Shown here: one piece after another, positions 1-64,000 of the stretch | Numbering within the stretch: the stretch's first letter is position 1 | Layout of the letters: the number at the start of each line of letters is the position of its first letter | Assembly: GCF_000311785.1 (NCBI RefSeq) | Contig: NZ_HE978544.1 | Coordinates: forward strand, 160,183 to 224,182 | Source of the DNA: Brevibacillus massiliensis | GTDB lineage: Bacteria > Bacillota > Bacilli > Brevibacillales > Brevibacillaceae | Reading direction: 5' to 3' | Length of the DNA: 64,000 bases | The notes under the pieces: generated by a model | Database searches by the model: none | Told to the model about the DNA's origin: nothing | The model's input: the letters and a program-made list of their open reading frames with translations, nothing else | Program-made: the position numbers and the translations under genes

Positions 1-476
1 AGGCTTGGTTCAATCGCCAGTGCTCTGGCCAAATTGACACGCTGCTGCATTCCTCCGGACAGCTGGTATGGATAATGGGAAGAGAATCCATCCAAACCGA
101 CTAAATGAAGCAGTTCTTCCCCCCGTTCCCTCCGTTTTTTCTTGTCGACCCCTGCCAGTTCCAATCCATAGATGATGTTGTCCAACGTCGTTCGCCAGGG
201 AAACAGCGAGGCTTGCTGAAAAACGACCCCTCGATCCCGGCCCGGGCCTTTGATCGCCCGGCCATTCAACAGGATTTCTCCGTGTTTGATCGGCTGAAAC
301 CCGGCGATTGCGCCAAGCAGCGTCGATTTCCCGCAGCCGCTTGGCCCGACGATGCAGACGAACTCCCCTTCTCTCACTTTCAAGGAGAGGTCGGAAACAG
401 CGGTTACCTCCTTTCCATCCTTTAGCGGGTACGTAATCGTTACATTACGGGCATGAAGCTTGGTCAGATCGTTCAA
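1..476 (-). CDS. ABC transporter ATP-binding protein, nitrate/sulfonate/taurine type (3' end beyond window)
   Basis: The N-terminal part of an ABC ATPase that would energise uptake of a small anion or organic acid at the cytoplasmic face of the membrane. The translation shows Walker A (VGPSGCGKSTLL) and the ABC signature (LSGGMQQR), and the frame runs off the left edge without a stop. The start is taken as TTG at 476 because AAGGAGG lies about 8 nt upstream and the family N-terminus follows at once. It sits behind an exact sigma-54 promoter and downstream of a sigma-54 activator gene in the same orientation, so it is probably the first or an early gene of that activator's target operon. The substrate cannot be inferred from this fragment. 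The family (NrtD/SsuB/TauB) is recognised from the motifs only. Confidence 0.85.
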   Translation of the reverse strand, partial: MNDLTKLHARNVTITYPLKDGKEVTAVSDLSLKVREGEFVCIVGPSGCGKSTLLGAIAGFQPIKHGEILLNGRAIKGPGRDRGVVFQQASLFPWRTTLDNIIYGLELAGVDKKKRRERGEELLHLVGLDGFSSHYPYQLSGGMQQRVNLARALAIEPS

Positions 477-531
477 ACAGTGTTCGCCTCCTTGTCGTTG
501 ATGTGCTGTTGCCTGCTCGTACAATGCAAGC

Positions 532-548
532 TGCAAAATCAATGCCAA
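532..548 (-). promoter_or_regulatory. Sigma-54 (SigL) -24/-12 promoter
   Basis: On the minus strand the sequence reads TTGGCATTGATTTTGCA, with the GG (-24) and GC (-12) doublets exactly 10 nt apart, matching the sigma-54 consensus. It lies about 55 nt upstream of the TTG start of the ABC ATPase gene and downstream of a palindromic enhancer-like element. The assignment is from sequence alone. Confidence 0.8.
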
Positions 549-596
549 CTGTCAGAACATTCATAATGGCGCAAATGCAGAGTGCGAATGTAACGT

Positions 597-640
597 ATTG
601 TTTCAAATTTGAAACAATAATTGTTTCCACTGTTTCGAAA
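597..640. promoter_or_regulatory. Enhancer (UAS) array for a sigma-54 activator
   Basis: Positions 597-618 form a perfect 22-bp palindrome whose half is ATTGTTTCAAA. It overlaps a second perfect inverted repeat at 611-627 (GAAACAAT, one base, ATTGTTTC), and a third TTTCGAAA site lies at 633-640. The recurring half-site is TGTTTC/GAAACA. The array begins about 50 bp upstream of the sigma-54 promoter at 532-548, a usual enhancer distance. The activator encoded at 726-2654 is the obvious candidate to bind it (inference). Confidence 0.65.
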
Positions 641-661
641 TAAAACGAATGAAAAAGCACG

Positions 662-704
662 AAAAAACGTCCAGCTCTCCTTGTTTGTAGGAAGAGCTGA
701 ACGT
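662..704 (-). terminator. Rho-independent terminator after the PrpR_N-type activator gene
   Basis: On the minus strand a stem of about 13 bp (CGTTCAGCTCTTCC with GGAGAGCTGGACG, one G-U/mismatch) closes an 8-nt loop and is followed by six T residues. It starts about 20 nt after the stop codon of the activator gene, so the activator and the ABC genes are probably separate transcripts. Confidence 0.85.
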
Positions 705-725
705 TCCGCGTCCGCCATCTATCTT

Positions 726-2654
726 TTATAATTCTCCCCTGCACAGCCGCCACAGTGTCGTGCGGCTCACACCCAGCCGCTTTGCCAGTTCAGTGCGATT
801 CGAGTACCTGCAGGCTAATGCCTCGACCAACTGTTGTGTCATCTCCTTCAGACTGCCGGGGACGACCATGATTCGATCGTCTGCCGGACTCTCCGCCGAC
901 AACAGCGCCGCATGTGAAGTCATGGAATCGAGAATTTGCTGCATCGTCTCCGTTTCCTCCCCGCCTGTACCAGTGAGGATGACCCACCTCTCAACCATGT
1001 TTTCCAGTTCTCGAACATTCCCCGGCCAATGATATCGCAGACACCAATCGATTAAATCCGCCGGGAACGGTTTCGCGGTTAAACCTGTCAAACCCTCGTG
1101 CTTTTTTACGAGATGAACGATCAACGCGGGAATGTCATCCAATCGCTTCCGCAGCGGCGGCAATCTCAGGGGCAGCACATTAAGCCGGTAGAAAAGGTCG
1201 GGGCGAAACCGGCCGGCTTTCATTTCGACTTCCAGTTCAACGTTCGTTGCCGCAACAATTCGCACGTCAATCGGAATCACCCGGTCCCCACCAACGCGCA
1301 TGACCTCCTTCTCCTGCAAGACACGGAGGAGGCGCATCTGCAAGTGCGGTGAAATGCTTCCGATCTCATCCAAAAAGATCGTTCCGTTGTGGGCTTGTTC
1401 GAACACCCCGGAACGGCCGCCTTTTCTGGCACCGGTAAAAGCGCCATCGGTATAGCCGAACAATTCGCTTTCCAGCAGTTGTTCCGGAAGTGCGGAGCAG
1501 TTGACGGCGACAAACGGTCCCTTGCTGCGCCTTGCGTTAGCCTGATGCATGCTCTGGGCCAAAATCTCTTTTCCTGTACCGCTCTCCCCGTAGATTAAGA
1601 CAGTCGAATCCATCGCCCCGTACTTCCTCGCCAGTTCGACAACCTGCTTCATCCCGGAATCTTCTACGACCAAATCATCCAGTGAAAATTTTGAGACTAA
1701 TCCTTTTTTGTTCAAGTCTTTACGGATCTCCCGTTCCATATGTTGTATGCGTTGGATGTCATTCACTGTCACGACGGTACCAATCCGTTCCGTTCTGACG
1801 GCAATGTGTTCGGTGTACACCTTCAGTTCGGTTCCTTTGTTAATGACGACCTGATTTGTCAGTTCTCCGTCACCCGACTGCTGATACTCCTCCTCCCCGC
1901 CGGAGGGGAGAATCCCCAGTTCGGGCAGCGAGCGTCCGATGATCTGGCTGCTTGGCATCTGGAGCAGCTTTTCGATCTTCCGGTTGCACAATGTTACGGT
2001 GCCTTGCGGGTCGGTAATCATCAACCCCTCGGAAACGCTGTTAAAGATCGTCCGCAATTTTTCCAGGTGCTCCGCGTCCTGCCTGCGCATCGCTATCGCA
2101 TCTATGGCCCGATACACCGACTGCGCAATGCTGCGAACACTCATCTCTACCAGCACCGCTTTTAATCCGTACTGCTGTGCCAAAGCGACCGCATAGGCCG
2201 CCCCGACTACAACTACCTCGATCCCGTCGGCTTTGGCTCTTTTGGCGGACTCGATGAAGCCGTCCAGATCCTCGAAGTAGTATTGGCTGACGTTTGTGCC
2301 GATCATGTCCGTCAAATCGTTAAACTCATAGCTAAACTCTTTGTGCTCGTACCCCAGTACGGCTATCCGCTCACCCATTTGCCGGGCGATATACAGTGCT
2401 TTTAACACATCAAGGTCGGTCATGTGCGAACTGATGACGGGAATCTGCAGCTTCTGTCGGAGCATTCGATAGGTAATGCCCCTGCTGATCACCGCGTCAA
2501 CTTCCCCCGCTTCCACCAGAATCGTCACGCTTTCGACAGCCTTCTCCAGCACACCGTGAACCACTTTGATGGGAATGCCCAGCTCCCGCTCTACTTTCAA
2601 GACGATATCAGGCGCTTTTGGAAAAGGAAGATTCATGACAATTCTTGGCTCCAT
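726..2654 (-). CDS. Sigma-54-dependent transcriptional activator with PrpR_N sensory domain
   Basis: A 642-residue bacterial enhancer-binding protein. The order is a PrpR_N-type ligand-sensing domain (about residues 10-185), a PAS domain (about 205-310), a sigma-54 AAA+ domain with Walker A GESGTGKE near residue 354 and an intact GAFTGA loop near 404 that contacts sigma-54, and a Fis-type helix-turn-helix at the C-terminus (GVSRTTLWRL). The start at 2654 is preferred over an upstream in-frame ATG at 2714 because AGGAGG sits just before it. PrpR_N domains sense small organic acids or their CoA derivatives in known members; the ligand here is unknown. It reads toward the ABC transporter gene, whose promoter region has a sigma-54 site and a palindromic enhancer array. 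A terminator follows the gene. No defect was seen. Confidence 0.92.
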   Translation of the reverse strand: MEPRIVMNLPFPKAPDIVLKVERELGIPIKVVHGVLEKAVESVTILVEAGEVDAVISRGITYRMLRQKLQIPVISSHMTDLDVLKALYIARQMGERIAVLGYEHKEFSYEFNDLTDMIGTNVSQYYFEDLDGFIESAKRAKADGIEVVVVGAAYAVALAQQYGLKAVLVEMSVRSIAQSVYRAIDAIAMRRQDAEHLEKLRTIFNSVSEGLMITDPQGTVTLCNRKIEKLLQMPSSQIIGRSLPELGILPSGGEEEYQQSGDGELTNQVVINKGTELKVYTEHIAVRTERIGTVVTVNDIQRIQHMEREIRKDLNKKGLVSKFSLDDLVVEDSGMKQVVELARKYGAMDSTVLIYGESGTGKEILAQSMHQANARRSKGPFVAVNCSALPEQLLESELFGYTDGAFTGARKGGRSGVFEQAHNGTIFLDEIGSISPHLQMRLLRVLQEKEVMRVGGDRVIPIDVRIVAATNVELEVEMKAGRFRPDLFYRLNVLPLRLPPLRKRLDDIPALIVHLVKKHEGLTGLTAKPFPADLIDWCLRYHWPGNVRELENMVERWVILTGTGGEETETMQQILDSMTSHAALLSAESPADDRIMVVPGSLKEMTQQLVEALACRYSNRTELAKRLGVSRTTLWRLCRGEL

Positions 2655-2714
2655 TGATTCCTCCTGCCGCAGAAACAGCCAATCTCGAGTGCGATTAAAG
2701 TTTATTTCCATCAT

Positions 2715-3045
2715 AGGTTTTAATATTCGAAATAGTCAATATTCAAATCAGGTAATTCAACCCGAAAATCCGGGCTGCCTTTCCCATCTCCCGCCTGCAG
2801 GGAAAGACTCGCCCGGATTCAGCACATCACACCCTTCTCCTCTGAAAGAAGAAGGCAAAGACCGTCACCGCCAGCCGAATCAAGTCAAACTGCTTATTTC
2901 GACGATCGTCTCCAGCGAGTATCCTCCAGTGGCCTGATTGCGCCATGGTCCGTCGCCTCCCATAGGCGGAGGGCCCATGTTCATGTTGCCGCGATTTTGG
3001 CCTGCCCCCATCTGCGGCAGCCGTCCCGCCGCGCTTTCCTTGTTC
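2715..3045. other. Intergenic or degenerate stretch without a supportable gene
   Basis: No complete gene is visible. On the minus strand one short frame gives a Gly/Met/Pro-rich peptide (NMNMGPPPMGG near 2960-2990) that joins directly to the broken end of the response regulator at about 3045. This looks like the tail of another protein left by a deletion. Neither end has a ribosome site. Confidence 0.4.
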
Positions 3046-3560
3046 TTTCGTCACGATCGTGTTGCGGTTATTCATCAGGTACTCCAGCAGCTCGTACTGC
3101 TTGCCGCCCAGCTTGATGATGTCGCCTTCGATGCAGACTTGATGCGTTTTCGTATTTGGCTGCAGATCTTTAAAGCGCATGATCTGTTCTCTAAAGTCCC
3201 CGAGTGTACGCCGAACGAGAGCTTCCAGATGCAGCAGCAGTTCCTCCCCGATGAAACGGCTTGACCAGGTAGTCGTCGGCTCCCTTTTTAAAGCTGCGTA
3301 TCTTGTCGTCAATGCCATCCTTGGCGGTCAGCATGATGACGGGAGTCGCGATTTGCCGGCATCGCAGCTCTTCCAACACCTCGTACCCGTTCATATGCGG
3401 CAGCATGATGTCCAGGATGATCACATCGAATATATTTTGCGAGGCCAAAAACAAACCTCTCCTCGCCTTCGAACGCTTGCGTGGCCTCAAACATCGGCCG
3501 TGCCGTTTCGCGTATCGTGTCGGAAAGTTGTCGATCGTCTTCAATAAATAACAATTTCAT
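3046..3560 (-). pseudogene. OmpR-family response regulator, frameshifted and truncated
   Basis: Three minus-strand frames must be joined to recover the family sequence. The gene starts with MKLLFIEDD at 3560 behind GAGGTG, continues in a second frame with the phosphoacceptor region DVIILDIMLPHMNGYEVL, and ends in a third with KQYELLEYLMNNRN from the winged-helix domain. The DNA-binding domain stops after TIVTKEQ, where homologues continue with the recognition helix, and runs into unrelated sequence. At least two frameshifts and a 3' deletion make it non-functional. No partner sensor kinase remains nearby, so a two-component pair was probably lost by deletion (inference). Confidence 0.85.
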
Positions 3561-3665
3561 GGACAGCACCTCTATGAAAAATCGCCGGGACTACTATGTC
3601 CAAAATGAGAGATTTACGCAACCGGCAGCTTGAAGAGAAGCGGCCCGCGGCCAAAAGATATCGCT

Positions 3666-4662
3666 TCATCGGTATACAGTCACCTGGGCTGCATATGGAT
3701 ACCCGAACCAGGATGACTGGTCATCTTTACCGGGGATAACAGGGGTTCTCCTGACGGCGAATTGCTCCGCGGGCAGCAGGTCTTCAATGAAGGGCAGCCC
3801 GGGAGCGTAATAGAAGGACCCTGCATGTTTAATGGAATGCAGGATCTCCATGTACTTTTCCGCGTATTGGCGGGGCTGTCCATCCCTTCGCAGATGATGG
3901 TGCCTGAAGTGATTGGAAAAGGCCATGTGGGAGATGACCGTTCCCCAAGTGTTTGCTTCAAAAGAAAAAGACAGCCAATCTGCCCGATGCATGTATCCAT
4001 CGGTCTCGCAAAATTTATCGATCCCATATGCCTCACAGCCGTTTTCCCGCAGGAAGCGAACCAGCTTGCCCTCTTTTCCCGCGCCGATATTAAGGATCGG
4101 TTCTTGAAGCTGGGACAATTCGATTCCGAGCAGACGGATTTGGAGTTCCGGGGTATATTCATGACAGGGGATTTCAAACAATTGGTTGATTGTCCGCAAA
4201 CCGCCAAACAATGCAGTATTCCGGATGCTGCCGAGATAGGTTCGCAGCGATTGAAAGTGTGCGGCGATCAGGAATTGTATTTCGCCGAGCAGCCGTTCTC
4301 TGCTGTCAATCCGGAGGAGATCGCTGACAGCCAGCCCCCAGGTACGACAAGTAGATGTTGCAAAGCTCGGTTTTCTCGCGGGGGGTCAGGACAACGAACT
4401 GGTTTACCTCCAGCAATCTGCTCTCCAGGCAATTCGCCAAATGCTCGGCCAGGAGATGTCGGACCGTTCGCTCACCCGCTTCCAGTCCGGACGCCAAAAG
4501 GAGGCGGATCTCCCGGCGGTAGCGATAGGTAAAGTCGACCATTTCCGCTGATACTCCGATCTCTTCCGCCCGGCAGGTGAACAGATTCTTGTTGCGATTT
4601 ACTTGAAACTGCAAATTGGTCAGAAAAAAAACTTTCTGCAACAAGTCCCTTAAATGTTCCAT
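3666..4662 (-). pseudogene. Class I SAM-dependent methyltransferase-like protein, single frameshift
   Basis: Two frames together give about 331 residues. The N-terminal part (MEHLRDLLQKVF, start 4662 behind AAGGAGG at only 4 nt spacing) has no domain I recognise. The C-terminal half carries a methyltransferase motif I (LNIGAGKEGKLV) followed by YGIDKF, typical of SAM binding. The frames meet at a run of five C residues at 4335-4339, and changing its length by one restores a single open frame, so this may be a sequencing error rather than a dead gene. It stands alone between the response-regulator remnant and the badH-like operon. The substrate is unknown. Confidence 0.65.
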
Positions 4663-4718
4663 ACATCCTCCTTCAACCTGGATCAATCCGAAGTCTATCT
4701 ATAGTATACACACGATCA

Positions 4719-4756
4719 AGCACGGATGAAAAACCCGCAGCCGGGACATCCGTGCT
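4719..4756 (-). terminator. Hairpin terminator at the end of the cyclohexanecarboxyl-CoA operon
   Basis: A perfect stem (GCACGGATG with CATCCGTGC) with an 18-nt loop begins about 10 nt after the stop codon of the badH-like gene. The T-run is better on the plus strand (five T) than on the minus strand (TT then GATC), so minus-strand termination may be weak. Confidence 0.55.
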
Positions 4757-4766
4757 TTTTCCTGCC

Positions 4767-5516
4767 CTAGACCATGGTCAAACCGCCGCTGACCGACAGG
4801 GTTTGGCCGGTGACGTAATTCGCTTCATCGGAGGCAAAATAGGCGACGGCACCGGCAATATCCTCCGGGTGCGCCAACCTGCGGAAGGGAATCACCTTCT
4901 CCAGTGCCTCCGCGATCCCCCGGTTATACGTTCCAATCTCCGCGAACAGCGGCGTGTCGGCGGGACCCGGCGCAACACAGTTGACATTGATTTTGTACCG
5001 CGCCATTTCCCGGGCCAGCGTCTTGGTAAAGGCGATCACTCCGCCTTTGGCTGCCGAGTACACCGCCTCCCCGCTTGAACCCACCCTTCCGGCATCGGAG
5101 GCGATGTTGACGACCTTTCCGTACCCGTGTTCGATCATCAGCGGCAAGATCACTTTACAGGTGTGAATTTGGCCCATCAGGTTGATTTTTATCACCTTGT
5201 CCCAGGTCTCCGGCTCGCTTTGCAAAAAAGGCTCCACCTTATCCCACCCGGCGTTATTCACCAGGACGTCAATTTTTCCGTAATGTGCCTTAACCTTCTC
5301 CACCGCCTCGCCCACAGCGGCCAGGCTCGTCACATCACAGGGGATCGCGGCGGCCTCTCCGCCGCTTTCTTCGATGAGACGGACCGTTTCGTTCGCGTTC
5401 TCCAGATTGATATCCGCCGCCGCCACCGCCATCCCGCGGGCAGCCAGCGTTCGCGCTATGGCTTGGCCTATTCCCCTTCCGGCGCCGGTCACAAAGGCGA
5501 TGCGCTGTTTTGTCAT
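4767..5516 (-). CDS. badH: Short-chain dehydrogenase, likely 2-hydroxycyclohexanecarboxyl-CoA dehydrogenase (BadH-like)
   Basis: A 249-residue classical SDR enzyme: cofactor motif TGAGRGIGQ near residue 10, NNAG near 88, catalytic Ser in NIASDAGRVGSS and Tyr-Lys in YSAAKGG near 155-159. The family oxidises a secondary alcohol with NAD(P)+. It resembles BadH, which converts 2-hydroxy- to 2-ketocyclohexanecarboxyl-CoA. Its direct neighbour is a BadI-like ring-opening hydrolase, followed upstream by an acyl-CoA dehydrogenase, and this context is the main reason for choosing BadH over a generic FabG. It is the last gene of the operon. GGGAGG precedes the ATG. Other FabG-like roles cannot be excluded from sequence alone. 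Confidence 0.75.
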   Translation of the reverse strand: MTKQRIAFVTGAGRGIGQAIARTLAARGMAVAAADINLENANETVRLIEESGGEAAAIPCDVTSLAAVGEAVEKVKAHYGKIDVLVNNAGWDKVEPFLQSEPETWDKVIKINLMGQIHTCKVILPLMIEHGYGKVVNIASDAGRVGSSGEAVYSAAKGGVIAFTKTLAREMARYKINVNCVAPGPADTPLFAEIGTYNRGIAEALEKVIPFRRLAHPEDIAGAVAYFASDEANYVTGQTLSVSGGLTMV

Positions 5517-5549
5517 GGCATGTTTCCCTCCCGTGTCATATTGAAGCTG

Positions 5550-6347
5550 CTATTTTCTGAACCTGGCAAAATTGACCTGCCGCTTTTCCACAAAGGCATT
5601 TCGCCCTTCCATGGCCTCCTCCGTATTGTAGAACATGGCGAGGCTGCCCATCGCCAGTTGGGAAATCCCCTCGATATTGGCGCTGTCGGCATTAAACGAA
5701 TACTTCAGCATCTTCAGCGCCGTCGGACTCTTCTCCAGGATTTGCCGGCACCAGTCCTCCGTTTCCGCCATCAGGTTTTCATGGGAGACGACCTTGTTGA
5801 CCAGCCCCATCTGCAGCGCCTCCTCCGCTGTGTACTGCCGGCACAGGTACCATATTTCCCGCGCTTTTTTCTCGCCCACGATTCTGGCCAGGTAGGCGCT
5901 GCCGAATCCGGCGTCATAGCTGCCCACTTTGGGGCCAGATTGGCCAAAAATGGCTCGGTCCGAAGCGATGGTCAGATCGCAGATGACATGCAGCACGTGC
6001 CCCCCGCCGATCGCATAGCCGTTTACGGCGGCGATGACCGGCTTGGGGATATTGCGGATTGCGGCGTGCAGCGCCTCTACCTCCAGTCCAATGCCGCCCG
6101 CGAGGCCGCCGGAACCGTCATACCCCTTGGAATCCCGTTCTTTCTGGTCCCCTCCGGCGCAAAAAGCTTTATCTCCCGCTCCGGTCAGCACCACGACGCC
6201 GATCTGATTGTCATCCCAGGCGTCGCGGAAGGCCCAGATCATCTCCCGGACGGTCCGGGCGCGAAATGCGTTGTAGACACGCGGCCGATTGATCGTAATT
6301 TTGGCTGTCCCCTGCTTTTTTTCATAGAGAATATCCGTCAGTTCCAT
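5550..6347 (-). CDS. badI: 2-ketocyclohexanecarboxyl-CoA hydrolase (BadI-like crotonase)
   Basis: A 265-residue crotonase-fold enzyme related to MenB. In known BadI it hydrolytically opens the six-membered ring of 2-ketocyclohexanecarboxyl-CoA to pimelyl-CoA. Recognisable stretches are [12 protein letters not shown] (oxyanion-hole region), [13 protein letters not shown], and the BadI/MenB-like block [19 protein letters not shown] followed by [12 protein letters not shown]. The start at 6347 is set by GGGAGG about 8 nt upstream; an in-frame ATG at 6428 would overlap the preceding gene's end and lacks family sequence. It lies between the acyl-CoA dehydrogenase and badH-like genes in one minus-strand operon. 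MenB (naphthoate synthase) is the alternative, but no menaquinone genes are nearby. Confidence 0.82.
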
Positions 6348-6387
6348 TGCCTTTCCTCCCATCTTTCTCCCTGCATAAAAATCGTCT

Positions 6388-7543
6388 TTAATAGGGGCGA
6401 AATTCCTTTCCCAACAGCTCCCGGGCAATGACGATCTGCTGAATCTGGGCCGTGCCGTCCCCGATCTCCAGTCCGATCACATCCCGCAGCCGCTGTTCGA
6501 TCGGCATCTCTTTGGTATACCCGTAATGCCCATGCAGCAGCAGGCACTGGTGAATGGTCTCCTCGGCCACTTTGGGGCCCCACCACTTGCACATAGCTGC
6601 TTCTGTCGTGTGCGGCCTGCCTTGATCCCGCAGCCACAGCCCACGACAGCACTGCCAGCGAACCAGCTCCATCTGCGTGAAGTGGGTCACGATCGGAAAA
6701 AGAGACGCCTTCAAACCTGGCCAACGGCTGCCCGAAAGCATGCCGCGTTTTGACGTGATCGATCGTTTCCTCCAACGTTTGCATGGCGGCGCCCAGGCAC
6801 TGCAGTCCGATCAGGATGCGGCTGAGGTCAAATCCGTTCATCACCTGGTAGAATCCGCGATTTTCCTCGCCGATCAGGCTGGACGCCGGTATTTCGACCT
6901 TGTCGAAGTAGAGCGAACCCCGGCCAATCGGCACGTTCCCCATGTCTTCATACCTGCTGCGTTCGATGCCGGGAAGGTCTGCCGGCACCAGGAATGCGCT
7001 CACACCGCGGGCGCCGGGCTCTGCTCCCGTTCTGGCAAACACGATGAACGCATCCGCGACCGTCGCCATGCTGATTCCCGATTTTTCGCACGAGATCAGG
7101 TAAGCGTCTCCCCGCCGCTCCGCCTTCGTGCGCATCCCCGCTGCATCCGATCCCGCCCCGGGTTCGGTAATGGCGATGCCGATGATTTTGTCCCCGCAGG
7201 CGAGCGGCGGCAGCCAGGACCGCTTCAGTTCTTCCGACGCGTGCTTGCCGAGGATTTCCGCGATGAGCGCATTGAGCATCACAGCATAGGTCATGTTAAA
7301 ATCCCCGCGCCCGATTTCTTCCGCGGCAATCCCCGCTGTCACACAGTCCGCCTCGCTGCCTCCGTACTCGGCAGGCACTCGCAGCCCCGTAATCCCTAAT
7401 CGGCCCATTTTTTTCCACGTCTCCCGAGAAAATGCGCCCTGCCGATCCCATTGCATGTAGTACGGCAAGAGCTCAGACCTGGAAAAATCCCTGAGTACCC
7501 GGCGAAGCTCTTCCTGCTCCCCGGTAAATGAGAAATCTACCAT
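6388..7543 (-). pseudogene. Acyl-CoA dehydrogenase (cyclohexanecarboxyl-CoA dehydrogenase-like), one-base frameshift
   Basis: An FAD-dependent acyl-CoA dehydrogenase that would introduce the first double bond into the ring thioester. The first frame has the N-terminal and middle domains (ITEPGAGSDAAG is the flavin-binding signature) up to FGQPLARFEGVSF. The family sequence then continues in another frame (PIVTHFTQMELV to LLGKEFRPY), with the conserved GHYGYTKEMPIEQRLRD block. Removing one T from the five-T run near 6690 joins them into about 384 residues, the normal length. A homopolymer error is therefore as likely as real inactivation. The start at 7543 has GAGGGAG upstream. It begins just after the stop of the ligase/sigma-54 chimera and precedes the badI-like gene. 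Confidence 0.8.
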
Positions 7544-7571
7544 CCGTTTTGCTCCCTCTTTTCGCAAACAC

Positions 7572-9455
7572 TTACTTCAAATTGTATTTCGACAGCTTTC
7601 TGTACAAGCTGGCAATGTGGATTTTCAGGATTTGCGCGGCAATCATCCGGTCGCCGCCCGATTTTTTCAAGGCGCGGCGAATCGCGGCTGCTTCCGCCTT
7701 GGCTACCTCCGCTTCCAATGGCAAGCACTCCCCAAGTGAACTGCCTTGCGTCATCTCCTCCTCTGACTCGATTTCATCCGCATCCGGGAACACCCTGACG
7801 TGTTCGAGCGTGAGCGTGCTGCCTTCCACCACATTCATGCCTCTTTCAATCGCGGCTTGCAGCTCCCGCACATTTCCGGGCCAGGGATAGTGAAGCAGCC
7901 ATTGTCTGAGCGGGGCGTCGATTTGCTTTACGCCTGCATCCATCCGCTTGTTAAAATGGTCGATAAAGTACTCGGTCAAGCGCAAAATATCTTCCTTGCG
8001 GTGGCGCAGCGGCGGAATTTTCAACTCAAAAACGTGAAGGCGATAGTACAGGTCCTGACGGAATTTCCCCTCCCGGACAAGCGTCCTCAAGTTTTTGTTG
8101 GTGGCTGCAATAATCCGGATATCCACATCCTTTCGGCCCGTTCCGCCAATCCTCTCCACCTCCCGCTCCTGCAGGACGCGCAGGAGTTTTCCCTGCACCG
8201 GCAAGGGAAGCTCCGAGACTTCGTCCAGAAACAGCGTTCCGTGTTGGGCCAATTCCACCTTTCCTGCTTTCCCCTCACGCCTGGCTCCGCTGAACGCTCC
8301 CCTTTCATAGCCGAAGAGTTCGGATTCGAACAGTTCCTCGGGTACCGCCGCGCAATTGACGGCGACGAAGGGACCGCCGCGACGCGGACTCAAATCGTGG
8401 ATCGCCTGGGAGAATAGCTCCTTGCCCGTACCGCTTTCGCCCGTGATCAAAACAGTCGAACTGCTTTTGGCTACCCTGGCAGCCAATTCCTTGATTCTCT
8501 CCATTGCCGGACTTGAACCGATAATTTGGTCAAAACTGTAGCGATGGGCGTAATCGCTGCGCCCCGCCTTCCCCGCCTTCCTCGCCTGCCAGTCCTCCCC
8601 GGGTTTTACGGCTTGCCAGAAAGCCAAAACCTCATTTGCCTGAATGTCTTGCCCACGCAGGATCACACGGCAGCAAAAGCCGCCATCAGGATCAGGCGAC
8701 ACATGAACCAGACACGGTTCCTCCCCGATCAACCCGAAGACGATCCGCTGCTCCTCCTCCCTGCCGTGGTCGAGCCATACAGGACTTTTGAACAGACGTT
8801 CAACCGGCAGCCCGACAAGTTCTTTCCGGTCAAACCCAAAATGTCGGCAAAAATCATCGCACAGACAGCGAATTTTCCCTCTGGCATCTGCTTCGAGCAG
8901 AATCCGATCCAGTTCGGCAGGGCTGCGCCGCTCCTCCCACGGCTCCTGGATCAGCGAGTGGAACGAATGCATCCCTGCGGGCACGCGATCCCCGACCACG
9001 ATCACGGACTGCAGCGCGGGCCACTGGGGCCTCAGGCGCTCAATCATCTCTGGATAGCGGAATCCGCGAAACTCATCGGGGATGGCGATCATCTTCGATT
9101 CGGCCATCCCGACCATGTAGCCGATCTCCCGTTCCCGGTAAATCGGCACCAGAGGATTGCTGACGGCCCCGATGCGCGTTGCGGCGAGATGCAAAATCAC
9201 GAATTCGTTCCAATTGGGCAGTTGAAAGGAAATCACATCCCCCCTGCAGAGTCCCAGCTCCAGCAAGCCGAGCGCCACCCGGTCGACCAGATGTCCCAGC
9301 TCCCGGTAGGTATAGCGGCTTTTGCGGTCGACGATTGCCGTCTTGTCGGGGTATTTTCGGATTGCCTCGGCGAGATAATCTATCATGGTCTTGTTCGGCC
9401 AAAGCGTTTTGTACCTGTCTACATACTCATTTGTTGGAATAGTTCGCAAATTCAC
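7572..9455 (-). CDS. Chimera: acyl-CoA ligase N-terminal segment fused to a PAS/sigma-54 activator
   Basis: A 627-residue open frame. Residues 1 to about 184 match the N-terminal part of an AMP-forming carboxylate-CoA ligase of the AliA kind (YTYRELGHLVDRVALGLLEL, LPNWNEFVILHLAATRIGAV), ending at EERRSPAELDR. The ATP-binding TSGTTG motif that normally follows is absent. From about residue 185 a PAS domain starts (FGFDRKELVGLPVERLF), then the sigma-54 AAA+ domain with Walker A GESGTGKE at 339-346, loop GAFSGA at 386-391 (Ser instead of the usual Thr), Walker B LFLDEV near 408-413, and a Fis-type helix-turn-helix at the end. GTG at 9455 has GGAGGAG 7 nt upstream. It heads the badI/badH operon behind its own sigma-54 promoter. 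It is either an in-frame deletion product joining ligase and regulator genes or a working fused sensor. It cannot be a ligase as it stands. Confidence 0.85.
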   Translation of the reverse strand: MNLRTIPTNEYVDRYKTLWPNKTMIDYLAEAIRKYPDKTAIVDRKSRYTYRELGHLVDRVALGLLELGLCRGDVISFQLPNWNEFVILHLAATRIGAVSNPLVPIYREREIGYMVGMAESKMIAIPDEFRGFRYPEMIERLRPQWPALQSVIVVGDRVPAGMHSFHSLIQEPWEERRSPAELDRILLEADARGKIRCLCDDFCRHFGFDRKELVGLPVERLFKSPVWLDHGREEEQRIVFGLIGEEPCLVHVSPDPDGGFCCRVILRGQDIQANEVLAFWQAVKPGEDWQARKAGKAGRSDYAHRYSFDQIIGSSPAMERIKELAARVAKSSSTVLITGESGTGKELFSQAIHDLSPRRGGPFVAVNCAAVPEELFESELFGYERGAFSGARREGKAGKVELAQHGTLFLDEVSELPLPVQGKLLRVLQEREVERIGGTGRKDVDIRIIAATNKNLRTLVREGKFRQDLYYRLHVFELKIPPLRHRKEDILRLTEYFIDHFNKRMDAGVKQIDAPLRQWLLHYPWPGNVRELQAAIERGMNVVEGSTLTLEHVRVFPDADEIESEEEMTQGSSLGECLPLEAEVAKAEAAAIRRALKKSGGDRMIAAQILKIHIASLYRKLSKYNLK

Positions 9456-9545
9456 AGCCCATCTCCTCCATATTTGACGAAGTATTCACGTTCATCAGAT
9501 CGCAGCGTATGGACCTCTTTCGCTCCCCCTTTTATCAACAGATAA

Positions 9546-9562
9546 AGCAAATGCTGTGCCAA
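9546..9562 (-). promoter_or_regulatory. Sigma-54 promoter of the cyclohexanecarboxyl-CoA operon
   Basis: The minus strand reads TTGGCACAGCATTTGCTT with GG and GC doublets 10 nt apart, an exact sigma-54 arrangement. It lies about 90 nt upstream of the GTG start of the chimera. A perfect inverted repeat TCGCA-4-TGCGA at 9623-9636, about 60-75 bp further upstream, is a possible enhancer site. This implies the fused activator drives its own operon. Confidence 0.8.
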
Positions 9563-9674
9563 TATCCCGCCGCGTTTGTACAGCGGGAGGACGGCCCCTG
9601 TTTCGTAATCCTGCAAAAGATCTCGCAAATCTGCGATGAAAATATGCGAATAAAGCAGAGATGCGCAAAGGCGC

Positions 9675-9711
9675 TTGACGAGCTGTCGGCAAAACACTAC
9701 AATGCGTAGTG
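9675..9711 (+). promoter_or_regulatory. Sigma-A promoter with BlaI-type operator
   Basis: TTGACG at 9675-9680 and TACAAT at 9698-9703 are 17 nt apart. The -10 box lies inside a perfect inverted repeat, CACTAC-5-GTAGTG, at 9695-9711. BlaI/MecI repressors bind dyads of this ACTAC/GTAGT type, so the operon is probably autorepressed by the first gene product. Confidence 0.8.
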
Positions 9712-9726
9712 TGAGGTGCTTGTCCG

Positions 9727-10140
9727 ATGAAAATTCAAAATTTCAAGTTCCACGAGACCGGGTTGAATCGCTTTTTTGGGCCGCTTGAAGCCAAGATCAT
9801 GAACATCTTGTGGAACGGCTCGGAAATGACCATTAAAGATGTTCAGCAAAAGTTGGCAGAAGAAAAAACGACCAATTTTAACACTGTGATGACGGTGATC
9901 AACCGATTGGCAGAAAAGGGAATTCTGCAGAAACGCTCAGAAGGGAGAGCCTCCTTGTACCGGCCTGTCCTGACCAGAGAACAGTTTTTGGAAGCGCAGT
10001 CCAAAGAATTGACGAACGAGCTGCTGGAGGAATTCGGCTCGCTTGCGGTCAGCCACATACTGGACGCCCTGGAAGAAGTGGATCAGGAGCTTTTGGAAAA
10101 GCTTGAGGAAAAAATAAAAGAATTGAAAAAGGGAACATGA
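9727..10140 (+). CDS. blaI: BlaI/MecI/CopY-family transcriptional repressor
   Basis: A 137-residue winged-helix repressor with the family pattern LEAKIMNILWN near residue 20, the recognition region FNTVMTVINRLAEKG near 50-65, and a C-terminal helix for dimerisation. GAGGTG precedes the ATG. A matching CACTAC/GTAGTG dyad covers its promoter. The stop codon overlaps the start of the next gene (ATGA), which encodes an M56 protease, the usual partner that cleaves BlaI. Unlike classical bla operons, the downstream genes encode a disulfide-forming pair rather than a beta-lactamase, so thiol or envelope stress is the more likely response (inference). Confidence 0.92.
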   Translation: MKIQNFKFHETGLNRFFGPLEAKIMNILWNGSEMTIKDVQQKLAEEKTTNFNTVMTVINRLAEKGILQKRSEGRASLYRPVLTREQFLEAQSKELTNELLEEFGSLAVSHILDALEEVDQELLEKLEEKIKELKKGT

Positions 10141-11000
10141 CACATGTGGAAAAGTCAATCGAGGCTGTGATTTTTATATCTGGTGTGCTGATAGCCGGTA
10201 CGATTCTCCTGCAGATGGGCATGTACGTCCTGCATGTTCTGCTGGGTCGGGAGATCGCCTTTAATCTGATTCAAGTATGCCAAAACGGGATGCACCTGCT
10301 TGGCCTCTCTTCGCTTGGCTACGTTCTCGATGCATTCGTTTTCTATACGCTCTTGTCAACCGTCTGGAAAACAGCAGAACAGATGCTGGCGTCGAAGAAG
10401 ATGTACAACAGGCTGCGAGCCCGCCGCCATCCGGCGCTTACTGACGAGATCAATCAAAAATACGGCGGCAAAAACCGCGATTTTCTGGTGATATCCCACC
10501 CGGCTCCGCTCGCCTTTACGATGGGCTTCCATCCCAGGATCATTCTCTCAACCGGACTGTTTCACGCCCTGGAGCAAGCGGAACTGGAAGCCGTGATCTA
10601 TCACGAGCTGTACCATCAAAAACACGGTGATCCTTTCAAGACCTTTTTGCTGTCTCTGTTCGCATCCGTCTTGTGCTATATTCCCATCTTAAAATGGCTG
10701 CAGCAAAAATATAAGATCATCCGGGAAGTGCTCGCGGACAACGATGCGATCAATCGCATGGGGACTTCCGTTTACCTGGGGAGCGCCTTAGTCAAGCTGT
10801 TGAAGCGAGGCAATCAGGTCCAGCAGCCGTTTGCCCACGTCTCCTTTACAGAGGTGTCGATCAATTACCGGATCAAGCGGATCCTCGACCCCGAGGCGGA
10901 GTTCCCGTTACAACTGCCGCCGGCGCCTACGATGGTGTCAATCTACGTGCTCTTGCTGTTGTGGACGGTGTTTTTCGTCGTCCTGTCGCAGCCTGCATAA
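10137..11000 (+). CDS. M56-family membrane metalloprotease (BlaR1-like, no sensor domain)
   Basis: A 287-residue integral membrane zinc protease. N-terminal membrane segments (about residues 9-40 and 55-75) precede the zinc motif HELYH at 156-160 and the downstream EVLAD, which supplies the third ligand in the family. A last membrane helix (YVLLLLWTVFFVVLS) closes the protein. It lacks the extracellular penicillin-binding domain of BlaR1. In related systems such proteases cut the BlaI repressor in response to a signal. It is translationally coupled to blaI through the ATGA overlap and followed by bdbD. Confidence 0.88.
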   Translation: MTHVEKSIEAVIFISGVLIAGTILLQMGMYVLHVLLGREIAFNLIQVCQNGMHLLGLSSLGYVLDAFVFYTLLSTVWKTAEQMLASKKMYNRLRARRHPALTDEINQKYGGKNRDFLVISHPAPLAFTMGFHPRIILSTGLFHALEQAELEAVIYHELYHQKHGDPFKTFLLSLFASVLCYIPILKWLQQKYKIIREVLADNDAINRMGTSVYLGSALVKLLKRGNQVQQPFAHVSFTEVSINYRIKRILDPEAEFPLQLPPAPTMVSIYVLLLLWTVFFVVLSQPA

Positions 11001-11045
11001 CCGTTCACACTGCATTTGGCAGTGCTCAAAAAGGAGGAAGTTCCA

Positions 11046-11753
11046 TTGGCTCATACCGTTAAAAAGGCAGCTTCAAAAAACACACGCAGCATGCCGAAAG
11101 AACAGCAGCAAAAAAACATGAAGCGGCTCGTCTGGATTACTTGCGCATGCATCGCAGCGATCATCGCCGTCATCGTCATCACCCAGCCCAGCTCCGATCC
11201 CGTCCCGTTTGCCTACGAGAAGCTGCCGAGGCTGGGGAATGCAGACGCTCCGGTGAAGATCGTAGAGTTTGGCGATTACAAATGTCCCGTCTGCCAGCTG
11301 TTCAATCAGCAGATCAAGCCGCAGCTGATGCAAGATTACATCGACAAGGGACTCGTCTCTTTCTACTTTATGAACGATACGTTCATTGGGCCTGACTCTT
11401 ACACGGCGGCTTTGGCGGCCCAGTCCGTTTTCCATCAGAGTCCTGAAGACTTCTGGAAATTTTTTGATGCCGTCTACCAAAATCAAGGGGACGAGAATAC
11501 TGAGTGGGCCACGCCGGAATTCCTCGTTGAGCTTGCCCGCAAGGAAAACTTGCCGATCGACTACGACAAGCTGAAGCAGGACATCCAGAACGAAACGTAC
11601 GGGGCCGAGGTGGACGAGCACAACGCATACGCCCAAAAAATCGGCGTTACAAGCACGCCGACTCTGTTCATCAACGGTCAAAAGTTTGAGAACACCTTTG
11701 ACTACAATGCGCTGAAGACGGCGATCGATCAGGCCGTGAAAGGCGGATCATAA
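11046..11753 (+). CDS. bdbD: Membrane-anchored DsbA-family thiol-disulfide oxidoreductase (BdbD-like)
   Basis: A 235-residue protein with one N-terminal membrane anchor (about 27-46) and an extracytoplasmic thioredoxin fold of DsbA type. The active site is C80-P-V-C83 and the cis-proline region is TSTPTLFINGQ. It forms disulfides in exported proteins and is reoxidised by BdbC, encoded immediately downstream. The start is TTG at 11046, with AAGGAGG 8 nt upstream; an in-frame ATG at 11016 has no ribosome site. It is third in the blaI operon. Confidence 0.9.
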   Translation: MAHTVKKAASKNTRSMPKEQQQKNMKRLVWITCACIAAIIAVIVITQPSSDPVPFAYEKLPRLGNADAPVKIVEFGDYKCPVCQLFNQQIKPQLMQDYIDKGLVSFYFMNDTFIGPDSYTAALAAQSVFHQSPEDFWKFFDAVYQNQGDENTEWATPEFLVELARKENLPIDYDKLKQDIQNETYGAEVDEHNAYAQKIGVTSTPTLFINGQKFENTFDYNALKTAIDQAVKGGS

Positions 11754-11755
11754 CG

Positions 11756-12190
11756 ATGGCATCCACAGGGTTCGCTGCTTTCTGCAAAAAATACTGCCTC
11801 TACCTGGCCTGGGTGGTATCGCTCGTCGCTGTCGGCGGGAGCTTGTACTTTAGTGAAATGCTTGGCTTCATTCCCTGCAAGCTCTGCTGGTTTCAGCGCA
11901 TCTTCATGTATCCCCAGGCCGTGCTGCTCGGCATGGCAAGCTACCGGAACGACCGGAGCCTTATTCCGTATCTGCTGCCGCTGAACATCATCGGTGGGAG
12001 CATTTCGCTCTACCATTATGCGGAACAAAAAATTCCCGCCCTGGCCAAGGTACTGCCCTGCACGGCAGGCGTACCTTGCAGCCAGGATTACATCAACTGG
12101 CTCGGGTTTATTACCATTCCGCTGCTGGCGCTCTGTGCTTTTACCTTAATCACGTGTTTTTTGTGGATGGGGCGAAGCTCTACTCGCTGA
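11756..12190 (+). CDS. bdbC: Disulfide bond formation protein BdbC (DsbB family)
   Basis: A 144-residue, four-helix membrane protein. The first redox pair is C41-K-L-C44 (FIPCKLCWFQR, the DsbB signature) and the second pair is C102 and C108 in the outer loop. It passes electrons from BdbD to quinone. It starts two bases after the bdbD stop, and its last codons overlap the convergent biotin/lipoyl-like gene by 11 bp. It ends the blaI operon. Confidence 0.92.
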   Translation: MASTGFAAFCKKYCLYLAWVVSLVAVGGSLYFSEMLGFIPCKLCWFQRIFMYPQAVLLGMASYRNDRSLIPYLLPLNIIGGSISLYHYAEQKIPALAKVLPCTAGVPCSQDYINWLGFITIPLLALCAFTLITCFLWMGRSSTR

Positions 12191-12422
12191 TCTCAGCGAC
12201 GCGACCGAGGATCATGCCGGAGATGACCGTATCGCCCGGAGCTACCTCCAGACTGTGGGCATATCCTGTTACCGGGGAGAGGATTTCATGGGTGACTCCT
12301 TTGACATGAAGCGAAAACATCGCCTCTCCCTGCTCTACCTTGTCTCCCTGCTCGAACAGGATGCGGGCCACTGTTCCGTCAAACGGAGCGATGACATCAA
12401 AGTGAATCACCCGTCTCATCAC
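12180..12422 (-). CDS. Biotin/lipoyl-attachment-like domain protein lacking the usual lysine
   Basis: An 80-residue all-beta carrier-like domain: IAPFDGTVARILFEQGDKV in the first half and ILSPVTGYAHSLEVAPGDTV in the second, the two-fold repeat typical of biotinyl/lipoyl domains. At the hairpin, where biotin carriers have EAMKM, this protein has LHVKGV. The lysine is shifted one position, so covalent modification is doubtful. The start (GTG 12422 or ATG 12419) overlaps the end of the upstream sigma-54 activator gene by about 26 bp, suggesting translational coupling. The function is unknown; it may be a structural or ligand-binding partner in polyamine use (inference). Confidence 0.7.
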   Translation of the reverse strand: MMRRVIHFDVIAPFDGTVARILFEQGDKVEQGEAMFSLHVKGVTHEILSPVTGYAHSLEVAPGDTVISGMILGRVAEISE

Positions 12423-14532
12423 CCCGTTCCCGCTTCCATTGAATCGCCTGGTATTTTCTGCTGATGGTGGATTGGCTGACGCCCAGCGCTTTTGCAGCCA
12501 GCGACGTCGTTTTATACTCTTCCATCGCCATAGTGATCAACTGTTCCTCCAATGCTTTCATGGCTTCTTTTAAAGAAACGATCTTATGCAAATTGCGCGG
12601 CACATGCGTTTTCTTGCCTTTTTTGAGCAGCGGCGTGATCTGGTACGAGTCGATTAGGTCTTCATCCGAGGTGACCGACAGGCGTTCGATGATGTTTTGC
12701 AGTTCGCGGACATTGCCCGGCCACGAATACGATTCCAACACGTCCAGCGCATCCTGTGACAACTGATTTTTTCTGCCGTACTTTTCATTGAACTTCTGCA
12801 AAAAGTACAAGCTGAGGAGCGGGATGTCTTCCGGACGCTCCCGCAGCGGCGGGATGTGAATCGGGATCACGTTCAGCCGGTAGTAGAGATCCTCGCGAAA
12901 GCTTCCCTGTTCAACCATTTTCTCCAGGTTTTTATTGGTTGCGGCGATAATCTGCACGTCCACTTCCTCCACTTTGGTGCCGCCCACCGGGATGATTTCC
13001 CGCTCCTGCAGCACCCGCAGCAGCTTTACCTGCAGACTCAAGGGCATCTCGGCGATCTCGTCCAGGAAGAGGATTCCTTTATTTGCCATCTGGAAGTAAC
13101 CGATCTTTCCGTTGGCATTCGCCCCGGTAAAAGCTCCCTTCTCGTATCCAAACAGTTCGCTTTCCAGCAGCGCTTCCGGTATCGCCCCGCAGTTTACCTT
13201 GATAAACGGCTTGTTGTGCCTCGCCCCGATCTCATGAATCGCCCGGGCGAACACCTCTTTTCCTACCCCGGACTCGCCGGTCAGCAGGACAGTGGATGCG
13301 ACGTTTGCCACTTTTTGAATGTATTTCATCACTTTTTCGATTTTCCCGCTGCCGTAGATCACTTGGCGGTCCCGCACGTAATGCTTCTGGTCGCGCAGGT
13401 TTTCCAGTTCCTTTTTATACCGCTCCGACATTTTCTTGGCGTGACGCAGTTCTTCCTTTAACAGCACGGTTTCCGTAATGTCGCGCAGGGCGATGACGAT
13501 CCGCTCCAGCTTGCCTTTTTCGTCAAACACCGGGTTTCCCACAGCCAGCACATTTTTCCCCGAGCGGCTCTCCTGGGTGACCGATACCTTTCGCTTCCGT
13601 TCCAGGACCATTTTGACAATCGCGGCAAAAAACGTCCCTTCGTGTTCAAGCTCCATCAGGTTGATGCCGATCAGCTGCTCCTTCTCGATCTCCCAGAAAT
13701 CCTTGATCAGGTTGCCGCTGTAGCGGAGCAGGACCCCGTTCCCGTCCACGACCAGGATTTCGTCGTAAATGGAAGAAAGGATGGCCTGCAGGTCTTTGTT
13801 CAGGTTTTTGACGTACTCCAGCTCCATCGCCATGTTTTCGATATAGGGCAAATCCTGCAGAACGATGATCGCCCCCGTCACGCTGCCGTGTTTGTTGCGA
13901 ATCGGCCCGAAGTCTGCCAGGACGCCGATCCGTTCGTTGACGATGATGTGATTCAGGATCACCTCGCCGTGGCCGGTCACCTTTTCGAAAATCTCCTGAT
14001 CGAAGATGTCGCCGATCCGCTGCCGCCGCAGTTCTTCGGGGGAGAGGCGAATCATCCGCAAGACTTCCGAACTGAAGTTTTCAATTCGCCCGTGGGTGTC
14101 GGCGACGATGATCCCCATCGGGATGGAGTTGAGCAGCGAACGAATCCAGTCCGTATGGCTCGACTGATTGGTCAGAAGGTAGTAGAGAATGTCTTCCCGC
14201 TGCAGATATCCGGCCAGCTGCCCGTCACGGTTCAAGATGACGACCACTTCTTCGCCCAGTACCTTGATAAAGTCCAGCATGTCGGCTTCCCGCTGAATGG
14301 ACATCAGATTGGTGCGAAAGGGAAGCTGACCTGCCGGCCGGCTCATCCATTCCTTGTCGCTGATCGACGGCATCATATCGGTATTGCGGATAAAAGCGAC
14401 AACTCTGCCGTGCTCGCGCTCGGTGATAAACACGTACGGTTCATTGTACTCCGACATGATTTTCCACACATCGTTTCCCGTAGACTCCATCGTGACAGTA
14501 TACGCTTCCCTGACAAACCACTTTGAAACCAT
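12397..14532 (-). CDS. Sigma-54-dependent activator with CBS-like and PAS domains (polyamine operon)
   Basis: A 711-residue enhancer-binding protein. A CBS-pair-like region occupies about residues 1-125. Two PAS domains follow (about 130-235 and 250-365), then a short coiled coil, the AAA+ domain with Walker A GESGVGKE near 418-425 and GAFTGA near 463-468, and a C-terminal helix-turn-helix (LGVSQSTISRKY). The ATG has GGGAGG 7 nt upstream. It lies in the same direction as and just downstream of patA and the aldehyde dehydrogenase gene, both served by a sigma-54 promoter at 17557-17573. A second such promoter precedes speB. It is therefore the probable activator of agmatine/putrescine use, comparable in layout to RocR/BkdR regulators. 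Confidence 0.9.
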   Translation of the reverse strand: MVSKWFVREAYTVTMESTGNDVWKIMSEYNEPYVFITEREHGRVVAFIRNTDMMPSISDKEWMSRPAGQLPFRTNLMSIQREADMLDFIKVLGEEVVVILNRDGQLAGYLQREDILYYLLTNQSSHTDWIRSLLNSIPMGIIVADTHGRIENFSSEVLRMIRLSPEELRRQRIGDIFDQEIFEKVTGHGEVILNHIIVNERIGVLADFGPIRNKHGSVTGAIIVLQDLPYIENMAMELEYVKNLNKDLQAILSSIYDEILVVDGNGVLLRYSGNLIKDFWEIEKEQLIGINLMELEHEGTFFAAIVKMVLERKRKVSVTQESRSGKNVLAVGNPVFDEKGKLERIVIALRDITETVLLKEELRHAKKMSERYKKELENLRDQKHYVRDRQVIYGSGKIEKVMKYIQKVANVASTVLLTGESGVGKEVFARAIHEIGARHNKPFIKVNCGAIPEALLESELFGYEKGAFTGANANGKIGYFQMANKGILFLDEIAEMPLSLQVKLLRVLQEREIIPVGGTKVEEVDVQIIAATNKNLEKMVEQGSFREDLYYRLNVIPIHIPPLRERPEDIPLLSLYFLQKFNEKYGRKNQLSQDALDVLESYSWPGNVRELQNIIERLSVTSDEDLIDSYQITPLLKKGKKTHVPRNLHKIVSLKEAMKALEEQLITMAMEEYKTTSLAAKALGVSQSTISRKYQAIQWKRERGDETGDSL

Positions 14533-14581
14533 AAAGGCCTCCCAAATGATTGACTATTCCTGCAATTATTATAATACAGCG

Positions 14582-14604
14582 AAGAGGCTGTCACCCAGCC
14601 TCTT
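14582..14604. other. Perfect hairpin between patA and the activator gene
   Basis: AAGAGGCTG and CAGCCTCTT are separated by 5 nt. Neither strand has a clear T-run, so it may be a weak terminator, a processing site or a stabiliser. A TATAAT-like box lies just downstream on the minus strand and could start an activator transcript. Confidence 0.45.
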
Positions 14605-14622
14605 TCGTCTTGGCAGATTTGT

Positions 14623-17513
<2,891 letters not shown>

Positions 17514-17556
17514 CCCTATCCCTTCCTTTTCCGTTATCCTTCATTGTTCGTACGCA

Positions 17557-17573
17557 AGCATATACCGTGCCAA
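17557..17573 (-). promoter_or_regulatory. Sigma-54 promoter of the aldehyde dehydrogenase-patA operon
   Basis: The minus strand reads TTGGCACGGTATATGCT with GG and GC 10 nt apart. The -12 box has ATGC instead of TTGC. It lies 45 nt upstream of the aldehyde dehydrogenase start. Confidence 0.75.
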
Positions 17574-17625
17574 TCGGCTGATTCCCCTTCACGCCCGCTT
17601 TTTGCTTGGGAGCAGCAGATCGATT

Positions 17626-17652
17626 TTATGCAAAACTGAATTATTTATGCGA
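17626..17652. repeat. Enhancer-like repeat, copy 1
   Basis: The motif TTTATGCAAAACTGAATTAT occurs here, 55-80 bp upstream of the sigma-54 promoter at 17557-17573. A near copy with two changes is found at 18104-18132. The distance fits an upstream activating sequence for the sigma-54 regulator. Confidence 0.55.
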
Positions 17653-17665
17653 TGTTGGGTAGCTG

Positions 17666-18041
17666 TTACACCGTATGCTGGAATTCGAACTGCGGCGGTT
17701 TCCTGAAGAAGAGCTTGCTCAAATGCAGAAGATCGAGAAAGTCAGCCGCATTCCAGATCAACCCGACCATAAATCCAACGTAGGGGTATGATCGTCCTCG
17801 ACGCATAGGTGTAAGCCGAACCGGCCCGGGGGAATACCTTGACCATCTTTCCGTAGCTGGACGCCGTAAACAGCAAAACAGCCAGCGTCAAGACGTAAGC
17901 GGCCGGAACATGGCCGTCCGTTACCTCTGACACGATCCCAATCGCATCGAAAACAGCCATCGGTGCCAAGTAACCGGGCCCGATGACGACAATATGCCAC
18001 AGCTTCAACGATCTTTTCAGTTCTGCAGTCCGCAGTTCCAA
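17666..18041 (-). pseudogene. Amino acid/polyamine permease (APC family), N-terminal remnant
   Basis: The frame starts with TTG at 18041 behind AGGAGG and encodes the first membrane helices of an APC permease ([20 protein letters not shown], then a helix [18 protein letters not shown] and [14 protein letters not shown]). A frameshift near 17790 is needed to continue with YVGFMVGL, after which the family sequence ends and an unrelated tail runs to a stop at 17666. More than three quarters of a normal permease (about 450 residues) is missing. Given its place between speB and the putrescine genes, it was probably the polyamine importer, lost by deletion (inference). Confidence 0.75.
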
Positions 18042-18103
18042 ACGAATTCCTCCTCATCGCTTCAAAGTGATAGGTCAGCTGAATAGCCGAAAAAAACCAT
18101 GTC

Positions 18104-18132
18104 CTTTATGCAAAATTGAATAATCTATTCAA
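18104..18132. repeat. Enhancer-like repeat, copy 2, with a perfect dyad
   Basis: This copy contains TTTATGCAAAATTGAATA and extends into a perfect inverted repeat TTGAATA-3-TATTCAA at 18116-18132. It lies about 180 bp upstream of the speB sigma-54 promoter and just upstream of the permease remnant, so it could serve either gene. Confidence 0.5.
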
Positions 18133-18148
18133 ATCTGGGAAATAGCAA

Positions 18149-18192
18149 TAAAAAAACCAAGCCGGGCGCATTACAAAAATCGCCTGGCTTGG
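18149..18192 (-). terminator. Orphan minus-strand terminator
   Basis: A 12-bp stem (CCAAGCCAGGCG with CGCCCGGCTTGG, one mismatch) is followed on the minus strand by seven T residues. No minus-strand gene remains to its right, so it may be left from a deleted gene or guard the permease region from antisense transcription. Confidence 0.75.
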
Positions 18193-18312
18193 CAGTCTGT
18201 CTACGTTCCGCCCGTGAAACCCGCGCGAAAAAGAAGCGAGCACTTTCGAATAAACCATTCATTTTTGCATGCTAACGGGCCGTTAAACTGCTATAATACA
18301 TGTATTTCAACA

Positions 18313-18330
18313 TTGGCATTGTTTTTGCAA
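18313..18330 (+). promoter_or_regulatory. Sigma-54 promoter upstream of speB
   Basis: The plus strand reads TTGGCATTGTTTTTGCAA, with GG and GC doublets 10 nt apart, an exact -24/-12 match. It lies about 150 nt upstream of the speB start, leaving room for a leader with a 16-codon reading frame. Confidence 0.82.
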
Positions 18331-18374
18331 TTTGAAAAAGCCTGATAGAAAATGATTCAGTGAGGTTGTTTGCA

Positions 18375-18425
18375 ATGCAATGGAAACTATTTCTCATAGC
18401 CGTTCTGCTCTCGATGATCCTGTAG
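18375..18425 (+). CDS. Possible 16-residue hydrophobic leader peptide
   Basis: An ATG behind GAGG starts the peptide MQWKLFLIAVLLSMIL, ending in TAG, between the speB sigma-54 promoter and speB. It has the look of a single membrane helix. It could be a leader peptide, a small membrane protein or the stub of a deleted gene. No homologue is recognised. Confidence 0.3.
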   Translation: MQWKLFLIAVLLSMIL

Positions 18426-18482
18426 CGGGGCAAGTACTCCTTAACGCCATACCATCACCACAATCAAGAGGAGGAACTTGCC

Positions 18483-19421
18483 ATGAAATATCCGCTCAGT
18501 CCAGATGTACAGCCTGAATTTTGCACGACCGGCTCTTTTATGCGCCTGCCCGCTTCCACTGAGAATCCCAAGCTGGCGATCGTCGGCATGCCATATGATA
18601 CCGCCGCCTCGTTTCGAGTCGGCGCCCGCTTTGCGCCGCAGGCGATCCGCCAGGCTTCCATGACGCTGTTTCCCTACCATCCCGTACACAAGGTGTATCC
18701 GTTCGAGGAGACCAATGCCATCGATATCGGGGATGTATCAGTGATCCCTCACAATATTCACCGCAGCTACGAGCGTATCGAAGAAGCCGTGCTGGGTCTG
18801 ATGAAGCAGGGGATCATCCCGATCGGTCTCGGCGGCGACCACTCCGTCACGCTGGCCAGCCTGCGGGCAGCCGCCAAGGTATACGGCCCGGTAGCGATGA
18901 TTCAGTTTGATTCCCATACCGATACCTGGGATACCTACTACGAAGAAAAGTACTGGCACGGTTCGCCGTTTATCCGGGCTTACGAAGAAAACCTGCTGCA
19001 AGCCGACAAAGTGTTCCAGATTGGCATCCGCGGCACGCTGAACCACCCTGGCGACATTGAGGCCAGTTACGAGTTGGGCTATAACGTGATTACCTCTCAA
19101 GACCTGCGCAACCGGGGCATTGCCAACGTCGTCTGCGAGATCAAGGATAAGCTTGGAGATACTCCTTGCTTTTTGACCTTTGACATCGATTTCGTCGATC
19201 CGGCCTTCGCCCCCGGAACCGGCACGCCTGAAGCGGGCGGATTCACAAGCAGTGAAAGCCTGGAACTCATTCGCTCGCTCACCGGCCTCAACTATATCGG
19301 GTTTGATCTGGTGGAGGTTCTGCCCTCCTACGACCCGGCCAACATCACCTCCCTGTTGGCTGCTACCCTGATTCACGATTTCGCATGCCATGTTGCACTT
19401 AAGGAAAAGCGAAGCTATTAA
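18483..19421 (+). CDS. speB: Agmatinase / ureohydrolase
   Basis: A 312-residue member of the arginase/agmatinase family, which hydrolyses a guanidino group with a binuclear manganese centre. Metal-binding positions are H120 (GLGGDHS), D143, H145 and D147 (FDSHTDTWD), and D234 and D236 (LTFDIDFVDPAFAPGTGTPE). AGAGGAGG precedes the ATG. A sigma-54 promoter lies upstream and the putrescine genes patA and the aldehyde dehydrogenase gene lie on the other strand next to it, so agmatine to putrescine plus urea is the favoured reaction. Guanidinobutyrase, which would make GABA directly, is the alternative. Confidence 0.88.
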   Translation: MKYPLSPDVQPEFCTTGSFMRLPASTENPKLAIVGMPYDTAASFRVGARFAPQAIRQASMTLFPYHPVHKVYPFEETNAIDIGDVSVIPHNIHRSYERIEEAVLGLMKQGIIPIGLGGDHSVTLASLRAAAKVYGPVAMIQFDSHTDTWDTYYEEKYWHGSPFIRAYEENLLQADKVFQIGIRGTLNHPGDIEASYELGYNVITSQDLRNRGIANVVCEIKDKLGDTPCFLTFDIDFVDPAFAPGTGTPEAGGFTSSESLELIRSLTGLNYIGFDLVEVLPSYDPANITSLLAATLIHDFACHVALKEKRSY

Positions 19422-19448
19422 TTGTAGCTATACTGTCCTTCCATAAAA

Positions 19449-19494
19449 AGAAGTAGATCACCCTTGAGCCTAGCAAGCTGGGTGATCTACTTCT
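19449..19494. terminator. Bidirectional terminator between speB and the SRPBCC remnant
   Basis: A perfect 15-bp stem (AGAAGTAGATCACCC) with a 16-nt loop. On the minus strand it is followed by TTTTTATGG. On the plus strand the T-tract is poor. It separates the convergent speB and XRE-side transcripts. Confidence 0.8.
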
Positions 19495-19558
19495 GTGACC
19501 TGCTTCTTTAGCTGAGAGCCGCCCCCCTATGGGGAACGTATGACGCAATGTTCACTTG

Positions 19559-19861
19559 TCATTGCCCTGCTGCGCTCTTTTGCCCAGCTCTTCCAACACT
19601 GCTTCCCAATACTCTTTCATCTCTTCCCGCACATGCTTGTCTACAAGATGTTCCTGATGAAAACTGATCGTTGTCTTATCGCCCGCTTTTGGGAGTATCC
19701 TTACCAGGCTGCAACCCCTCTACCGAGGCGACCAGCTCCCAGGCCCTCTCCTGCGATACAGGCAGGGTCCTTCTTACGCCAACTTGAAATCCGGCCGATT
19801 TCGTTTGTCCGACAACTCTCTGCTCCACACATTCAGCCCCTCTAATCGTGCTTGCGCATCA
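19559..19861 (-). pseudogene. SRPBCC (AHSA1-like) protein, remnant with frameshifts and internal deletion
   Basis: Pieces in three frames match a START-like domain protein: EGLNVWSRELSDK, then KSAGFQVGVRRTLPVSQERA and, after a gap, VRILPKAGDKTTISFHQEH with the C-terminal EMKEYWEAVLEELGK. The central half of the domain is missing and the reading frame changes at least twice. The first piece overlaps the end of the XRE gene. It is dead in this form. Confidence 0.75.
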
Positions 19862-20681
19862 ACTGCCTCATTTTTTCTTCGGTATCCGAGCCGGCAGAAG
19901 GCGTGTACACGCTTAAACGCAAATCGTTGTGTCCCTGAATCAACAGCGACGTCAGGTCAAACAGCATTTTCCCCGCCTTGGCATGCCGAAACTCGATGAA
20001 TACCTCCGGTGCCGAGCTGACATCGTTGTGATTCCAAAAGTTTCGAAACTCGGGATTTGCTTTACCCATCTTTTCAATAAATTCATTATACCAGGGGTCG
20101 CCTACATACTGCCCGTAATAAGAACGGAAAATCGCCAGAAAGCCGCGGACAAAATCGCTCCAGTTAACTGCCAGCGCTTTAAATTCCTTCCTGGTAAACA
20201 GGATCCAGATAATGTTTCGCTCATCTGGCGGCACCAATAAAAAATCCATGAACACCCGGGCCGCAGCTTCGTTCCAACCGACGATATTGCAGCGCCGGTC
20301 CGAGACCATGGTCGGAAAATGCCGAAACTCGCTGAGAATCAGTTTGGTGGCGGCACTCATCACCGGAGGGCTTTCCGCTGTTGCCGAGGAGGCCGTTTGG
20401 CCGTGCGCAAGCATGAACAGGTATTTCCGCTCGTCCTCATTCAACTGCAGCGTATGCGCGATCCGGTCCAAAACCTGCGGAGACACGCTGATATCCCGCC
20501 CCTGTTCAAGCCATGTATACCAGGTTGTACTGACCCCGGAGAGCTGGGCTACCTCTTCCCTGCGAAGTCCAGGCGTGCGCCTTCTTCCGCCTGCCGGCAG
20601 TCCCACTTCATTCGGTTTCAATTTTGCCCGGTGTGTTTTTAAAAACTCGGACAGAGCCAAAAGGCGTACATCGTTATTCAA
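19842..20681 (-). CDS. XRE-family regulator with MmyB-like ligand-binding domain
   Basis: A 279-residue protein. An N-terminal helix-turn-helix (residues 35-70, LRREEVAQLSGVSTTWYTWL) precedes an MmyB-like C-terminal domain (about 110-270), which in related regulators may bind a fatty-acid-like ligand. The start is TTG at 20681 with GAGGTG upstream. It is divergent from fabF, with about 130 bp between the genes, so regulation of fabF or of the broken SRPBCC gene downstream is possible (inference). The sequence is intact. Confidence 0.88.
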   Translation of the reverse strand: MNNDVRLLALSEFLKTHRAKLKPNEVGLPAGGRRRTPGLRREEVAQLSGVSTTWYTWLEQGRDISVSPQVLDRIAHTLQLNEDERKYLFMLAHGQTASSATAESPPVMSAATKLILSEFRHFPTMVSDRRCNIVGWNEAAARVFMDFLLVPPDERNIIWILFTRKEFKALAVNWSDFVRGFLAIFRSYYGQYVGDPWYNEFIEKMGKANPEFRNFWNHNDVSSAPEVFIEFRHAKAGKMLFDLTSLLIQGHNDLRLSVYTPSAGSDTEEKMRQLMRKHD

Positions 20682-20810
20682 TCCCGTTCACCTCAATCTG
20701 GACGGAGACCTATTCTATTATTAATTATACTATGATAGACAACAACTTGTAATATGATAAAGTCTGTGACATGATAATGTATATTTTTATATACAATGGA
20801 GGGGAAACAG

Positions 20811-22043
20811 ATGTCACGTGTAGTAATAACTGGACTCGGAGTAATCACCCCGATCGGAAATGACGTGGATAGCTTCTGGAAAAACCTCGTTGCCGGAAAA
20901 TCGGGAATTACTCTGATCGACACTTTCGATACCACTGAATATAAAACCAAATTTGCCGGGCTGGTCCGGGATTTCCAACCGGAAGCTTACATCGACCGCC
21001 GCGAGGCCCGCAGGATGGACCGGTTTTGCCAATTTGCCGTCGCTGCGGCCAAGCAGGCCCTCGACGATGCAGCCCTCCAGATAGATGAAAACAATGCAGA
21101 GCGCACGGGTGTCTACATCGGCTCCGGGATCGGCGGCATCCAAACATTATTGGAGAACTACCGAACCATGCTCACCCGCGGCCCTGGCCGTGTAAGTCCT
21201 ACGATGGTTCCGGTCATGATCCCCAACATGGCGGCCGCTCAGGTAAGCATTCTGTATGGCATCAAGGGACCGACGTTGGCACCTGTCACGGCCTGCGCCA
21301 CCGGCAACAACGCGATCGGTGAGGCGTTCAAGCTGATCCAGCGCGGCGGCGCCGATATAGTCGTCGCCGGCGGCACGGAATCGACGGTGACGGACTTGGC
21401 GATCGCCGGATTTGGCAATGCGACGGCACTCTCCACTCGCAATGACGAACCAGAGCGCGCCAGCCGCCCGTTCGATGCCCAGCGCGACGGTTTCGTGGCG
21501 GCTGAAGGCGCAGGCGTGCTCGTTCTCGAATCGCTGGAACACGCTGAGAAGCGGGGAGCCCGCATCTACGCGGAAGTCATCGGCTATGGCGCCTCCTCTG
21601 ACGCCTACCACATGGTAGCGACCGATCCGGAGGGGCTGGGGGCATACCGGGCGATGAAAGCAGCCCTCGACGACGCCGGGATAGCACCGGAAGACGTCGA
21701 TTACATCAATGCCCATGCGACCAGTACTCCAATCGGCGACCGCTCGGAGACCATGGCGATTAAAAAGTTGTTTGGCGATTACGCTTACCGCCTCCCGATC
21801 AGCTCCAACAAATCGATGTTTGGCCATATGCTCGGGGCAGCAGGCGGAGTGGAAGCCGTAGCCCTGGTCAAAACGTTGCAGAATGGCGTCATTCCGCCTA
21901 CAATCAACCTGGAACATCCCGACCCGGAGTGCGATCTCGATTACGTTCCCAACCACGCCAGAGAAGCAGATCTGCAAATCGGACTATCCAACTCCTTCGG
22001 GTTCGGCGGCCACAACGCGGTTATCGTACTGAAAAAATATTAA
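20811..22043 (+). CDS. fabF: 3-oxoacyl-[acyl-carrier-protein] synthase II
   Basis: A 410-residue condensing enzyme of fatty acid elongation in the cytoplasm. The catalytic triad is C162 (PVTACATGNNA), H302 (NAHATSTPIGD) and H339 (SNKSMFGHMLGAAGG), with the C-terminal GFGGHNA motif. The start at 20811 is chosen over an ATG 15 bases upstream because GGAGGGG precedes it and the family N-terminus is SRVVITGLG. No other fab gene is adjacent; it stands alone with its own terminator, unlike the usual fabHF pair. This suggests a second fabF copy in the genome or one dedicated to a special acyl chain (inference). Confidence 0.93.
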   Translation: MSRVVITGLGVITPIGNDVDSFWKNLVAGKSGITLIDTFDTTEYKTKFAGLVRDFQPEAYIDRREARRMDRFCQFAVAAAKQALDDAALQIDENNAERTGVYIGSGIGGIQTLLENYRTMLTRGPGRVSPTMVPVMIPNMAAAQVSILYGIKGPTLAPVTACATGNNAIGEAFKLIQRGGADIVVAGGTESTVTDLAIAGFGNATALSTRNDEPERASRPFDAQRDGFVAAEGAGVLVLESLEHAEKRGARIYAEVIGYGASSDAYHMVATDPEGLGAYRAMKAALDDAGIAPEDVDYINAHATSTPIGDRSETMAIKKLFGDYAYRLPISSNKSMFGHMLGAAGGVEAVALVKTLQNGVIPPTINLEHPDPECDLDYVPNHAREADLQIGLSNSFGFGGHNAVIVLKKY

Positions 22044-22060
22044 TCAACGTCCATAAAGCG

Positions 22061-22097
22061 AAAAAGGATGGGAATTTGCACCCCCATCCTTTTTTTG
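22061..22097 (+). terminator. Terminator of fabF
   Basis: The stem AAAAGGATGGG with CCCATCCTTTT is followed by more T residues (seven in all). It starts about 20 nt after the fabF stop. Confidence 0.9.
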
Positions 22098-22138
22098 TCG
22101 CCTTCATGTCCCGGACTGTTTGCCATTCACTGAACGCT

Positions 22139-22276
22139 TCACACGGTTTTTCTTTTGCGCTGTCCCCACGTTTTGAAGGCCGACAGCAGGAAGATCGCGA
22201 CGAGAGATGCGACTTGCAGCGCGATTCCGACGTAAAGCTGTCAGCTCCCGTACTTGTAATACGGCTTCCATCTCAT
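22139..22276 (-). pseudogene. Small one-helix membrane protein with an in-frame TGA
   Basis: ATG at 22276, with GAAGGAG upstream, opens MRWKPYYKYGS, then TGA at 22243-22241. The same frame continues with LYVGIALQVASLVAIFLLSA and a basic tail to a stop at 22139. Reading the TGA as Trp gives a sensible 45-residue membrane protein, so a TGG to TGA change is likely. No family is recognised. It follows the broken secreted-protein gene in the same direction. Confidence 0.5.
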
Positions 22277-22344
22277 CACTCCTTCCCGCTTGATTGGCCG
22301 GGCGGATCGGTAGCTTTTCCGAATGCTATCCGCCCGTGAATGGG

Positions 22345-23254
22345 TCAGTGCCAGCTGCAATGCCTCATCGAGTCGACCGGAATGGTTTCGATTTCCTTGC
22401 CGCTCAGGTCGACGCGGTCTGGAACGGTCTGGTTCAGATCGGTCAAGTCGACTGCCAGGTTAACGGCGACTTCGTGTTTTTTTCCCGGCTTCGTCCTTGC
22501 CGACGATCACGATTTTCGCCGTCTCATGCTCGATGTAATTGTCTCGATTGATGGCCGCGTCGAGGTCAATCTCCTGCACTTTGATCTCATCTGTCAGCTT
22601 CGGAAGGTTCGGCTTCAGACCGATCGCTGCAGCCGGGATTTGCGGGTGCTCCCCGTCCGGCTGGCCGCTGCCGTGTTCCATGCCGGATGCTTTTTTGACG
22701 ATGAAGGAGCCAAGTGCATTGACAGCGACCGGCACTTGTTCACCGCTCAGATGAAGGGATACATGCTTGCCGCCGTTCGTGCCGTCTTCCAAGGTGACTT
22801 GGTCCCGCAGATGTCCGACCAACGCGTCGATTACGTTCTCCGCTTCCCCTGTCATCGCCGGTTTTTCGTTATAGTTCTGCTATTTTCTACCAGTCGCCTC
22901 CATGACCCGGTACACGTCGCTGTCTGCCGGTTTGACGACCGTCTTGTCTTCCTGCCGATAGACATTCACAGCCTTCGTGCCGCCAGCGCTGCTGTCCGCC
23001 TGGATGGCTGCACTTGCGGCATGCCGGATAAAATCAGCCTTGACGTTGGATTGGACCTTCAACATTTCCGCGTCGTTATCGGTGATGGTGACATGCAGAT
23101 GGCCGGTGATGCTGGAAACGGCCAGATTGTTTTTCAGGGCGGTTTTGTAGACGTCATACCCGGAGCTTCCTGCAGCCGCGGTAAAGCCGCTGGCCAGCAG
23201 CATGACGGCTCCGACCCCGATGCCAGTCCCCATCGCCATCCACTTCTTTTTCAT
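22345..23254 (-). pseudogene. Secreted or membrane-anchored protein of unknown function, broken by a stop and a frameshift
   Basis: The start at 23254 (GGAGGG upstream) encodes MKKKWMAMGTGIGVGAVMLL, an N-terminal signal or anchor segment. The frame then runs through SITGHLHVTITDNDAEML to an in-frame TAG after EATGRK near 22882, and resumes in the same frame with MTGEAENVIDALVGHL. It needs a further one-base shift at a seven-A run near 22485 to reach HEVAVNLAVDLTDL and the final stop at 22345. About 300 residues result. No domain is recognised. The two lesions are independent. Confidence 0.6.
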
Positions 23255-23429
23255 CGTGAATCCCTCCATGACAAGTTATTATTGGTTCAGAAAGCCTTCA
23301 CCTGCCGGAAAACTTTCTGTATTCAGCGTAGCCTGCAACCCTAAACTGCCTGTAAACCAATTCTAAAAAAAGTCTAAAATGATGTTTTGCCGGTTGCCCA
23401 AGGGGATTGCTTCTTCCCGCCTGCATGAG

Positions 23430-23467
23430 AAAAAGCTCCTTATCTCTGCTGAGATAAGGAGCTTTTT
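23430..23467. terminator. Bidirectional terminator at the end of the GntR-LLM operon
   Basis: A perfect 17-bp stem, including A/T tails, around a 4-nt loop: AAAAAGCTCCTTATCTC and its complement. On the minus strand it begins 4 nt after the YciI gene stop, closing the long operon that begins near 34 kb. Confidence 0.92.
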
Positions 23468-23470
23468 GTT

Positions 23471-23731
23471 CTATAGTATCGCCTGCCACTCGCGAAGATC
23501 GAGCTTCCGGGATCCTTCCCGTACATGCGGATCGCTTTCCGCCAACTGCCGCGCTTCTTCCCAACTGTCGGCAATATACACGACCAAACCGCCCGAACCG
23601 TCGGCAAACGGTCCTCTTCCCCATACTTTTCCCGCCCGCTGCAGCTGCTCCAGATACGCGATGTGCCGGGAGCGGACCTCCTGATTTTTTACCGGGTCAA
23701 GCATGTGCAGGATGGCTGCATAGTACGCCAT
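23471..23731 (-). CDS. YciI-family protein
   Basis: An 86-residue YCII/ferredoxin-like fold protein with the conserved start (HMLDPVKNQEVRSRHIAYLEQL) and the family's SDPHV motif (residues 66-70). Known relatives include small dehydrochlorinases or lactonizing-type enzymes and fused regulatory domains, but most have no known role. The gene lies 36 bp after the flavokinase gene and right before the operon terminator, so it may handle an intermediate of the flavin-monooxygenase pathway (inference). Confidence 0.85.
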   Translation of the reverse strand: MAYYAAILHMLDPVKNQEVRSRHIAYLEQLQRAGKVWGRGPFADGSGGLVVYIADSWEEARQLAESDPHVREGSRKLDLREWQAIL

Positions 23732-23767
23732 CTTCCTCCCCCTTCCACCGGATGTTTTTATTCCAGT

Positions 23768-24451
23768 CTAACATCCTCCAAGGTACGACCGGCAAAACTC
23801 CTGCAAATTGGCGGTCAGCCCGCCGTTTCCAAATTTGATCTGCGACGTCCGCTTCACGCTCTTCTGGAATGTCAGGTATTCGAGAAACGAAAGGACAGCC
23901 TTCCTCCGCTTCGTGATATGTGTCAACCCTCTGGCGTAAAGCGATGTCTCAATCGTGTTGTAGACGCCCCGGTTTATGCCGTAGACGTCTTCACACAACT
24001 TGCCAAAGGCAAAATCCGTCAAATGCACCTCGTCCTCTGCCGAGTTTAATAGTTCAAAGCGCTTTTGTACGTTTTGTACATCTTTTGCAATTTGCCGCGT
24101 CAACTGGTCTGCGCGAGGAAATTTCATCTCATCACGCACAAAGAAGCAGACATCCACTTCCAGCCTGGCACCGTAGATCGATTGGTCAAAGTTCAACAAG
24201 TGTACTTCGTAGTGCACGGCCGGCTGCAGCTCTGTGAAGGTGGGACGGATGCCGGCGTTCATGACCCCTTCGTATTGATTGCCCTGGTACCGGGCGATGA
24301 CGCCGTACACCCCCAGCCGAAACTCGCCTTCGATCGCTTCCACCTGGAGATTGGCTGTGGGAAATCCCAGTTTCCTGGCAACCTGTCGTCCCCGGGTGAC
24401 GGATCCCTTGATCATGCCAAGTGTATTGCGACGGATCTCCACAGTTTTCAT
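23768..24451 (-). CDS. ribR: RibR-like stand-alone riboflavin kinase with extra C-terminal domain
   Basis: A 227-residue protein. The N-terminal 120 residues form a flavokinase domain (GFPTANLQ, GVYGVIARY, NAGIRPTF are the family landmarks), which phosphorylates riboflavin to FMN. It lacks the FAD synthetase half of RibF. The remaining 100 residues (LTDFAFGKLCEDVYGINRGV and beyond) form an extra domain. Length and layout match B. subtilis RibR, whose C-terminal part acts on FMN riboswitches. The start at 24451 has GGAGGG 6 nt upstream. It follows an FMN reductase gene in an operon with an FMN-dependent monooxygenase, and would secure FMN supply for that enzyme. Confidence 0.82.
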   Translation of the reverse strand: MKTVEIRRNTLGMIKGSVTRGRQVARKLGFPTANLQVEAIEGEFRLGVYGVIARYQGNQYEGVMNAGIRPTFTELQPAVHYEVHLLNFDQSIYGARLEVDVCFFVRDEMKFPRADQLTRQIAKDVQNVQKRFELLNSAEDEVHLTDFAFGKLCEDVYGINRGVYNTIETSLYARGLTHITKRRKAVLSFLEYLTFQKSVKRTSQIKFGNGGLTANLQEFCRSYLGGC

Positions 24452-24487
24452 GCACAACCCTCCATACCTTGCATGCAGATCTTTCGA

Positions 24488-25024
24488 CTAGCCCCTCTTC
24501 AGTCCCTTTTGCATCATCACCAATTCGCGGGCCAGTGCCCGAATGCGCTCCTGTACGTCTGGATCAACAATCTGATTGTTCCGGAAGTGATCGTTGTGGG
24601 CGTACACGTAACCGGGCGCGACAAAGGCGCGGAAGTACCCCGCAATTGGTTTCAGTTGGTTTTCAATCACCAGGTAGTGTTGGTAGGTGCCCCCTGTCGC
24701 GATAAATCCCATCACCTTGTGGCGGAATGCGGACACCGGCACCAAGTCGAACAAGTTTTTCAGCGCGCCGCTGAGCGATCCCTGGAAGACAGGGGTGCCG
24801 ATCAGGTAAAAATCAGCCGAGGAAACAATGTCAATGACCCGCTTGGTATCCCCTTCATATTTGGACGGGTCGCGGCCGTCGCAAAACTGCACATCGTACT
24901 GTTTTAGGTCCAGGTACTCCACCTCTGTCTCAGGGAAGCTAGCCTTTACCTCTTCCAACACGTTTTGTACCACAATCCCGGTTTTGGAACCGGTGATTGT
25001 ACCAGAAATTCCTAGCAATTTCAT
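24488..25024 (-). CDS. NAD(P)H-dependent FMN reductase
   Basis: A 178-residue flavodoxin-like reductase (SsuE/MsuE class). The phosphate-binding loop is GISGTITGSKTG near residue 5, with the family block IGTPVFQGSLSGALKNLFDLV near 75-95. Such enzymes make free FMNH2 for two-component monooxygenases. The luciferase-like monooxygenase in this operon is the obvious client. It sits between potA and the ribR-like gene. The start has GAGGTG upstream. Confidence 0.88.
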   Translation of the reverse strand: MKLLGISGTITGSKTGIVVQNVLEEVKASFPETEVEYLDLKQYDVQFCDGRDPSKYEGDTKRVIDIVSSADFYLIGTPVFQGSLSGALKNLFDLVPVSAFRHKVMGFIATGGTYQHYLVIENQLKPIAGYFRAFVAPGYVYAHNDHFRNNQIVDPDVQERIRALARELVMMQKGLKRG

Positions 25025-25081
25025 CCGTATTCACCTCGATTATTTGATGCTGTTCCTTCGGCTGCTGCCGATTGTCAGCGG

Positions 25082-26188
25082 CTAGGAGGCCAAAACGATA
25101 GCGTTTTCGGGATCCCAGGTGACGTATACCTGGTCGCCGACAGACAGCATCCGCTCTCCGACCATGTGGATTTGCTTTTTTACGATAATGGTTTGGTTGG
25201 CCGACGATGTCAGCTTGTACTTGTAATTGTCGCCGAGGAAAACGGACTCCACGACTTTTGCCTCCATGAAGTTGGGGGAGGTCAGCTTGTCTCTGTTTGT
25301 CTCAATCTCCACCTTTTCCGGCCGAACCATCAGGACAACCTCGTCACCTTTACCACAGTCTTGTTTCGCTGATGCGTACAAAGTCCGGCCGCTTGCATCC
25401 GTGATCACCGTCTGTGGGCCGGACCGATCCGCCACCCTGCCCGGAAACAGGTTGGAATCGCCGAGGAATTCCGCAACGAAACGAGTGCGGGGATGGTCGT
25501 ACAGATCAAGCGGCGTTCCCAATTGCTCGATCCGCCCTTTGTTGAAAATGGCGATCCGATCGCTCATCTTCAGCGCTTCCTCCTGATCGTGGGTGACGTA
25601 AATGATCGTCAATCCCAACTGACTGTGCAGGCGCCGTATCTCCAGCTGCATCGTTTCCCGCAGCTTCTTGTCCAGGGCAGCAAGCGGCTCGTCCATCAAC
25701 AGGATATTGGGCTGAAACACCAGTGCCCGCGCCAGAGCCACCCGCTGCTGCTGACCGCCGGACAACTCCTGCGGCCTGCGCTGCCCAAATCCGTCCAGCT
25801 CGATCAGCTTCAGCATGTCGTTGACTCTTCGCTGAATTTCGCTTTTCTCCAGCTTGCGCATTTTCAGGGGAAACGCGATGTTGTCCGCGATGGTCATGTG
25901 CGGAAACAGCGAGTACTGTTGGAACACCATCCCGATATTTCGCTGATGTGGGGGTTTGTCGAGAATAGTTTGTCCGGATTGCAAAATATCGCCGGAGGTC
26001 GGCTCCAAAAATCCGGCAATCGCCAGCAAAGTCGTCGATTTGCCCGATCCGCTGGAACCCAAGAGCGTCATGAATTCCCCCCGTTTAATCTGCAGTGAAA
26101 CGTCGTCGACTGCCAGGAAGTCCTTGTACTCCTTGCGAAGGTTTACGATATGCAGGTAATTTTCTTCCGCTTGTTGTCTTGTCATCAT
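25082..26188 (-). CDS. potA: ABC importer ATP-binding protein, PotA-like
   Basis: A 368-residue ABC ATPase of the spermidine/putrescine group with Walker A GSSGSGKSTTLL near residue 45, signature [16 protein letters not shown] near 142, Walker B ILLMDEPLAALD, and a C-terminal TOBE domain (about 285-365). It follows potB and potC. AAGGAG precedes the start. The imported compound is probably the pathway substrate rather than a polyamine as such, given the catabolic neighbours. Confidence 0.9.
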   Translation of the reverse strand: MMTRQQAEENYLHIVNLRKEYKDFLAVDDVSLQIKRGEFMTLLGSSGSGKSTTLLAIAGFLEPTSGDILQSGQTILDKPPHQRNIGMVFQQYSLFPHMTIADNIAFPLKMRKLEKSEIQRRVNDMLKLIELDGFGQRRPQELSGGQQQRVALARALVFQPNILLMDEPLAALDKKLRETMQLEIRRLHSQLGLTIIYVTHDQEEALKMSDRIAIFNKGRIEQLGTPLDLYDHPRTRFVAEFLGDSNLFPGRVADRSGPQTVITDASGRTLYASAKQDCGKGDEVVLMVRPEKVEIETNRDKLTSPNFMEAKVVESVFLGDNYKYKLTSSANQTIIVKKQIHMVGERMLSVGDQVYVTWDPENAIVLAS

Positions 26189-26201
26189 GCGCTTCTCCTT
26201 T

Positions 26202-27086
26202 CTACTCCCGTTTGCCGGAAGGACTGCCGAACACGTCAGCGGAGCCTTTTGACGTTGTGACTACCAGCATGATGGTAGAGAGTGCGATCATAATGGTAGA
26301 AAGTGCGGCGATGACGGGGGACAGATCCAGCCGCAGTGTCGTCCATATCTTGACGGGCAGCGTTATCGTTTGCGGGTCTGTCACGAACATCGACGTAATC
26401 ACTTCATCCCATGAGATCGCAAACGCGAACACGGCACCCGAAGTCACACCGGGCCGAATGAGCGGCAGCACCACGTAGCGAAACGTCTGCCACGGCCCCG
26501 CACCACAGCTGGCCGCTGCGTATTCCACAGCCGGACTCACCGCCCGAAATGCGTTGGAGACATTAATCACGACGTAGGGAAGGGCCAGGACGGTATGCGT
26601 AATGACCAGACCGGTCAGTGTTCCGTTCATCCCAAGCTTGAGAAACAGGCTGTAGACCGCAATCGCGTAGATGATGTACGGCATGATCATCGGCATCAGC
26701 AATAGGCCGTTTAAAAGGTCCCGACCCGGAAATTTTCCTCTCACCAATGCGTAACTGACCGGAACCCCGATTAATTGCGATAGGAAGACAACGGAAATGC
26801 CTACCTTCACACTGTTCATAATCGGTCCCCACCAGTCCGGGGAGCTGAACAGTTCTCCATACCATTTGAGGGTCCACGACGGAGGCGGGAACTGAAGCCA
26901 CGGCGAGGAGCCAAAGGACAGCAAGGGAATGATGACGATCGGCAGCAGCAGAAACAGCACGATGAGACCGACAGCGAAGTAGAGCAGGATACGGCCCGCT
27001 TTTACCTGTCTTACGGAGCGACGGGTGCGGGGACGTTCCTTGGCTTTGGCGTGTATCGTGGTCAACGCGATTTCTCCCTTCTTCAT
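26202..27086 (-). CDS. potC: ABC importer permease, PotC-like
   Basis: A 294-residue inner-membrane permease with six predicted helices and the binding-protein-dependent transport loop AASCGAGPWQTFRYVVLPLIRP (residues about 200-221). Its start overlaps the potB stop (ATGA), so the two are coupled. It pairs with PotB to form the channel. Confidence 0.9.
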   Translation of the reverse strand: MKKGEIALTTIHAKAKERPRTRRSVRQVKAGRILLYFAVGLIVLFLLLPIVIIPLLSFGSSPWLQFPPPSWTLKWYGELFSSPDWWGPIMNSVKVGISVVFLSQLIGVPVSYALVRGKFPGRDLLNGLLLMPMIMPYIIYAIAVYSLFLKLGMNGTLTGLVITHTVLALPYVVINVSNAFRAVSPAVEYAAASCGAGPWQTFRYVVLPLIRPGVTSGAVFAFAISWDEVITSMFVTDPQTITLPVKIWTTLRLDLSPVIAALSTIMIALSTIMLVVTTSKGSADVFGSPSGKRE

Positions 27087-27946
27087 GAAGCTCTCCTCTC
27101 CAAACGGTTGATTTTTAGATAGAAGACAAAGAAAATCATCGTCGTTGTGACCAGTACCACGGCTGCGGTTGCTCCCATGCCCCAGTTCAAGAGAGATTGG
27201 ATTTGCTCTGCAATAAACTGCCCGATCATGGTGTCCTTGGAACCGCCAAGCAGTGCCGGTGTAATGTAATAACCGATCGTCATGACAAAGACCATGATCG
27301 AGCCGGCTCCTACTCCGGGAAGTGTCAGCGGCATAAAGATCCGCGTGAACACGACAGCCGGCGGCGCCCCCAAATTCGCTCCCGCTCGCATCAAGCCCGG
27401 ATCAATGCTGGCCATCGTCGCATAGATCGGCAAAATCATAAACGGCAGCATGGTGTATACCATTCCGATGATGACGCCCGTAAAATTGTGAATCAATTGC
27501 AGCGGCTCATGGATGATGCCGAGATACAGCAGGGAACGATTGATGATGCCTTCGCTTTGCAGCAGGACCATCCAGGCGTAGGTTCGCACCAGCAAACTGG
27601 TCCAAAACGGTATCAGCACTGCGATCAGGATGAACTTCCTCATTTTGGACCCCACCGTCGTCATCGCGTAGGCGACCAGATAGCCCAGCACCAGCGTGAT
27701 AAGTGTCACGGCAACGGCAATTTTAAACGTGTTGGCCAGCGAGCCGAGGTACGCCGATTCACGAAAGAATGCGGCGTAATTCTGCAGACCCCACTGCGGC
27801 TCGCTAAAACTTCGCAACAGGATGGTGACAATCGGATAGATAAAGAACAGGGCAAGCAATCCAACAGCCGGAATGACAAGCAGCATCTTGTTTGACCGCG
27901 TTGCTCCCAGGCGGATACGCTTCCTGCTTACTGTTTGCATACTCAT
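27083..27946 (-). CDS. potB: ABC importer permease, PotB-like
   Basis: A 287-residue permease with an N-terminal helix (LLVIPAVGLLALFFIYPIVT) and the EAA-type loop near residues 195-215 (GANLGAPPAVVFTRIFMPLT). GAGGAGG precedes the ATG. A GC-rich hairpin separates it from the binding-protein gene upstream, and potC follows with a 4-bp overlap. Confidence 0.9.
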   Translation of the reverse strand: MSMQTVSRKRIRLGATRSNKMLLVIPAVGLLALFFIYPIVTILLRSFSEPQWGLQNYAAFFRESAYLGSLANTFKIAVAVTLITLVLGYLVAYAMTTVGSKMRKFILIAVLIPFWTSLLVRTYAWMVLLQSEGIINRSLLYLGIIHEPLQLIHNFTGVIIGMVYTMLPFMILPIYATMASIDPGLMRAGANLGAPPAVVFTRIFMPLTLPGVGAGSIMVFVMTIGYYITPALLGGSKDTMIGQFIAEQIQSLLNWGMGATAAVVLVTTTMIFFVFYLKINRLERRAS

Positions 27947-27994
27947 TGCATTCCTCCTCAGGTCTTGGGTACCGAGACACTTTCTGCTGAGGGC

Positions 27995-28031
27995 GGCGTG
28001 GCGCTGCCATCCTTATGACAAGCGCCACGCC
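27995..28031. other. Intercistronic GC-rich hairpin between potD and potB
   Basis: An 11-bp perfect stem (GGCGTGGCGCT with its complement) with a 15-nt loop and no T-run follows the potD stop. Such hairpins commonly stabilise the upstream message so that the binding protein is made in excess of the permeases. Confidence 0.7.
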
Positions 28032-28058
28032 GGCGATGTTTCCGCGATGGTTTGCTGC

Positions 28059-29137
28059 TTACTTCAGCAACCAGGCGTTCCACTGTTGGATCACTTTGTC
28101 TTTGTTTTCCGCCCAGTAAGCCACGTCCAAGAGCACTTGCGACTCTTTGTGTTGAGAGGGCAGGTACGGGAAGAGCTTGCTGTCTACCAGGCCCATCGAT
28201 TTCACGTTAATCGGTTCGTAGGATGTTTCATTGGCAAATCCCGCCTGTGCATCGACGCTTACCGCGTGGGCGATAAACTTCATGGCTGCCTCCTTGTTTT
28301 TGGCCCCTTTGGGAACAACCAGGTAATCCCCTGTCCGAATGTTTTGCGTCCAATCGATTTCGACAGGTGCCCCATCGTTTATCAGCGAATACATCCGACC
28401 GTTCCATACATAACCCATGCTCACCTCGCCATTGGCCATCAACTGTTGGGACTGCGCCCCCGTCTGCCACCACTTGATCGACGGCTTCAACTCATCCAGC
28501 TTGCGGAACGCGCGGTCAAGATCGAGCGGATACAGCTTGGACGGTTCGACGCCGTCGGCGAGCAGCGCCATTTCAAGCACGCCGACGGTCGGCCACTTGT
28601 AGACCGTACGATCGCCTGGGAATGCTGTCTGATCGAAAAAATCCTTCCACCCTTGCGGCTTTTCCTTGATTTTGCTGGTATTGTAGGCGTTTACAAACGA
28701 GTAGGCAAAGCTCCCTACGCCGTAATCAAACACGAAGTCGGGGTCGAGATCGCCTTTGTTGATCACCGAGAAATCCAGCGGTTCCAACAGACCGTCCTTA
28801 GCCGCCTGATAGGCAAAGTCGCCTTCCACGTCTACGACGTCCCATTTGACGTCGCCGCTTTCCACCATCGCCTTGAACTTGCCATAGTCGGTAGGGCCGT
28901 CCTGCACGACCTTGATTCCTGTCTCTTCTTCAAAAGGCTTCCCCCAGTACTTCATTTGGGCATCCTGGGTCGTTCCCCCCCAACTGACAAAGGTAACCGA
29001 ACCCCCGCTGCCTTGTGCGGACGGCTGTCCACCCTCAGTAGAGGAACTGCCGGAATTTCCGCATCCCGCGATCAAAGCCATCGTCAAGGAAACGGCCCCT
29101 AACCTGGCGAACAAGCGCCTTTTTCCGTTTTTTTCAT
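28059..29137 (-). CDS. potD: ABC importer substrate-binding lipoprotein, PotD-like (5' end affected by a homopolymer)
   Basis: A lipoprotein of about 358 residues with lipobox LIAGC and mature start GNSGSSSTEGG, belonging to the PotD/extracellular solute-binding family 1 type (TFVSWGGTTQDAQMKYWG). The natural start appears to be ATG at 29137 behind GGGGGA, encoding a basic MKK leader. But the seven-A run at 29128-29134 puts the next codons out of frame; one more A gives MKKNGKRRLFARLG. As written, the main frame opens only at a TTG at 29114. A sequencing slip is likely. It follows the aldehyde dehydrogenase gene and supplies substrate specificity for PotABC. Confidence 0.85.
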
Positions 29138-29175
29138 AAGAATCCCCCTATTTCTGATAAATAAGACAACTTTTG

Positions 29176-30663
29176 TTATCTCATGATGAACGGATCGGGC
29201 ATCGGTTCGGTGGAGGTATTTACCCAAACCACCTTGCTCTGCGTGTATTCGTAGATGGCCTCCCAGCCGCCCTCCCTGCCGTAACCGCTGAACTTCACCC
29301 CGCCGATCGGCGCGATCGGCGAAATGCTGCGATACGTGTTGACCCAGACGATGCCGGCCCGGATGGCTTTGGCTACCCGATGTGCTTTCCCCACATTGCT
29401 GGTCCATATCCCTGCCGCAAGCCCGTACTTGCTCTCATTTGCCAGCTTGACTACTTCCTCTTCGCCGCGAAACGGGATAACGGTCAGGACCGGGCCAAAA
29501 ATTTCTTCCTGGGCAATTTTCATTTGGTTGCTTGCATCCTCAAAGATCGTCGGCGTATAGTACCAGCCTTTTCCCAGCCCCTCGGGACGTCTCCCGCCAA
29601 ACACGAGCTTGGCGCCTTCATCCAGTCCGGCCTGGACATACTCTTCCACCCGCTGCAGCTGCCCGGGGATGGCAAGCGGCCCCATCTCGGTTTCACCGGC
29701 CATTGGATCGCCGATCTTGATGTCCGAAGCTCTGCCGACCAACAGCTCCATCACCTTGTCGTACACATCCGCGTGGATAAACGCCCGCGAACCGGCGACG
29801 CAGCTTTGTCCCGCCGCCCCGAATATTCCCGCGACAATCCCCATCGCGGCATTGTACGGATCAGCGTCTTCAAACACGATGTTGGGGGACTTGCCGCCAA
29901 GCTCCAATGAGACGCGGGCGAAATTCTCCGCAGAGCCGCGCACCACATGACGGGCGGACTCCGGACCGCCGGTAAAGGCAATGCGATTTACCAGCGGGTG
30001 AGAGGTTAGCGCGCTTCCCACAGGATTGCCAAAGCCGGTCACCACGTTCACTACACCGGGCGGGAATCCGGCTTCCTCGACCAGCCGCATCAGTTCCAAT
30101 AGGGAAGCGGAGGTCACCTCGGAAGGCTTGATCACAATCGTATTGCCGACGGCAAGCGCCGGAGCCAGTTTCAGCGTCGTCAAATAGAGCGGAGAGTTCC
30201 ACGGAGTGATCGCAGCGACCACGCCCAATGGTTCCCGCGTGGAGAACACGAACAAGTCCGGCTTGTCAATGGGCAGCGTTTCACCGTGAATCTTGTCCGC
30301 CAGGCCTGCGAAATAGTGGTAAAACTCCGGCAAGTACTTCAACTGACCGCGCATTTCGCGAAGGAGTTTTCCGTTGTCCAATGTTTCATATACAGCCAGT
30401 TCTTCGGCCCGCTCGGCAATCAGATCGCCCAGGCGGCGCAGCAGCTTGCCGCGCTGGGTGTAGGTCATCCCGGCCCAGGCAGAATCTTCAAACGCTTTGC
30501 AGGCAGCCCGGACAGCCCGGTCCACATCCTCTGCCGTCCCCTTGGGAACCGTGCACCACGGCTCGCCGGTAGCCGGATTGAAGCTTGTGAAGGTTTCACC
30601 GGAAGCGGAGTCCACCCATTGACCATCGATGTACATTTGGTATCGTTTCAATTGGTTTTCCAT
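29176..30663 (-). CDS. Aldehyde dehydrogenase of the GntR-LLM operon
   Basis: A 495-residue NAD(P)+-dependent aldehyde dehydrogenase with base E254 (SLELGGKSPN) and nucleophile C288 (AAGQSCVAGSR). AGGAGG lies just before the ATG. It lies between the alpha/beta hydrolase and potD genes in one operon with a luciferase-like monooxygenase, so it probably oxidises an aldehyde formed after oxygenation, for example a semialdehyde from ring opening (inference). It is clearly distinct from the putrescine-linked aldehyde dehydrogenase at 16 kb. Confidence 0.9.
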   Translation of the reverse strand: MENQLKRYQMYIDGQWVDSASGETFTSFNPATGEPWCTVPKGTAEDVDRAVRAACKAFEDSAWAGMTYTQRGKLLRRLGDLIAERAEELAVYETLDNGKLLREMRGQLKYLPEFYHYFAGLADKIHGETLPIDKPDLFVFSTREPLGVVAAITPWNSPLYLTTLKLAPALAVGNTIVIKPSEVTSASLLELMRLVEEAGFPPGVVNVVTGFGNPVGSALTSHPLVNRIAFTGGPESARHVVRGSAENFARVSLELGGKSPNIVFEDADPYNAAMGIVAGIFGAAGQSCVAGSRAFIHADVYDKVMELLVGRASDIKIGDPMAGETEMGPLAIPGQLQRVEEYVQAGLDEGAKLVFGGRRPEGLGKGWYYTPTIFEDASNQMKIAQEEIFGPVLTVIPFRGEEEVVKLANESKYGLAAGIWTSNVGKAHRVAKAIRAGIVWVNTYRSISPIAPIGGVKFSGYGREGGWEAIYEYTQSKVVWVNTSTEPMPDPFIMR

Positions 30664-30678
30664 ACTGCCTCCTGTTTG

Positions 30679-31473
30679 TTATCCGTGTTTTTTCAAAAAC
30701 GAAAGCAGAATTCGGTTAAACTCGGCTGCCCGTTCCACAGGCATCATGTGTTTCCCGCCCATTAGGATTTCCACGCTGGAATCCTTGATCTGCCTGCCCA
30801 GCATCCTCGCCATTTCTGGCGTTGATCCGCTGTCTTTTTCACCGGTGACGATCAAAGTCGGACACGCGATCTGCGGCAGTTCGTCGAACAGCTCCGCATC
30901 TGCATTGGCAAATACCGTGTAGGCTGCCAGGTAAGCTGCCGGATCGTTTTCCTCAAGGCGCCTTCTGACCGCTTCGACCACGTCCGCCCGATCCTTGCGA
31001 AACGCCGCTGTAAACCAACGTTCCAGGGCAGCGTCAATCGTGGCCGTATGCCCTTTTTCCCTGACTTCTTCCACACGGGAGAGCACGCCATTTCGCTGCT
31101 CGGGTGTCCGCTTGGCAACCGAATTGGCGATGACCAGGGCGGACAATCTGTTCGGGGCCTTCAGCGCAAAGGCTTCAGCCACGAGTCCCCCCATCGAAAA
31201 GCCGAGAATATGGGCCTTGGCGATATCCAGACGGTCGATTAACATCTGCAGCTGATCTGCGAACTGGGCCAGTGTGTACGGTCCTGGGGGGCGGGCCGAT
31301 CGCCCGTGTCCCAGCATGTCGTAGAGAATCACCCGGTAGTGTCGGGACAGCTCGTCCACCTGCCGCTCCCACATGGTATGGTCAAGTCCGACGCCGTGAA
31401 TCAGCACAAGGGGAAACCCGCTGCCCGCTTCCGCATAATACGTGAGTCTGTTTCCTTCACCGGCAAACGGCAT
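30679..31473 (-). CDS. Alpha/beta hydrolase (enol-lactonase-like)
   Basis: A 264-residue serine hydrolase fold. The oxyanion motif is LIHGVGLDHTMW, the nucleophile elbow GFSMGG near residue 94, the acid in VTGEKDSGSTPE near 210, and the catalytic histidine in GGKHMMPVE near 240. The family includes 3-oxoadipate enol-lactonases and meta-cleavage hydrolases. It starts within two bases of the AA_synth gene's stop, so the two are probably coupled, and is followed by the aldehyde dehydrogenase gene. The bond it cuts here (ester, lactone or amide) is unknown. Confidence 0.87.
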   Translation of the reverse strand: MPFAGEGNRLTYYAEAGSGFPLVLIHGVGLDHTMWERQVDELSRHYRVILYDMLGHGRSARPPGPYTLAQFADQLQMLIDRLDIAKAHILGFSMGGLVAEAFALKAPNRLSALVIANSVAKRTPEQRNGVLSRVEEVREKGHTATIDAALERWFTAAFRKDRADVVEAVRRRLEENDPAAYLAAYTVFANADAELFDELPQIACPTLIVTGEKDSGSTPEMARMLGRQIKDSSVEILMGGKHMMPVERAAEFNRILLSFLKKHG

Positions 31474-31474
31474 G

Positions 31475-32053
31475 TTACACTAGCCCCATTTCCTTCATGT
31501 CCTGATGACGATTGCCGATCCGCGGGAACGGTCGCCCTCCCGTCGAAACACCGATGGCTACAATCATTTCATCTTCGCGGGGAGCATCCCCGATGTTGAA
31601 TTCGAATGTCAGGTAGTGCGAACGCATGGATTCGTCCGTTTTGTGAACCATCGGGATCGTTACGAGGCTTCCTGCTCCTGCGCGCCTGCTGGAAAAGGGC
31701 AGAATGCTTGTCCCGTGGACGGCATCCCGGAACTTGTTTCCGAACTTCAATGTATGGATCAGAGCATTGGCGTGCTCCAGCTCCCCGTTCAGTCCGACGT
31801 TCGCTGCCTTTCCGTAAGCTTCGACATCGTCTGCCGAACCCACCAGCTTAAACAGGTACCCAACCAGCAGCTCGCCCAGTTTTGGTGCGATCTCGTCGAT
31901 TTCCGGCTTCAGGTTCTCCACGTATCCCCTGCCTGCCCAGGGGTTCGTGATCACCGCCGCCACGGCCGCCATGGCAATCGGCGGATTCACCTCGCGGCCT
32001 CCTTCGCTGCGCAGTTCCTCGTAAGCGGTATACACCTTTCTAATGTCCAACAT
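31475..32053 (-). CDS. AA_synth (DUF1185) family protein
   Basis: A 192-residue protein of the poorly understood family called amino acid synthesis protein (PF06684). Typical stretches are NPPIAMAAVAAVITNPWAG near residue 25, GANVGL-like KAANVGLNGELEHANALIH near 85, and RDAVHGTSILPFSSRRAG near 110. GGGAGG lies 8 nt before the ATG at 32053. A longer frame upstream has no ribosome site and overlaps the monooxygenase gene. No reaction is established for the family. Its position between the luciferase-like monooxygenase and the hydrolase suggests it acts on the oxygenated product. Confidence 0.85.
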   Translation of the reverse strand: MLDIRKVYTAYEELRSEGGREVNPPIAMAAVAAVITNPWAGRGYVENLKPEIDEIAPKLGELLVGYLFKLVGSADDVEAYGKAANVGLNGELEHANALIHTLKFGNKFRDAVHGTSILPFSSRRAGAGSLVTIPMVHKTDESMRSHYLTFEFNIGDAPREDEMIVAIGVSTGGRPFPRIGNRHQDMKEMGLV

Positions 32054-32088
32054 GTCGTGTCCTCCCTGTACGCAATTCGTTCGTTCGA

Positions 32089-33219
32089 TTATTTGTTGAT
32101 TCGCGGCATGACTTCTTCGGCGAACAATTTCAGGCTGCGCATGATCTTTTTGTGGTGCAGGCTGCCGTGATTCATCCACAGCAACAGGTTTTGGAGATTC
32201 AACTCTTCCTTCAATTCCAGAATCTTTTCTGCCACGTAGTCCGGCGTCCCGACCAGGAGGTTGCGCGGGTGCAGGAAGTCGAAGCTCAGCTCTGTTCCCG
32301 GTTGTAGCTCTTCGCCCGGGTCGAGCAGATTGCCCAGACCGCGCCAATGACAAATCCAGCGGTAGGTATGGAGGATGGCTTCCTCTGCGTCCCGGCGGGC
32401 CTCTTCCATCGTCTCGGCTATATAGCAGTCGCGTACAAGAGCAAGATCCTCACCCAGTTGAACCGGCACGCCCCTGGCTTCTTCGGCGGTTTGCCGGTAC
32501 AGTTCGAACCGCCCCTTCAGTTCTTTGACGGTCGGCATCCAGAAAATCCCTTTTACGTTGTTCTGCGCGGCCCATTTGATCGAACGGGGCGTATCGATCA
32601 CCTGCCAGAGCGGCGGCAGCGGACGTTGGTAGGGAGGCGGCATGATCGACATCCTGGTGATCTCGCCTTTTTCCATATCCATGTACTCTTCCGTTTGCGG
32701 GCTAAGCGGATGATTCCACTTCAGGCCCGGAGCCGGGAACTGGTAGAAACGTCCCTGATGGGAGAAGAACCGTTCTGAGAGCGCTTTCTTTAGAATGGCA
32801 AATGTCTCTTCGAACAGCGCTCTGTTTTGCTCCTGATCCTTGGGGTCGGACAACTGGTTCAGGTTCATCGCTTCACGGCCGTAAAGGCCGCGTCCCACTC
32901 CCACTTCCACCCGTCCCCCGCTCAACTGGTCCAGGAGGGCGATATCTTCCGCGAGGCGCAGAGGGTGCCAAAATGTGATGATGTTGGCGGCTTGTCCGAT
33001 GCGGATCCGCTTCGTTCTCGCAGCGATATCTGCCCCCATCAAAATCGGGTTGGGGATTAATTCGTATCCTTCGTGGCCGAAGTGATGCTCCGTGTACCAG
33101 ATCGAATCAAAACCGGCTGCATCACAAAAGATCGCCTGCTCTCTCGCTTCCTCGATCGCTTTATAAAATGTTTCGTGACGGCCAGGGCCGGCCAGGTTGG
33201 CAAATAATCCAAACTTCAT
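32089..33219 (-). CDS. Luciferase-like FMN-dependent monooxygenase
   Basis: A 376-residue member of the bacterial luciferase-like (LLM) family, a TIM barrel using FMNH2 and O2. Landmarks are MKFGLFANLAGPGRHETF at the N-terminus, YTEHHFGHEGYEL near 50, IGQAANIITFWHPLRLAED near 80 and GVGRGLYGREA near 105. It is the first structural gene after the gntR gene. An FMN reductase and a flavokinase gene lie in the same operon and would provide reduced FMN. Known LLM reactions include Baeyer-Villiger-type insertions, desulfonation and ring opening of N-heterocycles. The substrate is not known here. Confidence 0.9.
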   Translation of the reverse strand: MKFGLFANLAGPGRHETFYKAIEEAREQAIFCDAAGFDSIWYTEHHFGHEGYELIPNPILMGADIAARTKRIRIGQAANIITFWHPLRLAEDIALLDQLSGGRVEVGVGRGLYGREAMNLNQLSDPKDQEQNRALFEETFAILKKALSERFFSHQGRFYQFPAPGLKWNHPLSPQTEEYMDMEKGEITRMSIMPPPYQRPLPPLWQVIDTPRSIKWAAQNNVKGIFWMPTVKELKGRFELYRQTAEEARGVPVQLGEDLALVRDCYIAETMEEARRDAEEAILHTYRWICHWRGLGNLLDPGEELQPGTELSFDFLHPRNLLVGTPDYVAEKILELKEELNLQNLLLWMNHGSLHHKKIMRSLKLFAEEVMPRINK

Positions 33220-33279
33220 ATTCGATCCACACACCTTTCCGATTGTTCTCTCAAAAATGTTTCAATATTTCTGTCAGAT

Positions 33280-33978
33280 CTATTCAGCAAATCCCATCTC
33301 AATCAGTTTCTTGGCAAGCCCTTCTCTCAATTTGTCGGCGCTTGCCCTGACGTGCTCCCGCATGAACCTCTCTGCCTTTTGATCTTCGCCGGACTTGATC
33401 GCCTCGTAAATTTGGCGGTGCTCATCCAAGGATTTTTTCAGCCGCTGCGGCTGTGAAAGCGTCAGGTACACGTACCGGCTGTACGGCAGCTGATTGCTGG
33501 ACATTTGAAACAAATCCTGCAATTTTTTATTGTCGGAGCCCCTCATAATGGCACCGTGAAAACGGTCGTTTGCGTCCACGTAGAGGTCGATATTTCCTTT
33601 TTGCACGGCGTCTTCCAGATCCTTTGTCGCTTCCGCCAGCTCGACCAGCTCCGGCACATCTCCGCGTCGGGACAGTAATGCGGCCGCCACCCCCTCCAAC
33701 ACCTCCTTTACCGTAAACAACTCGTTGATTTCCTTTTCAGTAGGTTTGGTGACACAAGTACCGACACGTGGGATGACCTCGACAAGCCCTTCCCGCTGCA
33801 ATTGCTTAAGCGCCTCACGTACAGGCGTTCTGCTGACGCCAAACAACTGCGCCAACGAAGTCTCCGAGAGCTTCTCCCCGGGACGAAAATACCCGGATAC
33901 AATCGACTTCCGCAGTGCGTTGGTCACCTGTGTGTGAATACTCTCGATGGACAACTCCGTAGGAAACGACTTCTCCAT
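33280..33978 (-). CDS. GntR-family regulator, FCD type
   Basis: A 232-residue repressor. The N-terminal winged helix has LAQLFGVSRTPVREALKQLQ (residues about 42-61), and the C-terminal all-helical FCD domain binds a small acid in known members. The start at 33978 has GGGGTG upstream; longer frames run into the operator region. It is first in the operon with the luciferase-like monooxygenase. Three TGTACCAT repeats lie between its promoter and start, which suggests autoregulation. Confidence 0.9.
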   Translation of the reverse strand: MEKSFPTELSIESIHTQVTNALRKSIVSGYFRPGEKLSETSLAQLFGVSRTPVREALKQLQREGLVEVIPRVGTCVTKPTEKEINELFTVKEVLEGVAAALLSRRGDVPELVELAEATKDLEDAVQKGNIDLYVDANDRFHGAIMRGSDNKKLQDLFQMSSNQLPYSRYVYLTLSQPQRLKKSLDEHRQIYEAIKSGEDQKAERFMREHVRASADKLREGLAKKLIEMGFAE

Positions 33979-34007
33979 AACAACACCCCATCTTGATTCT
34001 GCCATCT

Positions 34008-34097
34008 TGTACCATGCAGCATAGCGTATGTACCATGTACCATACAAGGCGGTTCATTAGAAAGTTTACAAGAAATGAATCTATTGCGTCAATATAA
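34008..34097 (-). promoter_or_regulatory. Promoter and triple operator of the GntR-LLM operon
   Basis: TGTACCAT (plus-strand reading) occurs at 34008-34015, 34029-34036 and 34036-34043, that is, with start-to-start spacings of 21 and 7 bp. Upstream on the minus strand TTGACG lies 16-17 nt before a weak TGTAAA-like -10 box. The repeats fall downstream of the promoter and just before the gntR start, a repressing position. The palindromic form GGTACATGGTACAT fits FCD-GntR sites of the GTAC type (inference). Confidence 0.55.
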
Positions 34098-34142
34098 ACT
34101 TTTCAAAATTTAATTGCCGCGCTCTTTGACTGCAATCGCATT

Positions 34143-34191
34143 CCGAAACACCAAACAGAGCCAAGGATTGAACCCCTTGGCTCCCGTTTGG
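34143..34191 (-). terminator. Terminator of the SsuABC-like operon
   Basis: A long stem (CCAAACGGGAGCCAAGG with CCTTGGCTCTGTTTGG) with a short loop is followed by TGTTTCGG on the minus strand. It begins 7 nt after the ATPase gene stop. The T-run is weak but the stem is long. Confidence 0.75.
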
Positions 34192-34197
34192 GCCGTC

Positions 34198-34971
34198 CTA
34201 TTCTCTCTCTGGAGCCCCCATGATCCGCTCCACAACGTTTTTCTCCAGCAGGGCGAGGGAAATATCTGAAAGCTGCCGCGGCCGCTTTGCGTGATTGGGA
34301 ATGTCCAGTGCAATCTGCCCATCCTCGATTAAGATGATCCGGTCTGCCAATCGCACCGCCTCCCGGACGTCATGGGTGACAAGCAAAGCCGTAAAGCCCA
34401 GGTCGAGCCATATCCTTTCGATGAGATTTTGCATCTCCAGGCGCGTTAACGCATCCAGCGCGCTCAGCGGTTCGTCCAACAGCAGCAGTGAAGGCTCGTG
34501 AACCAGCGCTCGAGCGAGTGCAACGCGCTGCTTTTGCCCGCCTGAAAGTGTCGAGGGCCATTCTTTTTGAAACGGCAGCAGGCCGACCGCATCCAATACT
34601 CGTTCTGCCTTTTCCCGCCAATTACCCTTCAGACCCAAGCCGACATTTTCAATTACCTTCTTCCACGGCAGCAGCCGCGAATCTTGGTACATCATGGTCG
34701 CCTTGGACTGCGATTCCTTTACCGGCACACCGTCAAACAGCAATTGTCCGTCGGTTAACGCATCCAATCCCGCAATCAGGCGCAGCAGCGTACTTTTCCC
34801 GCTCCCGCTCTTCCCTACGATGGCGACAAACTCCCCCGGCTCGATCGCCAGGTCAACGCCTTTCAATACTTCTTTATCGCCAAATGTTTTGACGACATGG
34901 TTTACGTGAATATGAACCCCCCGGGATTTACCCGTTTCTTCTTTTCTGCTCTCCAGTGCGCTGCCGCTCAT
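34198..34971 (-). CDS. ABC importer ATP-binding protein, SsuB/TauB-like
   Basis: A 257-residue ABC ATPase with Walker [12 protein letters not shown] near residue 53, signature [16 protein letters not shown], Walker [13 protein letters not shown] and the H-loop VTHDVREA. The aliphatic-sulfonate/nitrate/taurine group is indicated by the short form without a TOBE domain and by its partners. It is last in an operon with a permease and binding protein. Confidence 0.88.
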
Positions 34972-34983
34972 CCTGCTTCCTCC

Positions 34984-35769
34984 TCAGTTTTGAATGTTAT
35001 AGCTGGGATGCCAGCGGAGTGCCCGGCGCTCTCCCCAATGCGCCAGCAAATCTGCCAGCTTGCCAAGCAAGGCATACAAAATGATGCTGATGATGATGAT
35101 GTCGGTCTGCATGAATTCGCGGGCATTCGTCGCCAAATAGCCGATCCCTTCGTTTGTGGCGATCGTTTCCGCGATGATCAGCGTCAGCCACATGACGCCC
35201 AGCGCGTAGCGGATCCCCACGAAGATCGATGGCAGCGCTCCCGGCAGTAAAATCTCTCGAAACAATTGATAACCCTTCAGCCCGTACATGCGCCCCATTT
35301 CGATATAGCCGGCGTCCACCGTACGAATGCCGTGCAAGGTGTTGATGTAAACGGGAAACATCACCCCTAGTGCTACCAAAAAAATCTTCGAGCCTTCATC
35401 AATGCCCAGCCAGATGATGACAAGCGGAACGAGCGCCAGATGGGGAATGGTGCGAATCATCTGAACGGTCGTATCCGTCAATCGAAATGACGTTCTGGAC
35501 AACCCGTTCAGCATTCCCAGAATAAAACCGATGCCCCCGCCAATCAACCCTCCAATAAACGCCCGGCTTAGACTCGCTTCGATATGATACGCCAGCTCCC
35601 CCGTCAGAATCAGATTCCAGGCCGACAACAGTACGGTCGCCGGCGATGGAAACAACTGCGAAGAAATGAGTTCGATTGAAGAACAAACTTGCCAACCCGC
35701 CAAGAGCAGAAGGGGAAGCAGCCAAGGCAAAGCCTGTTGCACAACTTTCGTTTTCATTACGCTTTTCAC
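34984..35769 (-). CDS. ABC importer permease, SsuC/TauC-like
   Basis: A 261-residue membrane permease with six helices (first helix LPWLLPLLLLAGWQV) and the BPD loop ALPSIFVGIRYALGVMWLTLI near 180-200. The start may be the GTG at 35769 or the ATG at 35757; both lie behind a modest AGGCAGGG. It lies between the binding-protein and ATPase genes. Confidence 0.88.
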   Translation of the reverse strand: MKSVMKTKVVQQALPWLLPLLLLAGWQVCSSIELISSQLFPSPATVLLSAWNLILTGELAYHIEASLSRAFIGGLIGGGIGFILGMLNGLSRTSFRLTDTTVQMIRTIPHLALVPLVIIWLGIDEGSKIFLVALGVMFPVYINTLHGIRTVDAGYIEMGRMYGLKGYQLFREILLPGALPSIFVGIRYALGVMWLTLIIAETIATNEGIGYLATNAREFMQTDIIIISIILYALLGKLADLLAHWGERRALRWHPSYNIQN

Positions 35770-35776
35770 CCTGCCT

Positions 35777-36829
35777 TTACTTACTCAATTCCGGTGTCCA
35801 CTTCGCATCGACCGGCATGACTTCCGCTACATTTACCTTTTTCGGGATCAGTCCGATGCGGTAAAAGACATCTGCCTGCACCTGTTGGGCTTGAATCACT
35901 TCCGGTGAGATTTTCTCCACACCGTACTGGCGGCGCTCAATCGCTCTTGTCATCACCTTTTGATCGATGCCCAGCATCTCAGACAGCAGCTTGATCACTT
36001 CCGGTTTATTTTCGTTTGCCCATTCATCCGATTTTTGGGTTGCTTCCAAAATGGCTTTTACCAATTCCGGGTGTTCCTCAGCAAACTTCACATTGGCGAA
36101 GTAAAAGGTCCGGTTGGGGTACTGGTAGTCAATGCCTTCCGTCAGGTTTACCGTCTGCAGGTCGGTTTCCACCCCGGCAAAGAACGGATCCCAGGAAGCC
36201 AGCGCGTCTACCTGCTTCGTTTCAAACACCGCGCGTCCTTGGGAAGCGTCTTTCACGTATACCCACTCGACATCATCAGCAGTCAACCCCGCTTTTTCCA
36301 ATGCCAGCACCGCCAGATAGTGGTGATTGCCGCCTTTTAGCGCCGCGATTTTCTTGCCTTTCAGATTGGCGATGCTTTTGATCCCGGAGTCTTTGAGAAC
36401 CATGACTCCTACTCCTTCTGGGTTGGGCAAGTCCGCTCCGACGTAAACCAGCGGCTTGTTGCTCGCTTGTGCGAAGATGCCTGGGCCATCCGCCGCATGT
36501 CCGTAGTCGATGCTGCCGGAGAACAATGCTTCAAGCAGCGGACCGCCTGATGCGAATACTTTCCATTCCACCTGATAGCCCTGCTCTTTCAGGCTTTTCT
36601 CCAGCAAGCGGCTCTCTTTTAAAATGTTTAGCGTATTTCCTTTTTGGTAGCCGATCCGAATCACTTTCCCGCTCTTGTCCGCACTGCCTGTTTGCTGGTC
36701 TGTTGAACCGCTCGTTTGCGTGTCCGCCGAACCGCTGTCCGGTTTTCCCACGGAGCCGCACCCAGCCAGCACCAGCATAAGCACCAGGAAAATTGCCGTC
36801 CAACGTCTGATGACTGTGTAGTTGTTCAT
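35777..36829 (-). CDS. ABC importer substrate-binding lipoprotein, SsuA-like
   Basis: A 350-residue lipoprotein with lipobox VLAGC, then a Ser/Thr/Gly/Gln-rich linker (about 40 residues) and a periplasmic-binding fold of the nitrate/sulfonate type (IRIGYQKGNTLNILKES, GSIDYGHAADGPGIFAQA). Start 36829 has GAGGAG about 10 nt upstream. Its role is capture of a small sulfonate- or carboxylate-like compound. The upstream glyoxalase-like gene may process it. Confidence 0.88.
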   Translation of the reverse strand: MNNYTVIRRWTAIFLVLMLVLAGCGSVGKPDSGSADTQTSGSTDQQTGSADKSGKVIRIGYQKGNTLNILKESRLLEKSLKEQGYQVEWKVFASGGPLLEALFSGSIDYGHAADGPGIFAQASNKPLVYVGADLPNPEGVGVMVLKDSGIKSIANLKGKKIAALKGGNHHYLAVLALEKAGLTADDVEWVYVKDASQGRAVFETKQVDALASWDPFFAGVETDLQTVNLTEGIDYQYPNRTFYFANVKFAEEHPELVKAILEATQKSDEWANENKPEVIKLLSEMLGIDQKVMTRAIERRQYGVEKISPEVIQAQQVQADVFYRIGLIPKKVNVAEVMPVDAKWTPELSK

Positions 36830-36907
36830 GTACTGTCCACTCCTCGATTCTCTATTATTCATATGAAAATAGTAGGAATTACGTGTAAAAAAAATGACTT
36901 CCCTTGT

Positions 36908-37723
36908 TTAATCAAGGAACCGGTAGATGCCTCCCAAGACTTTTTGATCTCCCTTGGCAGAGCCCCCCGCGATTCCCGCCAAAAAAGCGCGTTCCCCGCG
37001 TGCGGCAAGCACTTCGGATACAGCTCCGCCAATGCCGATCGGACTTGCAAACACGAGGTTCCCGCCAGGAAGCAAGAGCGGTTGACACCTAGCCTGCAGC
37101 GATTCATCCACATACGCTTCGCCCGGTTTCAAACCAAGCCACTTCGCCCAATTGGCCGCCGTGCTCTCCGCGTCTTTTACTGCAAAAGCGACAAAGGATA
37201 AAGAAAGATCACCAGCCGGATGCGGGGCGATGACTCCTCTGTCTGTCAGATCACTTCTTCTCTCCTCATCGCTCTCGTCCCATTGAATGATAAAGGGAAG
37301 CGGCAATTCCTGATCGGGATGGCCTATATACAGCAACCGCCAGCTCACGACACTTCCATCCGGCCTTCGGCGGCTGAGCGGAACCGGCCCGTTCACTGTC
37401 AGCCCCTGCCGGGCAAAGTATTCGGCATCATGCTCGATTTGCGTTGTCCGAATGGCAATCCGGGCGAATCCTTCCGTATAGGAGTCGTTCACAACCGTCT
37501 CGATTAAACTGTACGCGAGATTGGGCCTCTCCTCGATTAACTTCTTATCATAGGCGCTCAAAAACTCGACATAACTTAAGTCAAAATAGCTAAGGGCATT
37601 GTATGTACCCCTGTTTTCATGGACGCCGCCCTCAACCGCGTGGACTCCTTGCTGCCTGAACAGCTGGACAGCCTCCTTCGGATCATTCACGAAATGAACC
37701 AGATGATCAAATTGAAATCTCAT
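36908..37723 (-). CDS. VOC-superfamily (glyoxalase-like) protein
   Basis: A 271-residue protein with the glyoxalase-like_domain pattern: MRFQFDHLVHFVNDPKEAV at the start, RGTYNALSYFDLSYVEFL near 45 and a second module starting near 165 (LSLSFVAFAVKDAESTAAN). The start at 37723 has GGAGGAG. It is first in the SsuABC-like operon. The family includes metal-dependent lyases and isomerases, but this subgroup is uncharacterised. Confidence 0.82.
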   Translation of the reverse strand: MRFQFDHLVHFVNDPKEAVQLFRQQGVHAVEGGVHENRGTYNALSYFDLSYVEFLSAYDKKLIEERPNLAYSLIETVVNDSYTEGFARIAIRTTQIEHDAEYFARQGLTVNGPVPLSRRRPDGSVVSWRLLYIGHPDQELPLPFIIQWDESDEERRSDLTDRGVIAPHPAGDLSLSFVAFAVKDAESTAANWAKWLGLKPGEAYVDESLQARCQPLLLPGGNLVFASPIGIGGAVSEVLAARGERAFLAGIAGGSAKGDQKVLGGIYRFLD

Positions 37724-37907
37724 GATTTCTCTCCTCCGTTTCACGAATGTTTAATCATATCGCAAAAAGCAAAATCGTATCCGCGGCAAAGCTGCCAACC
37801 AATTCATACTATGTTGGTAGGTTTAATTGGATTTATACTTATTTTAATTCCCTGAAACGTAATGTCAAGCAAAAATACTTCCATAGATCTTCACTCTTTT
37901 GAAAGTG

Positions 37908-38105
37908 GCTAAAACTGCCGGTAACCCTTGGCCAGATCCTGGTGCAGATCATTTCGGCCCAACAAGCCTTTGTTTGGCCAGCGTTACCTCCCGTGTACGG
38001 ATGCTGGAATGACATGCTACAGATATGGGAATTCAAGCGGGCATACTCATCTCGGTCCAATTTGCCGGACAAATGCCATATAAGGTCGCCGGAAGGATGA
38101 ACCCT
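37908..38105 (-). pseudogene. C39-like peptidase remnant
   Basis: The minus strand encodes HPSGDLIWHLSGKLDRDEYA and LNSHIC, then after a gap SIRTREVT-AKQ and, in another frame, GRNDLHQDL. Each piece matches, in order, the intact C39-like protein at 53365-54003 (DRDEYARWSSHIC, SIRTPEVTPPKQ, GRNDQRREI). About 75 residues between the first two pieces are missing. It is the decayed copy of a duplicated gene. Confidence 0.7.
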
Positions 38106-38204
38106 TCGACGATCCCACCACTTCGAAGGCAAAACTATATATCTTTGAAAATCAATTGTGGAAGGTGGAGAAAGGAAGTCGCCAATTCGCTGATGAAACC
38201 CAGA

Positions 38205-38846
38205 TCATATAAGATACTGATAATTTTCCTCAATGGTTTTCCTCACATTGGCGACATGGTGCTTCATAGCTTCTTCTGCACCTAAAGCGTCCCGCTCTTT
38301 CAATGCCTGGTAGATATTCTTATGTTCCTGTAACGACTTTTCGTTTCTTCCAGGTACTAAAATGGTTCGAAAATGATACCGAATCAGCTGCGTTTTGATC
38401 ATGTTCACCATCTTCACGGCTTGAATATTTTTAGCAAGCTTATAAATCGTATCGTGAAACTCGATATTTAACTTGGTGTATTCGTCGTAATTGTTTTCAC
38501 ACAGGTAATTTTCCATTTTAGACAAAATTTGCTCCAGATGGTTTAGATCATCCTCCAAAAAGTTCGGAACTGCCGAACGGATAATTAATCCCTCCAACAC
38601 TTCCCTGATTTCAAGATAGTTTTTCACTTCTTCTATCGTAAACGACTTAATCGTAGCACCTTTATTGTTTTCTATAATAACTAAATTCTCCTGTTCCAAT
38701 TTCAGCAAGGCGGTTTTGACCGTATTGCGGCTGACGCCAATGATTTCCGAAAGCTGACTTTCCACTAGTTTTTGAGAAGGTCTGTAAGTACCATTCAGTA
38801 TTCTTTCCTTAATAAACTGGTATGCAAATTCCATTTGACGACTCAT
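38205..38846 (-). CDS. GntR-family regulator, FCD type (copy 1 flanking the aromatic cluster)
   Basis: A 213-residue repressor with winged helix SEIIGVSRNTVKTALLKLEQ (residues about 32-51) and an FCD ligand-binding domain. It is a clear paralogue of the regulator at 46682-47323 (shared NYLEIREVLEGL and YRTILVPGR-type blocks). It lies after the TRAP transporter genes and their terminator, so it is transcribed separately. Base composition is more A+T-rich than the catabolic genes to its left. GAGGGGGG precedes the ATG. Confidence 0.88.
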   Translation of the reverse strand: MSRQMEFAYQFIKERILNGTYRPSQKLVESQLSEIIGVSRNTVKTALLKLEQENLVIIENNKGATIKSFTIEEVKNYLEIREVLEGLIIRSAVPNFLEDDLNHLEQILSKMENYLCENNYDEYTKLNIEFHDTIYKLAKNIQAVKMVNMIKTQLIRYHFRTILVPGRNEKSLQEHKNIYQALKERDALGAEEAMKHHVANVRKTIEENYQYLI

Positions 38847-39008
38847 GGGAAAAATCCCCCCTCAAATAGATTGACAACATTATTTTCAACATTAATTTAA
38901 CACAATTTTGATTTACATTCATTCTAAATTGTCAGATCATGGTTATCAAATTCAGGCATCGAAATAATGCAGTTTCATGTAGATAGCGACCATCTTGACG
39001 TACCCAAA

Positions 39009-39036
39009 GTAAAAACCCCCGTAAGACGAGGGTTTC
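39009..39036 (-). terminator. Terminator of the aromatic cluster
   Basis: On the minus strand AAACCCTCG-5-CGGGGGTTT is followed by TTAC. It lies about 35 nt after the dctM stop and ends the long catabolic operon. Confidence 0.8.
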
Positions 39037-39071
39037 TCACTAAGGCATTCATCTGGTAACAGGGACACATG

Positions 39072-40346
39072 TTAACCAAATAGATTAGGTATCAAAAGTG
39101 TGATACTAGGCACATATGTGATGATGAGCAGCATCAAATATGCAACGAAAATAAAAGGGATTAACGTCCGCGCTAAGGTCTCCATCCGAATGCCTCCTAT
39201 AGATGTAGCAATAAATAGAGCCGTACCTACGGGAGGGGTTATTAATCCAATGGTCAGGTTAATGGAAACAATAATGCCGAAATGCACAGGATCTATCCCT
39301 AGGTTCATGGCTACCGGCAACAAAATCGGTACCAGAATAATCATCGCCGGAATTCCGTCAATGAACATTCCCGTGATAAACAAAATAATATTTAGAAGCA
39401 GCAAAAAGATGATCGGATTGTCGGAGATATTAACCAAGAATTCCGCAACTTCGTTCGGAACTCTTTCAAAGGCGAGAACCCAACTCGACAGCCCCGCCAT
39501 GGAAAAGATAAAGGTGACGATAGCCGTATTCATCGCGGTGTTAAGCAATATCTTGGGAAGTTCCTTTAGTTTCAATTCGCGATATATGAAAAATCCCACG
39601 ATAAAGGCCACAAGTGCAGCTGCAGCCGCAGATTCGGTAGCCGTAAACACCCCTGAAAGTATGCCGATCAAAATAATAATCGGAATGATTAATGCGGGAA
39701 ATACGGATAAAAAAGCCTCCCGGATCTTTCCGACCGTTGCCCTTTCTGATTTTGGAAAGTTTTCCCTTATCGATGCAATGTAAATCAAAATCATAATGCC
39801 AACTGCTAATAAAATACCAGGAATGATCCCGGCCAAGAACATCTTTGTAATCGATGTTTCGCTGATCACTCCATAAATGATAAAGACCAAACTGGGCGGA
39901 ATGATAGGTCCGAGAAGCGCCGATGACACGGTAAGGGCCGAACTGAATTCTTTCTTATAGCCTTCTTTCTCCATGGCTGGTACCATGACTCTGCTCATCA
40001 TGGCTGTTTGAGCATTTGCAGATCCCAATATCGAGGCCAGGAACACATTGGTGGCAACATTCACATAAGCGAGTCCACCGCGGAAGTGCCCAATGACCAC
40101 ATTGGCAAATCGGATAAGACGAGTGGTAATTCCCCCAGAATTCATCAGTTCCCCAACAAATACAAACAACGGAATAGCCAGCAGCCCAAAATTTTGCACG
40201 CCTTGAAAAATTCGTAGAGGGGCTGTCCCAAAAAGCTCAAAATTTGAACTGGAGAAAATATATGCGACGGAACTTATTCCCATTACGAAAGCGATCGGCA
40301 CGCCTAATAGAAGCAACAAAATAAAAGCAAGCGACATAATTAGCAT
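39072..40346 (-). CDS. dctM: TRAP transporter large permease, DctM
   Basis: A 424-residue membrane protein of the TRAP large subunit with about 12 helices. It begins MSLAFILLLLLGVPIAFVMG and contains the family block PLFVFVGELMNSGGITTRLI near 70-90 and ANAQTAMMSRVMVPAMEKEG near 120. It uses a sodium gradient to import an organic acid delivered by DctP. It is coupled to dctQ and ends the operon. Confidence 0.93.
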   Translation of the reverse strand: MLIMSLAFILLLLLGVPIAFVMGISSVAYIFSSSNFELFGTAPLRIFQGVQNFGLLAIPLFVFVGELMNSGGITTRLIRFANVVIGHFRGGLAYVNVATNVFLASILGSANAQTAMMSRVMVPAMEKEGYKKEFSSALTVSSALLGPIIPPSLVFIIYGVISETSITKMFLAGIIPGILLAVGIMILIYIASIRENFPKSERATVGKIREAFLSVFPALIIPIIILIGILSGVFTATESAAAAALVAFIVGFFIYRELKLKELPKILLNTAMNTAIVTFIFSMAGLSSWVLAFERVPNEVAEFLVNISDNPIIFLLLLNIILFITGMFIDGIPAMIILVPILLPVAMNLGIDPVHFGIIVSINLTIGLITPPVGTALFIATSIGGIRMETLARTLIPFIFVAYLMLLIITYVPSITLLIPNLFG

Positions 40347-40868
40347 TTAGAACATCTCCTCTTCCCATTTAAAATCCGAAGAGTTCCTAAATAAAATTTG
40401 AAGTATGTTATGGATAGTAAAAATCATCGTGATGATCATGGATACCGGCACAATGGAATAGGGAATCCATGCCGGGATTTGCAGAGCAGAAGTCTTGATT
40501 TGAAGCACATTGGGAGATGTCACCCATTGGTAACCATATATTACAAAGAAAAGCGAAAAGAGGAAAATAAACAGCTGAATAAACAATTGCGCCCCCTTCT
40601 CGAACTTTCCGAGTTTCTCCAACAAGATGGTGACAGCCACCATGGAATGATGTTTGATACTTAGGCTCGCTCCTAAAAAGGTTATCCAAGCCAAAAGGAA
40701 CAAAGCAATCTCTTGCGTCCCAATAATGGGCAGCTTCAATACATACCGGAACAAAACCGCCAAGTTCAGGTCGAGGATGAGAACCCCGACGCTGAACTGG
40801 AGGATAACAACAATCATGCGATCCAGAAAATTGCTTATATTCTGTATAAAGATAGCAACTGATCTCAT
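40347..40868 (-). CDS. dctQ: TRAP transporter small permease, DctQ
   Basis: A 173-residue four-helix subunit with the usual W and Q landmarks (LPIIGTQEIALFLLAWITFLG near 50, LGASLSIKHHSMVAV near 70). Its stop abuts the dctM start. AGAGGG lies upstream of the ATG. It works with DctM and DctP. Confidence 0.9.
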   Translation of the reverse strand: MRSVAIFIQNISNFLDRMIVVILQFSVGVLILDLNLAVLFRYVLKLPIIGTQEIALFLLAWITFLGASLSIKHHSMVAVTILLEKLGKFEKGAQLFIQLFIFLFSLFFVIYGYQWVTSPNVLQIKTSALQIPAWIPYSIVPVSMIITMIFTIHNILQILFRNSSDFKWEEEMF

Positions 40869-40906
40869 ATTGTTAACCCTCTCCTACGAAGAATATCGGT
40901 TGGACT

Positions 40907-41968
40907 TCACTGCTTCCCTAATTCCTCGGCTTTTTCTACAAACGCTTTGATTTTTTCATCGCCATTCGTGTATTTATCGTAGAAATGAGCAATTTTACGT
41001 TGACCCTCGTCATTCATTTTCAGCGTTCCGATGGTCACGCCGCCCTGTTTCATCAAATCAAGGCTTTGATTTTCAATTCCAGTGATCAATTCAACATTAC
41101 TTTTTCTTGCAAGCTCAAATGCATCCTTTATCAGCTCTTGATCATCCGCCGACAATTTATTCCACACTGCTTCACTAACCAGACCGGATGAAGTAAATGC
41201 CATGTGTTTCGTTTGTGTATAATACTTTCCGATTTCGTGGTATTTGCCGTTTACGATGCTGGTGGGACCCGAATCAATCACGTTAATAACCCCGGTTTGG
41301 AAAGCGCTGTAGATTTCCGTCAAATCAATTGGCGTAGGGTTGGCTCCAAACGTTTGCCAAAAGTCAACGATTGCTGGACTCGGTGTAACACGAATGTTTG
41401 TCCCTTTCAAATCGTCCAAACTTTCAATTAGTGAGTCTTTTGACAAGACATCCCGCATTTCGATGACGAGGTAGCCCAGAGAAACGACTCCCGCATCTGG
41501 CAAGGTATCGAATAGTGCTTTCGCCTCTTCTGTATTCCCCATCTCATAGGCTGCTTGCGCATTGGGAATCAGGAAAGGCATGAACCAGGCATTGAAACTG
41601 CTGGAGTGATTGGCTAATTCACCAGATATGACGATTCCCATGTCTAGAGAACCAGACTTTAGTTGGTTCATTACTTCCGCATCCGTCCCCAGCGTAGACT
41701 CAGGATAGAATTGCACTTCAATTCGTCCGTTGGATTTCTCCTCCAATTCCTTTTTAAACACTTCCATGGTTTTATAGTGGATATGGCTTTGTCCTCCACT
41801 GAAGGCTACTTTAAATTTGCGCTTTTCCTGCGTGTGATTGCCATTGTCCGCGCCTGACATGTTTTGACTTTGCTTGTTCCCTGTGGAGTCCGGTTTGCCG
41901 CCACAAGCCCCTAGAATCAGTGACAAAAGCAATACCAGCACACCAAAAAGCAGTTTTTTTCTCCTCAT
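40907..41968 (-). CDS. dctP: TRAP transporter substrate-binding lipoprotein, DctP
   Basis: A 353-residue binding protein with a lipobox ILGAC near residue 22, then the DctP fold (FKVAFSGGQSHIHYKTMEVF, GRIEVQFYPESTLG). Start 41968 gives the shortest signal peptide and is preferred; an ATG at 42001 is possible. It probably binds an aromatic or related carboxylate, since the other operon genes degrade one (inference). Confidence 0.9.
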   Translation of the reverse strand: MRRKKLLFGVLVLLLSLILGACGGKPDSTGNKQSQNMSGADNGNHTQEKRKFKVAFSGGQSHIHYKTMEVFKKELEEKSNGRIEVQFYPESTLGTDAEVMNQLKSGSLDMGIVISGELANHSSSFNAWFMPFLIPNAQAAYEMGNTEEAKALFDTLPDAGVVSLGYLVIEMRDVLSKDSLIESLDDLKGTNIRVTPSPAIVDFWQTFGANPTPIDLTEIYSAFQTGVINVIDSGPTSIVNGKYHEIGKYYTQTKHMAFTSSGLVSEAVWNKLSADDQELIKDAFELARKSNVELITGIENQSLDLMKQGGVTIGTLKMNDEGQRKIAHFYDKYTNGDEKIKAFVEKAEELGKQ

Positions 41969-42007
41969 ATTGCCACCATTCCTTTTTATAACGTTCAGCA
42001 TCGTTTT

Positions 42008-43225
42008 TTATTTCCTTATCATTCCATGGGGATCGATGACGAATTTCTTCGCTGCGCCTTTGTCAAAATCCGCGTATGCCTGAGGTGCTTCGTCCAGTGA
42101 AATCAAAGTCGCATTCACTGCTTTGGCAATCTGTGCCTTGCCATGCAGAATCGACATCATCAGTTCCCGATGATATCTCATCACGGGCGTTTGCCCGGTC
42201 ACAAATGTATGGGCTTTTGCCCAACCCAATCCCAACCGAACCTTAAGCGTGCCCACTTTGGCATCTTCGTCGACAGCCCCAGGATCCCCCGTCACATAGA
42301 GTCCCGGGATACCCAATCGCCCCCCTGCCCGAGTAACCGTCATAATCGTATTCAAAACGGTAGCCGGCGCTTCGGTATGATCAGGACCATGCCCGTGCGC
42401 TTCAAACCCTACGCAGTCAATGGCTGCGTCCACCTCCGGCACCCCGAGAATTTGTTCGATCTGTTCTGCTGGATTGTCGTGCAGGCTCAAATCAACAGTC
42501 TCGCAGCCAAAACTTTTTGCCTGCTTTAATCGCTCCGCATTCAAATCTCCTACGATGACGACCGCAGCGCCCAAGAGCTGTGCCGAATGCGCTGCCGCCA
42601 ATCCTACCGGACCCGCACCCGCCACGTAAACAGTAGACCCTGGCCTGACCCCCGCCGAGACCGCTCCGTGATAGCCGGTTGGGAAGATATCGGAGAGCAT
42701 CGTCAAATCTAGAATTTTCTCCATGGCCTGATCTTTATCCGGAAACTTCAGCAACTGAAAATCGGCGTATGGAACCATGACATACTCGGCCTGGCCGCCA
42801 ACCCAGCCGCCCATGTCCACATATCCGTATGCTCCCCCTGCTCGGTCCGGATTGACATTTTCGCAAATATGGGTCTGTTGTTCCTTACAGGACCGACAAC
42901 GGCCACATGCAATGTTGAACGGGACGGAAACCAGATCCCCCTTTTGAAGAAATTCCACATCCCTGCCAACCTCGATAACTTCTCCGGTGATCTCGTGCCC
43001 CAGCACAAGTCCTCCCGGCGCTGTAGTCCGGCCACGCACCATGTGCTGGTCGCTGCCGCAAATATTGGTTGTCACGACTTTAAGAATGACCCCATGATCG
43101 CACTTCCGTCCGACATTTTTGGGATGTACTCCAGGCCCGTCCTTCAACACCAATTCCGGAAAATCGATCTGCTTCACGGCCACACGTCCCAGTTCTACGT
43201 ACACAACCCCTCTGTTACCTGCCAT
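42008..43225 (-). CDS. fdhA: Glutathione-independent formaldehyde dehydrogenase
   Basis: A 405-residue zinc-dependent medium-chain dehydrogenase closely resembling Pseudomonas FdhA: MAGNRGVVY at the start, NICGSDQHMVRGRTTAP and LGHEITGEVIEVG with the catalytic zinc ligands, a structural zinc cluster with four cysteines near 108-122, AYGYVDMGGWVGGQAEY, and the dinucleotide motif VAGAGPVGLAAA near 200. It oxidises formaldehyde to formate with NAD+. In an aromatic operon it would dispose of formaldehyde released by O-demethylation, which hints at a methoxylated substrate (inference). AAGGAGG precedes the ATG. Confidence 0.88.
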   Translation of the reverse strand: MAGNRGVVYVELGRVAVKQIDFPELVLKDGPGVHPKNVGRKCDHGVILKVVTTNICGSDQHMVRGRTTAPGGLVLGHEITGEVIEVGRDVEFLQKGDLVSVPFNIACGRCRSCKEQQTHICENVNPDRAGGAYGYVDMGGWVGGQAEYVMVPYADFQLLKFPDKDQAMEKILDLTMLSDIFPTGYHGAVSAGVRPGSTVYVAGAGPVGLAAAHSAQLLGAAVVIVGDLNAERLKQAKSFGCETVDLSLHDNPAEQIEQILGVPEVDAAIDCVGFEAHGHGPDHTEAPATVLNTIMTVTRAGGRLGIPGLYVTGDPGAVDEDAKVGTLKVRLGLGWAKAHTFVTGQTPVMRYHRELMMSILHGKAQIAKAVNATLISLDEAPQAYADFDKGAAKKFVIDPHGMIRK

Positions 43226-43282
43226 TACCCTTCCTCCTTTTCCTCATCTAAAAGTATTGAAAGAACCTATAAGTTTGAAAAA

Positions 43283-43984
43283 TCAACCTCTTCTTACAAC
43301 GGACAGACTATCGTAGTACGCCACGTTTTCTTTACCCAGCACCTCACGCAATCCATAGAAATCAAGACTTACCTCCCCTCTGGCGATTTTGGCTTTCGTC
43401 TGCTCTTCCTTATCTAATCTTTGCAGCGATGAGACGAGGGCTGTTTGCAGATCGTCCTGATGGACAACCACTACTCCGTCATCGTCGGCCAAAACCAGGT
43501 CTCCGGGGTTTACCGCAGCGCCTCCGCATATAGCAGGGGCATTCACCCATCCCCCTTTGGATTTGGTCGTGCCCTGGGGCGAGATCGCTTTTGTCCAGAT
43601 CGGGAACCCAAGCTCGCGGATTTGAGCGACATCGCGGATTCCGGCATCAATAACCACCCCTTGTACACCGCGCTTTTGCAGCGCCGTGACAATCAGCTCA
43701 CCGATCATACCGGAAGTGCTGTTTCCGATGGTCGTGACTACAAGAACGTCACCCGGTTGACATACTTCGACCGCAGCATGGATCATCAAGTTATCTTCTG
43801 CGTAACAAACGGCGGTTACAGCCGGGCCGCAAATGAAAGTATTCGGGATGATCGGCTTGATCTCGTTATGTACAAGCCCGATCTTCCCCTGAGCCTCATA
43901 CACCGTTGATACACTCAACTTCTGGAATTGCTCGATGACTTTCTTATCCGGTCGTGAAATATTCTTGACAACATACTTTTGCAT
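43283..43984 (-). CDS. galC: 4-carboxy-4-hydroxy-2-oxoadipate aldolase (RraA-like, GalC/LigK type)
   Basis: A 233-residue RraA-fold protein. Characteristic pieces are SVSTVYEAQGKIGLV near 28, GELIVTALQKRGVQGVVID near 95 and the metal/substrate residues R-D in DAGIRDVAQIRELG. LVLADDDGVVVV follows near 185. In the protocatechuate-4,5 and gallate pathways this aldolase splits 4-carboxy-4-hydroxy-2-oxoadipate into pyruvate and oxaloacetate. Its start overlaps the galB-like gene's stop, and GalB makes its substrate, which supports the call. RraA-type RNase E inhibitors are unlikely in this setting. Confidence 0.85.
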   Translation of the reverse strand: MQKYVVKNISRPDKKVIEQFQKLSVSTVYEAQGKIGLVHNEIKPIIPNTFICGPAVTAVCYAEDNLMIHAAVEVCQPGDVLVVTTIGNSTSGMIGELIVTALQKRGVQGVVIDAGIRDVAQIRELGFPIWTKAISPQGTTKSKGGWVNAPAICGGAAVNPGDLVLADDDGVVVVHQDDLQTALVSSLQRLDKEEQTKAKIARGEVSLDFYGLREVLGKENVAYYDSLSVVRRG

Positions 43985-44715
43985 TAGACAAATTCACTCC
44001 CCACGTAAGGAAAGGTTCTGCTGAACGCTTCCGCGTATTTGTATTCCTTTCTGCCGGAGCATCTTCTGGCGTGATTTCCCCGAAGTTTGGCCTTCCATCC
44101 GTAATATTCGATCAAATGTTGCTGTGCTTTGAAACACTTCATGGCTGCTTCCTTATGCTCATACGTTTCCGTGATGTCGATGATCAGGTCCGGTTTGAAA
44201 TCGCTGATTTCTGACTGATGAGGCTCAAAGCCAAACAATCGGGTCTGCTTGACGGATGGGTACCCTTCGATCCGTACACCATTCGACGTAGACTGGACGC
44301 TTGCGTCAAACACGTATTTGAAAACTGTTTCGTGATCCGGGTTGAAAGCATCCCGGGGACCATGCGAGAGGATGTGGTGCGGTCGGACTTCCCTAATCTT
44401 TTTGACCAATCGCTCCATCCGTTCCGGGGTAATCTCCATGAAATAGTCTTCATAATCCCAAATCTCGTAATTCTTTACGCCAAGACACATGGCCGCCGCT
44501 TCAATCTCCTCTTGGCGGACAGTTTTCACATTGTCCATGGTTTGACCCTCGACATTCCAAAGGTCATTGGATTCCCCTCTTGCCCCGTAACTTAAGATAA
44601 CAAGGGAGACATTGGCGCCATGTTTTATATACTTGGCGATGGTTCCCCCCGCCCTCCATACAAAATCTGCCGCATGTGCGCTAACCACCATCAAGTTCAC
44701 GTTTTTGTCGATCAT
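43984..44715 (-). CDS. galB: 4-oxalomesaconate hydratase (GalB, PIG-L/LmbE fold)
   Basis: A 243-residue zinc-dependent PIG-L-fold protein that shares the unusual start of P. putida GalB (LMVVSAHAADFVWRAGGTIA), then GARGESNDLW and the block HILSHGPRDAFNPDHETVF with metal-binding His/Asp. GalB hydrates 4-oxalomesaconate to 4-carboxy-4-hydroxy-2-oxoadipate. It directly precedes the aldolase gene, with overlapping stop and start. AAGGAG precedes the ATG. A deacetylase role is less likely given the match and context. Confidence 0.85.
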   Translation of the reverse strand: MIDKNVNLMVVSAHAADFVWRAGGTIAKYIKHGANVSLVILSYGARGESNDLWNVEGQTMDNVKTVRQEEIEAAAMCLGVKNYEIWDYEDYFMEITPERMERLVKKIREVRPHHILSHGPRDAFNPDHETVFKYVFDASVQSTSNGVRIEGYPSVKQTRLFGFEPHQSEISDFKPDLIIDITETYEHKEAAMKCFKAQQHLIEYYGWKAKLRGNHARRCSGRKEYKYAEAFSRTFPYVGSEFV

Positions 44716-44729
44716 GTTTCTCCTTCTCC

Positions 44730-45677
44730 TTATCCTTCTTTTTCAACCAGGCTACTCGGATTATCCACCATCATGGTACGGATATCCCCGGTGCTAAACC
44801 CGTTGTCCAGCAGGTTCCTTACAAAGATCTGCATTCCTTCATCCGGATATGGCCCCGCCGGCTGCCCCAAATCGCTGGATAATATGCAGTGATTGGGACC
44901 CACCGAGTGTATCTGTTCATATACGGACTCCCATGTATCTTTATTGGAGTGGGGAGTCGTAAAGCAGTGTTCCATATACGCTCCCCGTTGTGCGAGTTCC
45001 CTTTGCTCGGCAATCGATAGTCTGATCGAAGGAAAATTGGGATGTGTGACGACGATTTTTTTTACACCGATTTTACCTGCAGCCTCGATCAGGGCAAAAA
45101 TCTCATCCTTTCCCAAATGCCCTGTGGCTAACACCAGATCGTATTTGCTGATGATTCTCAAAATCTTGTAAACTTCATGCTTTAATTCTCTCCCGTTAAA
45201 GAGGTTGATAGTAGGCATGGGGCTGCCCTGTCGCTCGAATTCCTGACGCAGCTTTGCCCAGTGCGGCAGTTTCTCTGGTTTGCTCGCGCGAAAATGCTGT
45301 TGTTCATTTTCAGCATCAAACGTGGGCATCCATACTATTTTTGCACCATCCAAAGCGGCCATTTCCACCGCAATCGGATTGAGACCCCCGACAGAATTGT
45401 TCAGGCAGATGGCGCCGATAACGTTCATGCCCGGGTACACCTGATTCAGAAGTTTAGCCCTGGCGGAGGTTACAAAATAGTGGGATTTGATCCCGTATCC
45501 CTTCATCCCCAGCCGCTGCAGCCGCTTCGCCATTTCCAGATCGTCCAGTTTCCTTGGAAGCACGTCAGGCCCTGTATGTACATGCAGGTCATAGGCTCCT
45601 TGAAACAGATCAGTGATTTCCACTTTTCCTCCACATCCTCTTGTCATTTTATCTCGGCCGTCACCCAAGTTACTCAT
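44730..45677 (-). CDS. DUF6282 / amidohydrolase-like metal-dependent hydrolase
   Basis: A 315-residue TIM-barrel-like protein with the metal motif DLHVHTGPD near residue 29, KSHYFVTSARAKLLN near 65 and late metal positions in VVTHPNFPS (near 227) and SSDLGQP (near 268). It has no verified reaction. In this operon a 2-pyrone-4,6-dicarboxylate lactonase (LigI-type amidohydrolase) step would feed GalB, so a PDC hydrolase is a reasonable hypothesis; a decarboxylase is the alternative. The start overlaps the extradiol dioxygenase stop; an internal ATG at 45647 is also possible. Confidence 0.75.
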   Translation of the reverse strand: MSNLGDGRDKMTRGCGGKVEITDLFQGAYDLHVHTGPDVLPRKLDDLEMAKRLQRLGMKGYGIKSHYFVTSARAKLLNQVYPGMNVIGAICLNNSVGGLNPIAVEMAALDGAKIVWMPTFDAENEQQHFRASKPEKLPHWAKLRQEFERQGSPMPTINLFNGRELKHEVYKILRIISKYDLVLATGHLGKDEIFALIEAAGKIGVKKIVVTHPNFPSIRLSIAEQRELAQRGAYMEHCFTTPHSNKDTWESVYEQIHSVGPNHCILSSDLGQPAGPYPDEGMQIFVRNLLDNGFSTGDIRTMMVDNPSSLVEKEG

Positions 45678-46629
45678 CCACTACCGGCGTCCCGTACGTA
45701 TGGAAACTCGCAATGGTAGGTGTCTTCCATGCCTGTCCTTTTGCCCGCTCGGCTTGCGTCCATGTGATGGGTTCCCAATCGGGCGCGAAGATCAGGTATC
45801 CTCCCGAGCAAATCTCGATCCGATTGCCTCCCGGTTCAAAAGTGTACAGGAAGATCGTTTGCTGAATGGCATGTTTGGCAGGTCCTCCCTCAATATCGAG
45901 GTCATGCTCAATCAAGATGTCCGCAGCCCGCATGACATCTTCCCGGCTGTCCACGCAAAAGGCGATATGATGAAGCCTCCCCCGCACATTTTTGGCGTCA
46001 ACGGTGTAAACCATTTCATAAGCCTTTTGCCCGGAATACAACCATGATCCAGCTATCGTTCCGTTATCGAGTGCGATTTGTTCACTGACTCTCAAGCCCA
46101 AGTTATCTTGTAAAAACTGACTGGACGGCTCCACTTTCTGGGCAAACAGATTTACGTGATCCAGTTGCCTGACCGACACGCCCTGTGCCGTGTATTTCTG
46201 AGGTTGGTTCTTCAAAGCGGGGCGGAGGCGGGACGGTGCTTGATATTTTTCTGATTCGTAATAGATCTCGAATTTGTGGCCATCAGGATCCAAAAATTCA
46301 TATGTCTTGCCGTGCCCCTGATCGCCGTCGGTCCAGCCCAAACCGAACCCCGATTTTTCTATGGCTGCCGCGCGTCTCTCCAGCGCCTTGGGGGAACTTG
46401 CCCGGTATGCGGTATGTCCGATGCCCGCCTTTTCGGATTCTGTCAGCTTCAGACAATATTGTTCATATTGTCCCCATCCGCGCAGATAGACTGACTGTTC
46501 CTGTCGAGCAACTTCTTCCATGCCTAAGACATCCCTGAAGAAACGAAGACTTTCGTCCGCTCGAGGTGTCAGCAATTCAACATGAGCAAGATGGGCAATA
46601 TCACGAACCGGTTCTTTCATCGCACTCAC
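45670..46629 (-). CDS. Type I extradiol (catechol 2,3-type) ring-cleavage dioxygenase
   Basis: A 319-residue two-module VOC dioxygenase. The second module keeps the iron or manganese ligands H158 (QLDHVNLFAQ), H221 (GRLHHIAFCV) and E272 (GGNRIEICSGG), with the C-terminal GYLIFAPDWEPITWT found in active enzymes. It would open a dihydroxylated aromatic ring next to the hydroxyl pair. The start is GTG at 46629 with AGGAGG 8 nt upstream. It lies between a GntR gene and the DUF6282 gene in the aromatic operon. Confidence 0.9.
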   Translation of the reverse strand: MSAMKEPVRDIAHLAHVELLTPRADESLRFFRDVLGMEEVARQEQSVYLRGWGQYEQYCLKLTESEKAGIGHTAYRASSPKALERRAAAIEKSGFGLGWTDGDQGHGKTYEFLDPDGHKFEIYYESEKYQAPSRLRPALKNQPQKYTAQGVSVRQLDHVNLFAQKVEPSSQFLQDNLGLRVSEQIALDNGTIAGSWLYSGQKAYEMVYTVDAKNVRGRLHHIAFCVDSREDVMRAADILIEHDLDIEGGPAKHAIQQTIFLYTFEPGGNRIEICSGGYLIFAPDWEPITWTQAERAKGQAWKTPTIASFHTYGTPVVDE

Positions 46630-46681
46630 TCAATAGGCCTCCTATCGTTTAAATATCGAACAGTGCCGCTCTTAAAACGCA

Positions 46682-47323
46682 TCATGCCAGGATAAAGTAG
46701 TTTTCCACAATCGTCCGGCGGACGTTGGCCACGTGTTCCTTGATCGCATCTTCCGCTGCCTTTTCCTTCCCCGCCTTTATGGCTTCGAGAATCCTCTCAT
46801 GTTCTTCATATGAATCCCGGGTTCTTCCCGGGACAAGAATCGTCCGGTAATGAAGCTGATTCAATTGTGTTTTGATGGTGTAAATCATGGCCACGGCTTC
46901 CGTATTTTTGGAGGCACTGTAGATCACATTGTGGAACTCGCGATTTAACCTTGAATACTCATCAAAGCGATGTTCCTGAAGTTGCGTTTTCATCTCTCTT
47001 AAAAACTCTTCCAATTTCTCGATGTCCCCGTCCCCAATATTACGAGCTGCACTCCTGGCCACGAGTCCCTCCAACACTTCCCGAATTTCCAAATAATTGA
47101 TGATTTCTTCAAATGAAAATGACTTGATGATCGCTCCTTTGTTGGATTTCACTTCAACCAAATTTTCCCTCTCCAGCATCATCAAAGCTTTTTTGATGGT
47201 GTTCCGGCTGACCCCTACCATTTTTGCAAGCTCAATTTCGGTTAGTTTTTGTGAGGGTTTGAACGTTCCGCTAATAATTTTTTCTTTCATGAAATGAAAC
47301 GCGTATTCCGTCTGTCCACCCAT
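46682..47323 (-). CDS. GntR-family regulator, FCD type (copy 2, inside the aromatic operon)
   Basis: A 213-residue repressor of the same length as its paralogue at 38205-38846, with winged helix KMVGVSRNTIKKALMMLERE and the FCD domain. It is located between the Rieske and extradiol dioxygenase genes in the same direction, so the operon's own product probably regulates it, with a pathway intermediate as ligand (inference). AGAGGT precedes the ATG. Confidence 0.9.
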   Translation of the reverse strand: MGGQTEYAFHFMKEKIISGTFKPSQKLTEIELAKMVGVSRNTIKKALMMLERENLVEVKSNKGAIIKSFSFEEIINYLEIREVLEGLVARSAARNIGDGDIEKLEEFLREMKTQLQEHRFDEYSRLNREFHNVIYSASKNTEAVAMIYTIKTQLNQLHYRTILVPGRTRDSYEEHERILEAIKAGKEKAAEDAIKEHVANVRRTIVENYFILA

Positions 47324-47364
47324 CTTTTGACCTCTTTTTCCAGAAAATTAGCGGTATGAATCAT

Positions 47365-47865
47365 TTACAAGAACATGCTGAGATTCATGACTCCCAATAC
47401 GGCTTGATCGGGAATGATTTTACGCGAAGCAATTTGCCACTGATTGTTCACTTTTCGCAGTACATCCAAGCGTTCCCCGCATAATTGTTCAATCCCGGCA
47501 TCCCCCGCCCTGCTCCGCAAGAACAAAAAGCTGTTGCGAACGGACAACGAATCATCCGCTGAACCATTCTCGATGATGATGTTTGTCACCAAATGACGGG
47601 TTCGCGGCGCGGGATCCTCTGCCCAAGCGGAAGTCGTTCGCAGCCTTTTCACCCTTGTGGTCAGGGATTTCTTAGTCTCTTCGAAATACAACGAGTTTTC
47701 AGAAATATTGGAACCGTCTTTGTTTTCACAGGTGACCCGCATCGGCATTCGGTACACAATATCGTTCGTCAAAAGATCCAGCCATTCCTCAAACTTCCTG
47801 TTGTCCAGCAAATACGCCTCATGATAATAAAACCGGTTAATTTCATACTGCAACTCGGCGTTCAT
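47365..47865 (-). CDS. Ring-hydroxylating dioxygenase, small (beta) subunit
   Basis: A 166-residue cone-fold protein (FYYHEAYLLDNRKFEEWLDL near residue 13, ending EQLCGERLDVLRK and a W-x-IASRKI motif). It forms the alpha3beta3 core with the Rieske subunit encoded just upstream. The start at 47865 follows AGGAGG by 7 nt. The presence of a beta subunit argues for a dioxygenase rather than a simple VanA-type demethylase. Confidence 0.9.
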   Translation of the reverse strand: MNAELQYEINRFYYHEAYLLDNRKFEEWLDLLTNDIVYRMPMRVTCENKDGSNISENSLYFEETKKSLTTRVKRLRTTSAWAEDPAPRTRHLVTNIIIENGSADDSLSVRNSFLFLRSRAGDAGIEQLCGERLDVLRKVNNQWQIASRKIIPDQAVLGVMNLSMFL

Positions 47866-47918
47866 GTCATAACCTCCTGGCATTTATGTAAAGCGTACTC
47901 GATATCTGACCCGCCTTT

Positions 47919-49268
47919 TTACTCCATGTCTTTGGCCAACAACTCCAACCAATACTCATGAATGCCGCGAAAAGCAAAATCCACATAGCAAGTTGGATAT
48001 GCCGTTCCCGGACCGGGCCACGAGGAGTCGGGCTCTACCTTCCCCATACCCATCATGTAATTGTACAAGTTGTTGTAGCTTAAATATTTATCCCTGGCCA
48101 TCGTTCCCTTGCTGGCCTGCACTACACGGGTCCAAATTTCCGTATCGTCCATTTCCAGCGTTCCGGATGGACCGAATGAGGAAATATACCCTTTGTATGC
48201 ATTTTCCTTCAATTCTTCAGGAGCTGCCTTGTCAATCAAAAACCACGACCAAATTTCAATTTTTTCAGGACCAAGCGGCCGCCACACCCGTAACGTCAGA
48301 TAGTTGTGCAAATGCCCCTCACTTCCGTGTATCGGACAATGAAACGACAAATTGGGAAAACAAGAACCAACAATTACGGTGGTTTTGTAGAAAACGTCCA
48401 ATTGTCCCTTGCTCAGGTTTCTTTCAAACATTGACCACATCTCCTCCGGCATACCCTGATAAGGGGGCAAGTTTGCACCGGGAGAGGCGACATTGACATT
48501 CACACAATGCCCATGTTTTAGTACCACTTGATGACCATAGCTTGAGTACAAGGGATCGCTTGGACTGATCCCCAGCTCCACTGTGGATTTATGGACAGTT
48601 GGTACGTGATAAGGATCTCCTCCGAAGTTTTCCAACGTGCACTTCCAGTTTGTGTTCACAATCCAGCGCTGCGGAGTCCCTCTCACTTCCATTCCGCCAT
48701 CGCTTCGTTTCAGGAAAATGTCCCAGTACCATATCAGGTCGCCTAAATATTCTTCGAGCGACATGGCATTAGGATCCAGATTGCCAAAAATCAATCCTTG
48801 ATACGTCTCCACCCTCGGGATAGGTCGAAGCGCCCATTCTTCCTTGTCCATTGCTTCTCCGTAGACTTTGTTGCCGGCAACGATGCCGATTAATTTTCCA
48901 TCAAGGTTAAAACTCCAACCGTGGAACGGACACGTAAACGTCTTCTTGTTGCCGAAGTCGGCCGTACACAAATGGGTCCCCCTGTGGGTGCAAGAATTCA
49001 AAAAAGCTTTGATTTCTCCTGTATTGGTTTTAACTAGCAGCACCGGATCGTTCACCATCCACCTTGTGACGTAGTCACCAGGCTGCTTCAGTTCGGATTC
49101 GTGGCCCAAAAACTGCCACGTACGTGAAAAGATATTATTTAATTCCATTTCATAAATATCCGGATCCGTTTGCAGCCACTGGGGAAGGAGTCCCTGATCC
49201 AGTTTTTCTTGAATTTCCTTCAGTAATTCTCGGTCGAATGCTCGGTCAAAACGGGTTTTCACACTCAT
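47919..49268 (-). CDS. Ring-hydroxylating dioxygenase, large (alpha, Rieske) subunit
   Basis: A 449-residue oxygenase subunit. The Rieske [2Fe-2S] ligands are C93, H95, C113 and H116 (SCTHRGTHLC and CPFHGWSF). The mononuclear iron site has D218, H221 and H226 in ENFGGDPYHVPTVH. It would insert O2 into an aromatic ring to give a cis-dihydrodiol. No ferredoxin or reductase gene is visible in the cluster, so electron carriers must come from elsewhere. GGGGGG precedes the ATG. Confidence 0.93.
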   Translation of the reverse strand: MSVKTRFDRAFDRELLKEIQEKLDQGLLPQWLQTDPDIYEMELNNIFSRTWQFLGHESELKQPGDYVTRWMVNDPVLLVKTNTGEIKAFLNSCTHRGTHLCTADFGNKKTFTCPFHGWSFNLDGKLIGIVAGNKVYGEAMDKEEWALRPIPRVETYQGLIFGNLDPNAMSLEEYLGDLIWYWDIFLKRSDGGMEVRGTPQRWIVNTNWKCTLENFGGDPYHVPTVHKSTVELGISPSDPLYSSYGHQVVLKHGHCVNVNVASPGANLPPYQGMPEEMWSMFERNLSKGQLDVFYKTTVIVGSCFPNLSFHCPIHGSEGHLHNYLTLRVWRPLGPEKIEIWSWFLIDKAAPEELKENAYKGYISSFGPSGTLEMDDTEIWTRVVQASKGTMARDKYLSYNNLYNYMMGMGKVEPDSSWPGPGTAYPTCYVDFAFRGIHEYWLELLAKDME

Positions 49269-49406
49269 CTTTATCCCCCCACTTTTTTTACACAGTGAAT
49301 TCTACTCCGCTGTCCACGTTATCGTCTGCAACCTCACGTGTTGGCTCCGGTTTATCACCTCCCAGACAAGATCAAATGCAGCAAGCAGTGCAATCGCCGA
49401 ATCCCC

Positions 49407-50282
49407 TTAAACTAGAGCGGCCAAAACGTCGGCATATCGTTCCGGTGTTTTGTAATGAAACTGCTCGTTTAACTTTGCTTCGGCCAGCTGCTTTAACTTG
49501 CTTCTTGTCGCTTCGGACATCATCGAATCCAAGTGCATTTGTCTCAGTGTTTCAACCACCTCTTCCATTTCGCTGACCCTGCGTTCGGCATGGATGACTG
49601 TACGCGTGATCAACAGGTCCGACAATTCCCGGACGGATTTGCTTAGCGTTTGTTCAAGTGAATCCAAGATCAATTCGTTCACGCCAAACTTTTGCCCAGC
49701 CAACAGGGTCTCGAAAAGGATCATTGTAAACCCTTTCATAAAAATACTGCGAAACATTTTGATGGCTGACGAGCTGCCAGGTTCGTCGCTAATCCACGTG
49801 ATATTCATCCCGAATGGACCCATCTTTTCCTTAAACAAGCTTGCCCCTTTGCCACTAACCCAAAGGGGCACCCTGTGTAAGTTGGGTGGCACCGCATCCA
49901 TTACAGCCGCATCCACGAAACGTGTACTGTAGTTTTCCAGGATGTAGGCGATTTCTTTTTTGACCATGGGAGATGCAGCATTCAGATCAACATAGAACTG
50001 CACGTTTCCCAACAAGGGAGCCGCCTTTTTTGCAATATCAAGTGCGTATTTCGCGCTAGTCGCACAAAATACGATACTGCTGTGTTGAAACAGTTCTTCC
50101 ATGGATTCCATCAACACCACGTTCAAAGACTGCGCTCGCTCCTTAATCAATGGACCGACATCCGGATCGGCTGCCTTAACATCATAGGCATAGATGGTTT
50201 CAATTCCTTCCGATCGCAATCCCTTGCTAATATAAGTTGCTGCTTCGCCAAATCCGATAAAACCAATGTGAGGAACGTTCAT
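49407..50282 (-). CDS. NAD(P)-dependent dehydrogenase, 6-phosphogluconate dehydrogenase-like with DUF1932
   Basis: A 291-residue protein. The N-terminal Rossmann motif is GFIGFGEAATYISKGL, the middle has VDLNAASPMVKKEI, and the C-terminal half is a DUF1932 domain. It is the first gene of the cluster. A plausible role is oxidation of the cis-dihydrodiol made by the Rieske enzyme or of a later hydroxy acid; neither is proven for DUF1932 proteins. AAGGGG precedes the ATG. Confidence 0.85.
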   Translation of the reverse strand: MNVPHIGFIGFGEAATYISKGLRSEGIETIYAYDVKAADPDVGPLIKERAQSLNVVLMESMEELFQHSSIVFCATSAKYALDIAKKAAPLLGNVQFYVDLNAASPMVKKEIAYILENYSTRFVDAAVMDAVPPNLHRVPLWVSGKGASLFKEKMGPFGMNITWISDEPGSSSAIKMFRSIFMKGFTMILFETLLAGQKFGVNELILDSLEQTLSKSVRELSDLLITRTVIHAERRVSEMEEVVETLRQMHLDSMMSEATRSKLKQLAEAKLNEQFHYKTPERYADVLAALV

Positions 50283-50359
50283 AAAGTATCACCCCTTGAT
50301 CGATTATTCATTCAACATCAAATTTTTAGACTATTTAAGTCAAAAAAATTTAAAGCTTA

Positions 50360-50464
50360 TCAATTGTCCCCTAAATACATAATCAATAATGACAACAAAA
50401 TTGATTAACAATTCAGCATGCAATCTTATTATATTCTTCGCCAAAACATGTGTCAATTGTCCCC
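50360..50464. repeat. Pair of 12-bp direct repeats upstream of the aromatic operon
   Basis: TCAATTGTCCCC occurs exactly at 50360-50371 and 50453-50464, 93 bp apart, in the A+T-rich region between the divergent aromatic operon and the padR gene. On the minus strand a TTGACT box near 50330 could be the -35 of the aromatic operon. The repeats may bind a GntR paralogue (inference). Confidence 0.5.
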
Positions 50465-50561
50465 GGCAAAAAAACGCTGCTTTGCTAAATGTTGTGGGAT
50501 TCTAGGAATAATCTACGAGAAATCCAATGTGAGCTAAAAAAACCCATTTTTAAAAATTACT

Positions 50562-50609
50562 TTGACAGATAGAGCAATTCAGGTTAATATTACTCCATGA
50601 GACAGAGTA
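50562..50609 (+). promoter_or_regulatory. Sigma-A promoter and possible PadR operator
   Basis: TTGACA (50562-50567) and TAATAT (50585-50590) are 17 nt apart. An inverted repeat TACTC-9-GAGTA at 50591-50609 lies just after the -10 box, where a PadR repressor would block transcription. Confidence 0.8.
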
Positions 50610-50627
50610 CCTGACGCAAGGAGGTTC

Positions 50628-50957
50628 ATTACCATTCGAAGCGACATTATCCGTGGACATTTGGATCCAATCATTCTTCGCTTGATCCTGGAAAAAGACC
50701 GGTACGGTTACGAAATCTCCAAAGAAATCAGTCTGCGAACAAAAGACCGATTCCACATCAAGGAAGCTACCTTGTACGCTGTATTTCAACGATTGGAGAG
50801 CAGAGAGCTGATCGATTCCTACTATGGAGAAATTTCCCACGGAGGCAGAAGAAAATATTATCGAATAACGACGTTAGGCAAGGCTTATCTGAAAGAAACG
50901 GTTCGAGAGTGGCAGGAAACCAAGAAAATCATCGATCTGTTTATGGAGGGATTGTAA
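50628..50957 (+). CDS. PadR-family transcriptional regulator (unusual start codon)
   Basis: About 109 residues with a winged helix (YGYEISKEI near 24, TLYAVFQRLESRELI near 45, GGRRKYYRIT near 70). The family N-terminus TIRSDIIRGHLDPIILRL begins right after an ATT codon at 50628, with AAGGAGG only 3 nt before it. No ATG, GTG or TTG is present until TTG at 50661, which lacks a ribosome site and would remove the first helix. Either ATT is used as start, or the start codon has mutated. It heads an operon with two membrane proteins and a desaturase. PadR relatives sense membrane or phenolic stress. Confidence 0.8.
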   Translation: MTIRSDIIRGHLDPIILRLILEKDRYGYEISKEISLRTKDRFHIKEATLYAVFQRLESRELIDSYYGEISHGGRRKYYRITTLGKAYLKETVREWQETKKIIDLFMEGL

Positions 50958-51353
50958 TTGCGAATCAAACAACATGTAGACGCATTGTTCAAGGATGTTC
51001 CGGAAAGCGAAAAGAAACAAATCATCAAACAGGAAATCATCGAAAACCTGGAAGAGAAAGTATTCGATCTGATGCAGCAGGGCAAAGCAGAGGAAGATGC
51101 GGTCAATAAAGCACTCGTAGAATTCGGGGACATCGAGGAGATCAAAAAGGAACTGGGGGTTGGACAGCCATTAAAAAAGAATATGGCGAAAATCAATCTC
51201 GGTTTCTCCATCTGGGGGAGCGCGCTCATTATTGCGCTGTTTACTTTCATCAATTTCTACTATACTCCTGACAACATCTGGTTTGTTTACCCCACCTTCG
51301 CTGTTCTGTGGTGGCCGCTATCCATGTTTTTCTATTGGTTGCGTTCCAGGTAA
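50958..51353 (+). CDS. HAAS/DUF1700-like membrane protein
   Basis: A 131-residue protein. The N-terminal helical domain (about 1-70, VPESEKKQIIKQEIIENLEE) is of the kind found next to PadR regulators. Two membrane helices follow, with the motif TPDNIWFVYPTFAVLWWPLS. TTG follows the padR stop directly. This motif is shared with the repeats in the next gene. It is likely a membrane sensor paired with PadR (inference). Confidence 0.78.
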   Translation: MRIKQHVDALFKDVPESEKKQIIKQEIIENLEEKVFDLMQQGKAEEDAVNKALVEFGDIEEIKKELGVGQPLKKNMAKINLGFSIWGSALIIALFTFINFYYTPDNIWFVYPTFAVLWWPLSMFFYWLRSR

Positions 51354-51368
51354 GGAAGGAGGGTGATC

Positions 51369-52028
51369 ATGGACAGATATACGATCGGTTTTGTCGCAGC
51401 GGGCAGCCTGATGAGCATGGTTTTTCTGGTGGTTGTGAACTACTTGACGAGTCCGGATTTCATGTGGTTTCTTTACCCTGTTTTTGCTCTATTGGTCTGG
51501 TCGATTAGCTGGATTTTTCTCATGCAAAGGAAACACAAGCTCCATTCTGTCCTATGCAGCCTCTTGATTATCGTATTTCTCATTGTGATCAACTATCTCC
51601 ATTCACCTGACCATCCCTGGTTTCTTTATGCGATTTTCCCGATAGTCTGGTGGCCCGTTTCCACACTATTCGGAAAAAAAGCAAAAACGCTACCTTTTGC
51701 ATGCATCGCCAGTCTTTGCACGATTGTCTACTACTCCATCTTGAACATATACATCTCGCCTCCGTATCCGTGGGCGATCTATCCCGCCTATGCAGTCCTG
51801 TGTTGGCCGCTCGCTTTATACTATGTACAGAATAGAAACTATTTCGGATTATCCATCTCTGCCAGTTTCCTGACGATTCTCTTTTTTATCACAGTCAATC
51901 TTGTCTCTTCACCGGGTACCATTTGGGCGATCTACCCTATCTTCCTGATCCTATGGTGGCCGCTCAGTATGTATTACTATCATTTTAAAAAGGCACAGCT
52001 TCACGCTTCCACCAAAGAGAAATACTAG
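51369..52028 (+). CDS. Membrane protein with four 2TM-type repeats
   Basis: A 219-residue protein almost entirely of membrane helices. A module of about 24 residues occurs four times: NYLTSPDFMWFLYPVFALLV, NYLHSPDHPWFLYAIFPIVW, NIYISPPYPWAIYPAYAVLC and NLVSSPGTIWAIYPIFLILW. The core is N-x3-(S/T)P-x3-W-x2-YP/A. A fifth copy lies in the preceding gene. AAGGAGG lies 6 nt before the ATG at 51369. The function is unknown; co-transcription with padR and des suggests membrane-state sensing. Confidence 0.75.
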   Translation: MDRYTIGFVAAGSLMSMVFLVVVNYLTSPDFMWFLYPVFALLVWSISWIFLMQRKHKLHSVLCSLLIIVFLIVINYLHSPDHPWFLYAIFPIVWWPVSTLFGKKAKTLPFACIASLCTIVYYSILNIYISPPYPWAIYPAYAVLCWPLALYYVQNRNYFGLSISASFLTILFFITVNLVSSPGTIWAIYPIFLILWWPLSMYYYHFKKAQLHASTKEKY

Positions 52029-52035
52029 ACACCGC

Positions 52036-52376
52036 GTGATGAAAGGGGGAAATATTCAGATTGGTGCATCGTCAGGAAACATACATTTCGTGATATCGAG
52101 GCCCAGAATATTTCCATGGAATGTACTTCGGGCAATATCCAAGGGAGCGGAATCACAGGAAGTCTCCAAGTTACTTCGAAATCAAGTTCTGTCACCGTTG
52201 ACGAGCTTTCCGCAATTCCATCGTGAATGTCACCTCAGGAAACGTCAAAATCACTCAGAAAACAGCGGCGAACGCGGACATAAACGCAAGCTCCGGCAAC
52301 GTGACGATTACGGTGGCCAAAAGTTTTGCCGGTTCGGCACACTTCCAAAAGGAAAATACTAAAATAAAGGGGAAAA
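52036..52376 (+). pseudogene. DUF4097-like beta-helix protein remnant
   Basis: Two frames give pieces of a repeat protein with the SGNI/SGNV turn: NISMECTSGNIQGSGITGSL, then after a shift NVTSGNVKITQ and NASSGNVTITVAKSFAGSA. The first frame has no clear start; the 5' half is missing. DUF4097 proteins commonly complete padR/HAAS operons in Bacillales, and the position here is the expected one. Confidence 0.65.
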
Positions 52377-52377
52377 T

Positions 52378-53385
52378 ATGAATAACCAAAGCGCACGCAA
52401 ATTGAAACAGCACATTGCCGCGTTCGAAAAATCAAATGCATGGACCAGTATTCGACAGATCTGCAACACGATTATCCCATTTTTTCTCCTTTGGTATCTC
52501 GCCTATCAGAGCCTTGCGATCTCGTATTGGCTGACGCTGGGTATAGCCATTCTCGCTGCTGGATTTGTCATTCGGATTTTCATCCTCTTTCACGATTGTT
52601 GCCACTATTCTTTCTTTAAAAATCGCCGGGCCAATGAGATTTTAGGCACAATCACAGGCATCCTGACGTTTCATCCTTACGACAAATGGCGGCATAGCCA
52701 TTCGATCCATCACGCGACCAGCAGCAATTTAAATAAACGCGGCGTCGGGGATATATGGATCCTCACAGTGGAAGAATACCTGTCTGCATCAGTATGGAAG
52801 CGGAAAGCTTACCGCCTGTACCGAAATCCATTGATCATGTTCGTGCTTGGTCCCTTCTACAATATGCTGATCGAGAATCGCTTTAACAGGAAAGACGCCA
52901 AGCTGCCGGAACGTTTTAACACCTATCTTACGAATATGGGCATTGTTACCGTATCGGGATTGCTCTGCTGGGCAATCGGATGGCAAGCCTTCCTGCTGAT
53001 CCAGGTCCCTATTTTTTACCTTTCGGGAGCTGCCGGCATATGGCTCTTTTACGTGCAGCACCAGTTTGAAGACAGCTATTTCGAAAAGGAAGAGGAATGG
53101 GATTTTGTCAAAGCGGCCGTAGATGGAAGCTCCTATTACAAGCTGCCCAAAGTCCTGCAATGGCTAACCGGAAATATCGGCTTTCACCACGTGCACCATT
53201 TAAGTCCCAAAGTACCCAATTACTATTTGCAAAAGGCTCACGACAACACACCCGCTCTGCAGAGCGTGACCACGATTACGATTTTCTCCAGCCTGCAAGC
53301 GATTCGATTTCGCCTTTGGGATGAAGCCAACAAAAAATTCGTCAGCTTTCAGGAGATCAAGCATTTACTCGTCAAGGCCGACTAG
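52378..53385 (+). CDS. des: Membrane fatty acid desaturase (Des-like)
   Basis: A 335-residue acyl-lipid desaturase with the three histidine boxes HDCCH (near 75), HSIHH (near 110) and HHVHH (near 275) that bind the di-iron centre, and four membrane helices. It introduces a double bond into phospholipid acyl chains to keep membranes fluid. In B. subtilis des is controlled by DesK/DesR; here it is the last gene of a PadR operon, suggesting different control. AAAGGGG precedes the ATG. Its tail overlaps the convergent C39-like gene by 21 bp. Confidence 0.9.
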   Translation: MNNQSARKLKQHIAAFEKSNAWTSIRQICNTIIPFFLLWYLAYQSLAISYWLTLGIAILAAGFVIRIFILFHDCCHYSFFKNRRANEILGTITGILTFHPYDKWRHSHSIHHATSSNLNKRGVGDIWILTVEEYLSASVWKRKAYRLYRNPLIMFVLGPFYNMLIENRFNRKDAKLPERFNTYLTNMGIVTVSGLLCWAIGWQAFLLIQVPIFYLSGAAGIWLFYVQHQFEDSYFEKEEEWDFVKAAVDGSSYYKLPKVLQWLTGNIGFHHVHHLSPKVPNYYLQKAHDNTPALQSVTTITIFSSLQAIRFRLWDEANKKFVSFQEIKHLLVKAD

Positions 53386-54003
53386 GGGCCCGGGGGCTTT
53401 AATCAAAATCCCGCGCTGGGCATAAAAACGCGCAAAGACATCGCAGCTTAGCTGAACATTCTCCTGGCTGGCGGGCGAGTGGCCAGACGGATTGTGAAAG
53501 ACGATCTCCCGGCGTTGATCATTTCGGCCAAACACATAGACCAGATGCCCCCCTTGCTTGGGCGGGGTCACCTCCGGCGTGCGAATGCTGGGATGGACCG
53601 AGGCCATGTACACATGTCCTTGATCGATCAGCTCGTAAATCTCTTCGATCGGCGTGTGCTCCTTTACCTCGGCTTGGAGTCCAAACCTGTCCGCGATGAA
53701 GGATACGAAGGGACGGTAGAACAAACCCTTGATCGTCCCCGCTTCATCGACCACGTATCCGCCGTAATCCCGGCACAGCTTCATCAGTTCGATTGTCGGC
53801 ATAACCTGTTTTTTCCAATGGGCGAGCAGCATTTTCAGACAGGCCATGCCGCATATATGGGAACTCCAGCGAGCGTACTCATCCCGGTCCGATGCTCCGG
53901 ACAGATGCCATAACGGGTCGGCGGCCGGATGCAAGCTCCCTGATAAAAAGTCCGGCACCAACTGACGGGACTCCCATTGCGAGAAATACGGAACTTCAGT
54001 CAT
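53365..54003 (-). CDS. C39-like (peptidase_C39_2) protein
   Basis: A 212-residue papain-like protein with catalytic Cys in HICGMACLKMLLA (near residue 51) and His in GGHLVYVFGRND (near 148), followed by an Asn-Pro-Ser-Gly turn. It has no signal peptide. The family includes peptide-processing proteases but this branch is uncharacterised. GGGAGG precedes the ATG. A decayed duplicate lies at 37908-38105. Confidence 0.82.
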   Translation of the reverse strand: MTEVPYFSQWESRQLVPDFLSGSLHPAADPLWHLSGASDRDEYARWSSHICGMACLKMLLAHWKKQVMPTIELMKLCRDYGGYVVDEAGTIKGLFYRPFVSFIADRFGLQAEVKEHTPIEEIYELIDQGHVYMASVHPSIRTPEVTPPKQGGHLVYVFGRNDQRREIVFHNPSGHSPASQENVQLSCDVFARFYAQRGILIKAPGPLVGLDE

Positions 54004-54029
54004 ATTTTACCTCCCATCACGATTCCTGG

Positions 54030-54245
54030 TTATTCATAAGTATCCAAAAACACACGCTTTTCAATCATTGTATCGTATGGATGAACCTGATGGATTTGCG
54101 TCGCAACCATGACATTCTCCAGAACGGTCAGCTTTTTAAATAGACGAATATTTTGGAAGGTCTGGCAAAGTCCTAACTTTGTGACCTCATCCGCCCTTTT
54201 TCCGGTGATGTCTTGTCCCAAAAAGGTATTCTGTCCTTCCGTCAT
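54030..54245 (-). pseudogene. LivG-type branched-chain amino acid ABC ATPase fragment
   Basis: A short frame contains FLGQDITGKRADEVTKLGLC and TFQNIRLFKKLTVLENVMVA, the Q-loop region of LivG. Neither Walker A nor the signature motif remains. It is a fragment of about 70 residues with no start. Confidence 0.8.
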
Positions 54246-54299
54246 CTGAACAAGCGACGTTCGCATCCCGTTCGGGGCAAACCCTCCCTACGGCGTTTT

Positions 54300-54823
54300 C
54301 TCCATCAAGCCATTTTTTCCAGAGCGCGTTGCAGGATCATCTTCGCAGAAACAATGTCCCGGTCCTGGAGGAGACCGCAGGTGGGGCTTTGTAGGATAGA
54401 TAGGAGATAAACTTTCGCCATCCGGCGTCGGCGATGCTTTTGACGAGACGGCGGCTATGGATCATGTTTCGGATATGCAATTGTTCCACGGCAATCAAAT
54501 CATGATCGCGAACGATGCGAAACGATTGTATATGAAGAAAGTCCTTGCGTTGCCGAAGTCACTTTCCGATGGGCTTTTGCCACTTTCCGTTTGGCCCTGT
54601 CCCGGTTCCTTGATCCTTTTTGTTTGCGCGAAAGTTGCCGTTGATCCCATTTCAGCCGTTGTTCCGCTTTTCGCAAATGCCGCGGATTCTCAATCGTTGT
54701 TTCATCGGAAAGGGCCGCAAAAGTGTTCTGTCTATTACTAAATATTTTATCAGAAAATATTTCGCCATTCATCCCCCTCCTAAGACTGGCGGGTCTGAAT
54801 TGCACCTGTGCCAACTCTTCCAA
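54300..54823 (-). mobile_element. IS200/IS605-type TnpB (OrfB) remnant
   Basis: Pieces in several frames match TnpB: NPRHLRKAEQRLKWDQRQLS followed by KGSRNRDRAKRKVAKAHRKV, then DFLHIQSFRIV, IADAGWRKFISYLSYKA and, after a gap, KMILQRALEKM. The zinc finger and RuvC-III part are largely gone and frames change at least twice. No TnpA or clear element ends were found. It is an inactive relic. Confidence 0.75.
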
Positions 54824-54955
54824 TTTTTCTACGTCTTCTTTGGTGGCATTCTGCGCTTTTCATTTTTTATCAGGGTAGATACTTTCCTGAATTCCGAAAA
54901 GTCCGCTCAATAAAACATCCCCAGCCTTGTTGAAGACTGAGGATGCTGAATCATA

Positions 54956-55507
54956 TCATTTTTGGTGCTGAGCCTGTTTGCACCACGATACAAAATTCTC
55001 AACAACCTGATCCAAAAACGCAACCGTCGGTTCGTGAGTCAGGTTTCCATTTTCATCAATTTTTTCGTGAACCGCTCCGATGTAGACTTCATTCCCCAGC
55101 ATGATGGGAGACGAAACACCGATCGAATACAAGATATCGCGCAAGTGCTGCTGGGCGCGCACCGTTCCCAGAGCCCCCCTGGAAGCTCCAACGATCAGCG
55201 ACGGTTTACCGATCATGACTTTGTCCACGCGCGACAGCCAATCGATCGCGTTTTTCAGCACGCCTGGAATCGAGTAATTGTATTCAGGCGTTGCCCATAA
55301 GACAGCATCGGCAGCGGCAACCTTGCTTTTGAATTCCTTCACCACAGCAGGCGGTTCATTTTCAATATCTTGGTCGTAATGCGGGAGATCCCGGATACTT
55401 GCAATTTCGATGTCCAACCGTCCCTGATACCGCTTCTGCAAGAATTTGACGAGCTTCAGAATTATAAGACTCCTTGCGAATGCTACCAGCTAGGCCACAA
55501 ATTTCAT
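54956..55507 (-). pseudogene. NAD(P)H-dependent FMN/azo reductase, broken near the 5' end
   Basis: The main frame carries the flavodoxin-like core PEYNYSIPGVLKNAIDWLSR and SLIVGASRGALGTVRAQQHL with a normal C-terminus. The expected N-terminus (MKFVA, then LAGSIRKESYN, then LKLVKFLQKRY) lies in three frames, so two small indels disrupt the first 25 codons, including the FMN-binding loop. ATG 55507 is the ancestral start. Translation from an internal start at 55441 would lack the phosphate loop. Confidence 0.75.
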
Positions 55508-55526
55508 TTTTTGTTCCCTCCACGTT

Positions 55527-56130
55527 TTAGTCCGATTCAGATGAAACCGTAAATCGCTCGTTGATGTGCTGCGGATTCTCGATTTCATCTAAAACAGCGA
55601 TGGCAAAATCGGCGTAGCTGACATAGCTTTGCCCTTTCGAATTCACCAGCAGCAGATCTTTTCCTGTCTTGTAAGATCCGGTTCTTTTCCCTTGCGGATC
55701 GAAAAATGCCGAGGGGCTGATGAACGTCCAGCGAATGCCGGTGGCTTGCTGCAGGTCCTCCAGGTTTTTGCCCTAGTTTTGCGCTGTCGCAAGATACTCT
55801 TTGGGGAAATCGGGCGCATCCATCACGCGCAGTGTTTTCGCTTCGTCAACAAACAGGCTTCCCGCCCCGCCAACGACGATCAGCCTTGTATCCGGCGCAC
55901 CTTTCAACGCTTCAATCAACACCCTTCCCACCTCGACATGCAGATGCTCACTGCCAGGCGCGGCACCAAACGCGTTGACCACGACGTCAAATCCTTTTAG
56001 GTCTTCTGCCGTCAAGTCAAAAACATCCTTCTCCAGCACAGCTGCATGCCGTTCGGTCAGTTTGGAAGCATTCCTGACAATCGCTGTGACTTCGTGACCT
56101 CCGCTGGACTGCTGTTTGATTATTAGCATA
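55527..56130 (-). pseudogene. NAD(P)-binding oxidoreductase (YwnB/NmrA-like), broken
   Basis: The frame has EVTAIVRNASKL, VVVNAFGAAPGSEHLHVEVG and LIVVGGAGSLFVD, then an in-frame TAG after EYLATAQN (near 55773), after which the same frame continues with the rest of the domain (TGIRWTFISPSAFFDPQGKR, then YVSYADFAIAVLDEIENP) to a stop at 55527. The N-terminal nucleotide-binding GATG motif is missing. An Rrf2-type operator lies at its 5' side. Confidence 0.78.
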
Positions 56131-56174
56131 ACCATCATGCATTGTTTGTTGCACGTATGGGCTGCCACCAACTC

Positions 56175-56205
56175 GTTGTAACGTTGTAAATAACAACATT
56201 ACAAC
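56175..56205. promoter_or_regulatory. Rrf2-type operator upstream of the YwnB-like remnant
   Basis: A 31-bp dyad with 13 of 15 matching positions, built from GTTGTAA and TTACAAC half-sites with an inner GTTGTAA/TAACAAC pair. The same half-site recurs before the Rrf2 gene itself. Confidence 0.65.
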
Positions 56206-56219
56206 AAACTGAAAAAAAT

Positions 56220-56660
56220 TTAATCAGCAGCCGCTTTTATTTTTTGAGAGAGCACGTTGACCAATTCCTCGATTGTGATATCTGCCAAGACCTGCTCCAT
56301 CGCATGTTGGGCGCGTTTCAGGACCAGCTCCAGGACTGCTTGTATGTTGGCTCCCACCGGACACTCCGGATTCGGCTCGGCATGGATGTGAAAAAGTTGA
56401 TCTTCTTCCACGACTTCAACCGCCCGGTACACGTCCAATAGGGAGATCTCGTCCAAGTCCTTCAACAGGAACGCTCCGCCCGTTCCGGCACGCACATTTG
56501 CCAGGCCCGCTTTTTTCAACTGCCCCAATATCCGGCGAATGGTCACTGGATTCGTATTTACGCTCCCTGCAATCCATTCAGACGTCCCATGTGCATCCTT
56601 GGCGATCGCCAACAACGATAAAATATGGACGGCGATACTAAATCGACTGCTGATTTTCAT
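56220..56660 (-). CDS. Rrf2-family transcriptional regulator (YwnA-like)
   Basis: A 146-residue regulator with the winged-helix region SRFSIAVHILSLLAIAK near residue 5 and NTNPVTIRRILGQLKKAGL near 35. It has a single central cysteine (NPECPVGAN), not the three-cysteine cluster of IscR. Start 56660 has GAGGG upstream. It is adjacent to a YwnB-like gene, as in B. subtilis ywnA-ywnB. Dyads with GTTGTA/TACAAC flank both genes. Confidence 0.87.
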   Translation of the reverse strand: MKISSRFSIAVHILSLLAIAKDAHGTSEWIAGSVNTNPVTIRRILGQLKKAGLANVRAGTGGAFLLKDLDEISLLDVYRAVEVVEEDQLFHIHAEPNPECPVGANIQAVLELVLKRAQHAMEQVLADITIEELVNVLSQKIKAAAD

Positions 56661-56675
56661 GTTCTTCCACCCTCT

Positions 56676-56700
56676 CGTTGTAATCATTATAGCTACAACG
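56676..56700. promoter_or_regulatory. Rrf2 autoregulatory operator
   Basis: CGTTGTA and TACAACG form a perfect 7-bp dyad with an 11-nt spacer, 15 bp upstream of the Rrf2 start. It shares the GTTGTA half-site with the element at 56175-56205. Confidence 0.65.
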
Positions 56701-56739
56701 AAAGCGGAAAGTCAATCTCTCGACAATGATCTTTTGTCT

Positions 56740-57402
56740 TCAAAAATGCCAACGACAAGCATCATTCCAATTGTCATGGCGGACCAGGTCGCGAACCTGC
56801 AGCCGCTTTTCCCAATTCGCCTGCTCCAGCAGGGGAGCATCCGGATAATGATCGGTATATCCCAACGACAGCAGGGCAACCGGTTCAATATGCGGCGGAA
56901 TGCTTAGGATCTCACGCACATCATGCTTTTTGTAAAAACTGACCCAGCCCATGGCAATCCCTTCGGCATAAGCGGCTAACCACATATTTTGGATGCAGAA
57001 TGCCACGGACAGAATATCTGTCTCCGGGATGGAATTGCGCCCCAACACATGCCCGCCGCCCCTGGTCGGGTCGCATGTCACGCAGATGGTAACCGGAGCC
57101 TCCCTGATTCCTTCCACCTTTAAAGACAGGAATTTGGTCTTGCGTTCATCCTCATAATGGATCGCGAGCGCTTTCACTTCCTTTTGGCAGATTTTCGCCA
57201 GCTTCTCTTTCAGTTCCTGCGATTCGACGACAATAAAATTCCACGGCTGCATAAATCCGACGGAAGGAGCGTGATGGCCGGCCAAGATAATCTTCTGCAG
57301 CTTCTCCTTCGGGAGCGGGTCGGAACGAAATACCCGTATGTCTCTCCTTTCAAATATCGCCTTAAAAACGCCTTCCTTTTGCTCTTCGGTTAACAAATGC
57401 AT
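56740..57402 (-). CDS. bluB: 5,6-dimethylbenzimidazole synthase (BluB)
   Basis: A 220-residue nitroreductase-fold enzyme that fragments FMNH2 to make the lower ligand of cobalamin. Typical BluB blocks are RRDIRVFRSDPLPKEKLQ near 19, GHHAPSVGFMQPWNFIVVES near 38 and FCIQNMWLAAYAEGIAMGWV near 132-151. A cobalamin riboswitch and its terminator precede it, which strongly supports BluB over a generic nitroreductase. GGGGGAG precedes the ATG. Confidence 0.92.
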   Translation of the reverse strand: MHLLTEEQKEGVFKAIFERRDIRVFRSDPLPKEKLQKIILAGHHAPSVGFMQPWNFIVVESQELKEKLAKICQKEVKALAIHYEDERKTKFLSLKVEGIREAPVTICVTCDPTRGGGHVLGRNSIPETDILSVAFCIQNMWLAAYAEGIAMGWVSFYKKHDVREILSIPPHIEPVALLSLGYTDHYPDAPLLEQANWEKRLQVRDLVRHDNWNDACRWHF

Positions 57403-57416
57403 ATCTTTCTCCCCCT

Positions 57417-57461
57417 AAAAAACGACACATTCCCAGCCCGAAGAAGACTGAGAATGTGTCG
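57417..57461 (-). terminator. Terminator of the bluB cobalamin riboswitch
   Basis: On the minus strand CGACACATTC and GAATGTGTCG form the base of a stem with further pairing inside, followed by six T residues and, 9 nt later, the bluB ribosome site. It is the expression platform: B12 binding favours this stem and stops transcription. It also ends ectABCD read-through. Confidence 0.85.
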
Positions 57462-57482
57462 TTTCTCAATGATACGATCCGG

Positions 57483-57650
57483 ATTTGGCAGGTCTTCTGA
57501 CTCAAGCTCATCGTGAATATACGCCTTCCCGGTCATCCCAGTGGCATTGTTGTACATTCACTCGCTTCATACAGCGATGGACACATCGTGTTTTTTCCTT
57601 CCCTATTCTCCATGTTGCCATGGCACCAAATCGGTTTTCTTCCTTTTTAT
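57483..57650 (-). promoter_or_regulatory. Cobalamin (B12) riboswitch upstream of bluB
   Basis: The minus strand has, in order, GGTGCCATGGCA (5' region), AATAGGGAAG, the conserved GCCACTGGGATGACCGGGAA core and the closing GAGTCAGAAGACCTGCC, which is the 3' signature of cobalamin riboswitches. The order and spacing match the class. It precedes a terminator and the bluB gene. Confidence 0.9.
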
Positions 57651-57678
57651 GTTATCGTACCGGCTTGGCGTAAGGAAA

Positions 57679-58602
57679 TCAAGAGCAAACGCAAGCAGCT
57701 GTTACTGCCGCCTTCTCGCTCGCGTCCAAGCCCAGCTCCCCGGTGCAGTGCCCTTGCGGGGGGCTGACCAGTTTGTTCTCAACGCTGTTGTAGACAAAAA
57801 ACACATTGGAACGCGGGTAGGGGGTGATGTTGCCATTGGAGCCGTGCATTACGTTGCAGTCAAAAAGCGTGACCGTCCCCGCCGGTCCGACGGCCGTATC
57901 GATGCCGTGCTGGTCGACCAGCTTTTGCAAGCTTGCTTGATCCGGCACACCGTATTCCTGCTTGCGGAGCGATTGTTCGTAATGCGCATCCGGCGTTCTG
58001 CCTACGCATGTGATGAATTTCTTGTGGGAGCCAGGGATGAGCAGCAGGGGCCCGTTGAAATGGCGATTCTCCTCCAGCGCGATGGAGCAGCTCAACGCCC
58101 GCATTCGCGGCATGCCATCCTCAACGTGCCAGGTCTCAAAATCGGAGTGCCAGTAAAACTCCTTGCCCGTAAACCCTTTTTTGTAATTGATCCGGGACTG
58201 GTGCACGTACACTTCGCTGCCCAGAATCTGCCTGGCGATTGCCAAGAGCCGGGGATGCTGCGACAGCTGACGAAAGACCTCGTTGTCGCGATGTACGGCA
58301 AAAATCGAGCGAATCTCACGGCTCTGCGGCTCACGGATCACTTCCTTCCGCTCCGTTTCCCGGTTTTCCCGCCACAGCTTCTGCAGCTCATCCCGAAACG
58401 TCTTGACCTCCTCAGCCAAAAAGAAGCTTTTCAGATTGAGGTATCCGTTTTTCTCATAGGATGCGAGCATATCAGCATCCAGCGCGGAAGTGCCTGAACT
58501 CGCGTCCGATTAGACGACCGGGTCCTTTCGTTCGATGATGCCAGGTGTATCCTCGATACGGGATGGATAGCAATCTTCCATAACGGCGCAGCGTTGGTTC
58601 AT
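57679..58602 (-). pseudogene. ectD: Ectoine hydroxylase with an in-frame stop near the N-terminus
   Basis: A Fe(II)/2-oxoglutarate dioxygenase that would hydroxylate ectoine to 5-hydroxyectoine. The frame from ATG 58602 reads MNQRCAVMEDCYPSR and RKDPVV, then TAA at 58512-58510, then continues to the normal end (307 codons in total). The EctD signature FYWHSDFETWHVEDGMP with iron ligands H and D, and the distal His in MHGSNGNITP, are intact. A restart at ATG 58470 would give a 263-residue protein lacking the first 44. Known EctD proteins keep a DPVV-aromatic motif here, so a Tyr/Trp codon may have become TAA. It may be inactive or partly functional. Confidence 0.85.
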
Positions 58603-58648
58603 CCCTTTCTCTCCTTCCACGACTTTTTGCAAAATGTCATCCTGCCGG

Positions 58649-59034
58649 TTATTCAATCAAGGGATATACTCCGTTCTCATCGTGTACCTCGCGACCTGTC
58701 AGCGGCGGATTGAACACGCATACCATGCGCATCGTGCTTTTCGCCCGCAGGTAATGCTTCTCGTGGCCGCTTAAGGCGTACGTCATGCCCGGCCGAATCG
58801 GATACGTTTCACCTCCGACCACCTCGATCTCTCCTTCACCCTCGATGCAGTACACGGCCTCAAGGTGGTTCGCGTACCAGATGAACGTTTCCGTACCGGC
58901 TTTGATCAGCGTATCGTTCAGGGCAAAACCCATGTTGTCTTTTTTCAACAGCAGTCTTCTGCTGTTCCATGTAGGTGTGTCAACTTCGTCCTCTGTTCCG
59001 ATGATATCCTGCAAATGCTTTACAATCATTTTGC

Positions 59035-59041
<7 letters not shown>
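58649..59041 (-). CDS. ectC: Ectoine synthase
   Basis: A 130-residue cupin that cyclises N-gamma-acetyl-diaminobutyrate to ectoine. The start is either ATG 59041 (AGGAG upstream, overlapping the ectB stop) or ATG 59029, which gives the family's usual [16 protein letters not shown]. The conserved [22 protein letters not shown] with metal-binding residues, and GHEKHYLRA are present. It lies between ectB and ectD. Confidence 0.95.
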
Positions 59042-60847
<1,806 letters not shown>

Positions 60848-61014
60848 TTTCTCACCTCCTTTCACTGTCCCGCTTCCCGAACGCGACGCTCCAACCGCTT
60901 CATCAGCTGCGTAAGGAAACTGAACGTTATCAAAATATTTGTAATGTTCAGTATTAAAAATGTGCGCAAAAACGCGCCATGAACATCGAGTCTGACCATG
61001 CGAATTGCACATAG

Positions 61015-61079
61015 AAAAAGTCGACGAACCGCTGCCGTAGGAGAAGGACTGGCCAACCCGGCAAGCAGATGCGTCGACT
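61015..61079 (-). terminator. Terminator of the c-di-AMP riboswitch before ectA
   Basis: On the minus strand AGTCGACG at 61079-61072 pairs with CGTCGACT at 61026-61019, with inner pairing (CTTGCC/GGCAGC region), followed by TTTTT at 61019-61015. A second hairpin with GTACGC/GCGTAC ends lies just upstream (61085-61125). This layout is that of a transcription-terminating expression platform. Confidence 0.75.
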
Positions 61080-61159
61080 GGTTTTACACTTGGGTACGCC
61101 GGCTGCCGCCGCAAAAGAGCGTACACAAGAGATCAATGATTTTGGAAAAAGAAATCTGC

Positions 61160-61285
61160 TTTAGCCGACGAGGTTAGCTGACGGGTAGGATGGCAGAGAC
61201 GCATCCCTTCTGCATGCGCAGAATTAACCCCAAAACGTGGTTCCCCCGCTTCCGTTGCAAAAACGGAACTAGGCCCGCTATGTGA
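61160..61285 (-). promoter_or_regulatory. ydaO-class c-di-AMP riboswitch upstream of ectABCD
   Basis: The minus strand carries the class landmarks in order: AGCGGGGGAACCACG, TTGGGGTTAATTCTG, AAGGGATGCGTCTCTGCCAT with CCTACCC, and the highly conserved closing CCGTCAGCTAACCTCGTCGG. In known members c-di-AMP binding turns genes off by termination. A terminator lies about 80 nt downstream and ectA follows. This would let ectoine synthesis rise when c-di-AMP falls, as in osmotic stress. Confidence 0.88.
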
Positions 61286-61600
61286 TTGTTTTTTCGCTCG
61301 CTCTCCTTTTCATCCGACTGGGGTAAACATGGTTTGTATGTTACCATAACATCAAAATAGGCACACCCTCGGTAATCCGTTCGATTTTCCCTTCTGGGCC
61401 CCTCTCATCCCATCAACTGGAAATATCAGCCCTATGCAGAAAATTCCGCCCAAATCCTGCCATCTTTGGCCAGACTGTTAAAATAGTTCACGCAATTCAA
61501 ACGCTTAGAAAGAATTCCTTTGTAACCTTTTCGTAACGATATTTTCCACCATCTCTTTGTATACTTTCAGGTAAGGGACCGGCCATCCCGCAAGCGCCGC
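61286..61600. other. Non-coding region between the riboswitch and the stalk-domain gene
   Basis: No gene is supported on either strand. It should hold the promoter of the ectoine leader (minus strand; an A+T-rich stretch lies near 61330-61360) and, on the plus strand, the missing 5' end of the stalk-domain gene. No repeat was noticed. Confidence 0.4.
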
Positions 61601-61625
61601 CACAGACATTCCTGTCCAGCTAAAA

Positions 61626-62570
61626 ATGAACAATTTGGCTATGCACACAAACGCCTTCATCGTAGACGACCTCACGTACGTGCCGCTCACCCAATTTGGC
61701 CAGGAGCTCGGTATCGCAGTCGTTTACAAACCTGAAACCCAGCGGATCACCCTCCGCAAAACAGGAAAAGAGCTGGTCATGACCGTCAACAGCCCCGAAT
61801 ACTCGCTCAATGGCCACGATCAGATCGCCAATGGCCAACCGTTGGTCATGCACTCCGAAGTTTACGTACCGCTGCGGGTTGCAGCGGAAAACATGGGGTA
61901 TCAGCTTGCGTGGCAGGAGCAGGCAAAAACAGCCATCATCAGCAGGATTGCCGAAAATTCGATCCAGCTAACCAACAAGAAAGTATCCAAACAGCTAAAA
62001 GGCGTCAATGTTTCCGCGCAGTACCCGGAGATTGCAGGCGGGCTTCCTGACGAAGCCGTGAGGAAAAAGCTTAACGCCCTGCTGCAGCAGCATGCCGAGC
62101 AGGCTCTCACCCAGGCAGAAAACAGCGCGAAGGAAAACAGCGAGCCGGATGGCCACACCTGGGAATACCAGTCCAATTACACCATCACCTACAACCAGCG
62201 GGACGTGCTCAGCCTGTATTTCGACAATTACAGTTACACGGGCGGCGCTCACGGAATGACAGACCGAGTCGCCTATACGATCAACCTCAAGACCGGCCAT
62301 GTCTACACGTTAAAAGAACTGCTGAAAAGCAATCCGAACTACATGGCGCAGATCAATGCCGATATCAAAAAACAGTGGCAGGAACGGGACATTCCGCTGC
62401 TTACACCGTTTACGTCGATCGCGGAGGATCAACCTTTTTACCTGCGCGGAGACTCCGTCGTCATTTACTTCGGACTCTACGAGTATACGCCGTACGCAGC
62501 AGGGATCCAGGAATTCGCCATTCCGCTTGCGTCTTTGATTCCTGACGACAGCAATCCTTTCCAATCATAA
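61626..62570 (+). CDS. Stalk-domain / DUF4163-DUF3298 protein, signal peptide apparently lost
   Basis: A 314-residue frame. A copper-amine-oxidase-N-like stalk domain fills about 1-95 (AFIVDDLTYVPLTQFGQELG, SEVYVPLRVAAENMGYQL), then a DUF4163/DUF3298 region (YFDNYSYTGGAHGMTDRVAY near 197-216, FAIPLASL near the end). Such proteins are secreted cell-wall proteins. Here the ATG at 61626 has no ribosome site, and the codons before it (PASAATDIPVQLK) look like the end of a signal peptide, but a TAA cuts the frame upstream at about 61576. It is probably a 5'-damaged gene. Confidence 0.65.
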   Translation: MNNLAMHTNAFIVDDLTYVPLTQFGQELGIAVVYKPETQRITLRKTGKELVMTVNSPEYSLNGHDQIANGQPLVMHSEVYVPLRVAAENMGYQLAWQEQAKTAIISRIAENSIQLTNKKVSKQLKGVNVSAQYPEIAGGLPDEAVRKKLNALLQQHAEQALTQAENSAKENSEPDGHTWEYQSNYTITYNQRDVLSLYFDNYSYTGGAHGMTDRVAYTINLKTGHVYTLKELLKSNPNYMAQINADIKKQWQERDIPLLTPFTSIAEDQPFYLRGDSVVIYFGLYEYTPYAAGIQEFAIPLASLIPDDSNPFQS

Positions 62571-62646
62571 GGCAGGTGTCACAACAGCCCTCCCCCACAT
62601 AAAAATAACAAAAACAGTGTACCACGAAAATAACGGATAAAAATGA

Positions 62647-62692
62647 TTGACCTTGGCAGCAAAATAGGTTATTCTAGTGATAATGATTATCA
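62647..62692 (+). promoter_or_regulatory. Sigma-A promoter with perfect Fur box
   Basis: TTGACC (62647-62652) and TATTCT (62670-62675) are 17 nt apart. The 7-1-7 dyad TGATAAT-G-ATTATCA at 62678-62692 matches the Fur box without error and covers the start region, so Fur with iron would repress this promoter. Confidence 0.82.
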
Positions 62693-62724
62693 ATTTTGAT
62701 CGGACTGTTTGAGAGGAGAGGCTT

Positions 62725-62919
62725 ATGACAGGTATGCTGCTTCCCATCTTAACCCTGCTTTTAGTAGCGTTTGCGAGTTTATGTATTTTCATTGCGCTCG
62801 ATCATCAGCGCCGCGTTCGCGAGTGGTCTGCCAGAGGCAGCCATCCCCAAGTTGAGGATGTTGTCTCTTATGGTCAGCCGGAAGCGGCTGGACCGTTTTT
62901 GGCCAGGTCAAAGCCATAG
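62725..62919 (+). CDS. Small membrane protein under Fur control
   Basis: A 64-residue protein. GAGAGGAG precedes the ATG. One membrane helix (LLPILTLLLVAFASLCIFIA) is followed by a basic, soluble tail (HQRRVREWSARGSH). No family is recognised. The perfect Fur box upstream and the metal P-type ATPase downstream suggest a role in iron handling (inference). Confidence 0.6.
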   Translation: MTGMLLPILTLLLVAFASLCIFIALDHQRRVREWSARGSHPQVEDVVSYGQPEAAGPFLARSKP

Positions 62920-63025
62920 CCGGCAATCAACCCGGGATCCATTGCTTTTTCTCCAATTCGTTGGGGGAAAAGCTTTTTTTTCGTATGGGCGATGATTCGG
63001 ATAATCTTTTGTCTTAAAAAAAGTA

Positions 63026-63118
63026 TTTACATTGATACCACTATTACTTTATAATAATTATTGTAAAGTTTCCTGATCCCAATAAAGCTGAATAAAGTAA
63101 AAACGAAAATCATTCTCG
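63026..63118 (+). promoter_or_regulatory. Promoter with PerR-like and Fur-like boxes upstream of the P-type ATPase
   Basis: TTTACA (63026-63031) and TATAAT (63050-63055) are 18 nt apart. TTATAATAATTATTG at 63049-63063 matches the PerR box at 13 of 15 positions and overlaps the -10. A weaker Fur-like dyad CGAAAAT-C-ATTCTCG is at 63104-63118. B. subtilis pfeT is under PerR and Fur, so the pattern fits. Confidence 0.65.
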
Positions 63119-63121
63119 ATT

Positions 63122-63154
63122 GTTCATGCTGTTCCGTCATGGAACAGCATGAAC
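63122..63154 (+). other. Perfect 14-bp hairpin in the leader of the P-type ATPase
   Basis: GTTCATGCTGTTCC-5-GGAACAGCATGAAC lies between the promoter and the ribosome site, followed by CATTTTAG. The T-run is short, so it may be a weak attenuator or an mRNA-protecting stem. Confidence 0.6.
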
Positions 63155-63207
63155 CATTTTAGAGGCAGTAGTAATGGGATTCATTCTCATATAGGAGGGG
63201 TGTTCAT

Positions 63208-64000
63208 ATGACAATGCTTCCAGCGACAAACAGCAGTGTAACAAAGTCGGCACAACTGAAGAAGGCTGCGCCAACAGGCAAAAGCGGCAGGATTAACGAG
63301 TGGATGGAACGGTATGGAGAGGCGGCAGCGGCACTTGCCAGCGGTTTGCTGATCGGTGTGGCCTGGAGCCTGGAGGCCGCAGCCCCAACCGCGTCGATTG
63401 TCCTATATGTGCTCTCGTTTATCATCGGAGGTTTCGTCAAGGCCAAGGAAGGAATCCACACACTTTTTGTAGAGAAAGACCTCGATGTCAATCTGCTGAT
63501 GATCTTTGCCGCAATCGGCGCAGCCAGTATCGGCTACTGGACGGAAGGAGCCGTACTGATCTTTATCTTCTCCTTGAGCGGAGCCCTGGAAAGCTATACA
63601 ATGGGCCGCAGCCATCGGGATATCTCCACATTGATGGACTTAAAACCGGAGACAGCTTTGCTGGTGAAAAACGGTGCGGAAATCGTCGTACCGATCGAAG
63701 AGCTGCGTGTCGGCGATATCGTGCTGGTCAAACCGGGTGAGCGTATCCCAGCCGACGGCACTGTTACAAGAGGAAATTCTTCGGTCAATCAAGCCTCTAT
63801 CACCGGAGAGTCGCTTCCGGTAGATAAAGCCGCTGGCGACGAGGTGTTCGCCGGAACGTTAAACGGGCAGGGGGCTTTATTTATCGAAGTGTCGCAGCCG
63901 AGCGAATCAACCCTGTTCGCCAAAATTATCCGGCTGGTTCAGGAAGCGCAGAGCGAAAAGCCGGCTTCGCAATTGTTTATCGAGCGTTTTGAGCGTATCT
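63208..64000 (+). CDS. Heavy-metal P1B-type ATPase, PfeT/ZosA-like (3' end beyond window)
   Basis: The first 264 residues of a metal-exporting P-type ATPase. There is no N-terminal HMA metal-binding domain. Membrane helices start near residue 41 (AAAALASGLLIGVAW), and the actuator domain has the phosphatase motif SITGESLPVDKAAGDEVFAG near 195. AGGAGGGG precedes ATG 63208. The phosphorylation DKTGT and CPx motifs lie beyond the window. The absence of an HMA domain plus PerR/Fur-like sites upstream suggest an Fe(II) or zinc exporter of the PfeT/ZosA type. Confidence 0.85.
   Translation, partial: MTMLPATNSSVTKSAQLKKAAPTGKSGRINEWMERYGEAAAALASGLLIGVAWSLEAAAPTASIVLYVLSFIIGGFVKAKEGIHTLFVEKDLDVNLLMIFAAIGAASIGYWTEGAVLIFIFSLSGALESYTMGRSHRDISTLMDLKPETALLVKNGAEIVVPIEELRVGDIVLVKPGERIPADGTVTRGNSSVNQASITGESLPVDKAAGDEVFAGTLNGQGALFIEVSQPSESTLFAKIIRLVQEAQSEKPASQLFIERFERI

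Follow-up and report, generated by a model that had tools for sequence, protein, structure and literature searches.

A predicted c-di-AMP riboswitch with its own terminator ahead of the ectoine genes of Brevibacillus massiliensis

Introduction

Ectoine, one of the major compatible solutes, is also made industrially. A locus in a stretch of 64,000 nucleotides from Brevibacillus massiliensis (NZ_HE978544.1, hereafter the window) raises the question of whether its supply can be set by c-di-AMP, a messenger of salt and potassium status. To our knowledge, most of the described control of osmolytes by c-di-AMP concerns transport. That osmoprotectant genes form a target class of the ydaO-type riboswitches, as the preliminary description of this DNA had it, is acknowledged in the literature: a review (PMC7288161) refers to Barrick 2004 and Block 2010 for the placement of ydaO elements near osmoprotectant synthesis and transport genes, and in Dehalobacter a c-di-AMP riboswitch terminates the transcription in vitro of an osmolyte-precursor synthesis gene (PMC9337991). 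Text searches and co-mention papers, which do not extend to the targets listed in Block 2010 and Nelson 2013, gave no c-di-AMP riboswitch at ectoine genes. What appears to be new here is ectoine as the target, whereas the class, the osmoprotectant target type and a tested case for another osmolyte were already known.

We consider it highly likely that a ydaO-class c-di-AMP riboswitch controls the transcription of ectABCD (Table 1) by termination and is OFF at high ligand, and c-di-AMP would then very probably control the ectoine supply directly.

Table 1. Features of the ectoine locus, as positions in the window
Feature	Position	Strand	Remarks
Conserved promoter element, ~110 bp	61335..61460	minus	ends in -10-like TATGGTAACAT (61348-61338)
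c-di-AMP riboswitch aptamer (ydaO-yuaA, RF00379)	61152..61285	minus	cmscan, model 1-134
Closing strand CGUCGGCU	61163..61170	minus	P1/pseudoknot 3' side, also putative antiterminator 5' strand
Intrinsic terminator	61015..61079	minus	left arm AGUCGACG 61079-61072; right arm CGUCGACU 61026-61019; U-tract to 61015
ectA, diaminobutyrate acetyltransferase	60332..60847	minus	TIGR02406, 188.8 bits vs cut-off 120.6
ectB, diaminobutyrate transaminase	59035..60320	minus	TIGR02407 on both fragments; frameshift ~60171-60150
ectC, ectoine synthase	58649..59041	minus	NF009806, 192 bits vs cut-off 128
ectD, ectoine hydroxylase	57679..58602	minus	TIGR02408, 353 bits

The ectoine operon

According to the NCBIfam matches, ectA, ectB and ectC follow one another in order on one strand, with ectD next, and the models were matched above their cut-offs except for the N-terminal part of ectB, which sits in another frame. 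The ATG of ectA, at 60847, has a good Shine-Dalgarno sequence, AAAGGAGGTGAG, just 5' of it. An ectABCD operon had been described behind the terminator, and the four genes, their order and the minus strand hold, but the operon is not intact here. A tblastn comparison with intact EctB places the change of frame at 60171-60150, within homopolymer runs, and in ectD the comparison with intact EctD and the sequence itself reveal an in-frame TAA at codon 31 (58512-58510), with a later possible start ATG at 58470. Other genes of the window, near 54-56 kb, also look broken by eye. The lesions in ectB and ectD may be assembly errors or true decay, and presumably this strain does make ectoine.

The lesions also fit a different reading, which we regard as unlikely although it has to be taken seriously, namely that a real riboswitch precedes a decaying operon, ectB and ectD being pseudogenes in this strain, so that the output of the switch would be lost here and kept in relatives. 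The separate and apparently intact riboswitch-led ehu uptake operon kept in the same genome would agree with such a loss. However, the aptamer, the closing strand, the terminator, the Shine-Dalgarno sequence and the promoter element are all intact, homopolymer runs are typical sites of sequencing errors, and the broken appearance of other window genes suggests errors of assembly.

Directly 3' of ectD, a Cobalamin riboswitch (57645-57470, minus strand, 72 bits) lies 5' of bluB (57402-56740), which encodes 5,6-dimethylbenzimidazole synthase.

The aptamer and its sub-type

Over the whole window, the RF00379 covariance model finds a full-length match at 61285-61152 with 69.5 bits, compared with a gathering threshold of 38 (E 4.8e-14). 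The preliminary description had recognized all ydaO-class landmarks including the closing segment, and it was correct in place and kind, the interval 61015-61285 being exactly the aptamer plus the terminator. In the consensus alignment, the class core (GGGGGAACCA, GGGGU-AAU and CCCGUCAGCUAACCUCG) is present together with the closing strands of P1 and the pseudoknot, no non-standard pairs are marked, and a single core letter is off, with GUUAAU for GUGAAU. Judged by its sequence, this interval is a true member of the established c-di-AMP riboswitches and brings a terminator of its own. It shares with the members of RF00379 at kimA, ktrAB, kdp and cell-wall hydrolase genes the fold, the core, the pseudoknot closing segment, the downstream terminator and the predicted OFF logic, and unlike these it has compatible-solute biosynthesis as its target.

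Near ligand site 1, the aptamer differs from the common consensus. Where the common RF00379 form has GUGAAU and CCGAA, it has GUUAAU and CAUCCUACCCG, and the non-common letters, at the GUGAAU, UAGGG and CCGAA positions, are shared by the leaders of its riboswitch type. These differences could mean that ligand site 1 has drifted, with weak binding of c-di-AMP or a different ligand and the same terminator control of ect, and 40-44-bit matches with a changed AGCUAACC core 5' of ectA in one other genus point the same way. We think that such a variant is very improbable, since the same form stands 5' of kdpA and kimA-like genes, which are classical c-di-AMP targets, and since the reference RNA of known structure has GUUAAU as well. 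When the ligand-contact nucleotides of the solved structure (listed in PMC7288161) are compared, 17 of the 20 unambiguously aligned positions are identical, the reference sequence used for this agreeing with 27 of the 28 published contact letters. We infer that the window's aptamer binds c-di-AMP.

An osmolyte-specific aptamer subclass had also been considered and was dropped, because the GUUAAU/CAUCCUACCCG form is not confined to osmolyte genes, as its occurrence at kdpA and kimA-like genes demonstrates. The low-scoring leaders of the other genus (L058, L059 and L060; RF00379 only 40-44 bits) lie directly 5' of ectABC and have AGCCAGCC or a shorter sequence in place of AGCUAACC, with the terminator and the promoter element retained; they may be degenerate or altered-ligand switches. 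A Dehalobacter-like tandem was sought upstream of the aptamer, and Rfam at permissive thresholds gave no match to Na+-I or any other riboswitch there. A JPX_1 match (E 0.5) was taken as chance, this being a eukaryotic lncRNA family.

Terminator and proposed switching

The terminator that had been described after the aptamer is borne out by a strong hairpin at 61079-61019, which folds at -26.5 kcal/mol and is followed by a U-tract ending precisely at 61015. Its left arm can alternatively form 8 bp with the closing strand (-11.3 kcal/mol, a value reached by 0.5% of shuffled arms), so that terminator and antiterminator compete for the same strand in mutually exclusive pairings. In folds of the growing transcript, computed with an energy model without pseudoknot and without ligand, 8/8 closing-strand bases are paired with the left arm when it has just emerged, a mixed alternative fold appears at intermediate lengths, and in the full leader, with the right arm out, the terminator forms and 7/8 closing-strand bases pair with the 5' side.

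The expression platform was compared among 13 leaders of the same type, comprising the window, 8 other ehu/ect-linked and 4 opuC-type leaders, with the arms registered by hand. In the terminator, 94.2% of the pairs are standard and 13 cells have both sides changed, although the leaders are related and such pair-change counts overstate independent events; covariation amounts to 0.424, whereas shuffles give 0.261 and slid arms no more than 0.15. For the antiterminator, 90.6% of the cells are paired in 12 distinct leaders, as against 10-64% when slid. The changes are one-sided here, the closing strand being invariant throughout the set, and most of those in the left arm interchange G-C with G-U or U-A with U-G, so that the antiterminator pair is retained alongside that of the terminator.

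As the fold model omits the pseudoknot and the ligand, the direction of the switch is deduced from the geometry and from tested members of the class such as that of Dehalobacter (PMC9337991), both of which point to a ligand-OFF terminating switch. At low c-di-AMP, as under hyperosmotic or low-potassium conditions, CGUCGGCU would pair with the left arm, the terminator would be blocked and the ect genes would be read. At high c-di-AMP, with turgor restored and potassium plentiful, the ligand would hold the closing strand in P1 and the pseudoknot, which would leave the left arm free, and the terminator would form and stop transcription. This physiological timing is what we would expect. That the switch controls ectoine synthesis directly is something that we infer from sequence, and both ectB and ectD seem damaged in this assembly.

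The lysine 2,3-aminomutase Na+-I/c-di-AMP tandem of Dehalobacter (PMC9337991) likewise combines a c-di-AMP aptamer and a terminator at an osmolyte-synthesis gene, with a closing strand that pairs with the left shoulder of the terminator, but in that case the product is N-epsilon-acetyl-beta-lysine, with a Na+ aptamer farther upstream, whereas the genes of the window are for ectoine and the search for a Na+ riboswitch gave none. The c-di-AMP riboswitch of Bacillus thuringiensis kdpFABC (PMC6488665) also acts on the transcription of an operon for osmotic and potassium homeostasis; it concerns potassium import, in contrast to the organic osmolyte synthesis encoded in the window.

The apical loop of the terminator, AUGGCCCUC or near it, is conserved (L049-L053, L061, L097-L100), and its complementarity in several leaders to GGGCC, the invariant 5' strand of P1, might provide an additional antiterminator contact. 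For the relatives, this pairing was set aside, as the invariance of GGGCC in the group leaves no covariation evidence.

Recurrence among Bacilli

Of 399 genomes of the class, 46 gave an EctA match; one further member of the family was added, and the resulting 47 genomes were all searched with RF00379; an EctA scan of genome contigs returned only three distant matches. A coordinate comparison places a riboswitch 5' of ectA, on the same strand and within 4 kb, in 14 of the 47 ectA-bearing genomes and in six families (counting G108, whose EctA match is under the curated cut-off), where a rough chance expectation for the arrangement is 0.2% per genome. It is direct in five of them, 267-478 nt from the EctA match (the window, G034, G091, G244 and G252), and indirect in nine, 3.0-3.9 kb upstream (G005, G026, G017, G033, G010, G072, G088, G318 and G108). 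In the family to which the window belongs, all seven genomes with ectA show the arrangement. The other 33 of the 47 sampled Bacilli carry ectA without a riboswitch near it, and the link is therefore clade-specific. The recurrence in 14 genomes reinforces the link between c-di-AMP and ectoine.

Among the indirect loci, the one of G005 was checked in full: EhuB, EhuC, EhuD and EhuA, the importer of ectoine and hydroxyectoine, lie between the riboswitch and ectA with matches above the curated cut-offs, and EctD and an aspartate kinase come after ectC. G072 likewise has a confirmed EhuB, and the remaining indirect loci are alike in ORF layout. In G072 and G318, the aptamer of the ehu-ect operon is of the commoner type (GUGAAU or GCGAAU, CCGA), while the others have the GUUAAU/CAUCCUACCCG form or its derivatives; since two aptamer sub-types thus precede ehu-ect operons, the riboswitch has probably been recruited to ectoine genes at least twice. 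Besides its riboswitch-led ehu-ect operon, G318 has a c-di-AMP riboswitch 5' of a lysine 2,3-aminomutase-like gene (L139, contig C6), comparable to the Dehalobacter case.

Predicted regulon and probable origin of the locus

The genome of the window has eight RF00379 copies and three diadenylate cyclase domains. The copies are found at ect, at ehu on another contig, at two kdp-like loci, one of them in tandem, and at three cell-wall genes, the kdp and cell-wall targets having been assigned from translated ORFs. The tandem consists of two c-di-AMP aptamers 5' of a kdpA-like gene on contig C9 (L003, 1501-1963), and the second kdp-like locus, on contig C5 (L002), has a single aptamer. In relatives, the riboswitch is also found 5' of opuC-type betaine transporters and, judged from translated ORFs only, 5' of an OpuA-like gene and aspartate kinase.

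The window's ect leader has the terminator type of the riboswitch-ehu-ect operons of its family, whereas the genome's own ehu uptake operon, which occupies a separate site and is led by a c-di-AMP riboswitch of its own, has a leader with another terminator that resembles one from a different family. The arrangement in relatives is riboswitch-ehuBCDA-ectABCD-aspartokinase. The ancestor of the locus most likely lost the ehu block, which left the riboswitch directly 5' of ectA, and the simplest reading is that the own ehu operon was acquired separately.

As the same leader drives ehuBCDA first in relatives, its position close to ectA may be a by-product of that loss, and the element could be a relic of the ancestral operon with a hairpin at 61079-61015 that no longer responds to the aptamer; this we hold to be the least probable reading, given that the closing strand and the left arm pair at 8/8 positions, among the better ones in the set, and that G034 keeps the same direct arrangement.

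Upstream promoter element

A conserved element lies upstream of the aptamer, and no good -35 was found by its -10-like TATGGTAACAT. Leaders carrying it are the window, L074-L089 and L164-L169. The element is almost indel-free with fixed spacing, 14 leaders showing 52% identity in register and 23-29% when slid, and its conserved positions recur with a period of 10.25 bp (permutation p 0.0004, and 0.003 over all periods tried), as is expected for a protein on one face of the DNA. A structured RNA was judged unlikely, in view of the almost indel-free spacing and the conservation at the helical period of DNA.

A sequence-only model of the element (R1) finds leaders on which it was not trained, namely that of the ehu operon of G034, where no riboswitch is nearby (E 1e-11), those of opuC-type and aspartate-kinase (ask) genes, at E 6e-10 to 0.01, and that of G167 ectA, again without riboswitch (E 0.004). 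The least expected side result is that ectoine and betaine-type operons have the element in common, whether or not a riboswitch accompanies it. It looks like a putative activator site, or an array of such sites, common to compatible-solute operons.

Osmotic control of ect transcription is also found in Streptomyces venezuelae, where MtrAB activates ectoine production (PMC13189361); in contrast to the leader described here, this is a protein two-component system of an actinomycete, with no c-di-AMP riboswitch reported at ect. For these Bacilli, we tentatively propose, as a possibility on which we would not yet rely, a two-input AND-NOT gate for the supply of compatible solutes, in which phased activator sites over a weak promoter would be bound by a putative osmotic-stress regulator and be followed by the c-di-AMP OFF riboswitch, and which would be common to ectoine synthesis and uptake and to betaine-type uptake operons.

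Biological meaning

The phased element offers a handle on the putative osmotic regulator. A c-di-AMP switch on both the synthesis and the uptake of ectoine in one genome would make a simple circuit, in which one messenger could set the pools of potassium and of organic osmolytes.
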